Source of the DNA: Hyphomicrobiales bacterium
GTDB taxonomy: Bacteria; Pseudomonadota; Alphaproteobacteria; Rhizobiales; Aestuariivirgaceae
Length of the DNA: 44,988 nucleotides
Direction of reading: 5' to 3'
Assembly (NCBI GenBank): GCA_027024225.1
Contig: JALVSR010000034.1
Span: 1-44,988, forward strand
Under the pieces are notes generated by a model that made no database searches, was not told the origin of the DNA, and saw only the letters and a program-made list of their open reading frames with translations. The translations under genes and the position numbers were made by a program. Below, one piece after another: positions 1-44,988 of this stretch; the first letter of the stretch is position 1; each line of letters opens with the position of its first letter.

Positions 1-739
1 ATGCGATACGCGGATCGTTGGCGAAATCATCCCGCGTGAATTGCAGCCGGTCGGCGGCATATTCCCGCAGGGCCATGATGCCATGAGCGGAAAAGCGCAA
101 ATGCCAGTTCCGCATTTCCGAGGGTTTTTCCTCTTCGAAAGCATGACAGTGAAACAAGACGATGTTGTTTCCACCTTGCGGGTCACGCACCGAGCGATAT
201 TGAATAGCATCAAGCTCCCGTTCCCTCGCTGCGCGAGCCAGTTGCTGGCAGGCGGTGTAGTCCAGCGGATCCGTCCAGAGCGCATCTTCCGCAACGAACG
301 GCGGGCGTGTCAGGTCGATGGCCTGCTCCGCGCTTACCTTCACGCTAAACAGGGTGAATTCCACCGGTTTTTCCGGCCATGGCGTTTGCGGCGATTCGGC
401 ATGAAACAGAAGCTGGTAGAAGACAGCTTCCGCCAAAGCGGTATGCTCGGCCAAGGAGGCATAGAATACCCCCGGTTCACCTTTTGCATGAAAGCGCGAA
501 TGGTATTGCACCGAGTAGCGAAACGGCGTGAACAACAGATAATGCAGTTCGTTGCATTCAGCCGGAACCGGTGGCTTTGATTCTTCTAGGATCTCCTCCA
601 GCACTTCCTGTTCCGGCAGATCATCCACCAGCGCCATGGTGGCGGGGGCATATTGCGATTCCACCGCACGCCAGCAGACGGCGGAAAATGCCTTCGCCTC
701 AGACGACAGCGCGGCGGGAATCCAGGTAGGCAACGACAT
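1..739 (-). CDS. RES domain toxin, C-terminus truncated by window edge
   Basis: Hand translation of the minus strand from ATG at 739: MSLPTWIPAALSSEAKAFSAVCWRAVESQYAPATMALVDDLPEQ...LLFTPFRYSVQYHSRFHAKGEPGVFYASLAEHTALAEAVFYQLLF...YRSVRDPQGGNNIVLF. The spaced R, E and S positions fit the RES family. It starts inside the 3' end of the Xre-type antitoxin ORF. It is missing from the ORF track because no stop falls inside the window. Confidence 0.85.
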   Translation of the reverse strand, partial: MSLPTWIPAALSSEAKAFSAVCWRAVESQYAPATMALVDDLPEQEVLEEILEESKPPVPAECNELHYLLFTPFRYSVQYHSRFHAKGEPGVFYASLAEHTALAEAVFYQLLFHAESPQTPWPEKPVEFTLFSVKVSAEQAIDLTRPPFVAEDALWTDPLDYTACQQLARAARERELDAIQYRSVRDPQGGNNIVLFHCHAFEEEKPSEMRNWHLRFSAHGIMALREYAADRLQFTRDDFANDPRIA

Positions 740-1097
740 CGACCAGCCCCGTCACGCGCTGAACAAGCTCCGCTGGCACGCTGCCAAGAGCAGCGTTTAC
801 CGCTCGCATCCAATGTTTCATGACCTTTTCATCGCCGCCAGCAATAGCGAACAGGGAACGATATATCCGCACCAGCAAAGCGGCCAGCTCGAATTCCTTC
901 GTGCCGTCCTTCAGGTGCAGCCGCCCCTGTTTCATGCGGCTTATGGTGGCCGGAGACACGCCAATAATGCGCGCCAGCTCGCTCGCCTTCAGGCCCAGCA
1001 CGTCAGCGGCGCGCAACACGGCCTTGGTGAGCACCTCGCCACGGTCTGGTCGGGTACCGGGCGGTGTGAGAGGGTCTTGTGCATGCGCGAGGTTCAT
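699..1097 (-). CDS. Xre/MbcA/ParS-type antitoxin (HTH plus DUF2384-like toxin-binding region)
   Basis: 132 aa with HTH-like LKASELARIIGVSPATISRMKQGR and a C-terminal region resembling the toxin-binding domain. It overlaps the RES ORF, the usual antitoxin-then-toxin order. Confidence 0.85.
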   Translation of the reverse strand: MNLAHAQDPLTPPGTRPDRGEVLTKAVLRAADVLGLKASELARIIGVSPATISRMKQGRLHLKDGTKEFELAALLVRIYRSLFAIAGGDEKVMKHWMRAVNAALGSVPAELVQRVTGLVDVVAYLDSRRAVV

Positions 1098-1164
1098 GAG
1101 TTTATCCGTGCTTGCCGGTGCTCTTACTGGTGCAATATTTATATGACACTTTTTCTCATGAAAT

Positions 1165-1182
1165 GTAAAGAATTCTCTTTAC
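1165..1182. promoter_or_regulatory. Inverted repeat GTAAAGA-ATTC-TCTTTAC upstream of the antitoxin gene (candidate autoregulatory operator)
   Basis: Two 7-bp arms with a 4-bp spacer in an AT-rich stretch about 70-85 bp upstream of the antitoxin start. A second partial palindrome, TTTC-TCAT-GAAA, lies next to it. Confidence 0.4.
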
Positions 1183-2570
1183 AACGTTCGGATGCGCGGT
1201 TCGGCGGGCTGATGCATCAGGGCCGTCAATGCCCAGATCAGGGCGTCGGCGCGGTCGGGGCTGGCGCCGGCCTCGATGATGCGCTCGAAGTCCACCAGTT
1301 GATCCTCCAATTGCGGGAAGGTGCCGGCGTGGTGCACCCTGCCCTGCTCATACAGCGCCGCCACCGGCTCGGCCCGCACGGCCTTCCCACGGGCGGCGCG
1401 CACGGCCCGATATGGCGCATCCGGCGCGAGCTGGCGGATGAGCGCCTCCACCATGTCGCCGCCCTGGTTCACCTCCGCCACGATGCGATCCGCCGCGTGG
1501 CGCGCATGCGCCGCCAGCGCCGCGCGGGCCCAGGCGAGCGGCTGGGCGTTCTCCACGCTGGCGTCTTCCAGCACATAGAAGTGCCCATCCTCCGCCCGGC
1601 CCGCCACCACGATGCCGCAGCAGGAATCGGCGGCGGAGGCGGAAACGGGCGGATCGACGGCCACGACCACGCGGCGCAGGGACGGCACATCCTCTGGGCG
1701 CACGCGGCAGGCCTCGATGCGGCTGCGGCCGAACAGGCCGTCGGGCACGTCGTCGATGAACTCGCCGTCCAGCTCCTGCCGGCCCAGCCAGGTGCCGCCA
1801 TAGCGGCGCTGCATGGCCTCGATGAAGCCCTCGCCCAGGTGCGCGGCATTGTCGGCCGTTTTCGCGTGCGAGCGCCACACGTCCGGCTCGCCAAGCAGGC
1901 GGCGAATGAGCGGCGTGGGCGCGGGCGTGGTGGTGGCCAGCACGCGCGGGCGCTCGCCCAGGCGCAGGCCCATCATCAGCATGTCCCACACCTGCCCGCC
2001 CTTGCGCCAGCGGCCTATTTCATCGCACCAGGCCATGTGGAACTGCGGCCCGCGCAGGCTGTCCGGCTCATCGGCCGAGAACAGCTGCGCCAGCGCGCCA
2101 GTTGGCCAACGCAACTGCCGCTTCGAGGGCTCGAAGGCGGGGCGCAGGCCGCGCGGCCAGTTCAGGGTCAGCAAGCCCGATGCACCCTCCAGCATGACGC
2201 TGCGGGCATCGTGCAGCGTGGGCGCCACCAGGGCGATGCGCAGCGGTCGCCTTTCCTTTGCGGCGCGCATGACTTCCATGCGCACCCACTCGGCGCCGGC
2301 GCGCGTCTTGCCCGCGCCGCGGCCCGCCATGAACAGCCAGGTGCGCCAGCGCGCACCCTGCCCCGCCCCCTTCGGCGCGAAGAAATCGGGCGGCAGCTGA
2401 TCATCGCGCGCGGCGAACGGCCAGTTGCCCAGCAGCCAGCGCGCCACCTCCGGCTCAAGCGCCGCCGCGACGGCGCGGGGGCCGTGTTTGCGCACACAGC
2501 GCTTCAAGCTGCTGCGCAAGGCGGCATCGGATGGCGGCGTCGGCGGTTTCGTCATCTGGCTTGGCGGCAT
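1179..2570 (-). CDS. Phage/GTA-type terminase large subunit
   Basis: 463 aa with Walker A-like FMAGRGAGKTRAGAEWVR, acidic MAWCDEIGRW and a nuclease-like region (VVVAVDPPVSAS...VAEVNQGGDMVEALI). Confidence 0.88.
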   Translation of the reverse strand: MPPSQMTKPPTPPSDAALRSSLKRCVRKHGPRAVAAALEPEVARWLLGNWPFAARDDQLPPDFFAPKGAGQGARWRTWLFMAGRGAGKTRAGAEWVRMEVMRAAKERRPLRIALVAPTLHDARSVMLEGASGLLTLNWPRGLRPAFEPSKRQLRWPTGALAQLFSADEPDSLRGPQFHMAWCDEIGRWRKGGQVWDMLMMGLRLGERPRVLATTTPAPTPLIRRLLGEPDVWRSHAKTADNAAHLGEGFIEAMQRRYGGTWLGRQELDGEFIDDVPDGLFGRSRIEACRVRPEDVPSLRRVVVAVDPPVSASAADSCCGIVVAGRAEDGHFYVLEDASVENAQPLAWARAALAAHARHAADRIVAEVNQGGDMVEALIRQLAPDAPYRAVRAARGKAVRAEPVAALYEQGRVHHAGTFPQLEDQLVDFERIIEAGASPDRADALIWALTALMHQPAEPRIRTL

Positions 2571-2772
2571 CTTCCGCTTGCGCGTGGGCGCGTTCCATCT
2601 CGGCGGCGGACTGCAGGGCCTTCATGAGCGCGGTGATGGCCTTCGCCTCGCGCTCCAGCTCGGCGGGAGCGGGGGGTTTTTCGGCATCGGCATTCTTCAG
2701 CCGCGCCTCCAGCTGGGCCAGGCGCCGGCGCAGCAGCTCTTGCAGGCGGCGGGCATCGTGCCGGGTGATCAT
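2455..2772 (-). CDS. Putative small terminase / GTA orfg1-like protein
   Basis: Small Ala/Leu/Arg-rich helical ORF that overlaps the start of the terminase gene on the same strand. Start chosen at MITRHDARRLQELL; the longest ORF begins at 2841. Confidence 0.5.
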   Translation of the reverse strand: MITRHDARRLQELLRRRLAQLEARLKNADAEKPPAPAELEREAKAITALMKALQSAAEMERAHAQAEDAAKPDDETADAAIRCRLAQQLEALCAQTRPPRRRGGA

Positions 2773-3020
2773 GAAGTCTCCAGCGGCGCAAAAGAAACGC
2801 GGCGCGGAAACGAGGTTCCACGCCGCGGATGGATCAACCATGGTGAGGCCGGTTGGCCGAAATCTCTCCGTGAGCCCTCAGCTCCAGGCCCACTGTGGGA
2901 GCGTGGCACAGCTTATACATCAGAGCGCGCCGCTCGTCAAGAACTTTTTCCTATCGTGTCGCTGATTTTAGAACATAGTGCGAACTAGCGTCTGAATCGG
3001 ACCCCGTATATAAGAAAGGC

Positions 3021-3584
3021 ATGTCCAGCCAGGAGAAAAAACGCGACAAGCCCGTGAGCGCCGGGGTGCTGGTATGGGAGCGTGCGGCGGATGGCGCCTT
3101 GCGCGTGCTGCTGGCGCACATGGGCGGGCCCTTCTGGGCGCACAAGGATGAAGGCGCATGGACGATACCGAAAGGCCTGGTGGACGAGGAGGAAGATCAT
3201 CTGAAGGCGGCCCGGCGGGAATTCGCGGAGGAAACGGGGGTGGCGCTGCCGGAAGATGATTCCATCTACGTGGACCTGGGCGAAGCGCCGGGGCCGCGCA
3301 AGCGAAAGATCCTGCACATGTTTGCGCTGGAAGCCAGGCACGTGCCGCAAGCACGGGACGGCTGCGAATCATTGGCGAGCGATTCGCCACCTTCGAACAC
3401 CTTCCGCCTGGAATGGCCACCGAAATCCGGTCGCTTGCGGGAATTTCCGGAGATCGATCGTACGGCCTGCTTCGACCTGGACACGGCGATGAAGAAAGTG
3501 GATGCGGCGCAACGTGTGTTCCTGCAACGTTTGCGTGAGCGTGTCGCTGGGCAAGCCTTGCCGAACCGCCTTGCTGACAATTGA
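3021..3584 (+). CDS. NUDIX hydrolase
   Basis: 187 aa with a Nudix box: GLVDEEEDHLKAARREFAEETGV. Confidence 0.9.
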   Translation: MSSQEKKRDKPVSAGVLVWERAADGALRVLLAHMGGPFWAHKDEGAWTIPKGLVDEEEDHLKAARREFAEETGVALPEDDSIYVDLGEAPGPRKRKILHMFALEARHVPQARDGCESLASDSPPSNTFRLEWPPKSGRLREFPEIDRTACFDLDTAMKKVDAAQRVFLQRLRERVAGQALPNRLADN

Positions 3585-3713
3585 AATCTCCCGCAATTAC
3601 AGCACCTTGATTTTTCATTTCGGTTTTTCCACAGACTTCTCTTCCATTCTTGCGCGCATCTGTATATACTATCTTTGTTCATGTTTTGTATCGATTGTAT
3701 TCGAGAGGGGCAC

Positions 3714-4721
3714 ATGCAACACCTTCAATCCGGCCCATGGTTGACAGAGAAAAAGGCCGCCCCGGCCAGAGACATGCTGGCCGTCATGCAGCTGATGGCG
3801 CGGGCGAACGCCTGGCTGGCGCAAGAGCTGCTCAGCGATGGCGCGCGCTGGCGGTTGTTCGCTGCTGCCGAGCGGGGCGCGCGCTCGCTGGGCGATGTGG
3901 AGCCGACGCTGGTGGACGAACTGAAGCGGCGCGATTTCGTCACGCCGGAACGGGACGACCCGTTGCGCTGGCGTCTGTCCACAGGCGGCAAGCGCTGGCT
4001 GGCCCGGCACGTGCCGCAAATGCGCCCAAGCCTTGCGCCTGCTGTCTCGACGAACGCCGATATCCGCGCGAACAAGGCACGGCAAGACCGGAACGCGCCA
4101 TCAGTAGGTGATGAATCGCTCGCGCCACCCGGCAAGCCGCGACAGCGGCTGCTGATACGGGATGAGCAAACCGGCCGTCTGCGCGAGGTGGAGGTGAACC
4201 TGCGCGAAAATCCGCTGTTGTGGCTGGCGCGGCGCAAGGACGCGCGGGGGCGCCCCTACCTGGAGCCGCATCAGGTGGCGGCAGGAGAACGGTTGCGCGC
4301 GGAATACGAAGCCGCACGCATGCAACCGAGAGTGACGGCGGACTGGAACCCGGCCTTTGTGGCGAGTGATCGCGGTCGCATGCGGGCGGGGGCGCGCACG
4401 CCCTATTCCTTTGCCGAGCGGGCCATCGCCGCGCGGCAGCGGGTGCACCGGGCGCTGGAGGCCGTTGGCCCGGAGCTGGCGGACATCGTGGTGGCGGTAT
4501 GCTGCCTGGGGCACGGCATAGAGGCGGCGGAAAAGGCGCTTTCGTGGCCGCGGCGCTCGGCCCGGCTGGTGTTGCGAATCGCCCTGGAGCGACTGGCGGC
4601 GCATTATGGCATCGGCCCGGCGGGTGATCGCGCGGCGCCGCACTGGAAGCGAATTCTGGAATGGCACGCGGAGGATGGCAGACCGACGCAAGCGTTGCCC
4701 GGCGAGGATGCCGAACAATGA
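3714..4721 (+). CDS. DUF6456-like, HTH-containing hypothetical protein
   Basis: C-terminal region AGERLRAEYEAARMQPRVTADWNPAF...AVCCLGHGIEAAEKALSWPRRSARLVLRIALERLAAHYG resembles DUF6456 proteins. Start chosen at MQHLQSGPW; the ORF extends to 3675. Confidence 0.6.
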   Translation: MQHLQSGPWLTEKKAAPARDMLAVMQLMARANAWLAQELLSDGARWRLFAAAERGARSLGDVEPTLVDELKRRDFVTPERDDPLRWRLSTGGKRWLARHVPQMRPSLAPAVSTNADIRANKARQDRNAPSVGDESLAPPGKPRQRLLIRDEQTGRLREVEVNLRENPLLWLARRKDARGRPYLEPHQVAAGERLRAEYEAARMQPRVTADWNPAFVASDRGRMRAGARTPYSFAERAIAARQRVHRALEAVGPELADIVVAVCCLGHGIEAAEKALSWPRRSARLVLRIALERLAAHYGIGPAGDRAAPHWKRILEWHAEDGRPTQALPGEDAEQ

Positions 4722-4954
4722 TTCCCGAAAACGATCTCACCCGGAAGCGATGTCATCGGTGTCAAGAAAATTTCGGCGATGACCGGAACGAAAAGAAGAG
4801 TTATCAACGCTGTTCCCAGCCTTGCCGGAGATGATGAAAAACATCTGGGATCCTTTCGGGGAGAAAAGTATTTCTCCTGTTTGTCTCCTTGCGGAACCGT
4901 GAGGTCTTGCGAGGATGGATCTTGTGACAATATGCCAGAGACGGGAAGCCTGCC

Positions 4955-6442
4955 ATGTCGTCCGCGCTGCCGAAAACGCTGGAAGATCTGAAGGACATGA
5001 GCGCGCCATACAACCCGGGGGCGGAAATGGCGCTGCTGGGGGCGCTGCTCAATCACAACGCCATATTCGACCGGGTGGGCAGCTACCTGAAGGCGGAACA
5101 TTTCTCGGAAGCCGTGCATGCGGAACTCTATCGGCTCATGGCCCGTCTCATCGGGCGTGGGCATACGGTGACCGCGGTGACGCTGCTGCCCTATGCGGAA
5201 GAGATCCCCGGCATCGAAGACCTGGGCGGGGCGGCGGAATATCTGGCGAAACTGGTGGCGCAGGCCGCGCCCATGTCGGCGGCGGATGATTATGCGCGCG
5301 AAATCTATGATCTGGCACGGCGGCGCTGGCTCATGGAAATCGGCTCGGACCTGGTGGTGGAGGCCAGAACGCCCGATGCCGACAGCAGCGTAAGCGACAT
5401 TATCGAGGAGACGGAAAAACGCCTTTACGAGGTGGCGGAAGAATCGCGCTTCGGGCAGGGCTTCGTGGCCTTTTCCGAGGCGCTCAGGGAATCCATCGAC
5501 ATGGCGGCGGCGGCCTATGCGCGCGATGGCGGGCTTTCCGGCCTGGCCACGGGGTTGCGCGATCTCGACCAGAAGATGGGCGGACTGCAACCGTCCGACC
5601 TCATCATCCTGGCGGGCCGGCCGGGCATGGGCAAGACGGCGCTGGCCACCTCCATCGCCTATCATGTGGCCAGGACCTACAAGCCCGCACAAGTGCCGCC
5701 GGGCGAGCCACCGCAAGCGGAACAGGGGGGCGTGGTGGCCTTTTTCTCGCTGGAAATGTCGGCGGAACAGCTGGCTACGCGCATCGTTTCCTCCGAGGCG
5801 GAGATTTCCTCGCACCAGATCCGGCGGGGCGATATCACGCCGGAAGAATTCGAACGGTTGCAAAAGGTTGCGCGAGACATCGAGCAGGCGCCGCTGTTCA
5901 TCGATGATACGGGCGGGTTGACCATTGCCCAGCTGGCGGCGCGGGCGCGGCGCATCAAGCGTCAGCACGGGCTGGACCTGATCGTGGTGGACTACCTGCA
6001 GCTGCTTTCCGGCACCTCGCGGCGCTCGCAGGAAAATCGCGTGCAGGAGCTGACCGAAATCACCACCAACCTGAAGACGTTGGCGAAGGAGCTGAACGTG
6101 CCGATCCTGGCGCTGTCGCAGCTTTCGCGCCAAGTGGAATCGCGCGAGGACAAGCGTCCGCAGCTTTCCGACCTGCGCGAATCGGGCTCCATCGAACAGG
6201 ATGCGGACGTGGTGTTGTTCATCTTCCGCGAGGAATACTACCTGAAGCAGAAGGAGCCGCCGCTGGGCTCGGAGAAATACGCCGAGTGGATGGAACAGAT
6301 GGAGCGGGTACACGGTATCGCCGAGATCATCATCGCCAAGCAGCGCCATGGCCCGGTGGGCAAGGTGGAGGTGCAGTTCACCGAAACCTTCACCCGCTTC
6401 GCCGACCTGGAAAAACACGTGGAGATCCCGGAAGGCATGTAA
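4955..6442 (+). CDS. dnaB: Replicative DNA helicase
   Basis: 495 aa with DnaB N-terminal domain (PYNPGAEMALLGALL), Walker A (AGRPGMGKTALATSIA) and DLIVVDYLQLLSG. Confidence 0.97.
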   Translation: MSSALPKTLEDLKDMSAPYNPGAEMALLGALLNHNAIFDRVGSYLKAEHFSEAVHAELYRLMARLIGRGHTVTAVTLLPYAEEIPGIEDLGGAAEYLAKLVAQAAPMSAADDYAREIYDLARRRWLMEIGSDLVVEARTPDADSSVSDIIEETEKRLYEVAEESRFGQGFVAFSEALRESIDMAAAAYARDGGLSGLATGLRDLDQKMGGLQPSDLIILAGRPGMGKTALATSIAYHVARTYKPAQVPPGEPPQAEQGGVVAFFSLEMSAEQLATRIVSSEAEISSHQIRRGDITPEEFERLQKVARDIEQAPLFIDDTGGLTIAQLAARARRIKRQHGLDLIVVDYLQLLSGTSRRSQENRVQELTEITTNLKTLAKELNVPILALSQLSRQVESREDKRPQLSDLRESGSIEQDADVVLFIFREEYYLKQKEPPLGSEKYAEWMEQMERVHGIAEIIIAKQRHGPVGKVEVQFTETFTRFADLEKHVEIPEGM

Positions 6443-6793
6443 GCCCCGCCAGCACCTTCCGTCGTGGCGCCACATGCGTGGCACGGAGCTTTCTGCCCTT
6501 GTGCCTCGCCGGAAGATGAGGTTTTGCGTTCTTCCGGGGGCATGGAGCGAGGCTCAAGAAGCGTGCGTGCGCTCTTTCACCGCAGGTATATGTTCGCGCG
6601 AGCATCCGCATTCACAGGACGCGCATTTGCACGGGAGCCTGCCGGTACAGGATTCCGCTTCGCGAGCACCTGCCGCCCATGGAGCGCGCGTGCTCGGGTG
6701 CTTGTCCCTACAGGATGTCTCGCGTTCCGTCCGTGCCTCGAGAAGAAGGAATGAGCCTGCCACCACGATGCGGCGGGAGAGCGTCATTGCGTG

Positions 6794-7651
6794 TCAATGC
6801 GCCGTGGCCGTGAAAGAAGTGGGCCGTGCACCCGAAGATGCGTGAGGGGTGGCAAAAACATAGCGGGCGTGGCGCACATGCACTCGTGGGGGCACGTGGG
6901 TGGCCTCGAACAGGTCGTAGCCTTCCTTCAGGTTGCGCCAGAAGTCGAACCAGCGATGCCCGGCATGGGCGGACATGTTCTCCGCCGTCATGCGGAAGGG
7001 GAAAATGTGCACGGGCACGCGTTTCTGCCCATTGCGCAAGGCGGCTTCGACAAGGGTGTAAATTTCCTCGATGCCCGCATCCGTCATGGCGTAGCAGCCG
7101 ATGGAAACGCACGCCCCGTGCACCATGAGGAAGCTGCCGGTGCGGCCATGGGCGCGGTCATAGGCGTTTGGAAAACCGAGGTTGAAGGAGAGGTGATAGC
7201 GGCTGTTGGGGTTGAGCGATGACAGCCCGACGGAATAGAAGCCTTCCGGGCTTTGAAAGTCGCCCTCCTTCAGCTTTGGCCCCAGCGTGCCGGACCAGGC
7301 GCAGATGGACCAGCTCTTCAGCAACCTGAAACGCGTATCCCCCCGTCCGCGCATCCAAGTCTCCAACACGCCTTCGCGCTTGAAGATGCGGATGAACACC
7401 TCGTCTCCCTTGCGCAGGCCTTTTCGCGCCAACAGTTCGTCAAGCACAGGTGTTTTCAACTCGCGCGGGGCGCGCAGCCAAGTTCCCAATACCGGGCGCA
7501 GCCATGCCTTCACCGTGTCCACGCCCAAGGATTTCAGCCGCCAGCCTTCCGCAGAAAATGTCACGAGGAGCACCAGAATCACGAACACCGCGAGCACGAC
7601 CAGCAGGCCTGTCCTGAAAATCCGCATCTTGTATCCCCCCTGCCCCTGCAT
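6794..7651 (-). CDS. L,D-transpeptidase, YafK-like
   Basis: Catalytic motif FLMVHGACVSIGCYAM and an N-terminal hydrophobic segment. Confidence 0.85.
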   Translation of the reverse strand: MQGQGGYKMRIFRTGLLVVLAVFVILVLLVTFSAEGWRLKSLGVDTVKAWLRPVLGTWLRAPRELKTPVLDELLARKGLRKGDEVFIRIFKREGVLETWMRGRGDTRFRLLKSWSICAWSGTLGPKLKEGDFQSPEGFYSVGLSSLNPNSRYHLSFNLGFPNAYDRAHGRTGSFLMVHGACVSIGCYAMTDAGIEEIYTLVEAALRNGQKRVPVHIFPFRMTAENMSAHAGHRWFDFWRNLKEGYDLFEATHVPPRVHVRHARYVFATPHASSGARPTSFTATAH

Positions 7652-7695
7652 GAACGCGCACGGGCACGCGCTGGCCAGATGCGCGTGTTTGAGCT

Positions 7696-9396
7696 ATGCC
7701 GCCGTTTATGGAGCGAGAACGGCTGGAATATGACGTGCTCATCATTGGCGGCGGGCCGGCGGGGCTGGCCTGCGCGCTGGCGCTGGCCGAGGAGGGGCGA
7801 ACGGCCGGGAAAATGCCCGCCATCTGCCTGCTGGAGAAGGCGGCGGAGATTGGCCTGCATACCGTTTCCGGCGCCATCATCGACCCATACCCGCTGGATG
7901 CACTGGCGCCGGGCTGGCGCGAAGATGCGAGTTTTCCCATCCGCACGGAGGTGGCGCGCGAGGAGCTGTGGCTGCTGACCCGCCGAGGCAACTTCACCCT
8001 GCCCCAGCGACCGCTGCCGCCCATGCTGAAGCACTCTGGCCAGCTGGTGGGGCCGCTTTCGGAGCTGGTGCGCTGGCTGGCGGGCAAGGCGGAGGCGGCG
8101 GGGGTGGACATCTTCCCCGGCTTCGCGGCGCAGCGGGCGATATTCGATGAAAAGACCGGCGCGCTCATGGGCGTCATCGCCGGCGAGGCGGGGCTGGAGG
8201 CGGACGGCTCGCCGGGGCCGAATTACGAGCCGGGCGTGGAGATAACCGCGCGGTTCGTGGTGCTGGCGGAGGGTGCGAAGGGCAACATCGGCCGCGAGGT
8301 CATCAGCCGTTTCGGCCTGTTCAAATACCCGGTGCATTACGCGCTGGGCATCAAGGAGCTGTGGCGGCTCGAGGAGGAGAAGCCGGAGCTGGCGGGCAAC
8401 ATCATCCACACGCTGGGCCTGCCGCTTTTCGGCGAGGCGGCGGGCGGCGGGTTTCTCTATTACCAGGATGCGCGGCACATCTCCGTGGGGCTGGTGACGC
8501 ACATGGACTGGCGCAACCCGTGGCTTTCGCCCTACCGCGCTTTCCAGGACTTCAAGCTGACCGCGCTCATCGCCCCCTTGCTGCGGCAGGCGGAGCGCAT
8601 TGGCTACGGCGCGCGCAGCATCGCCATGGCCAGCCCGGATGACGTGGAGGCACTGGCCTTTCCCGGCGGGCTGTTCGTGGGTGATGCCTTCGGCGTGGTG
8701 AACCCGGCGCGCGCGCAAGGGGTGCACGCGGCGCTGGAATCGGGCCTGGTGGCCGGCCGGCTGCTGGCCGAGGCGCTGGCGAGGAGCGCGGCGCACACGC
8801 GGCTTGCCGCCTACCCCGAGCGCATACGGCGAACGCGCTTCTGGCGCGAGCTGGAGCTGGCGCGCAACATCAAGCCGCTGTGGCGGCGCTTTGGCCTGTT
8901 GGGCGCGTTCATGGGCGGCGGGATCGACCTGTGGGCGGGGCGGCTGCTTGGCCGGCGGCTGCTGCCGGCGATGCGGGATGATGTGCCGGATCATGCCCGG
9001 CTGATACCGGCGGAGCGGGCCACACGCATGGAACATGGCCGCGAGGAAGGCGAATCCGCACGCAAGATCACCTTTTGCCGCAGCGAGTCGCTGGCGCTGG
9101 CGGGTGTTTCGCACCGGCCCGGCCAGCCGGTGCACCTGAAGGTGCTGGACATGGACAAGGCCGTGGCGCTGAACTGGCGCACGTACGCCGGGCCGGAGCA
9201 GCGCTATTGCCCGGCGGGCGTCTACCAGTGGCGCATCGAGAAGGAAAGTGGGACGGATGCCGAAGAACGGCCCGTCTTGCGCATCCAGGCGGAGAACTGC
9301 CTGCACTGCAAGGCGTGCGAGATAAAGGATCCGGGGCAGAACATCATCTGGACGCCGCCGGAAGGGGGCGACGGGCCGCATTACAGGGGCTTGTGA
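7696..9396 (+). CDS. Electron transfer flavoprotein-ubiquinone oxidoreductase
   Basis: FAD-binding DVLIIGGGPAGLACALAL and C-terminal 4Fe-4S region YCPAGVYQW...NCLHCKACEIKDPGQNIIWTPPEGGDGPHY. Confidence 0.95.
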   Translation: MPPFMERERLEYDVLIIGGGPAGLACALALAEEGRTAGKMPAICLLEKAAEIGLHTVSGAIIDPYPLDALAPGWREDASFPIRTEVAREELWLLTRRGNFTLPQRPLPPMLKHSGQLVGPLSELVRWLAGKAEAAGVDIFPGFAAQRAIFDEKTGALMGVIAGEAGLEADGSPGPNYEPGVEITARFVVLAEGAKGNIGREVISRFGLFKYPVHYALGIKELWRLEEEKPELAGNIIHTLGLPLFGEAAGGGFLYYQDARHISVGLVTHMDWRNPWLSPYRAFQDFKLTALIAPLLRQAERIGYGARSIAMASPDDVEALAFPGGLFVGDAFGVVNPARAQGVHAALESGLVAGRLLAEALARSAAHTRLAAYPERIRRTRFWRELELARNIKPLWRRFGLLGAFMGGGIDLWAGRLLGRRLLPAMRDDVPDHARLIPAERATRMEHGREEGESARKITFCRSESLALAGVSHRPGQPVHLKVLDMDKAVALNWRTYAGPEQRYCPAGVYQWRIEKESGTDAEERPVLRIQAENCLHCKACEIKDPGQNIIWTPPEGGDGPHYRGL

Positions 9397-9456
9397 GAAA
9401 GAGACGGCCTCCCCTGCCCGGCTCCCCGCTCCGACGAGGGTAGCATCCGGTTGGCA

Positions 9457-10650
9457 TCAGGCGCTCATGCGCTCGAAGAACAGGTCGATCATGCGGCGGT
9501 AGATGCGCTTGAGCTTCCACAGGTCGTCCACCGGCACGCGCTCGTTCACCTTGTGGATGGTTTCGTTCACAAGCCCGAACTCGGCCACGGGGCAGTAGTC
9601 CTTGATGAAGCGCGCGTCCGACGTGCCGCCGCCGGTGGAAAGCTCTGGTGTGAGGCCCACCTCGTCCCGCACGGCCCGTTGCATGACCTCGATGAGCGGG
9701 CCGCCCTCGGTGATGAAGCTCTCGCCGGATACCTGCTCGGTGACATAGAAGCGCGCGCCGGTTTCCCGCGTGATGTCCGCGATGAGCCCGTCAAGCCAGC
9801 GGCGCAGGCTTTTGGGCGTGTGGAGCGTGTTGAAGCGGATGTTGCAGGTGGCGCGTGCGGTTTCCGGTATCACGTTGGTGGCCGGGTTGCCGACGTCGAA
9901 GGTGGAAAACTGCACCGTGGAGGGCTGGAAGAACTCCGTGCCCTCGTCCAGTGGGTTCGCGGTCATCTCGTGCACCAGCCTCGCCAACGGGTGCACGGGG
10001 TTGATGGCCTTTTCCGGGTAGGCGGTGTGTCCCTGCACGCCCACGCATTCGATGAAGAAATTGAGCGAGCCGCGCCGGCCGTTCTTGATGGTGTCGCCCA
10101 GCTCTTCCACGCAGGACGGCTCGCCGACGATGCAGGCGTCCGGCACGTGGCCGTTGTCCGTCACCCATTGCAGCATCTTGCGGGTGCCGTTGATGGCCGG
10201 GCCTTCCTCGTCGCCGGTAATGAGGAAGGATATGGAACCGGGCAGCGGGCGGTTTGCACGCTCATGGTCGCGCACCCAGTCGATGGCGGCGGCGGCAAAG
10301 GCGGCCACGCCACCCTTCATGTCGCAGGCGCCGCGACCGTAAAGCACGCCTTGATCGACCACCGCGGCGAAGGGCGGGTGCAGCCAGGCGTCTTCATCGC
10401 CAGGTGGCACGACGTCCGTGTGTCCGGCGAAGCACAAGTGAGGCCCGCCGTCACCAATGCGAGCGAAGAGGTTCTGCACGTCCGGCGTGCCGGGCTCGGA
10501 AAATGGCAGCCAGGCGCAGTCGAATCCCGCCTGCTCCAGCGCCACGGCCAGCACCTCCTGCGCGCCAGCGTCTTCCGGCGTGACGGAAGGGCAGCGGATG
10601 AGCGCCTGGGCCAGCGCCACCACGTCGGTTTCCTTCCTGCTGACCGTCAC
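9457..10650 (-). CDS. dapE: Succinyl-diaminopimelate desuccinylase
   Basis: M20 peptidase motifs: LCFAGHTDVVPPGDEDAWLHPPF, YGRGACDMKGGVAAF, SFLITGDEEGPAINGT, STGGGTSDARFI. GTG start at VTVSRKETDV chosen to avoid overlap with the upstream gene; the longest ORF begins at 10722. Confidence 0.92.
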   Translation of the reverse strand: MTVSRKETDVVALAQALIRCPSVTPEDAGAQEVLAVALEQAGFDCAWLPFSEPGTPDVQNLFARIGDGGPHLCFAGHTDVVPPGDEDAWLHPPFAAVVDQGVLYGRGACDMKGGVAAFAAAAIDWVRDHERANRPLPGSISFLITGDEEGPAINGTRKMLQWVTDNGHVPDACIVGEPSCVEELGDTIKNGRRGSLNFFIECVGVQGHTAYPEKAINPVHPLARLVHEMTANPLDEGTEFFQPSTVQFSTFDVGNPATNVIPETARATCNIRFNTLHTPKSLRRWLDGLIADITRETGARFYVTEQVSGESFITEGGPLIEVMQRAVRDEVGLTPELSTGGGTSDARFIKDYCPVAEFGLVNETIHKVNERVPVDDLWKLKRIYRRMIDLFFERMSA

Positions 10651-10690
10651 GTTTTGGTTCCCCCGGCTTGCATGGGCGACAGTTTTCCAA

Positions 10691-11311
10691 TTACCCGGGC
10701 ATGAAAGTGAACCAGGTGGCATAGAATATCAGCCAGAACCCGGCCCATGCCCACAAGGGATGTAATCCCGGAACGATACGCTTCAAGACAATTGCGACAC
10801 CATGCGACAGAAGCGCCACCAGCACGAAGCGAATTATGCGCACCGAAAGGGAAACGAGCAAGAAAGCAAAGAGAGATATTCCGGCATGAGGAGCGAGGGC
10901 GGCATATACCTTGAACGGCGTGCCGGTGAACATTCCGTTCAGCACCGCCCAGGGGCCCCGTGATTGCAAATCGTGGAGCGCCTGCTGGAGCATCTCGCGC
11001 GAGATGGCGGGGATGACGTCCATGAAGCCGAAAATGATCTTCAATTTCGTGCCCGCGCCCCAGGAATACATGAGCACCCCGCCGACCAGCGCGGCCAGGA
11101 ACACGATGAAGGCGGCCAGCAGCGCGGCCCGCAGGCGCCTTTGCGCCGCGATCATGCTGATGAGCACATCCGGCGCGATGAAAAAGAAGATGGCCTCGCC
11201 AAAGCCCCAAAGGGCGGCGGCCACGCCCTCGCCGAAGTTCAGCGGCGGCGGAGTGGACGAGGAGGGCCTGGAAGTTCCACGGGCTGTCGGCGATGGTGTC
11301 GTGTCCGTCAT
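10691..11311 (-). CDS. Membrane protein, VTT/YqaA-like
   Basis: 206 aa with several hydrophobic segments (EAIFFFIAPDVLISMIAA..., LLAAFIVFLAALVGGVLMY...). The family call is tentative. Confidence 0.55.
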   Translation of the reverse strand: MTDTTPSPTARGTSRPSSSTPPPLNFGEGVAAALWGFGEAIFFFIAPDVLISMIAAQRRLRAALLAAFIVFLAALVGGVLMYSWGAGTKLKIIFGFMDVIPAISREMLQQALHDLQSRGPWAVLNGMFTGTPFKVYAALAPHAGISLFAFLLVSLSVRIIRFVLVALLSHGVAIVLKRIVPGLHPLWAWAGFWLIFYATWFTFMPG

Positions 11312-11433
11312 AGTGGTCTGCTCCGGCCCTGCGACCGCGACTTGGCTCAGCGCGGCGGAAAAAACGTGGATGAAGCTCTACAGATGGCGCCCGCCCGCGC
11401 GAGATGGCACCTCGCGGCGAAGGATGGGCGCGC

Positions 11434-11775
11434 TCAGCCGCCGTTCTTTCCGTTTCCTTCCGCGCCGGGGTGCATGCGCTCGGCCTCGTACTGGATGAAC
11501 CAGCCGATCATCTGCCGCCACAGGGCCTCGGCAAGCGCCGGAGGCAGGCCCTTTTGTTCGGCATGGGCGCAGACCTTGTCGATGACCTGCTGCACGCGCC
11601 AGGGGACGTTCGCCCCCTCATTCGTACCTTGCTTCAGTTGCCAGGCGCGATCGACGTAAGCGAAGCGGCGCGCCAGCAGCTCCACCATCTCTTCGTCGAT
11701 GCGGTCGATCTCGCGCCGCACCTCGTCCATGCTGGTGCATTCCTCTGGAGGGATGATGTCTTTTTCAGCCGACAT
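11434..11775 (-). CDS. Chorismate mutase, AroQ type
   Basis: MDEVRREIDRIDEEMVELLARRFAYVDRAWQLKQ pattern of AroQ mutases. Confidence 0.85.
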   Translation of the reverse strand: MSAEKDIIPPEECTSMDEVRREIDRIDEEMVELLARRFAYVDRAWQLKQGTNEGANVPWRVQQVIDKVCAHAEQKGLPPALAEALWRQMIGWFIQYEAERMHPGAEGNGKNGG

Positions 11776-11776
11776 G

Positions 11777-13636
11777 TTAGCCCTCCTCCTTCTTTTCTTC
11801 CCTTTTCTTTTTCGGCAGGACGACGCGGATGTGCAGCTCGCGAAGCTGCTGCGGGCTCAAGGGGGCGGGCGCGCCCATGAGCAGGTCCTCGGCCTGCTGG
11901 TTCATGGGGAAGAGCACGACCTCGCGGATGTTCGGTTCATCGGCCAGCAGCATGACCATGCGGTCAAGCCCCGGGGCGATGCCGCCGTGCGGCGGGGCGC
12001 CATACTGGAACGCCCGATACAGCGCGCCGAACTTCTCTTCCACCACCTTCTCGTCGTAGCCGGCGATCCTGAAGGCCAGTTTCATCAGCTCCGGCAAGTG
12101 GTTGCGGATGGCGCCGGAAGACAGCTCCACGCCGTTGCACACGATGTCATACTGGTAGGCCTTGATGCCGAGCGCGGGGCCATAATCGCCGGTTTCGATG
12201 GCTTCCCAGGCCTCTTGCAGCGCCTTCATGCCGCCCTGGGGCATGGAGAAGGGGTTGTGGGAGAACTCGATGCGTTTCTCCTCCTCGTTCCACTCGTACA
12301 TGGGGAAATCGACGATCCAGCAGAACTCGAAGCGGTTCTCGTCGATGAGCCCCAGCTCGGCGGCCACCTTCTGCCGCGCATCGGCCGCGAAGGGCGCGAA
12401 CTTCTGCGGATTGCCGGCGACGAAGAAGGCGGCGTCACCCGGTTTCAGGCCAAGCTGTTCGGCTATTGCCGCGGTGCGTTCCGGCCCGATGTTCTTGGCC
12501 AGCGGGCCGGCGCCGGTGAGCTGGCCGTCCTCCTCGCGGAACATGATGTAGCCAAGGCCGGGCTGGCCTTCAGATTGCGCCCAGTTGTTCATGCGATCGC
12601 AGAAGGCGCGAGATCCGCCGCCCGGCGCCGGGATGGCCCAGACGCGGTTGCGCTCGTCCTTCTCCAGCATCTGCGCGAAGATGCGAAATCCCGAACCGCG
12701 GAAATGCTCGGAAACGTCCTGCATTTCCAGCGGGTTGCGCAGATCGGGCTTGTCGGTGCCGTATTTCAGGATGGCCTCGTGGTAGGGGATGCGCGGGAAC
12801 TTCTCCGTCACCGGGTGACCACCACCGAATTCCTTGAACAGGTCGCGCAGGATGGGCTCCACGGTGTTCAGCACGTCTTCCTGGGTGACGAAACTCATCT
12901 CGATATCGAGCTGGTAGAACTCGCCGGGCGAGCGGTCGGCGCGGGCGTCCTCGTCGCGGAAGCACGGGGCGATCTGGAAATAGCGGTCGAAGCCGGAGGC
13001 CATGATGAGCTGCTTGTAGATCTGCGGGGCCTGCGGCAGGGCGTAGAACTTGCCCGGGTGCAGGCGCGAGGGCACCACGAAGTCGCGCGCGCCTTCCGGC
13101 GAGGAGGCGGTGAGGATGGGTGTCTGGAACTCGGTGAAGCCCTCCGCCTCCATGCGCTTGCGCAGCCAGCTCACCACGTTGGAGCGCAGCATGATGTTGC
13201 GGTGCATGCGCTCGCGGCGCAGGTCGAGGTAGCGGTGCTTCAGGCGAATGTCCTCCGGGTAGTGCGGCTCGCCGAACACGGGCAGCGGCAGCTCCTTCGC
13301 CTCGGAAAGGATGTCGATGCCGGTGGCGAAGACCTCAACCTCGCCGGTGGGCAATTTCGGGTTTTCCGTGCCCTCGGGGCGGGCGCGCACGTAGCCATCG
13401 ACACGAATGACGTATTCGGCGTGGAGCTTTTCCGCCGTTTCGAAGGCGGGGCTGTCCGGGTCGGCCACCACCTGGGTGATGCCGTAATGGTCGCGCAGGT
13501 CGATGAACAGCACGCCGCCGTGGTCGCGGATGCGGTGCACCCAGCCGGAAAGACGCACCGTCTGCCCGATGTGTTCCTTTCGCAATTCCCCGCAGGTGTG
13601 GGTGCGGTATTCGTGCATGGAGGTTGTGTCCGCCAT
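11777..13636 (-). CDS. aspS: Aspartyl-tRNA synthetase
   Basis: 619 aa with [37 protein letters not shown], class II motifs ([25 protein letters not shown]) and [14 protein letters not shown]. Confidence 0.97.
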
Positions 13637-13740
13637 CAGGTTTTCTCGCTCCGACAGGCAATGGAATCTTCATTCGCGTGATGGGCGGAATTGCGCACAG
13701 GGGCGCGGGGATGTCAAGGAATCAGGTCGTGCGGGCGGCA

Positions 13741-14187
13741 TCATGCATCCGATTTTTCCCGCGATGGCGCCAGCATGACGGCCTCGCCCTCCAGCACCAG
13801 CGTTTCGCCCACGTAACAGCGGGTGTCCAGCACCACGCGGCGGCGGGACCGGTGCACCTCGCGCACCGTAACTTCCGCGCGAACAACGTCGCCGACGAAA
13901 ACGGGCCGCTTGAAGCGCAGCGTTTGCGAAACATAGATGCTGCCCATGCCCGGCAGGCGCGTGCCCACCACGGTGGAGATGAGCGAGGCGGTGAGCATTC
14001 CGTGCACGATGGGCCGACCGAAACGGGTGGTGGCGGCGAAGTCGGCATCAAGGTGCACGGGGTTGTGATCGCCGGAGATTTCGGCGAAGGCGCGCACGGC
14101 CGCCTCGTCCAGCCGTTTCTCGAAGCTGGCCGTCTGGCCCTCCTCGATGTCCTCGATGTAAACGGTGGTCATTTCGGTGTCAGACAT
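13741..14187 (-). CDS. MaoC-like (R)-specific enoyl-CoA hydratase family protein
   Basis: FAEISGDHNPVHLDADFAATTRFGRPIVHGMLTASLIS hot-dog hydratase motif. Confidence 0.9.
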   Translation of the reverse strand: MSDTEMTTVYIEDIEEGQTASFEKRLDEAAVRAFAEISGDHNPVHLDADFAATTRFGRPIVHGMLTASLISTVVGTRLPGMGSIYVSQTLRFKRPVFVGDVVRAEVTVREVHRSRRRVVLDTRCYVGETLVLEGEAVMLAPSREKSDA

Positions 14188-14230
14188 GGCGCCTCCCCTT
14201 CCGATGCCACATTACCCATGCACTACCAGA

Positions 14231-15211
14231 CTACCAGCGCAGGCGGCGCATCACGCCCACGAGATTTATGCCCGGCGCGGCCTCGCGCACCTGACGCACC
14301 ACCTCTTCCAGTCCGTGTTCGTCCAATGCGCCAGAGCTGATGCCGCCGGTGATGAACAACGCCGCGATGCCGAAGTTGGCCGCGCCTTTCATGTCCGTGC
14401 CCATGCCGTCGCCAATGGCCAGGATCTCGCGCTTTTCCACCTTGCGCCCGGCGGCGGCTTCGGCCTTTTTCAACGCCTCTTCGTAAATGGGCGGGTGGGG
14501 CTTTCCGGCCATGATGACCTCGCCGCCCAATTCCTCGTAGATTTTCGCCAGCGCGCCAGCGCAGGGCAGGATGTCCTCGCCATGCTTCACGATGAGATCG
14601 GGGTTGGCGCACACCAGCGGCAGGTTGCGCTCGGCGAGCTGGCGCAGCATGTCGCGGTATTGTTCGGGCTGCTCGGTGCGGTCGTCGAACAGGCCGGAGC
14701 ACATGATGAGCTCGGCCTGCTCCGGCTCGGTGAAGGAAACGGGCAGCCCCTCGCGCAAATGCGCGTCACGCTCCGGGCCGAGATGGAAAACCTTGCAGCC
14801 GGCGCGCCGGGAAACGACGGCGCGGGTGACGTCGCCTGAGGTGATCACGTCGTCGTAGGCCTCGCGCGGCACCTTCAGCTCGTCAAGCTGCCGCAGAAGG
14901 GCCGGCCTTGGCCGCGGTGAATTGGACACCAGCACCACCACACCGTCATTTTTCCGGTGGCGGATGAGGGCATCGCAGGAAACTTCGTCCGCAATGACGC
15001 CATCATGCACCACCCCCCAGATGTCGCAAAACCACACGGGATATTCGCCAGACAAGGGCGCCACGTGTTCCAGCAGCGGAACCTCCACCCCCCTTGCCGG
15101 CCTGCTTTGCGATTCCGTCACCCCTGTCCCGCTGTGCGTATCCGAAGGTCGATCGTTCATCAGCGTGATTTTCCGCCTTTCAACCCATTGCCGGGCCTTT
15201 CGTGCATTCAT
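14231..15211 (-). CDS. HAD-superfamily hydrolase, TIGR01459-like
   Basis: VWFCDIWGVVHDGV, VVLVSNSPRP, MAGKPHPPIYEEAL and ILAIGDGMGTDMKGA motifs. Confidence 0.85.
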   Translation of the reverse strand: MNARKARQWVERRKITLMNDRPSDTHSGTGVTESQSRPARGVEVPLLEHVAPLSGEYPVWFCDIWGVVHDGVIADEVSCDALIRHRKNDGVVVLVSNSPRPRPALLRQLDELKVPREAYDDVITSGDVTRAVVSRRAGCKVFHLGPERDAHLREGLPVSFTEPEQAELIMCSGLFDDRTEQPEQYRDMLRQLAERNLPLVCANPDLIVKHGEDILPCAGALAKIYEELGGEVIMAGKPHPPIYEEALKKAEAAAGRKVEKREILAIGDGMGTDMKGAANFGIAALFITGGISSGALDEHGLEEVVRQVREAAPGINLVGVMRRLRW

Positions 15212-15304
15212 CGTGCACCTTCTTCTCCGCTGTGGTGCCCGTGGTCAAGCCCGAAAACGCATTTTCTCAGCCGCGATTATTCCGCGTTCTTTCTTCTTAT
15301 GTTC

Positions 15305-15333
15305 TTGACATGTTTTTATCGCCGTGCCATGCT
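15305..15333 (+). promoter_or_regulatory. Candidate sigma70 promoter (TTGACA - 17 nt - CATGCT) upstream of the radical SAM gene
   Basis: Perfect -35 hexamer at 15305-15310, 17-nt spacer and weak -10 at 15328-15333, in the divergent intergenic region. Confidence 0.4.
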
Positions 15334-15392
15334 GATTGTACGGGCCATGGAATTTGGACGGAAACAGCCATGTGGGAGGGTTCTGGTAACCG

Positions 15393-16562
15393 ATGATGAA
15401 GCTCGAAGGCATGGCGGAGACCGTGACGGATTTTTCCTCGCGCGGGGAGGTGGCCGGACCACAGGCGCAGGCCCTACGAGGGCGCGGGGCGCGGTCGGCC
15501 CACGCGGGGCGACACGAGCGGCTGGCGCGGGTGGCGGCCGATGATGGCTGGGGCTCACTGGAAGAGCTCCTGGAGGAGCGTCGGGAGACACAGATCATCC
15601 CGGAACGGGCCAGCAGCATCGTCAGCCGCAACATCTCGCCGGATGTGGGCTTTGAATATTCCGTCAATCCTTACCGCGGGTGCGAGCACGGTTGCATCTA
15701 CTGTTATGCGCGGCCCGGGCACGCGAACCTGGGTTACTCGCCGGGGCTGGATTTCGAAAGCCGCATCGTGGTGAAGGAAAACGCGCCCGAATTGTTCGAG
15801 AAGGCGCTGAACCGGCCCGGCTGGAAGGGGGCGCCGGTGGCCATTGGCACCTATACGGACTGTTACCAGCCAGTGGAAAAGCGTTATCGCATCACGCGGC
15901 GGCTTCTGGAGATTGCCGAGCATTACAATCAGCCGGTAGTGCTGGTGACGAAATCGCGGCTGGTGTTGCGCGATCTTGACGTATTGCAGCGGCTGGCAGA
16001 AAGGCGGCTGGCACGGGTGGCGGTGGCCATCACCACGCTGGACGCCCGCCTTGCGCGGCTGATGGAACCACGGGCGGCCACGCCGGCGCGGCGGCTGGAG
16101 ACGCTGGGGCGGCTGAGCGAGGCCGGGGTGCCCACCACGGTGATGATCGCGCCGGTCATTCCGGCGCTGAACGATCATGAAATCGAGCAGATCCTGTTGC
16201 GCGCACGGCACGCGGGGGCGGAAGGCGCGGCCATGGTCATGCTGCGGCTGCCACTGGAGATTGCCGCGCTGTTCCGCGAATGGCTGGAGGATCATTTTCC
16301 CGACCGTGCGAACCGCGTGCTCTCGCTTATCCGCCAAATGCATGGCGGACGCATCTACGACGCCCGCTTCGGCAAGCGCATGACGGGCGCGGGACCATAT
16401 GCGTGGATGATCTGGCGAAGGTTCGAGAATACCTGCAAGCGGCTGGGTCTGAACGAGCGCATAACGCCGCTGAACACCGCTCTGTTTCAACCCGTGCGCC
16501 AGGGCGCCCGGAATATCCAGCCCACCTTGCCAGGCCTGCTGGAAATGAAGGAGGAGGAATGA
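15393..16562 (+). CDS. PA0069-like radical SAM protein (SPL-like)
   Basis: SVNPYRGCEHGCIYCYARPGHANLGYSPGLDFESRIVVKENAPELF contains the CX3CX2C radical SAM motif. Confidence 0.9.
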   Translation: MMKLEGMAETVTDFSSRGEVAGPQAQALRGRGARSAHAGRHERLARVAADDGWGSLEELLEERRETQIIPERASSIVSRNISPDVGFEYSVNPYRGCEHGCIYCYARPGHANLGYSPGLDFESRIVVKENAPELFEKALNRPGWKGAPVAIGTYTDCYQPVEKRYRITRRLLEIAEHYNQPVVLVTKSRLVLRDLDVLQRLAERRLARVAVAITTLDARLARLMEPRAATPARRLETLGRLSEAGVPTTVMIAPVIPALNDHEIEQILLRARHAGAEGAAMVMLRLPLEIAALFREWLEDHFPDRANRVLSLIRQMHGGRIYDARFGKRMTGAGPYAWMIWRRFENTCKRLGLNERITPLNTALFQPVRQGARNIQPTLPGLLEMKEEE

Positions 16563-16626
16563 ACCGGGAAAATGAACTGGAAAGGCGTTGACAGATTTGT
16601 TGCGCGCTGACTAGCATTCGCCTTGC

Positions 16627-16888
16627 GGATGGTGCCACGTGCGGCGGGATGACAAGGCTTCCTGCCCGCGCGGTGAAAAGGGAACGCGGTGAAAATCCGC
16701 GGCTGCCCCCGCAACTGTGAGCGGCGAGCCCGCCGTCCATCATGTGCCACTGGTCGAATATCGGCCGGGAAGGCGGACGGTGAAAAAGGGCGCTTCAGTT
16801 ATTCGTGGCACGTTCGGCCCAGGATTGTCGGGCCGCTCCGCCACAGTTGGAGTGCCTGGGCGATGACCCGCGAGCCAGGAGACCTGCC
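16627..16888 (+). ncRNA. Cobalamin (B12) riboswitch
   Basis: Contains ggtgcc, gcggtgaaaagggaacgcggtgaaaatccgcggctgcccccgcaactgt, ccatcatgtgccactgg, gggaaggcggacgg and the B12 box gatgacccgcgagccaggagacctgcc, in canonical order. Confidence 0.93.
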
Positions 16889-17038
16889 ATCCGCAAAGGG
16901 GCGTGAGGGGAAAGACCGCATCGCCTGCATTCGGGAGCCTGTCACCGGTGGCCGTTTCAAATGTGCAACGGCGAATGGCGTGGTCATCATAATTGCGTTT
17001 ACCTTGGCGCGCCGTGGCGTGAAGGTGGGCTTCCGATG

Positions 17039-17254
17039 CGGGCGGTCTTCTGCAAGCGCCTTATCCGCCTGATTGGCGGCCGGAACGGGGTGTTTCCGGA
17101 AGGACATGACCGGCTGGCGCGAGCGCCCGGATACCGAGAAAGTGGTGTGGACGGGCTATTTGTTTCCCTTGCCTTGCCGGCAATCCTTCTTCAGCACCCC
17201 CTGTTCCACATCCTGCCGGTGGGGATGGGCCTCGTCGGCATGCAGACGATGTGA
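17039..17254 (+). CDS. Small hypothetical protein with hydrophobic C-terminus, between riboswitch and CbiM-like gene
   Basis: In-frame MRAVFCKRLIRLIGGRNGVF...GLFVSLALPAILLQHPLFHILPVGMGLVGMQTM, ending just before the CbiM-like start. May be spurious or part of a frameshifted gene. Confidence 0.3.
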   Translation, partial: RAVFCKRLIRLIGGRNGVFPEGHDRLARAPGYRESGVDGLFVSLALPAILLQHPLFHILPVGMGLVGMQTM

Positions 17255-17272
17255 GAAAAGGGGTGAAAATCC

Positions 17273-17953
17273 ATGCATATCGAACCGGGGATCGTGAACG
17301 GAGCGAAAATGCTCCTCTCTTATGGCACGGGTGCGGCCGTGCTGGGTTACGCGGCGAAGCTGGCCTGGGACACGGCGAAAAGGGATGGCCTCGTGTCGCT
17401 GGTTGCGCGTGCGGTCATGTCCACCGCCGCGGTGTTCACCTTCTTCGAGATTCTGCCGCATTATCCCGTCGGCGTCTCGGAGGTGCATTTCATTTTCGGC
17501 ACCACGCTGTATCTACTGTTCGGGCTGGCGCCGGCGGCCATTGGCCTGGCGCTGGGCCTGTTGTTGCAGGGCATGCTGTTCGCGCCGTTCGACCTGCCGC
17601 AGTATGGCATCAACATCACGACGCTACTGGTGCCGCTGTATGCCGTGCATTACCTGGCGCAGCGCATCATCCCGAAAGACACGCCTTACGTGGAGCTGAA
17701 ATATTCGCAGGTGCTGCCGCTTTCGGCCATGTACCAGGCGGGCATCGTCAGCTGGGTGACCTTCTGGGCGCTCTATGGCCAGGGCTTCACGGCGGAAACG
17801 CTGGAGGGCCTGCTGAAATTCGATTCCGCTTACCTGCTGGTCATCATCGTGGAGCCGGTGGTTGACCTGGCGGTGCTGGCGGCGGCGAAGTTCCTGCATG
17901 CATGGAAGGACAGCGGCCTGTTCACGCGGCGGCTGTTCTCGCCGGCGGCCTGA
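17273..17953 (+). CDS. CbiM-like energy-coupling-factor permease homologue (putative cobalt/cobalamin-related transport)
   Basis: 226 aa beginning MHIEPGIVNG (metal-binding Met1-His2 start of CbiM/NikM proteins), multiple TM segments and the conserved-looking His region PHYPVGVSEVHFIFGTTLYLLFG. Located downstream of the B12 riboswitch. Confidence 0.8.
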   Translation: MHIEPGIVNGAKMLLSYGTGAAVLGYAAKLAWDTAKRDGLVSLVARAVMSTAAVFTFFEILPHYPVGVSEVHFIFGTTLYLLFGLAPAAIGLALGLLLQGMLFAPFDLPQYGINITTLLVPLYAVHYLAQRIIPKDTPYVELKYSQVLPLSAMYQAGIVSWVTFWALYGQGFTAETLEGLLKFDSAYLLVIIVEPVVDLAVLAAAKFLHAWKDSGLFTRRLFSPAA

Positions 17954-18074
17954 ACATGCCCGCTCATCAAGAAACGCAACGGCGCGGTCGGCATGGCCGC
18001 GCCGTTTTCACTTGTTCTTGACGGAGGTCGCCGGGCTGATACACCCGGATGAAAAAAGACAGGGGGCAAGCATC

Positions 18075-18569
18075 ATGGCCATGTACGAGGACAATGAATT
18101 CCGCTTCATCGTTGCCGTGTTTTCCAAGGCAGACGTGGGCAGGCTGTTCAACGTGGCCGGGCACGCCATGGCCGGGCTGATGGACAAGATCTGCGCGCTG
18201 CGCGCCGGAGCCGCTTCGGAAGGTGCGGCAGGCGAAACCGCCGTGGCGGCGGAACTGCTGGAGGCGGCGGGCGACTTCCTTGACTACCGCACGAAGGACG
18301 CGGCGCTGCATTCGCGAATTGCCCGCTGGCCGGTGGTTGTCATCAAGACCGACCGGCAGAACCTACTGCGGCGGCTGTACCTGGCGGCGAAGGAAAAGGG
18401 CGTGCCGGTCAACGCGGTGGTGATGGAGATGGTGGACGAGAACACGGAAAAGCAGCTGGCCAACACCGCGGCCGTGACGGTGGAGGAGGCGCAATTCGTC
18501 TGCGTGGCGCTGTTCGAAAAGAACGGCACGCTGAACGACCTGACGAAGAAGTTCTCATTGATGCGGTAG
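18075..18569 (+). CDS. DUF2000-like protein (PTH2-like fold suspected)
   Basis: 164 aa from MAMYEDNEFRFIVAVFSKADVGRLFNVAGHAMAGLMDK...FVCVALFEKNGTLNDLTKKFSLMR. Start chosen within the longer ORF beginning at 17862, which overlaps the CbiM-like gene. Confidence 0.55.
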   Translation: MAMYEDNEFRFIVAVFSKADVGRLFNVAGHAMAGLMDKICALRAGAASEGAAGETAVAAELLEAAGDFLDYRTKDAALHSRIARWPVVVIKTDRQNLLRRLYLAAKEKGVPVNAVVMEMVDENTEKQLANTAAVTVEEAQFVCVALFEKNGTLNDLTKKFSLMR

Positions 18570-18579
18570 CACGTTTTGC

Positions 18580-19725
18580 CTACCGCCGCACCAGATCAAT
18601 GATTGCAGGCGCTTTCCAGGCCTGTGGGCGTGTATCGGGAATGGGGCGCAGGATTTCCGCTCTTTCCAGCTTTTCGATGACGTTTCTTGCCGCCATGTAA
18701 GTAACGCCGAGCAAGACTTCCACACTCGGCGTTGTCACGACGGGAATGCGGAACAGTTCATCGACGACCTTTTGCAGGTTTGACGAGCGACCAACGCGCG
18801 CCGCCCTGGCGCGAAAATCCTCGTGCAGGGCGACGAGGCTGTCGATCGTGCCAATGATGCGCGCACTGCTGCGCACGACGGTCTCCGCGAAGAAAGCCAC
18901 CCACTCCTCCCATGCGGAGCGCGCAGAAACGGCAAACAGGCAATCGATGTAACGTTCCTTCCGTTCCTCCAGCTCGGGGCTGACATAAAGCAGCATGTGA
19001 TCGAGCAGGCCCCATTTTTTCGCCAACAGGGTAATCAGCATGCGTCCGAGGCGGCCATTGCCATCGGCAAACGGATGGATGGTCGCGAACTGATAATGCA
19101 CCAAAGCTATATCGACGAGACCCTGAAAGGCGGATTGCCTTTCCTCCTCGTTGATGAACCGTTCCAGCTGCGCCATCAGGTCAGGAGTGATGTCCGGTGG
19201 CGGCGGGACGAATCGGGCGGTTGTGACCTTTCTGTCCGGATTGCCGATCATGTTCTGATCGCGCTTGTATTGCCCCGGCCTACTGTTGGCGCCTCGAACG
19301 CCCCGCAACAGACGCTCATGGGCACCGCACAAAAGGCGATGCGCAATCGGCATGCCTGCATCGACCTGTGCGGACGCCCAGTCCAAGGCTTGGATGAAGT
19401 TGGCAACCTCCCTGGCGTCCGCGCTGCCAATGCCCACTTCCGCTTCCTCCAGCACCAGCTGATCCATGGTCGTGTAGGTGCCCTCCATGGCGGAGGTGGC
19501 AAGCGCTTCCGCGCGCTGCATGGGCTGTATGAGAAGCCAGGGATTTGCCAGCCGGCGGGCCGCTCCCTTCAGTTCCCCCAGCGCCTGCAGGGCTTCGCTT
19601 ACGGGAATGGCCAGCCGCGCCATGTCCAGATCGGTCGGGGGAAGAGGGGCAGGAATGAAGGCATGGCCGCCCCCCACCAGAGGCTTCAGTTCGCCGGAAG
19701 GGTTTGTGAAGGCGCTGCCGTCCAT
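18580..19725 (-). CDS. Fic family protein with N-terminal inhibitory motif
   Basis: Fic motif IHPFADGNGRLGRMLITLL and inhibitory-type [S/T]xxxE[G/N] motif (TSAMEGT). Start chosen at MDGSAFTNPSGE; the longest ORF begins at 19818. Confidence 0.92.
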   Translation of the reverse strand: MDGSAFTNPSGELKPLVGGGHAFIPAPLPPTDLDMARLAIPVSEALQALGELKGAARRLANPWLLIQPMQRAEALATSAMEGTYTTMDQLVLEEAEVGIGSADAREVANFIQALDWASAQVDAGMPIAHRLLCGAHERLLRGVRGANSRPGQYKRDQNMIGNPDRKVTTARFVPPPPDITPDLMAQLERFINEEERQSAFQGLVDIALVHYQFATIHPFADGNGRLGRMLITLLAKKWGLLDHMLLYVSPELEERKERYIDCLFAVSARSAWEEWVAFFAETVVRSSARIIGTIDSLVALHEDFRARAARVGRSSNLQKVVDELFRIPVVTTPSVEVLLGVTYMAARNVIEKLERAEILRPIPDTRPQAWKAPAIIDLVRR

Positions 19726-19890
19726 GATCGACTCCGCATGACCTTTCAAGCAAACTATAATTCGCAGGCATGAATTTATACCAAAATGGCACTTTTGTAT
19801 AATTCTGGAAGAGGACATGGAGGCTGGCCTTCATGAGGCAGGCACGGTATTGCTTGCCTCAAACAGGGAGATGAACAGGGAGCATCGAGC

Positions 19891-20448
19891 ATGACCCACG
19901 CGCATGGAGGTTCGGGGGAGCGGACGTTCATTCCGTTGAATATCTGCGTGCTGACAGTTTCGGATACGCGCACGCTGGATGACGACAGGTCCGGCGATAC
20001 GCTGGTGGCAAGGCTGGAGGCGGCCGGGCACAGGCTGGCGGACAGGGCCATCGTGCCGGACGAGGTGGAGGCCATCCGCGGGAAAATGGCCGAATGGCTG
20101 CAACGCGAGGACGTGGACGTGATCATCTCCACCGGCGGCACGGGGCTGACGGGCCGCGACGTGACCATCGAGGCGGCGCGGGGGCTGTTCGAGAAGGAAA
20201 TCGAGGGCTTTCAGATCGCCTTTTTTCTCGTCTCGTGGCCGAAGATCGGCACCTCGGCCATGCAGAGCCGGGCCACCGGCGGCGTGGCGAGGGGCAAATA
20301 CATCTTCTGCCTGCCCGGCTCCACCGGGGCGGTGAAGGACGGCTGGGACGAGCTGCTCTCCAAGCAACTCGATTATCGCACCAGGCCGTGCAATTTCGTG
20401 GAAATCCTGCCGCGGCTGGCGGAGCACCTGAAGCGGGAAGGGCGCTGA
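19891..20448 (+). CDS. moaB: Molybdenum cofactor biosynthesis protein B
   Basis: VLTVSDTRTLDDDRSGDTL, VIISTGGTGLTGRDVTIEAARGLFEKEIEGF and IFCLPGSTGAVKDGWDELL. Confidence 0.93.
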   Translation: MTHAHGGSGERTFIPLNICVLTVSDTRTLDDDRSGDTLVARLEAAGHRLADRAIVPDEVEAIRGKMAEWLQREDVDVIISTGGTGLTGRDVTIEAARGLFEKEIEGFQIAFFLVSWPKIGTSAMQSRATGGVARGKYIFCLPGSTGAVKDGWDELLSKQLDYRTRPCNFVEILPRLAEHLKREGR

Positions 20449-20724
20449 CTTGCCACGATTACGCGGACCTTGATCCGGCATCGCGGCATCGCGCTCCCCT
20501 GGCTTCAGTCTTCGCGCCGGTGCTTTTCGGGGGCCATGCGGGCGGCGTCCCGCCCGACCTCATGCGGTGGCATGTTGCCATTCGGACTCGGGCGCACCGG
20601 CTCCATCCATTGACGCCAGGTCTGGCTGGCGTGTCCGGCGCCACCGCGGGCCGCCACCTGCCAACTGGACCGTCCGCGGCTGGACGCCGGCCAGCATCTG
20701 CCCCCTTTGCGCATCATGTCGGCC

Positions 20725-20931
20725 TCACTCGTTGATGAAGTTGTAACAGCGCAGCGGCGTGCCCTTTTCCACCGCTTCGGCGGGATCGTTCACGACGTTG
20801 CCCTCCATATCCGTGCAATATGCATATTTGATGACGCGCTCGCCGGGCGCCGGCGCACCGGCACCCAGACAACCCGTGAGCATCACGGCGCTGGCGCCGG
20901 CCAGCATCAGCTTCACAAGCATGGATTTCAT
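20725..20931 (-). CDS. Small putative lipoprotein
   Basis: MKSMLVKLMLAGASAVMLTGCLGAGAPAPGERVIKYAYCTDMEGNVVNDPAEAVEKGTPLRCYNFINE, with lipobox LTGC. Confidence 0.65.
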   Translation of the reverse strand: MKSMLVKLMLAGASAVMLTGCLGAGAPAPGERVIKYAYCTDMEGNVVNDPAEAVEKGTPLRCYNFINE

Positions 20932-21075
20932 GTTTCTTCCCCCGCAGCGATGAAATGCATGTCGGAAGCAAGTGTTAACGAACATGGTTAAGGTTTCGTT
21001 GATGCGAGCCATGAACAAGGGCGGCGGATGATCCATCCGCCGCCCCGTTTCCCGTCTGGCCGGTGCGCCTCGACT

Positions 21076-24000
21076 TCAGTGAAGCCTGGGCGGCTTTTGC
21101 CGCTGGTCGGACTGCTGACGCGGGATGCGTGGCTTGACCCGCACCGGCATGCAACCGCGGCTCGTAGGCACGGTGCCCTTCGGGCAGGTGGAGCGCTCGG
21201 GCTTCTTCACGTCCGGCTGCGGCCGGCGCGGCACGCGGATGGGCAAGCACCTGTTGCCTGCCGGACGGTAGCCCGGCTTGCACCGCGGCGGAATGCGCAC
21301 GCACCGCGCACCCTTGCGCACCATGCCCTTGGGGCAGCGTTGTGGCTTGATGATCGACACGCATTCGCCATTGCGCAGCACCTGCCCGGGTTTGCAACGG
21401 GTTTCCCGCACGCAATGGAACACTTTCTTCGACCGGGTTGCGCCAACCAGCTTCGGCCTTTGCCCCCTGGGGCAGACGCAACGATTGCCGATGCGCTGGC
21501 CGCCCTTGCAGACGACGAGAAGCTCGACGGGGGGAATCGCACACCACTGTCCCCTGATGTTGCGCACCCGCCACCCCTGGCGACGCAGTGCCCTGGCCTG
21601 TTTTGCGGAAACCGGCTTCCAGCCCTTCGGACAAAGGATGGCCGGCACGCAGCGATATACCTTCTTGGTGGCGGTGCTGCGCTCCAGCCTGGGCCTGGTG
21701 CCCCTGGGGCAAAGGCAGCGGCCCTTTACGACCTCGCCGCCCTTGCAAACGACCCCGATGGGCCTCTTGCCGCACCAGAAGCCGCGGGCGATGCGGCGCA
21801 GCCGCCAACCCAGTTCGCGCAACCGAGGCAGCTCGCCAGGAGAAACCTTCTGCCAGCCACGCGGGCAGCGCAGGTCGATGGGCTCCTTGCCGCACCAGAA
21901 GCCACGGGCCAGGCGCTCGAGCCGCCAGCCCAGTTCGCGCAGTCGGGGCAGCTCCGGCAAGGAGATCTTCTTCCAGCCCGGTGGACAGGTGGGCCGATCG
22001 ATCCGCACGGCACACACCCGCCCATCGCGCAACCGCCGCACGATGCGCCAGTCGTCCGGCACCACCCGGGAGGTGGCGAAAGTGCGCGTGCCACGCGGAC
22101 ACGCTGGCCGCACTTCCTTCTTGCCGGCGCACCAGTACGTGCGACCCTGGCGCACCACCTTGCGCACGCGGTAGCCCTTGCGCTGGTAATCCCGCACCTG
22201 GGCGAGGCGAATTTCCACTTCGCCACGGCGACAATGAGAGCGCGGAGCGGGCGGCGGGGTGACGATGCCAGGCGTCGGCGGGGGAACGTCCGCGCGGAGC
22301 CGAGGCCGGGCGCACAGGCGCCGCTGCCGACCCTCGCCCACCGTTTTCGTCTCCCAGCCCTTTGGCGGCCGCGCACCGGTGAAGTCCTTCCAGCCCGGCG
22401 GGCAGCGCGGCACTTGCACCGGCGGCACTTCGCGAGTGGCACAATGGCAGCTCTGCCCTTCGGCCAACCTGATGCGGGCGCAAAGGTTGGCGCCATCACC
22501 CGGCTCTGGTGTCAATGGCTCAGTCCCGAGCTTGCGGGTGTTCTTACCTTGCGCCTTCCTCCCCCTGAAAGCGGGGGGCTGGGGCCTGCCGCCGATGGCG
22601 CAGTTGGTGAGGGTTTTCTGCTCTTTGAGCTCTGCCCTGGGAATAAGCGTCTCCACCGTGACCGACACGCTGCCGCCAGCGGCGAGGGTGGTGAAGGCGG
22701 AGAGGCAGCGCACGCTGCCGGATTGCGACGCGCAGGCCCAGCTCGGGCCACCCGCGGAACTGGCATTGACACTGGCTGGCGTGCCGGCGGGGTCCGTCAG
22801 CACATCCTCGATCTGCAGCTGACCGGTGTAGTTGGCAGTGCCAGTGTTGGTGATGGTCACCGTCCATTTGCAGACCAGCGTGGAGCCTTCCCACTCGCAC
22901 TCGCCAGGCGTCTTTTCCGTCTTCAGCCTGTAGGTGGGCATGGGCACCTCGCGGCAGTCGCGGAAGGTGCCGCCGTACTCGTGGCTGGCGCCCTCCAGGC
23001 AGTCCTTGTAGGACTCTTCCGGCGAGCCATCGGGAATGAACACCTTCACATCCAGCCCACTCCTGCCACCTGGCGGCACGCCGATGGGGCTGGTGGTCTT
23101 GCACTTGATGGGACGCCCCTCCCCGCCCTGCTCACACTTCCACGGACCGGAGATAGTGGGATCGGGGATCAGCACCACCTTCGGGCCAACATGGTCCACC
23201 ATCTCGGTCATGCCGCTGAAGGGGGTCGGATAATCATTGTGGATTTCCAGCCGGAAGGAGCACAGCAGGCCGCCTTCGGTGCGCTCGCATGCCTTCGGCG
23301 TCTTCACCGGATCGAGGTAGAAGGTGTCCGGATCCACCTTCGCGCAGGCCTTCAGCGATTCCTCGCCTTCGCCCCCTTCTTCCAGCACCGGCATGGCGCA
23401 GTTCTCGTAGGCGTCCGCCGGCGATCCGCCCGGGATGCGGGTGGTGAGCGTCAGCGTCACGGAACCGCTGGCCGGCAGGGTCTGGGCCGCGGCCGTCTGG
23501 CAGGAAATGGGCGCGCTCGCCCCACCTGCCTGGCTGCAGTTCCATGCCGTGGAACCGGCCGGCGGCGCAACGTAGGTCACGTTGGGGCCGACGTTGTCCA
23601 CGATGTTCACCACGCCATTCCACGGAGCCGGACCGAGGTTGGTGAACACGATGTCATAGGTGCAGATCAGGTCGGCATGGTCGCGCTTGCAGCTTCCGGC
23701 GGTCTTTTCCAGCACCACCTGCGGCGTTTCGTCCACGCAGGAGGCGCTCTTGCCATGCTCGTTCACAAGCGCGCAGTTCTTGTAGGCTTCCGGCGGCGAG
23801 CCGGCCGGTATGGTCGTGATGACCTCCACGTCCACCGATTCGGTGGGGTCGATGGTGACGGTGCTGTCCGCTGTGCAGGAAATGGCCGTGCCGGCGCCCC
23901 CTCCTTGCGTGCATGTCCAGGACAGCGGCGTGACGCCATCGGGGCCGATACCGTCGGCATCGCCCACAAGCGTCACGCCTGGGCCCGGCGTGTCGGTGAG

Positions 24001-26001
24001 GGTGGGCTTGCCGGTGTAGGCGCCGCCGCCGTTGTTGGTGAGGGTGAGGAGATAATGGCAGGTGGTGTCGCCATGGTCGTCGCGATCACACCACAAGAGC
24101 GTCTTGTCCACGTCCAGCCTCGGCTCCGGCGGATAGACCACGGAGCAGTCGCGCACGCGGCCTTCCTCGTCGATGGCCACGCAGTTGCGGAAGGCGTCGA
24201 GGCCGATGTCGGCCACCACCTTCGTCGGGATGCGCGTGCGCAGCTTGAGCCAGGCGGCGGCAAACAGGTCGAAGTTCAGCTGGGCCCTGGTCTCGCACCG
24301 GATCCTGCCACCGGGACCATCCGGCTGGGTGCAGGTGAAACCGACGGAGCCTTCCAGCAGCGCCTCGAAGGACACGCCGGTGGCCGGGATGTCCCACAGC
24401 ACGAGCGGACCGGTGTAGGCCGCGCCGCCCCAGTTGACGACGCGGATTTCATAATCGCACAGCCAGTCGCCGCTTTGCGCATCCTTCATGCAGGCCAGTC
24501 CGCGCTTGTAGGGCACGGGAAAGGCCTCCTTCCACGGCGGACCATAGCCGGCCGGCGGTGTCCACACGGGTGGGGCGGGCCAGCCAACGCAATCGCGGTA
24601 AAGCTCCACGTCGCCCACGTGGCCAAGTTCGTTCATGCCACCCGGCAGTCCATCGTAGTCCACGAAGGTGGCCTGCCGCGGCGGCGTGTTGCGCGGCATC
24701 ACCAGCCGCACGGGCGAGCCCTGCAGGCCGTGCACCTCGTGCGGGCCGACAGCCAGAATCACCGGATCGTTGCGCAGGTTGTCGCCGGTGCTCCACAGCA
24801 GGCCGCGGCAGGAGAGCGAAATGCCACCCGCGGCGTTTTCGTGCGGACGCGGGAACCCGATGGCATATTGACGCGGGCCGTCGGGCGGCGTCTGCACCCA
24901 TTCGCCGGTTTCCGGGTGGCGGTGATAGCGCAGCACCTTGTTGGCGCCGGTTGTGTGGAAGGTGGTGAAGTCCAGCGTGTTGAGCGGGGTGCCGCGCTGC
25001 GCCAGGTACATGCGGCCCTTGTCATCGAACAGGATGTCGGAAACCTCCATGCCGCCGGGAACCTCCCGGATTTCCAGCCGCGCGTCGGTGCCTAGCGCGC
25101 CAGTGAGGGGATCGATGGATACGGAAAACACCTGCGGGCCGGCGGCCACGGCGTAATACAGCCGTCCATTGTGCACCGCCAGCCCCCAGACGCGGCGGCG
25201 CACATCGGTGAAGCCCCATGTGTTGGGATTTTCCACGTCAAAGGCGGCGGAGGTGATGTCCGCCGATACGCCATCGTCGGCCACAGCCTCCAGCCCCGCG
25301 GAAAGGCGGCCGGTTCGGCCGTGGTCCCAGGTGTCGATCACGTTGCCGTTGAGGTCGATGCGGTGGATGAGGCCCGTGTCCAGGTCGGAGACGAACAGTT
25401 GGTAATGCAGGGGATCGAAAGCGATTTGCCCCAGTCCGGCGGGTCCGGTGGGGAGATCGACCAGGAGTGAAATCAACCCCGTGGCGCCATCGATTTTCCA
25501 GATGCTGCCCGGGCCGCCGCCGGGGCCCCACTGTCCCGGCATCCATTGCGCGCCAGCGCGGCCTCTTTTCAGGATTTCGGGCACGCCGTCGCCGTCTGCA
25601 TCGGGCAGCACGATGTGCAGCCCGTAAGCTGAGGTGGCGGCGACATAGGCGTTGGCCGGGAACATGCGGTCGATAGCGATGCCGAATACCTGCCCCACCT
25701 GGTCTGCCGGAACTTCCAGCTTCACGGGCGGCTGGTGCAGGGCGCCGTTCAGCCGGCCACTCTTGCCCAGCTCAAGAATGCGCACCGAGACGCCCGTGGT
25801 ATCGATGAAGGCCTTGCCGGCGCGCTCCACGCTGCCGGAAAAACCGGTGACCACGCCATCATCCGTGGCCAGAAGCCCCCCGGGATATGGCGAGTCCTCC
25901 TGAGCATGTGCCGACCTTGCCACCAGCATTGCCAGCAGCAAGACGGCCAGTGCCCACAGGAACATCGAACAAGTGGTCCGGGTGATCACCCTTCGCGCCA
26001 T
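21076..26001 (-). CDS. Giant secreted multidomain protein: propeller-like N-terminus, DUF11-like repeats, Cys-rich repeat tail
   Basis: Continuous ORF. Signal peptide MARRVITRTTCSMFLWALAVLLLAMLVARSAHAQ, propeller-like N-terminal region (SIWKIDGATGLISLLVDLPTGPAGLGQIAFDPLHYQLFVSDLDTGLIHRIDLNGNVIDTW), about five DUF11-like modules and a C-terminal CPxGW/CKGG repeat region. The longest ORF begins at 26097. Confidence 0.85.
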   Translation of the reverse strand: MARRVITRTTCSMFLWALAVLLLAMLVARSAHAQEDSPYPGGLLATDDGVVTGFSGSVERAGKAFIDTTGVSVRILELGKSGRLNGALHQPPVKLEVPADQVGQVFGIAIDRMFPANAYVAATSAYGLHIVLPDADGDGVPEILKRGRAGAQWMPGQWGPGGGPGSIWKIDGATGLISLLVDLPTGPAGLGQIAFDPLHYQLFVSDLDTGLIHRIDLNGNVIDTWDHGRTGRLSAGLEAVADDGVSADITSAAFDVENPNTWGFTDVRRRVWGLAVHNGRLYYAVAAGPQVFSVSIDPLTGALGTDARLEIREVPGGMEVSDILFDDKGRMYLAQRGTPLNTLDFTTFHTTGANKVLRYHRHPETGEWVQTPPDGPRQYAIGFPRPHENAAGGISLSCRGLLWSTGDNLRNDPVILAVGPHEVHGLQGSPVRLVMPRNTPPRQATFVDYDGLPGGMNELGHVGDVELYRDCVGWPAPPVWTPPAGYGPPWKEAFPVPYKRGLACMKDAQSGDWLCDYEIRVVNWGGAAYTGPLVLWDIPATGVSFEALLEGSVGFTCTQPDGPGGRIRCETRAQLNFDLFAAAWLKLRTRIPTKVVADIGLDAFRNCVAIDEEGRVRDCSVVYPPEPRLDVDKTLLWCDRDDHGDTTCHYLLTLTNNGGGAYTGKPTLTDTPGPGVTLVGDADGIGPDGVTPLSWTCTQGGGAGTAISCTADSTVTIDPTESVDVEVITTIPAGSPPEAYKNCALVNEHGKSASCVDETPQVVLEKTAGSCKRDHADLICTYDIVFTNLGPAPWNGVVNIVDNVGPNVTYVAPPAGSTAWNCSQAGGASAPISCQTAAAQTLPASGSVTLTLTTRIPGGSPADAYENCAMPVLEEGGEGEESLKACAKVDPDTFYLDPVKTPKACERTEGGLLCSFRLEIHNDYPTPFSGMTEMVDHVGPKVVLIPDPTISGPWKCEQGGEGRPIKCKTTSPIGVPPGGRSGLDVKVFIPDGSPEESYKDCLEGASHEYGGTFRDCREVPMPTYRLKTEKTPGECEWEGSTLVCKWTVTITNTGTANYTGQLQIEDVLTDPAGTPASVNASSAGGPSWACASQSGSVRCLSAFTTLAAGGSVSVTVETLIPRAELKEQKTLTNCAIGGRPQPPAFRGRKAQGKNTRKLGTEPLTPEPGDGANLCARIRLAEGQSCHCATREVPPVQVPRCPPGWKDFTGARPPKGWETKTVGEGRQRRLCARPRLRADVPPPTPGIVTPPPAPRSHCRRGEVEIRLAQVRDYQRKGYRVRKVVRQGRTYWCAGKKEVRPACPRGTRTFATSRVVPDDWRIVRRLRDGRVCAVRIDRPTCPPGWKKISLPELPRLRELGWRLERLARGFWCGKEPIDLRCPRGWQKVSPGELPRLRELGWRLRRIARGFWCGKRPIGVVCKGGEVVKGRCLCPRGTRPRLERSTATKKVYRCVPAILCPKGWKPVSAKQARALRRQGWRVRNIRGQWCAIPPVELLVVCKGGQRIGNRCVCPRGQRPKLVGATRSKKVFHCVRETRCKPGQVLRNGECVSIIKPQRCPKGMVRKGARCVRIPPRCKPGYRPAGNRCLPIRVPRRPQPDVKKPERSTCPKGTVPTSRGCMPVRVKPRIPRQQSDQRQKPPRLH

Positions 26002-26191
26002 GCACTCATGATTGCAGCACATAACCTTGTCTCCCGCCTGTAGCAGAACGGCATTGCCCCACCCTCCCGGCCTTTTCGCGGATGGTGAGAAATGCAATCT
26101 GAATGGCGGGTGAATGTGCTTTCTTGAATATGTCGGCAGGATGTGGCGCGGCCGCGATTATCGCGCACGAAGGCGGGCCGGCGAAGGCCGA

Positions 26192-27526
26192 TCACCTGTT
26201 GGCCTCGATGATGATGTCCACCGTGTTTTCCAGCATTTGCGGGGACAGCAACAGCAGCGACACAACCCCGGCCACGCCGATGGGCTGGCCGTTTCTGCCC
26301 CTTATGGCAATGCGGAAACTCCCCGGCTCACGCAGAAAGGTCATGAAGGCGGTCATGGCGCGGCGCGCCACCTGCGGCAGGGGGATGCCGGAGAGATACC
26401 CGCTCAACTCCGCTTCCAGCCGTCGCAGATAGGCCTCCGTGCCCAGCCCCTGTCGGCGCGCGATGCTCTCCAGCACCACCGGCGTCAGCCCGAGGTCGCG
26501 CCAACGCACCTCCAGTCCCTTGATGGTCAGGCGCTGCATGGCCGCAAGGAGCCTTTGCTGTTGCGCCGGATCGAGCGCGGACGCGCCGGCGCTGTCTCCC
26601 GCGTCCATGCCTCGCCTGCCGGCGTCCCGCAGCTCGCGCAGCAGCTCCAGCGGCAAGGCCAGGGCGTCGATGGAAATGCCGAGCTCGCCGATGCGCTCGA
26701 AGCGCAGCAGCTGCAGGCCGCTCATTTCCATGCGGTTGTCCGGCAGCCATCTGGTGGTGTTTTCCGCATAGCCGGTCATGATGAAGTCCTTCAGGCCCAG
26801 CCGCCGGACGAATTCCTCCAGGTCGCGGATGGACTCGTCTTCATGGTTCTTCAGGATTTCCAACATGGCCAGAAGGGGCACCTTCAGCGTGCCGTATTCC
26901 ACCCGCCACACGCCGGCGCCGGTGCGGCGGCTGCCCTCCCAGGCGGCGTGAATGCCACGCCAGAAGAATGGCTCGACCCCGGGGATCTCGAAGCGGATTT
27001 CCGGAATGGAGGTGGTGGCGGCCAGCAAGCTGCCGGCGGAGAGTTTTTCCACGTCGTTGCGGGCCCTGTCCTCGGGCAATATGGACGCCTCGGCGAATTC
27101 CACGCGCGGGATGAAAATGCGCACGCGCGCTTCCGCGGTGGTCACCACTTCCATGTCTTGCACCTGAATGTGGCGATAGAGCATGAGGCCATCGTGCGAG
27201 GCCGTGCCCTGCAACAGGATGCGCCTGGCCCTGATGGAAAGGCGCACCTCGTCGTCCAGCATCACCCTGGCGAAGGTCACGTCTTCCAGCATGTAGCCGT
27301 CGTCCCGCGGGCGGATGACACGGGCGCGGGGGGTGAGATCGAACTTCAGGCGCAACACTTCGAAAAGGAGTTTCACCGGCTCGGGCTCTGCCGCCGCCCG
27401 CACCGGCTGCAATGGCAACGACAAAAGCGCCGCAAGCAGGGCCGTCAACAGCACCAATGTCCGCGAAAGGCGCGTTCGCGCCCTTTCCGCCAGGATGCCG
27501 GACGGGGGAAGGTGGAGATGATGCAT
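26192..27526 (-). CDS. Hypothetical exported protein
   Basis: Start at MHHLHLPPSG...RTLVLLTALLAALLSLPLQPVRAAAEPEPVK (signal-peptide-like), followed by a long soluble region with no family recognised. The ORF extends to 27793. Confidence 0.7.
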   Translation of the reverse strand: MHHLHLPPSGILAERARTRLSRTLVLLTALLAALLSLPLQPVRAAAEPEPVKLLFEVLRLKFDLTPRARVIRPRDDGYMLEDVTFARVMLDDEVRLSIRARRILLQGTASHDGLMLYRHIQVQDMEVVTTAEARVRIFIPRVEFAEASILPEDRARNDVEKLSAGSLLAATTSIPEIRFEIPGVEPFFWRGIHAAWEGSRRTGAGVWRVEYGTLKVPLLAMLEILKNHEDESIRDLEEFVRRLGLKDFIMTGYAENTTRWLPDNRMEMSGLQLLRFERIGELGISIDALALPLELLRELRDAGRRGMDAGDSAGASALDPAQQQRLLAAMQRLTIKGLEVRWRDLGLTPVVLESIARRQGLGTEAYLRRLEAELSGYLSGIPLPQVARRAMTAFMTFLREPGSFRIAIRGRNGQPIGVAGVVSLLLLSPQMLENTVDIIIEANR

Positions 27527-27631
27527 GATGACGCTCCCTTGCGCAGGCCGCACCACACCGGGAATTGTTTGCGGCATGGCGGACATGATAAGTGGTTGGG
27601 GACGTCTGGCAAGGGCAAGGAGCTTCGTTCG

Positions 27632-27952
27632 ATGGTGGAGGACGCAACCGGCCGCGAGACACAGGGACGGAAGCAGTGGCCGCTGCTGGAACGCGAAGTG
27701 CGCATCGTGAATGCGCGCGGGCTGCACGCGCGGGCGGCGGCGCAGGTGGTGAAGCTGGCGCAGAACTTCGACGCCGAGATCACCATCATGCACGATGGGC
27801 AGACGGTGACGGCCACGTCCATCATGGACCTGCTGTTGCTGGCGGCGGGTCCGGGCAGCACCATCGTGATCCAGGCCGCCGGCCCGCAGGCCGAAGAGGC
27901 GCTGGAGGGATTGGCGGAACTGGTGGCCAACCGCTTCGGCGAGGAAGAGTGA
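27632..27952 (+). CDS. HPr family phosphocarrier protein (PTSNtr-type likely)
   Basis: 106 aa with VRIVNARGLHARAAAQVVKLAQNFDAEITIMHDGQTVTATSIMDLLLLAAGPGSTIVIQAAGPQAEEALEGL; active-site His in NARGLHARAA. Confidence 0.93.
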   Translation: MVEDATGRETQGRKQWPLLEREVRIVNARGLHARAAAQVVKLAQNFDAEITIMHDGQTVTATSIMDLLLLAAGPGSTIVIQAAGPQAEEALEGLAELVANRFGEEE

Positions 27953-28033
27953 ACAAGCCGTTTCGCCGCCTCGTCCCAGCCTTTTCAGCCGCGTGCGGTC
28001 GAGCGGTGACCGGAAGAATTGTCGGCTTTCAAA

Positions 28034-29347
28034 TCAGGCGCCGCCCTTCCCTTTCGAGCCGGAACGTTCGCTTTCCGCAACCGGACCGATCAGCCGCAGA
28101 TGGCGGTGGGTGTCGATGCTCTTCAGGCGCTGCTCCTCCTCGAACATGTAATCGCGCGTGAGCGGCAAGGTTTCCTGGTCTTTCACCATCTGGATCTGGA
28201 AATTGTTCATCAGCCCTGAGCGGAACATGGCCTCGGACGCCGCCAGGTAGAACTCCCACATGCGCACGAAGCGGTCGTCATACAGCTCGGCCGCGCGCAA
28301 GGACCTGGCCATGAAGCGTTGGCGCCAGCGCTGGAGCGTTTCGGCGTAATGCAGCCGCAGAATCTCCACGTCGGAGACGATAAGGCCCGTGCGCTCGATG
28401 ACGGGGATGACCTCCGACATGGCCGGAATGTAGCCGCCGGGAAAGATGTAGCGCTGGATCCAGCGCGAGGTGCTGCCCGGGCCGTCGGCACGGTTGATGG
28501 AATGCAGCAGCGCCACGCCGTCATCGGTCAGCAAGTCGCGCACTTTCTGGAAGAAGGCCGGATAATGCGGCACGCCGACGTGCTCGAACATGCCGACGGA
28601 AACGATGCGGTCAAAGCGCTCGGCAATGTCGCGGTAATCCTGCAGGCGGAACTCCACCCTGTTCGCAAGGCCCAGACGCTCGGCCCGCGCCCGCGCGTAC
28701 TGGAGCTGCTCGGTGGACAGGGTGATGCCCACCACCTTCACGTCCTTGTACATCTGCGCCAGGTACAGCGCCAGTCCGCCCCAGCCGCAGCCGATGTCCA
28801 GAATGCGCATGCCGGGACGGATGAGGAGCTTGGCGGCCAGATGGCGCTTCTTGGCCAGTTGCGCCCGCTCCAGGTCGCAGTCCGGGCCGTCGAAATAGGC
28901 GCAGGAGTATTGCCGGTCGGAATCGAGAAACAGCTCATAAAGCCGGCCGTCCAGATCGTAATGATGAGCGACGTTGCGCCGGGCGCGGCGACGGGTGTTG
29001 CCACCCACAAGGCGCAAGGGCAATCGCGCGGCGGTGCGGCGGAGAGCATCCATCCAGCGCACCGGCGCCGGCCAATCGGCATGGCGCACGTTGTTCATCA
29101 ACAGGGTGAGAAAGGATGCGATGTCTCCCTCCTCGACAATGAGCCCGCCGTCCATGTAGGCCTCTCCCAGCCCCAGGTCGGCATCCAGCAGCCGGCGCAA
29201 CCACTTGCGGCTGGTGATGCGCACGCGCACCTCCTCGCCGCTGCCATCTCCGTAGGATCGCAGGCCGCCATCGGGGTAGATCACGAAAAGTTTACCGCGC
29301 CGCACCAGGTGGCGCAGCATGGCATCCATGATGGTTGCAGCCAGCAT
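28034..29347 (-). CDS. cfa: Cyclopropane-fatty-acyl-phospholipid synthase
   Basis: VAHHYDLDGRLYELFLDSDRQYSCAYF, MRILDIGCGWGGLALYLA, VSVGMFEHVG and YIFPGGYIPAMSEV. Confidence 0.95.
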   Translation of the reverse strand: MLAATIMDAMLRHLVRRGKLFVIYPDGGLRSYGDGSGEEVRVRITSRKWLRRLLDADLGLGEAYMDGGLIVEEGDIASFLTLLMNNVRHADWPAPVRWMDALRRTAARLPLRLVGGNTRRRARRNVAHHYDLDGRLYELFLDSDRQYSCAYFDGPDCDLERAQLAKKRHLAAKLLIRPGMRILDIGCGWGGLALYLAQMYKDVKVVGITLSTEQLQYARARAERLGLANRVEFRLQDYRDIAERFDRIVSVGMFEHVGVPHYPAFFQKVRDLLTDDGVALLHSINRADGPGSTSRWIQRYIFPGGYIPAMSEVIPVIERTGLIVSDVEILRLHYAETLQRWRQRFMARSLRAAELYDDRFVRMWEFYLAASEAMFRSGLMNNFQIQMVKDQETLPLTRDYMFEEEQRLKSIDTHRHLRLIGPVAESERSGSKGKGGA

Positions 29348-29489
29348 GGCCCTTCCTCCCTGCCGTGCATTTCTCCCCAGCCTGACGCGCTCATGGCCGG
29401 ATCAGATATGGGGGCTTGCCCGTCGGTTTTGTAGAGGAATGCCCGAACCGGCCGAAAAAGCGCCAGGCTGGCGCATATTAAACGAATTC

Positions 29490-29640
29490 GAAAAATATAA
29501 GGAAAATCTAATATTAGACTTCCCTAACATATTATATTAGGTATCTTTTATATTAGAAACTTCTACTTATAAGTTCGCGAAAAATCTGGAAAAAATCATA
29601 TTCTATATTGCACATATACTCTGCGTATGCTAGGAAGCGC
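29490..29640. promoter_or_regulatory. AT-rich intergenic island with a tandem operator-like palindrome array upstream of soxX
   Basis: Perfect palindrome TCTAATATTAGA (29507-29518), near-perfect CCTAACATATTATATTAGG (29523-29541) and partial TCTTTTATATTAGA (29544-29557), with centres about 19 bp apart, in strongly AT-rich DNA unlike the flanks. Confidence 0.65.
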
Positions 29641-29747
29641 ATACACGACAGGGAGGACAAAAAAATCACAGGTTAGGCAACCCGGTTTTCGGGGGGCGCG
29701 AACAAGCCCGCAGGAAGCCGGCAATAACAAGGCAAAAGAGGGTCATA

Positions 29748-30248
29748 ATGCAGAGGAAACGCATCAGGAAGGCGGGTTTCGTTTCGGTCATTGCGATGGC
29801 GTTCGCATTCACGGCGGGCGCGCAGGCGGCCGATGTGAAGAAGGTGCATGAAAAGGGGCTGAAACCCTATGAGATCGTGGACGGCATTTCCATTCCCAAG
29901 CCCTTGACGGACAAGCCGGGCGATCCGAAGCGCGGGGCGAAGATCGTGGTCAAGCGCAAGAAAGGCAACTGCCTGGCCTGTCACAAGATCGACCAGCTGA
30001 GCGACTTTCCATTCCATGGGAACATCGGGCCGGAGCTGACCGACGTGGCCAGTCACATGAAAGATGGCGAAATGCGGCTCAGGCTGGTGAATCCGAAGGT
30101 GGTGAATGAGGACACCATCATGCCGGCCTTCTACCGCACGGAGGGATTGCACCGGGTGATGAAGAAGTTCCAGGGCAAGCCGGTGCTGACGGAACAGGAA
30201 ATCGAGGATGTCATCGCTTTCCTGAAAACGCTCAAGGCCTCGCAATAG
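29748..30248 (+). CDS. soxX: Sulfur oxidation c-type cytochrome SoxX
   Basis: Signal sequence, single CLACH heme motif in GNCLACHKIDQLSDFPFHGNIGPELTDVASHM, first gene of the sox cluster. Confidence 0.92.
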   Translation: MQRKRIRKAGFVSVIAMAFAFTAGAQAADVKKVHEKGLKPYEIVDGISIPKPLTDKPGDPKRGAKIVVKRKKGNCLACHKIDQLSDFPFHGNIGPELTDVASHMKDGEMRLRLVNPKVVNEDTIMPAFYRTEGLHRVMKKFQGKPVLTEQEIEDVIAFLKTLKASQ

Positions 30249-30463
30249 CGAAAACGGAACCTGGCTGGCCAAAGAAGCCGCAAAGCCGGACGCGATGGGT
30301 CCGGCAGGAGAGGGTCGTGTGCTTCCCGTTTCGCGAAAACAGGCCGGAGCATTCGAGAAAACAGGGAGGAGACGCCCGGGAACAGGGCGCTTCGAAAACG
30401 ACAACAACCAGAAAAACGACAAAACACGGATTTTCCGAGAAGCAACAAGGGAGCTGCTACATC

Positions 30464-30928
30464 ATGAGCAAAGTCAGGATTGAGGTGCTTGACCGTCGCG
30501 AGTTTCTGATTACCAGCGGCGCGGCCGTGGCGGCGCTGGTGGCGCTGACCAATGGCGCACTGGCGAAAAAGCCGGCCACGGAAGTGCTGAACGAGCTGAC
30601 CAAGGGGGCCAAGCCGGCGGAAGGCAAGGTGAAGCTGGAAATGCCGGAAATCGCCGAAAACGGCGCGAAGGTGCGCACCAAGATCACGGTCGAAAGCCCG
30701 ATGACGCCGGAGGATTACTGCAAGTCCGTCGCCATCATCGCGCCAAAGAACCCGGCGACGTTCGTCGGCAAGTTCAACTTCACGCCCGATTCCGGCAGGG
30801 CCTATGTGTCCACCAACATCCGCCTGGCCGAGACGCAGGAGGTGTGGGCCGTGGCCGAGATGTCGGACGGCAAGTTCTATATTGGCAAGGCCACGGTGAA
30901 GGTGACCGTGGGCGGCTGTGGCGGCTGA
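30464..30928 (+). CDS. soxY: Thiosulfate oxidation carrier protein SoxY
   Basis: Tat signal DRREFLITSGAAVAALVAL and C-terminal carrier motif VGGCGG. Confidence 0.96.
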   Translation: MSKVRIEVLDRREFLITSGAAVAALVALTNGALAKKPATEVLNELTKGAKPAEGKVKLEMPEIAENGAKVRTKITVESPMTPEDYCKSVAIIAPKNPATFVGKFNFTPDSGRAYVSTNIRLAETQEVWAVAEMSDGKFYIGKATVKVTVGGCGG

Positions 30929-30995
30929 TGAAGGCGTCCGCCGGCAGACCAGGGACAGAAGACAACGGAATTCGTGAATTCAGGGAGAACCAACC

Positions 30996-31316
30996 ATGGC
31001 AAAGCCTCGCGTGAGAGTGCCGAAGAAGGCGAAGAAAGGCGAGATCATCGAAATCAAGACGCTCATCAAGCACAAGATGCAGCGCGCCACGAAGGACAAG
31101 AAGACGGGCAAACCCATCCCGCGCAACATCATTCATACCTTCGAGGCCAAGTTCAACGGCAAGGCCTTCTTTACCGGCAACTGGGACACCGGCATCTCGG
31201 CCGATCCGTATTGCGCCTTCAATCACCGGGTGCAGGAATCGGGCGAATACGAGTTCGTCTGGAAGGACGACGCCGGCAAGACCTACACCGCCAAGGCCAA
31301 GATCGAGGTGGCCTGA
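30996..31316 (+). CDS. soxZ: Thiosulfate oxidation carrier complex protein SoxZ
   Basis: 106 aa, KPRVRVPKKAKKGEIIEIKTLIKHKMQ...PRNIIHTFEAKFNGKAFFTGNWDTGISADPYCAFNHRVQESGEYEFVWKDDAGKTYTA. Confidence 0.95.
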   Translation: MAKPRVRVPKKAKKGEIIEIKTLIKHKMQRATKDKKTGKPIPRNIIHTFEAKFNGKAFFTGNWDTGISADPYCAFNHRVQESGEYEFVWKDDAGKTYTAKAKIEVA

Positions 31317-31427
31317 GCACGGACTTCCCTCCGGGGGATGGGTGGTTGCCGGGGCGCCACCTCATCTCCCCGGAGGGCCTCAAGGCACAATAACAATTGC
31401 AAAACATTCAGTTCAGGCGAGGGAACA

Positions 31428-32255
31428 ATGCCAGGAATCAAGCATCGCATGGGCGGGCCCGTCCTTTCCGTCCTGCTGGCCGGCGCGGGCCTGCTGGCGC
31501 TGGGGACGCAGACGGCACAGGCCTGTGAGCCGTGCAAGGGCAAATACGAGGTGAACGGCAAGAAATCCGGCTATCTGTACTCCATGCCGGAAACGCAGGC
31601 CATGCAGGACGACGACTTCATGAACCCCGGCACTTTCTGGGTGGAAAAGGGCGAAAAGCTCTGGGGCGTTGTTGAAGGCGAGGCTGGCAAGTCCTGCAAG
31701 AGCTGCCATGGCGAGCCGGAAAAGATGCGTGGCGTTTACCCGGTCTATCCCAAATACGACGAGAAGACCAAGAAGCTCATCAATATCGAGCAACGCATCA
31801 ATCGCTGCCGCACCGAACAGATGAAGGCCAAGCCCTGGAAATGGGAGTCGGAAGAGCTGTTGGCCATGACCGCGCTCATCGGATATGTCTCGCGCGGCCT
31901 GCCGGTGAACGTGAAGGTGGACGGCCCGGCCAAACCGTTTTTCGAGAAAGGCAAGGCCTTCTACTTCCAGCGCCGCGGGCAGCTGGACATGGCCTGCAAG
32001 CATTGTCACATCGATTACGCTGGGCACTACATCCGCGCCGACCTGCTCTCGGAAGGCCGGGCGGGTGGCAGCTTTCCCACCTATCGCCTGAAGTGGCAGA
32101 AGCTGGGATCGCTGCACAGGCGCTTCAAGGGCTGCAACAAGCAGGTGCGCGCCAAGCCTTACAAGCCGGGTTCGGATGAATACGTGAACCTGGAGCTGTT
32201 CGTGAAATGGCGCTCCAACGGCCTGCCGGTGGAGGTTCCGGCGGTACGGCGCTGA
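31428..32255 (+). CDS. soxA: Sulfur oxidation c-type cytochrome SoxA, two heme motifs
   Basis: 275 aa with CKSCH and CKHCH heme motifs, SEGRAGGSFPTYRLKW and FKGCNKQVRA. Start at MPGIKHRMGG. Confidence 0.94.
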   Translation: MPGIKHRMGGPVLSVLLAGAGLLALGTQTAQACEPCKGKYEVNGKKSGYLYSMPETQAMQDDDFMNPGTFWVEKGEKLWGVVEGEAGKSCKSCHGEPEKMRGVYPVYPKYDEKTKKLINIEQRINRCRTEQMKAKPWKWESEELLAMTALIGYVSRGLPVNVKVDGPAKPFFEKGKAFYFQRRGQLDMACKHCHIDYAGHYIRADLLSEGRAGGSFPTYRLKWQKLGSLHRRFKGCNKQVRAKPYKPGSDEYVNLELFVKWRSNGLPVEVPAVRR

Positions 32256-32265
32256 ATATGCACTC

Positions 32266-32294
32266 GGGGGACGGGCCCGAAAGGGCCCGCCCCC
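32266..32294 (+). terminator. Strong GNRA-loop hairpin between soxA and soxB (possible attenuator or mRNA-stabilising stem)
   Basis: GGGGG-A-CGGGCCC-GAAA-GGGCCCG-CCCCC: 12 paired positions with one bulged A and a GAAA tetraloop, without a following U-tract. Confidence 0.55.
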
Positions 32295-32472
32295 GTCTGC
32301 CCGGCTGATTGCGCATCATGCCAGGCGCCCGGTTTGGCTGGTTTTCCGGCGGCGTTTACACCGCTTCTCCGAGGTGACGCGCGATGCGAAGCCAGTCGGC
32401 GGGAGATGGAACATGTGCTTTTGGCTTTTTCACCCCGACAATCATAACCATACATGACAACAACGGAGTGCC

Positions 32473-34167
32473 TTGCCCGTGTTGAACAGACGAGATTTCA
32501 TTCAGCTGGCATTGGCCACGCTGGCCATCACCGGATCGGTGTCGAACTTTCGGCGGGCGCTGGCCGAAGAATCGCTCACGCAGGAAAAGCTGCTGGCCTT
32601 CAGGCCCAAGGGCCAGGTCACGCTGATTCACGTGACCGACATTCACGCGCAGCTGGTGCCCATCTACTTCCGCGAGCCGGACGTGAACCTGGGCGTGGGC
32701 CCCATGAAGGGCCTGCCGCCCCACCTGACGGGCGAAGACTTCCTGAAATACTACGGAATCAAACGCGGCACGCCGGAAGCCTACATGCTCACCTACCTCG
32801 ACTTCGCGGAGCTGGCGAAGAAATACGGCAAGGTGGGCGGCATGGACAGGGTCGCCACCATCGTCAAGGCCATCCGCGCCGAGCGTGGCGATGATCGCTG
32901 CCTGGTGCTGGACGGCGGCGATACCTGGCAGGGCTCCTACACCTCGCTGAAGACGCAGGCCCAGGACATGGTGGACGTGATGAACGCGCTGGGCACCTCC
33001 GCCATGACGGCGCACTGGGAGTTCACCTTCGGCGAGGACCGCGTGAAGGAGCTCATCGACCAGCTCAAGTTCCCGTGGCTGGCGGGCAACGTGGTGGACG
33101 CCGAGTGGGAAGAGCCGGTGTTCAAGGCCTGGGAGATGTTCGAGCGCGGCGGGGTGAAGGTGGCCGTCATCGGGCAGGCCTTCCCCTACACGCCGGTGGC
33201 CAACCCGCGGCACATGATCCCCAACTGGTCGTTCGGCATCCGCGAAAAGATGGTGCAGAAGCACGTGGATGACGCGCGCGCGGCCGGTGCGGAGCTGGTG
33301 GTATTGCTCTCGCACAACGGCTACGACGTGGACCGCAAGATGGCCGGCCGGGTGAAAGGCATCGACGTGATCCTGGTGGGCCACACGCACGACGCCACGC
33401 CGAAGGTGGAGAAGGTGGGCAAGACCATCCTCGTTTCCTCCGGCTGTTCGGGCAAGTTCGTCTCGCGGCTCGACGTGGAGGTGAAGGACGGGCGGATGGT
33501 GGACTTCAACTACCGCCTCATCCCGGTGTTCTCCGACGTCATCAAGCCCGACGCGGACATGGCCAAGCTCATCGCCGACATCCGCAAACCGCACGAGAAG
33601 GTGCTTAACGAGGTGCTGGGGGTGACGGAAACGCCGCTTTACCGCCGCGGCAACCTGGCCGGCACCTTCGACACGCTCATCACCACGGCGCTGATGGAGG
33701 AGCGGGATGCGGAAATTGCCCTGTCGCCCGGCTTCCGCTGGGGACCGTCGCTGATCCCGGGGCAGGAGATCCGCGCCGAGGACGTCTATTCGCAAACGGC
33801 GATCACCTACCCGGAAGTCTACCGCACGGAGATGACCGGCGAGCGGCTGAAGGTGATCCTGGAAGACGTGTGCGACAACCTCTACAACCCCGATCCCTAC
33901 TTCCAGCAGGGCGGCGACATGGTGCGCACGGGCGGGCTGCTGTTCGACCTGCATCCCTACGAGAAGATGGGCAACCGCATCCAGAACCTGCGGCTGAAGC
34001 GCAATGGAAAGCCCATCGAGCCCTCGAAGAAATACGTGGTGACAGGCTGGGCCTCGGTGAATCCGGGCACGGAAGGTCCGCCGGTGTGGGACCTGGTGAT
34101 GAACTGGATCCGCAAGCAGAAGACCATCCGCATTCCCGAGCAGCGGGACGTGAAATTGGTGGTGTGA
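32473..34167 (+). CDS. soxB: Thiosulfohydrolase SoxB
   Basis: Tat-like NRRDFIQLALATLAI, 5'-nucleotidase-family motifs VTDIHAQLVPIYF, VLDGGDTWQGSYTSL and VILVGHTHD. TTG start at 32473, or GTG at 32479. Confidence 0.96.
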   Translation: MPVLNRRDFIQLALATLAITGSVSNFRRALAEESLTQEKLLAFRPKGQVTLIHVTDIHAQLVPIYFREPDVNLGVGPMKGLPPHLTGEDFLKYYGIKRGTPEAYMLTYLDFAELAKKYGKVGGMDRVATIVKAIRAERGDDRCLVLDGGDTWQGSYTSLKTQAQDMVDVMNALGTSAMTAHWEFTFGEDRVKELIDQLKFPWLAGNVVDAEWEEPVFKAWEMFERGGVKVAVIGQAFPYTPVANPRHMIPNWSFGIREKMVQKHVDDARAAGAELVVLLSHNGYDVDRKMAGRVKGIDVILVGHTHDATPKVEKVGKTILVSSGCSGKFVSRLDVEVKDGRMVDFNYRLIPVFSDVIKPDADMAKLIADIRKPHEKVLNEVLGVTETPLYRRGNLAGTFDTLITTALMEERDAEIALSPGFRWGPSLIPGQEIRAEDVYSQTAITYPEVYRTEMTGERLKVILEDVCDNLYNPDPYFQQGGDMVRTGGLLFDLHPYEKMGNRIQNLRLKRNGKPIEPSKKYVVTGWASVNPGTEGPPVWDLVMNWIRKQKTIRIPEQRDVKLVV

Positions 34168-34220
34168 CACCGCCATGGAGCCGGCGTTCCCGCACGCAAG
34201 AGAACGTTTGACATGGTTGC

Positions 34221-35522
34221 ATGAAATGGCGCGGACAACATGATGACAAACACGCCGCCGCGAATGGCCTTTCGCGGCGGTGGCTCCTGCGGCTCGGGCT
34301 GCCGGGCATGGCCGCGGCCATGACGAGCCTGCTGGGCCGCGCGGGACGGGCCGCGCCCGACGCTTCCGGCGGATTCCCGTCCATCTCCGCCGCGGGCGGA
34401 GCGTTTCGACCGGGACGGCCGGCGGGTGTTCCCTATGGCGCCCCTTCGCCGCATGAGAGTGGCGTGGTGCGGCGGTGGCTGAAATGGATGCTGCCTTCGC
34501 GGCTGTCCAACGCCAGCTTCACGCCGCTGGCGGCGCTCGAGGGGATCATCACGCCCAACGGCCTTCATTTCGAGCGCCATCATGCGGGCGTGCCGGACAT
34601 CGACCCGGCAACCTTTCGCCTGCGGGTGCATGGGCTGGTGGACAGGCCGCTGGCGTTTTCGCTGGAAGACCTGAAACGCCTGCCAAGAATATCGCGCACG
34701 CATTTCCTCGAATGCGCCGGCAATGGAGCGGTCAGCTGGCGCCGGCCACAGGTGAACGCGGTGCAGTTCACCCACGGACTACTCTCCTGCTGCGAGTGGA
34801 CCGGGGTGCGCCTGCAGGACGTGCTGGCCTTGTGCGGTGTGCGCGAAGGGGCCGCCTGGCTGCTGGCGGAAGGGGCGGATGGCGTGGCCTATGCGCGCTC
34901 GGTGCCACGGGAGATGTGGGACGAAGCCCTGCTGGTGTTCGCCCAGAATGGCGAGGCGCTGCGGCCTGAGCAGGGGTATCCGCTACGGCTGCTGATACCG
35001 GGCACGGAAGGAGCGCTGAACGTGAAATGGCTGCACCGGCTGGAGCTGGGGGACGCCCCCTGGCTGACGCGCGAGGAAACTGCACGCTACGCCGACCTTC
35101 AGGACGATGGCAGGGCACGGCTGTTCACGCTGGTGCAGGAGGTCAACTCGGTCATCACCACGCCGTCTCCGGAAAACGGTTTGCGGCGGCACGGGCAACA
35201 GCAGATTTCGGGCATCGCATGGTCCGGGCACGGGCGCATCCGGGCTGTGGACGTGTCCCTGGATGGCGGAGTGAACTGGCGCCCGGCGCGGCTGGAAGAG
35301 CCCGTGCTGCCCAGGTGCCTGACGCGGTTTCGCCTGCCCTTTGCGTGGCGCGGCGAGGAATTGTTGCTGCAATCCCGCGCGGTGGACGAGGCGGGCAACG
35401 TGCAGCCCACATACGAGGAAAACCTGAAAGTGAAATCCGCCCGGCAGGTCTATCACAACAATTCCATCACCACCTGGCGGGTGATGCCCACGGGCGAGGT
35501 GAGGCATGTGCGCCTGGCGTGA
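34221..35522 (+). CDS. soxC: Sulfane dehydrogenase subunit SoxC (molybdopterin sulfite oxidase family)
   Basis: Tat signal SRRWLLRLGLPGMAAAM, Moco-binding RTHFLECAGNGAVSW and C-terminal dimerisation region GIAWSGHGRIRAVDVSLDGGVNW. Confidence 0.95.
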   Translation: MKWRGQHDDKHAAANGLSRRWLLRLGLPGMAAAMTSLLGRAGRAAPDASGGFPSISAAGGAFRPGRPAGVPYGAPSPHESGVVRRWLKWMLPSRLSNASFTPLAALEGIITPNGLHFERHHAGVPDIDPATFRLRVHGLVDRPLAFSLEDLKRLPRISRTHFLECAGNGAVSWRRPQVNAVQFTHGLLSCCEWTGVRLQDVLALCGVREGAAWLLAEGADGVAYARSVPREMWDEALLVFAQNGEALRPEQGYPLRLLIPGTEGALNVKWLHRLELGDAPWLTREETARYADLQDDGRARLFTLVQEVNSVITTPSPENGLRRHGQQQISGIAWSGHGRIRAVDVSLDGGVNWRPARLEEPVLPRCLTRFRLPFAWRGEELLLQSRAVDEAGNVQPTYEENLKVKSARQVYHNNSITTWRVMPTGEVRHVRLA

Positions 35523-36195
35523 AAAATTGCGGCACGCGAGAGCGGCGCTAGCCGCCTTTTCGAGGCCGGCAGTGGCGGCGCTGGTGGCGCTGATGGCGAT
35601 GGCGCCGGTCCATGCAGACGACTGGCTCAAGGATGACATCGGCAAGCCGCTGACAGCGGCGGAAATCGCCATCATCGACCGCGATGCCCGGCCCGACGGC
35701 GCGGGCCTGCCGCCAGGCTCCGGCACGGTGGCGGCGGGCGAGGAGGCCTATCTGGAACACTGCGCGGCTTGCCACGGCGAATTCGGCGAAGGGCTGGGAT
35801 GGGTGCCGGCCCTGCTGGGAGGCGAAGGGACGCTGGCCACGGAAACCCCGCGCAAAAGCATCGGCTCCTTCTGGCCACACGCGCCGGGGGTTTTCGACCA
35901 TGTGTGGCGCGCCATGCCGGAGGGCCATGCCTTTTCGCTCGCGCCGAAGCAGGTTTATGCGTTGACGGCCTTTCTGCTGCACATCAATGGCCTGGTCGCG
36001 GACGATTTCGTGGCCAGCGCTCAGAGCCTGCCGCGCGTGCGCATGCCCAATCGTGACGGTTTCGTCATGCCGCCGCATCCGCGGGCGCAAGGCATGCGGT
36101 GCATGACCAAATGCCGCAACAAGCCGCCGCGAATTGCGGCGCAAGCACCGCGCAAGACGCCCGGGGTGATGGCAGGAGAGCGGGAAGAGCCATGA
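35506..36195 (+). CDS. soxD: SoxD-like c-type cytochrome, monoheme
   Basis: Overlaps the soxC 3' end. Signal sequence and a single CAACH motif in EEAYLEHCAACHGEFGEGLGWVPALLGG. Confidence 0.85.
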   Translation: MCAWREKLRHARAALAAFSRPAVAALVALMAMAPVHADDWLKDDIGKPLTAAEIAIIDRDARPDGAGLPPGSGTVAAGEEAYLEHCAACHGEFGEGLGWVPALLGGEGTLATETPRKSIGSFWPHAPGVFDHVWRAMPEGHAFSLAPKQVYALTAFLLHINGLVADDFVASAQSLPRVRMPNRDGFVMPPHPRAQGMRCMTKCRNKPPRIAAQAPRKTPGVMAGEREEP

Positions 36196-36716
36196 ACACG
36201 ATCACGAACACGATGAAGATACGCAACATTCTGTGGATCGTCGGAACAGTGGCGGTGCTCGTGGCCGTGATGGCCACGTGGTGGGTGCCGCAGGCGCCCT
36301 CGGCCAGTGTGGCCTCGACGAACGGGCAGACCCCGGCGAAATGGTCCCATGGAACGCGGCTGGTGATGTTCACCGAAGACGGCTGCCCGTGGTGCGAACT
36401 GTTCAAGAAGGAAGTGATGCCCATTTACGCCAACACGGAGGAAGGCAAGGCCGCGCCCATGTGGGAGGTGGACGTTTTTGACCCGCGGCCGGCCGAGCTG
36501 CGGCATGTGGGCAGGATCGTCTATACGCCCACTTTCGTCTTGATCGACGAGAAGGGGCGCGTGGTGGGCCGCATCGAAGGGTATCCGGGTTTCGACTTTT
36601 TCTGGCAGCGGCTGGACGGTTTGTTGAAGGAAATGAAGATGCGGCAAGGGCAAGAAAACAATCACCGCAAATCTGCCGCAAAAGGGGGAACGGCATGGAT
36701 GAAGAAGCAAAATTGA
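36192..36716 (+). CDS. Membrane-anchored thioredoxin-fold protein (SoxS/SoxW-like)
   Basis: N-terminal TM segment IRNILWIVGTVAVLVAVMATWW, redox motif VMFTEDGCPWCELFKKEV and a TPTFVLID cis-Pro segment. Confidence 0.8.
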   Translation: MNTITNTMKIRNILWIVGTVAVLVAVMATWWVPQAPSASVASTNGQTPAKWSHGTRLVMFTEDGCPWCELFKKEVMPIYANTEEGKAAPMWEVDVFDPRPAELRHVGRIVYTPTFVLIDEKGRVVGRIEGYPGFDFFWQRLDGLLKEMKMRQGQENNHRKSAAKGGTAWMKKQN

Positions 36717-37015
36717 ATATTTCCGCCGAACATATGCGGCCCGGCGTGCACGCCGCGGCGGCCCTGCTGCGTACATTGGCCAATCAACAGCGGTTGCGAA
36801 TCCTGTGTCTGCTGGTAAATGGCGAGCGCACGGTGGGCGAGCTGACGGAAAAAACGGGCATGCGCCAGGCGGCGGCCTCGCAACAATTGCAGCGACTGCG
36901 GGCGGAAGGCATGGTGAGCGCCCGGCGGCAGGGGCGCAACGTGTACTACAGCCTGTCCGACCCGGCGGCGCTGGCGGTCATCCGCACCCTGCACCGCATT
37001 TATTGCGATTGCTGA
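36695..37015 (+). CDS. ArsR-family dithiol (per)sulfide-type repressor, SqrR/BigR-like
   Basis: 106 aa ArsR winged helix (LLRTLANQQRLRILCLLVNGERTVGELTEKTGMRQAAASQQLQRLRAEGMVSARRQGRNVYYSL) with Cys38 and Cys104, 66 residues apart as in SqrR/BigR. Last gene of the sox unit. Confidence 0.88.
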   Translation: MDEEAKLNISAEHMRPGVHAAAALLRTLANQQRLRILCLLVNGERTVGELTEKTGMRQAAASQQLQRLRAEGMVSARRQGRNVYYSLSDPAALAVIRTLHRIYCDC

Positions 37016-37080
37016 GGAGGATAAAACGCGCGGCCGGTGGGCCTGGCGGGCCTATCGCGGCTGGATCCTGAAAAACGGCA

Positions 37081-37899
37081 TCATGCTGTCGGCCGCCCTT
37101 CTTCCAGGAACAGCTTCAACGCCAGCAGGTCGCGCCAGGCTAGGCGCTTTTGTGCTGGCGTGCGTAGCAGGAAGGCCGGGTGCAGCATGGGCAGCAGTGG
37201 CACGGGTTTTTCCAGCCCCGGCACGGTAATTTGCGTCCACTTGCCGCGCTGGCGGGTAATGCCGTGCGGATTGCCGGTCAGGCGCTGGGTGGCGGGACCG
37301 CCGAGGGTGACGATGACGCGCGGGTTGACGATCTCGATGGTGCGCATGACCCACGGCGCGCAAAAGCTCAACTCCGCTTCCGTCGGCGGACGGTTGCCCG
37401 GCGGACGCCAGAACAGCACATTGGTTATCAGGGCCGCGCGCTCGGGCTCTTCCGCATGACGATCAAGGCCGATGGCGGCGAGCATGCGATCCAACAACTG
37501 CCCGGCGCGGCCGACGAAAGGCTTTCCCCGCAGGTCTTCATCGCGCCCCGGAGCTTCGCCGATGAACAATACCTTCGCATCAGGATTGCCATCCACGTGA
37601 ACGGTGTTGCGCGCGGTGCGGCGCAGCGGAAAGTCCCGCATGGCGTCCAGCGCCGCGTGGATGTCCGCCAGCGTGTGGCAGTCTTGCGGCGAAACGCTGC
37701 GTGACGCGGGCGATTGCGTCCCGCCGGGAGCGGCGAGACCGGCGGTGGGGATGACCGGCGCCGCCCTTTCGGCAGATCGGGGCGTTTGCAGATGGTCGCG
37801 AGGATGAGAGGAAATGGCCTCGTCCGCGCCCATTTCCACCTGCCAGCGCAACCAGCGCAGGAGTTCTTCACGCGCCTGTTTTTCGGATGCGCCCATCAC
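37081..37899 (-). CDS. Uracil-DNA glycosylase, family 4-like
   Basis: [50 protein letters not shown] and [17 protein letters not shown]. Confidence 0.9.
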
Positions 37900-37921
37900 C
37901 TCAGCACATGCCTTGCCATGA

Positions 37922-38521
37922 TCACGCCGGGTTGCTTTCCACGCGAATGAAGCGACGCCCGGCGGCGGCGGCCTCTTCCACCACCGTCTCCACCGGGGCG
38001 GTGCCGCGCAGCTCCATAAGTCGCACCAGCATGGGCAGGTTGGCGCCCGTTATCAGCCAGGCGGGAGCATGGCGCTTCATCTCCGCGTGGGCCAGGTTGG
38101 CCGGTGTGCCGCCAAACAAGTCGGAGAGAAATACCACCGGCAAGACCTCTCCCGGCTCCGCCGCGACGGCGCCGCCTGTGGCGGCGCCCCGGACGGTCTT
38201 GTGCAGATCGCGCAACAGCTCGCGCAGCCGGCGCCGGGTCGCGGCCAGGGGCTCGCTGGCCATGATGTCAAGAGCCGCTACCAGAGGCTGCGGCCCCATG
38301 AGATGCTCAAGCGCGTCCTTCAGCTCCAGCGCGAATTTGCTGTGGCTGATGATGACGGTGAGGAAGTCGTGTCCGGATGCCGAGGGAAGGGCCTGGTGCG
38401 CGGCCTTGCCAGTGTCGGCCGATGCTTTATCATCCGCCGCCGCAACGCCCGCCCGCCATGTCGCCGCCGCCTTGCCCATGGCGCCAACCATTCCCGGTAA
38501 TGATTTCCGTTTCCGGACCAT
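37922..38521 (-). CDS. PTS system EIIA-Man family protein
   Basis: FLTVIISHSKFALELKDALEHLMG, VVFLSDLFGGTPANLA and LITGANLPMLVRLMELR. Confidence 0.9.
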   Translation of the reverse strand: MVRKRKSLPGMVGAMGKAAATWRAGVAAADDKASADTGKAAHQALPSASGHDFLTVIISHSKFALELKDALEHLMGPQPLVAALDIMASEPLAATRRRLRELLRDLHKTVRGAATGGAVAAEPGEVLPVVFLSDLFGGTPANLAHAEMKRHAPAWLITGANLPMLVRLMELRGTAPVETVVEEAAAAGRRFIRVESNPA

Positions 38522-38616
38522 TGATTTTGCGTCTTTTCACGCTGGCTGGCAAGCACGCCGCGGCCGGTGCGGCTTTCGGACACAGGCGCCAGGGGGCGAA
38601 TCCGATGGGCGCCGGC

Positions 38617-38841
38617 TCAATTTCCCCCGTCGGCGTCGTCGGGCGTGGTGGCGCTTTCATCATCGCCGCCGGAGATGACGTAACGCCCGGAAAGCCAGCG
38701 GTGCAGGTCGATGTCGGCGCAACGCTTCGAGCAGAAGGGATGCCATTCCGGCTGGCTTCTTTCGCTACAAATGGGACACGGGCGCGGCTTGCGCAGCGGC
38801 ACCACGGTGGCCTTCGGCTGATGCTTGTCCTGTTCGCTCAT
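38617..38841 (-). CDS. yacG: DNA gyrase inhibitor YacG (zinc-binding)
   Basis: 74 aa, CPICSERSQPEWHPFCSKRCADIDLHRWLSGRYVI. Start at MSEQDKHQ. Confidence 0.92.
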   Translation of the reverse strand: MSEQDKHQPKATVVPLRKPRPCPICSERSQPEWHPFCSKRCADIDLHRWLSGRYVISGGDDESATTPDDADGGN

Positions 38842-38879
38842 GGGAAACATCCGTGCTTGGCGCCATCTCCGACAGGGCA

Positions 38880-39638
38880 TTACAGCATGGGGGGCTGAGG
38901 CTCCCTGGACGGCCAGCGGGATAGCACCGGAAAACCGTTGCCGGCCAGCAGCTGCACCACCTCGTACACCGGCAGCCCCACCACCGAGGTGTAGGAGCCG
39001 TTCAGCTGACGCACGAAGGCGGCCGCCAGTCCCTGGATGGCATAGGCCCCGGCCTTGCCGCGCCATTCGTCCGATCGCAGGTAGGCTTCCAGCTCGTCGC
39101 GCGAGAGGCGCTTGAAGCGCACCTTGGTGTCCACCAGGCGGGTGCGCAGCCGGCCTTCCGGCGTGAGCAGGCAAACGGCGGTGAGCACCTTGTGCGAACG
39201 GCCGGAAAGGAGCTTCAGGTGCGCGCGGGCCTCTTCCACGTCTTCGGTCTTGTTCAGGATGCGCCTGCCGGCGGCCACCACGGTATCGGCCGTGAGCAAA
39301 TACCGGGGGCGGAAGATTTCCTTGACCTGCGGCAGGATCTTGGCCGCCTCGAGCTTTTCGCGCGCCATGCGACGCACGTAATCACGCGGGGTTTCGCGGC
39401 GGTGCGGGGTTTCGTCGATATCCACCGGGGTGAGCAAATCGGGCTTCAGCCCCACCTGCTCCAGCAGCGCCACACGGCGCGGCGAGGCGCTGGCCAGAAT
39501 CAGCACCGGGTCGTCTTCCGCCGCACTGGCCGGCGCGGTGGCGGAGCGGGTGACCGGCGCCATCCCGTCATCGGGCGCGGCGCCTTCCATATTCGGCGGC
39601 GCGGCGGGTTCGTGTTGCTTGCGGGCATCGTCGCTCAT
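38880..39638 (-). CDS. maf: Maf family nucleotide pyrophosphatase
   Basis: LILASASPRRVALLEQVGL, YLLTADTVVAAGRRIL and GAYAIQGLAAAFVRQLNGSYTSVVGLPVYEV. Confidence 0.95.
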   Translation of the reverse strand: MSDDARKQHEPAAPPNMEGAAPDDGMAPVTRSATAPASAAEDDPVLILASASPRRVALLEQVGLKPDLLTPVDIDETPHRRETPRDYVRRMAREKLEAAKILPQVKEIFRPRYLLTADTVVAAGRRILNKTEDVEEARAHLKLLSGRSHKVLTAVCLLTPEGRLRTRLVDTKVRFKRLSRDELEAYLRSDEWRGKAGAYAIQGLAAAFVRQLNGSYTSVVGLPVYEVVQLLAGNGFPVLSRWPSREPQPPML

Positions 39639-39669
39639 GCCACCCCCTCATGCGGCGCGTTGCCGGCAA

Positions 39670-39888
39670 TCACTTGAAACGATAGGTGATGCGCCCGCGC
39701 GTGAGATCGTAAGGCGTCATTTCCACCAGCACCCTGTCGCCCGCCAGCACGCGAATGCGGTTCTTGCGCATACGGCCCGAGGTATGGGCAAGAATCTCGT
39801 GACCGTTGTCCAGTTTCACGCGGAAGGTGGCATTGGGCAGAAGCTCCGTCACCACGCCTTCGAATTCCAGTACTTCTTCCTTGGCCAT
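39670..39888 (-). CDS. infA: Translation initiation factor IF-1
   Basis: 72 aa, [72 protein letters not shown]. Confidence 0.98.
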
Positions 39889-40070
39889 GCTGCTCCCTGA
39901 TCCGGCTCTGGAAAGTTCATTCCATGGGTTCGTTGCCATGCCCTCGCGCAAGCCGGCGCGGGCGGCTGGCTGCTGTTTTGCTTCAGAAATGTCCGCAACG
40001 CAACGAAAAACGCTTGTCCAAGCATCCCATCCGGCGAGGGACCGCCCCGGCCCGATTGTCGGGCGGCGGA

Positions 40071-40652
40071 TCAGCGGCACTTGTCGCGTTCATCGAAATA
40101 GGTGAGGCAGCGCCTTGGCGCAACCTTTCCACACGGGCCATCGGAACACTGCGCTTCGCCGCCGGGCCTCTTGCGGCGGCATATGTTGCAGCCATCCGTC
40201 CAGCTCTTGCAGTTGGGGTCCTTTTCCGGCTCGCGCGGGTTGAAATGCCGCGCTCTCGATTCCTCCATCTCGCGCCCCACATCGCCGCCGCGGCAGCGGC
40301 CGATATAGACAATGCGCGCCCCGGCGGCGCGTGCCAGGCAGGCATTGGCAAAGGTCTTGCGCCGCAGCTTGCAGGGCTTGACGAAGCAGGGCTGGCGCAC
40401 ATCGGCGCACACGGGAGCGTATTCGCGCGTGCAGGCGACGGCGCCGCCGCGCTGCGCGGCCTGGGCCGGCGAGGCCATGAGCGCGAGCAACGACAGCGCG
40501 AAGATCATGAAGACCAGCGGGAACCCATTGCCAATCGCAACCAGGTGCGCCGAACGTGAAAGGCCCCGCCGATCTTGCACCAGCGCCATGGCGGTCTTCA
40601 GTCCTCGCGCAAAAATGAAAAGACCATTGCCTCGCATGCTGTTGCGCTCCAT
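40071..40652 (-). CDS. Kazal-like domain secreted protein
   Basis: Hydrophobic signal-like [22 protein letters not shown], then [48 protein letters not shown] (Kazal-like) and a second Cys-rich segment. Exact start uncertain. Confidence 0.7.
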
Positions 40653-40717
40653 ATTGCCCCATGTCCGGGCGCCGCCGCCAATTCGCCCGCGTCCGAATAA
40701 TGAACGGAGTTCGCACC

Positions 40718-42193
40718 ATGAGCAAGGTAAGCAAGGCGAACAATGTCCACAACGGTGCCGAAGGGGCCGTTTCTCCCTCGCCGGAACTCATTTTCACGGC
40801 CACGGGTTTGAGCCGCGAAACGGCCGCGCGCATCATCGAAGAGGCGCTGGCGGGCTGTGACGATGGCGAATTGTTCCTGGAGCTGGCGCGTTCCGAATCG
40901 CTGCGCTGGGATGATGGCCGCCTGAAATCGGCCTCGTTCGACGAGCGCGCGGGGTTCGGCCTGCGCGCGGTGGCGGAAGAACGCACGGGCTATGCCCATT
41001 CCTCCGAGGTGAGCGAAGCGGCGCTGAAGCGCGCGGCGGATACCGTGCGGGCGGTGCGGACCGGGTACGAGGGCACGCTGGCCGAGCCGCCGCGCGGCAC
41101 CAACCGCGCGCTTTACCCGGCGGACGATCCGACGGGACAGATTCCGTTCGAGCAGAAGGTGCGGCTGCTGGAAGAAGTGGACGCTTACGCCCGGTCGCTG
41201 GACGAACGGGTGCGACAGGTGACGGTGGCCCTGTCCTCCTCCTGGCAGGCGGTGGCCATCGTGCGGCCAAACGGCGATGTGCGCACGGATTTCCGCCCAC
41301 TGGTGCGATTCGACATTTCCGTCATCACCGAGCGGGGCGAGCGGCGCGGCACGGGTTTTCATGGCTACGGCGGGCGCGAACACCCGGCGGAATACCTCGA
41401 GCGCGAGCGCTGGCAGGCGGCGGCGAGGGAAGCGCTGCGCCAGTCGCTGGTGTCGCTGGAGGCCATTCCGGCGCCGGCGGGCGAAATGGACGTGGTGCTG
41501 GGCCCGGGCTGGCCGGGAATCCTGTTGCACGAAGCCGTGGGGCACGGGCTGGAAGGCGACTTCAACCGCAAGGGAACGTCGGCCTTCGCCGGGCTGATTG
41601 GTCAGCGGGTGGCGGCCGAAGGCGTCACGGTGATCGACGACGGCTCCATCCCGGGACGGCGTGGCTCGCTGACCATCGATGACGAAGGCACGCCCACCGG
41701 CCCCACCGTGCTGATCGAGAACGGCATCTTGAAGGGCTACATGCAGGACCGCATGAACGCGCGGCTGATGGGCATGGCGCCCACCGGCAACGGCCGGCGC
41801 GAATCATACGCGCATGCGCCGCTGCCGCGCATGACCAACACCTTCATGCAGGCCGGGCTGCACGATCCGGAAGAAATCATCCGCTCGGTGAAAAAGGGGC
41901 TGTATGCCGTTTCCTTTGGCGGCGGGCAGGTGGACATCACGTCTGGCAACTTCGTGTTCACCTGCACGGAGGCCTATCTCATCGAAGATGGCAAGGTCAC
42001 CGCGCCGGTACGCGACGCCACTCTCATCGGCAATGGCAAGGATGCGCTGACCCGCGTGCGCATGGTGGGCAACGACCTGAAGCTGGACGATGGCATCGGC
42101 ACCTGCGGCAAGGCCGGACAAGGGGTGCCGGTGGGCGTTGGCCAGCCGACCATGCGGCTGAACGGCCTGACCGTGGGCGGCACTGGCGGATGA
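40718..42193 (+). CDS. tldD: Metalloprotease TldD
   Basis: GWPGILLHEAVGHGLEGDFNRKGTSAFAG (HExxxH) and GNFVFTCTEAYLIEDGKVTAPVRDATLIGNG. Start at MSKVSKANNV; ORF extends to 40661. Confidence 0.96.
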   Translation: MSKVSKANNVHNGAEGAVSPSPELIFTATGLSRETAARIIEEALAGCDDGELFLELARSESLRWDDGRLKSASFDERAGFGLRAVAEERTGYAHSSEVSEAALKRAADTVRAVRTGYEGTLAEPPRGTNRALYPADDPTGQIPFEQKVRLLEEVDAYARSLDERVRQVTVALSSSWQAVAIVRPNGDVRTDFRPLVRFDISVITERGERRGTGFHGYGGREHPAEYLERERWQAAAREALRQSLVSLEAIPAPAGEMDVVLGPGWPGILLHEAVGHGLEGDFNRKGTSAFAGLIGQRVAAEGVTVIDDGSIPGRRGSLTIDDEGTPTGPTVLIENGILKGYMQDRMNARLMGMAPTGNGRRESYAHAPLPRMTNTFMQAGLHDPEEIIRSVKKGLYAVSFGGGQVDITSGNFVFTCTEAYLIEDGKVTAPVRDATLIGNGKDALTRVRMVGNDLKLDDGIGTCGKAGQGVPVGVGQPTMRLNGLTVGGTGG

Positions 42194-42361
42194 TGTGACG
42201 GCGAAGAGAGGACGAACGCCCGCGTCATATCGGGAGACATTGCGAAGCCCATCGCCTTTTCGTGGGGAAAACCCCGACGGGGATATCCCGTTGTAGAGAT
42301 GAGTTCTTCCATTTCCCGCGGACATTGGTATGGCGCAAGCGCGGCTGTTATATGTGGGACC

Positions 42362-44988
42362 ATGAAATCGGGGGCGTACATGAAGCCTGCTGGTAGGTGC
42401 GTGCCGGGATCCGGGTCTGGCGGGGCGCGTGAAGGGAGCGCGCTTGCATTGGGCCATGCCGGTGCGCCGGGCTTTTTCGCGCGGCTCCTGCTGCTTTGTC
42501 TGCTGCTCGCGGCCTGGCTTGCGCCGGATCTGGGAGGCGCGCGCGCTCTGGCGCAGGAGGCTGGCGCGCCGGCGGGAGCGGGCGACTTGCCGGTGTCGCT
42601 GGAGCCGGCCATGGGCCAGCAGGCGGGAGCGTCCATCCCTGGCGCGGCATCCGATACGGCCACCCCGCCGACGAGCGAGAAAGCCGCCGCGTCCCAGACC
42701 GCCGAACCGGCTCCCGTTCCTCCCCCTGACGAGGCCGTGGCGCCCGGCGCCGCCGTGGCGGAGGACAAACCCGCCATCGCGGCCGGGGAGACCACAGGTG
42801 GTTCGCCGATTTCGGCCGTGGAGGGCTCCGCCGGCTCCAGGCCGTCGCGCGCATCCGCCACGCCTGCCTCGCGGCCATCGCGGCCGCCGCCGACACCAAC
42901 GGCATCCGACGGCGCCGGCGACAAATCCGCGAGCGGAACGCATGCGCGAAATGTCGCCGCAAGCGGCATGGGCGAGACCGCGTCCTTCATCGGCGCCAGG
43001 AGGGGCGCGGAAAGCGCCGCGCCACCCGCCATCGTCGATGTCCTGCCCCATTTCCTCGCCGCGGGATTGATCGTTGGGGTGCTGGCGGCGCTGTTGATGC
43101 TGCTGATGGCCATGTTCGCGCGCGCGCCATCCCTCCGCCTGGTGGCGGCGTTCGTGTTCACGCTGGGGGCGCTGACCTTCACCCTCGCCTACACCGGCGT
43201 GACGCCCCTGATATGGCCCAAGGCGCAGAATTTCCTGCTGCCGCTGGCCACCTTCGCCGAGGCGCTCATGCTGTTCGGCGCGGGGCTGTGGCTGATGGCC
43301 TGGCTGGGCACGCCGCAGCGACGCTGGGCGCGGCTGGTGCTGATGATGCTGGCGGGGCTGGTGCTCGCGCTGGTGCTGCTGGCGCCATTCTACCCGGTTA
43401 CCCTGCTGGGCGTGGTGCGCATCGCCTTCTTCGCCATCGTCCTGGGAGGCTTGAGCGCGTTGCTGTGGCCGGGCATGGAGCAGCGGCGCAACGGATTCGC
43501 CCTGCTGGCGCTGGCGGGGCTGTTCAGCTGGAGCATGTTCGGCGTGCTCCTCACCCTGCAGACCTTCACCATCACCTCGCCCCAGGCCGTGTTGAGCATT
43601 TCCGCCCTGCTGGCCGCACTGGCGCTGCTGGTGGATCTGGCCTCCATGACGCCGGAGGAAACCCAGGATGAATCGCCGCAGGACGCCGCGCTGGCGCTGG
43701 CCGGAGCGGACGCCCTGCCCTTCCGCTACGAACCGGCGACGGCGCGGCTGAAAGTGCCACGCCAGCTGGCGGAGGAGCTGCATCTGCCGCCGGAGGTGCT
43801 GGACGACATTCACGGCTTCCTGGCCATCGTGCACCCGGAGGACCGGCCCGTGCTGGAGGCGGCACTGCGCACCGCGGCACTGGACGAACCGGCGGCGCTG
43901 GGCCTGCGACTGGCCGATGCGCGCGGAGTGTGGCGGCGGTTCACACTGCGGGCGCGGGCCATGCGGGAAGGGCCGGATACGCCCCGGGCCATCGTGGGCG
44001 TGCTGCTGGAAACGGACGATCATGTGGTGCCGCAGGTGGCGCTGGAGGGGGCGGACAACGCCATGCAAGCGGCTGCGGAGTCCCTGCATGATCCGCTGAC
44101 CGGCCTGCCGGGGCCGGCGCTGTTGCTGGACAGGCTGGAGACGGCCCTGTCGCGAGCGCGGCGCGGCGAGGGCATGCCCTGTCTCATCATTGCCGACGTG
44201 GACCGGTTCCGCGCCATCATCGACGCGCTGGGCATCGCCGCGGGCGATGCGCTGATCGCCGCGGTGGCGCAACGGCTGGGCGCGCTGCTGCACGAGGGCG
44301 AGACGCTGGCGCGGCTGTCGGGCGATCAGTTCGCGCTGGTGGTGGACGCCGAGCGCCACGGCACGCCGCTGTCGTTCGTGCACGAAATCCGCCGGGCGAT
44401 GGCAGAGCCGTTCGACGTGGACGGGCAGGAACTGACCGTGAGCCTGACCATCGGCGTGGTGGACCTGGTGGCGGCCATGACGCTTTCCCCGCGCGAGCTG
44501 GTGCGGGCGGCGGAGATCGCCCTGTTCGAGGCGCGCCGCGAAGGACCGGGGCGGGAGGCCTTCTTCACGCCTGACATGCATGGCGAGCACGCACGCCTGG
44601 CGCGGCTGGAACAGGAGCTGCGCCGGGCGCTGAAAATGGGCGAGCTGGAAGTGCATTACCAGCCCATCATCTGGCTGGGCAGCCGCTGGCTGGCGGGGTT
44701 CGAGGCGCTGGTGCGCTGGCGCCATCCGGAGCGCGGGCTCATTGGTCCGGAAGAATTCATCGGGCTGGCGGAGGACATCGGGCTGGTGCGCGATATCGGC
44801 TACCTGGTGCTGAAGGAAACGATCCGCCAGCTGGCCATCTGGCAGCGCACATTCCGCACCGAGCATCCGTTCTACGTGGCGGTGAACGTGGCCTCCACCG
44901 ACCTGCTGGACCCGTCGCTGGCCGATGACGTGGCGCAATTGCTGGCGCAGGAGAACGCCAACCCGGCCGGGCTGCGGCTGGAAGTGAC
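42362..44988 (+). CDS. Multi-TM GGDEF/EAL protein with degenerate GGDEF motif, truncated by window edge
   Basis: Hand translation: signal/TM segment, Ala/Pro-rich linker, about seven hydrophobic segments, GGDEF-like domain with LSGDQFALVVD and EAL domain LEVHYQPIIWLGSRWLAGFEALVRWRHP. No stop before the window end, so it is absent from the ORF track. Confidence 0.85.
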   Translation, partial: MKSGAYMKPAGRCVPGSGSGGAREGSALALGHAGAPGFFARLLLLCLLLAAWLAPDLGGARALAQEAGAPAGAGDLPVSLEPAMGQQAGASIPGAASDTATPPTSEKAAASQTAEPAPVPPPDEAVAPGAAVAEDKPAIAAGETTGGSPISAVEGSAGSRPSRASATPASRPSRPPPTPTASDGAGDKSASGTHARNVAASGMGETASFIGARRGAESAAPPAIVDVLPHFLAAGLIVGVLAALLMLLMAMFARAPSLRLVAAFVFTLGALTFTLAYTGVTPLIWPKAQNFLLPLATFAEALMLFGAGLWLMAWLGTPQRRWARLVLMMLAGLVLALVLLAPFYPVTLLGVVRIAFFAIVLGGLSALLWPGMEQRRNGFALLALAGLFSWSMFGVLLTLQTFTITSPQAVLSISALLAALALLVDLASMTPEETQDESPQDAALALAGADALPFRYEPATARLKVPRQLAEELHLPPEVLDDIHGFLAIVHPEDRPVLEAALRTAALDEPAALGLRLADARGVWRRFTLRARAMREGPDTPRAIVGVLLETDDHVVPQVALEGADNAMQAAAESLHDPLTGLPGPALLLDRLETALSRARRGEGMPCLIIADVDRFRAIIDALGIAAGDALIAAVAQRLGALLHEGETLARLSGDQFALVVDAERHGTPLSFVHEIRRAMAEPFDVDGQELTVSLTIGVVDLVAAMTLSPRELVRAAEIALFEARREGPGREAFFTPDMHGEHARLARLEQELRRALKMGELEVHYQPIIWLGSRWLAGFEALVRWRHPERGLIGPEEFIGLAEDIGLVRDIGYLVLKETIRQLAIWQRTFRTEHPFYVAVNVASTDLLDPSLADDVAQLLAQENANPAGLRLEV

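Follow-up and report, generated by a model that had tools for sequence, protein, structure and literature searches.

The AT-rich island upstream of soxX in this Thermopetrobacter-like member of the Hyphomicrobiales holds tandem copies of an 18-bp dyad, TATNAGR-N4-YCTNATA, which are most likely arrayed operators of an ArsR repressor that belongs to the BigR/SqrR/NolR subfamily and senses persulfide. The features of the window, meaning the whole 44,988-nucleotide stretch of DNA analysed, are collected in Table 1.

Palindromes and dyads upstream of soxX

The island has a GC content of approximately 25%, in surroundings of 60-65%. The first-pass annotation had recognized three palindromes in it, and all of them are present: TCTAATATTAGA at 29507-29518, perfect and centred at 29512.5; CCTAACATATTATATTAGG at 29523-29541, with 8 of 9 positions paired around 29532; and TCTTTTATATTAGA at 29544-29557, with 5 of 7 paired around 29550.5. 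It took them for operators spaced by about 19 bp on one face of the DNA. An operator-like element does occur in the immediate vicinity, in the form of a conserved dyad that rises above chance, but in another register. When the 171-bp island is shuffled with its dinucleotides preserved, the best palindrome is equalled or bettered in 15% of cases and the second best in 3%; generic palindromes are therefore not clearly above chance in such AT-rich DNA. The half-sites of the three are separated by 2, 9 and 4 bp, so that one dimer could not read them all alike. Finally, 19 bp amounts to about 1.8 helical turns and not to two, hence a common face does not follow; this pitch is not conserved among congeners, whereas one of 16 bp is.

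We compared the soxX upstream regions of nine species, i.e. of this genome and of eight congeners that possess soxX. Their sequences have diverged, yet each keeps an AT-rich island in which an element is repeated. The real unit of this repetition is the 18-bp dyad, and in tandem its abutting copies follow one another at intervals of 16 bp. It precedes soxX in all nine species, in one to four copies, and 16-bp neighbours occur in seven of them. Across the nine islands, autocorrelation is highest at lag 16 (z = 5.7), and none of 500 shuffles attains this value at any lag. As 16 bp corresponds to 1.5 helical turns, adjoining dimers would sit on opposite faces of the DNA. Dyads 1-4 are the four top-scoring matches in the whole 45-kb window. 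Shuffles of the island match them, rank by rank, in less than 0.1% of cases (0-0.03%), with a scoring matrix from which the sites of the window itself were excluded but which derives in part from the sox arrays of congeners, related species that are not independent samples. A tandem array is absent from the sox locus of the sister genus g8, though g8 has the regulon.

Table 1. Dyads, promoter elements and sox unit genes in the window.
Feature	Coordinates	Strand	Remarks
Dyad 1, TATAAGGAAAATCTAATA	29496..29513	no strand	0 mismatches to TATNAGRNNNNYCTNATA
Dyad 2, TATTAGACTTCCCTAACA	29512..29529	no strand	1 mismatch; 16 bp after dyad 1
Dyad 3, TATTAGGTATCTTTTATA	29535..29552	no strand	1 mismatch; 23 bp from dyad 2 (pitch slipped by 7 bp)
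Dyad 4, TATTAGAAACTTCTACTT	29551..29568	no strand	weak; 16 bp after dyad 3
Core element, TATTCTATATTGCACATA	29599..29616	no strand	SqrR frame ATTC-N8-xxAT; conserved in congeners, right half degenerate
Presumed soxX -35 box, TTGCAC	29608..29613	+	TTGC kept in 9/9 species
soxX	29748..30248	+	TIGR04485, curated NCBIfam
soxY	30461..30928	+	TIGR04488, curated NCBIfam
soxZ	30996..31316	+	TIGR04490, curated NCBIfam
soxA	31422..32255	+	TIGR04484, curated NCBIfam
soxB	32473..34167	+	TIGR04486, curated NCBIfam
soxC, sulfite dehydrogenase	34221..35522	+	TIGR04555, curated NCBIfam
c-type cytochrome, soxD-like by position	35506..36195	+	Cytochrome_CBB3 match
Thioredoxin-like protein, SoxW-like by position	36183..36716	+	
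SqrR/SoxR-type ArsR repressor, paralog A	36695..37015	+	cysteines ILC...IYC; recognition helix RQAAASQQL

Several other readings of the island were discarded. The first, a 12-bp unit TCTNATATNAGA repeated with the 16-bp pitch, fails in that the outer halves of the end units are missing in most arrays; the same register is also hardly enriched outside arrays. A terminator-like minus-strand hairpin at 29500-29525 was rejected, no minus-strand gene being seen to end there. So was binding by a CRP/FNR-type protein, considered for a Crp-like gene near sox in the congener G003, by inference from the 16-bp tandem pitch as against a 22-bp CRP site.

Distribution of the dyad and its putative target genes

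Motif counts were controlled with the reversed pattern. The exact form ATNAGR-N4-YCTNAT occurs 73 times against 3 controls in the 11 genomes of the genus, and 56 times against 12 in the four genomes of g8. The register of the first-pass palindromes, YCTNATATNAGR, yields 29 against 9 in the genus and 22 against 20 in g8, that is, no enrichment in the latter. The counts of 73 to 3 and 29 to 9 identify the dyad register as the real unit; by the same counts, TCTAATATTAGA is not an operator unit but the junction where dyads 1 and 2 abut. With up to one mismatch allowed, the relaxed dyad gives 113 matches against 20 controls in the 11 genomes. The strict form TATTAGAN4TCTAATA, again with up to one mismatch, gives 33 against 0 in the genus and 24 against 1 in g8; 85 other genomes together have 36 against 18. 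The strict form is confined to this genus and g8.

In this genome, the dyad precedes the sox operon and the genes for a persulfide dioxygenase, a rhodanese, TsoY, an RND efflux pump and SspB. The persulfide dioxygenase gene carries the site in seven species, this one and six others. In relatives the dyad is also found before the sequence for a Blh sulfurtransferase domain, which has an ArsR gene as its neighbour, before a Sulf_transp pair (YeeE transporters) and before rhodaneses; further targets are SLAC1, a peroxiredoxin and FadL proteins. The dioxygenase is a metallo-beta-lactamase-fold protein that matches the persulfide dioxygenase half of Blh, residues 139-421, with more than 400 bits (residues 140-421 and 412 bits in this genome), and the regulon includes homologues of both Blh halves. 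Blh is the classic BigR target. The dyads thus lie at promoters of sulfide and persulfide genes, and the genome-wide motif search that the first-pass annotation had proposed did return a sulfur regulon, although some targets (SspB, the RND pump) have no obvious role in sulfur metabolism.

One could still regard the palindromes as by-products of AT-rich promoter DNA, a UP element or a curved stretch with no dedicated binder; palindromes of a generic kind abound in such DNA, and 15% of the shuffles match the best of those at soxX. Such an origin seems very improbable for a dyad that is conserved, restricted to a lineage, phased at 16 bp and enriched across genomes before a coherent set of genes.

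The placement of the dyad within promoters was followed through 38 sites. In 18 of them a TTG precedes the dyad by 3-9 bp, and no other interval of 7 bp holds as many. At single-site promoters the dyad often falls inside the core promoter, where a bound repressor would block the polymerase.

Three groups of targets deserve mention in their own right. In several congeners the dyad precedes an operon encoding SspB, a ClpXP adaptor, and a murein endopeptidase (loci L106, at G000:C78:293-326, L183 and L188); the SspB promoter of this genome has two dyads 16 bp apart. In two species the dyad precedes the gene of a TsoY-family (seleno)protein by 42-77 bp (L103, at G000:C112:14488, and L176, on G010:C72), and at L103 it lies between TTGCAA and TATACT. 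Finally, the dyad occurs at two neighbouring FadL/TodX outer-membrane protein genes (L118 on G005:C44, L110 on G003:C2), which in G005 are located directly beyond the soxX array; FadL/TodX proteins are a possible uptake route for hydrophobic sulfur.

Related operators and candidate binding proteins

The dyad can be compared with the operators of four known systems. The operator of NolR is (A/T)TTAG-N9-A(T/A) (PMC12445080, PMC8960804); ATTAGANNNNTCTAAT fits this form exactly, and the dyad is a symmetric version of it. NolR of Sinorhizobium differs in that it has no cysteines (PMC8960804) and controls symbiosis genes. The 16-bp frame of ATTAGANNNNTCTAAT is shared with SqrR of Rhodobacter capsulatus, whose site is ATTC-N8-GAAT (PMC9774250). 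SqrR also resembles the present system in its cysteine pair and in its control of sulfide genes, but the array dyads read ATTAGA...TCTAAT and not ATTC...GAAT, so that only the core element resembles an SqrR site; the tandem 16-bp array is a further difference of the present sox promoter.

The SoxR proteins of Hyphomicrobium denitrificans, Paracoccus and Pseudaminobacter are likewise ArsR repressors of sox genes with several intergenic sites. Polysulfide releases SoxR of Hyphomicrobium from DNA; this protein, SqrR and their relatives leave DNA once polysulfide bridges two cysteines (PMC10451225). For Pseudaminobacter, cooperative binding of SoxR at sox promoters is announced in a title cited in PMC10318464. 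The accessible portions of PMC10451225 and PMC12423496 describe neither an operator motif for H. denitrificans SoxR nor such an array.

With BigR/Blh of Xylella and Agrobacterium, the regulon has in common both Blh domains, a rhodanese and sulfur transporters. Here, contrary to those systems, Blh is split into separate genes, and none of the paralogs in this genome reaches the BigR cut-off. True BigR/Blh operons of other Hyphomicrobiales (L192-L195) have a CATTATA...TATAATG-like palindrome before blh, a difference that implies a drift of the operator sequence within the subfamily. The BigR-type recognition suggested in the first-pass annotation is therefore retained at the level of the family, where the motif before persulfide and sulfide genes and its fit to the SqrR and NolR frames point to it.

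The protein that closes the sox unit, called there a BigR-type repressor, is an ArsR protein with a winged-helix domain (HTH_5, 1e-12; HTH_metalloreg, 5e-25). Aligned to RcSqrR, the cysteines of its ILC and IYC motifs coincide with the SqrR sensing pair, and among solved structures RcSqrR is the closest to it (6e-26; 6o8k-6o8o). However, it is not a BigR equivalog: the cut-off of NF040642, 155 bits, is not reached by the ArsR protein of the window (78.9), by the best match in this genome (99.1) or by paralog C of G022 (95.6). In total, the genus has three SqrR/BigR-like paralogs with the SqrR cysteine pattern: the sox-terminal A, the HlyU/NolR-like C and the SqrR-like D. In this genome, C is located on G000:C66 and D on G000:C130. 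Paralog C has the recognition helix of NolR, QSALSQHL, and adjoins blh in g8.

Paralog A is the repressor to which the first-pass annotation had assigned the palindromes. It lies in the same operon, its closest solved relative is RcSqrR and its recognition helix is SqrR-like; nevertheless, that A should bind at the array as well as at the core site seems unlikely to us. G001 and G010 retain the motif, with D as the only SqrR/BigR-like paralog found in them, though the sox contigs of both stop near the expected place of A. The dyad precedes the gene of D itself in four of the four g8 genomes, three of these matches being weak, and likewise in G001, the sole clear case for the genes of C and D in the present genus. 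The NolR-like helix of C fits TTAG, and RcSqrR, the closest solved relative of A, reads ATTC-N8-GAAT. By presence and absence D fits best, on account of G001 and G010, a comparison that the contig breaks near sox limit in the case of A. From these comparisons we rank D and C about equally as candidate binders, followed by A, which we do not favour for the array and which might instead act at the core element. It is also plausible that several paralogs have binding sites in common, since sHdrR, a paired paralog of SoxR in Hyphomicrobium, binds the same fragments as SoxR (PMC12423496).

The promoters of paralog C in g1 and g8 (L222-L229, L231-L234) have a conserved AT-rich site of their own, similar to TATTTGAATATGAACATA and distinct from the TATTAGA dyad; it is located downstream of TTGCG and before the start. 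In genus g4, C-like ArsR genes have TATTAG...CTAATA just before their own start (L269, at G051:C2:51345, and L246, at G039:C118:6787). The G051 gene has a weaker second copy 16 bp off, and the C-like ArsR gene of G014 has a weak dyad. A dyad before an As-type ArsR gene (ArsR#2) in G003, possibly a sign of autoregulation, was set aside: the protein belongs to the arsenic-type group and has no SqrR cysteine pair.

Proposed control of the sox promoter

Downstream of the array, [TC]ATTC-N4-TTGC is kept in eight of the nine species and overlaps the presumed -35 box TTGCAC. Scanning the soxX promoter for a consensus sigma-70 site returned none, nor a consensus -10. In Rhodobacterales, the equivalent place of the sox locus has a perfect ATTC-N8-GAAT, closely followed by a TTGC/TTGA-type -35. 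The present sox promoter would be unusual in combining a core site with a tandem array further upstream.

From the sequence comparisons we infer the following scheme. One winged-helix dimer would read each 18-bp dyad, with its half-sites 10 bp apart. At sox, the four dyads are arranged in two abutting pairs (16-bp pitch, 1.5 turns), followed by the SqrR-frame site on the -35 box. In the absence of sulfane sulfur, reduced dimers would load the array cooperatively and, together with the core site, keep the sox promoter off; when polysulfide bridges the two cysteines, the dimers would leave and the sox operon would be transcribed. Single dyads in other promoters would co-regulate the genes for persulfide dioxygenase, rhodanese, sulfur transport and efflux.

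Repression relieved by sulfur is the simplest account, while the upstream position of the array is also compatible with activation. The array covers positions about 40-110 bp ahead of the presumed -35 box, and in seven species out of nine one of its dyads is 62-66 bp (about six turns) upstream of the core frame; from there another regulator, or an ArsR protein acting like HlyU, might aid RNA polymerase. HlyU, a member of the family, is an activator whose site lies 173 bp upstream (PMC4330345). We hold such an activator role to be rather doubtful, given that many other targets have the dyad inside the core promoter, as is typical of repression, and that the relatives with known sox targets, SoxR and sHdrR, are repressors.

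On the reading as a repressor array, a more specific scheme can be put forward tentatively, as a rather improbable one: a cooperative chain of ArsR dimers, on alternating faces of the 1.5-turn array, might act over some six turns on the SqrR-type -35 site, perhaps with two paralogs involved, and so form a steep sulfane-sulfur switch that the single-site promoters of the regulon lack.

Altogether, the dyad provides a concrete predicted operator and regulon for ArsR repressors that sense persulfide in a lineage of sulfur-oxidising alphaproteobacteria. A single family of repressors seems here to work through single sites as well as through a tandem array. Whether the length of the array sets the sharpness of the polysulfide response, and in what way paralogous repressors divide or share their targets, thereby become accessible to direct tests.
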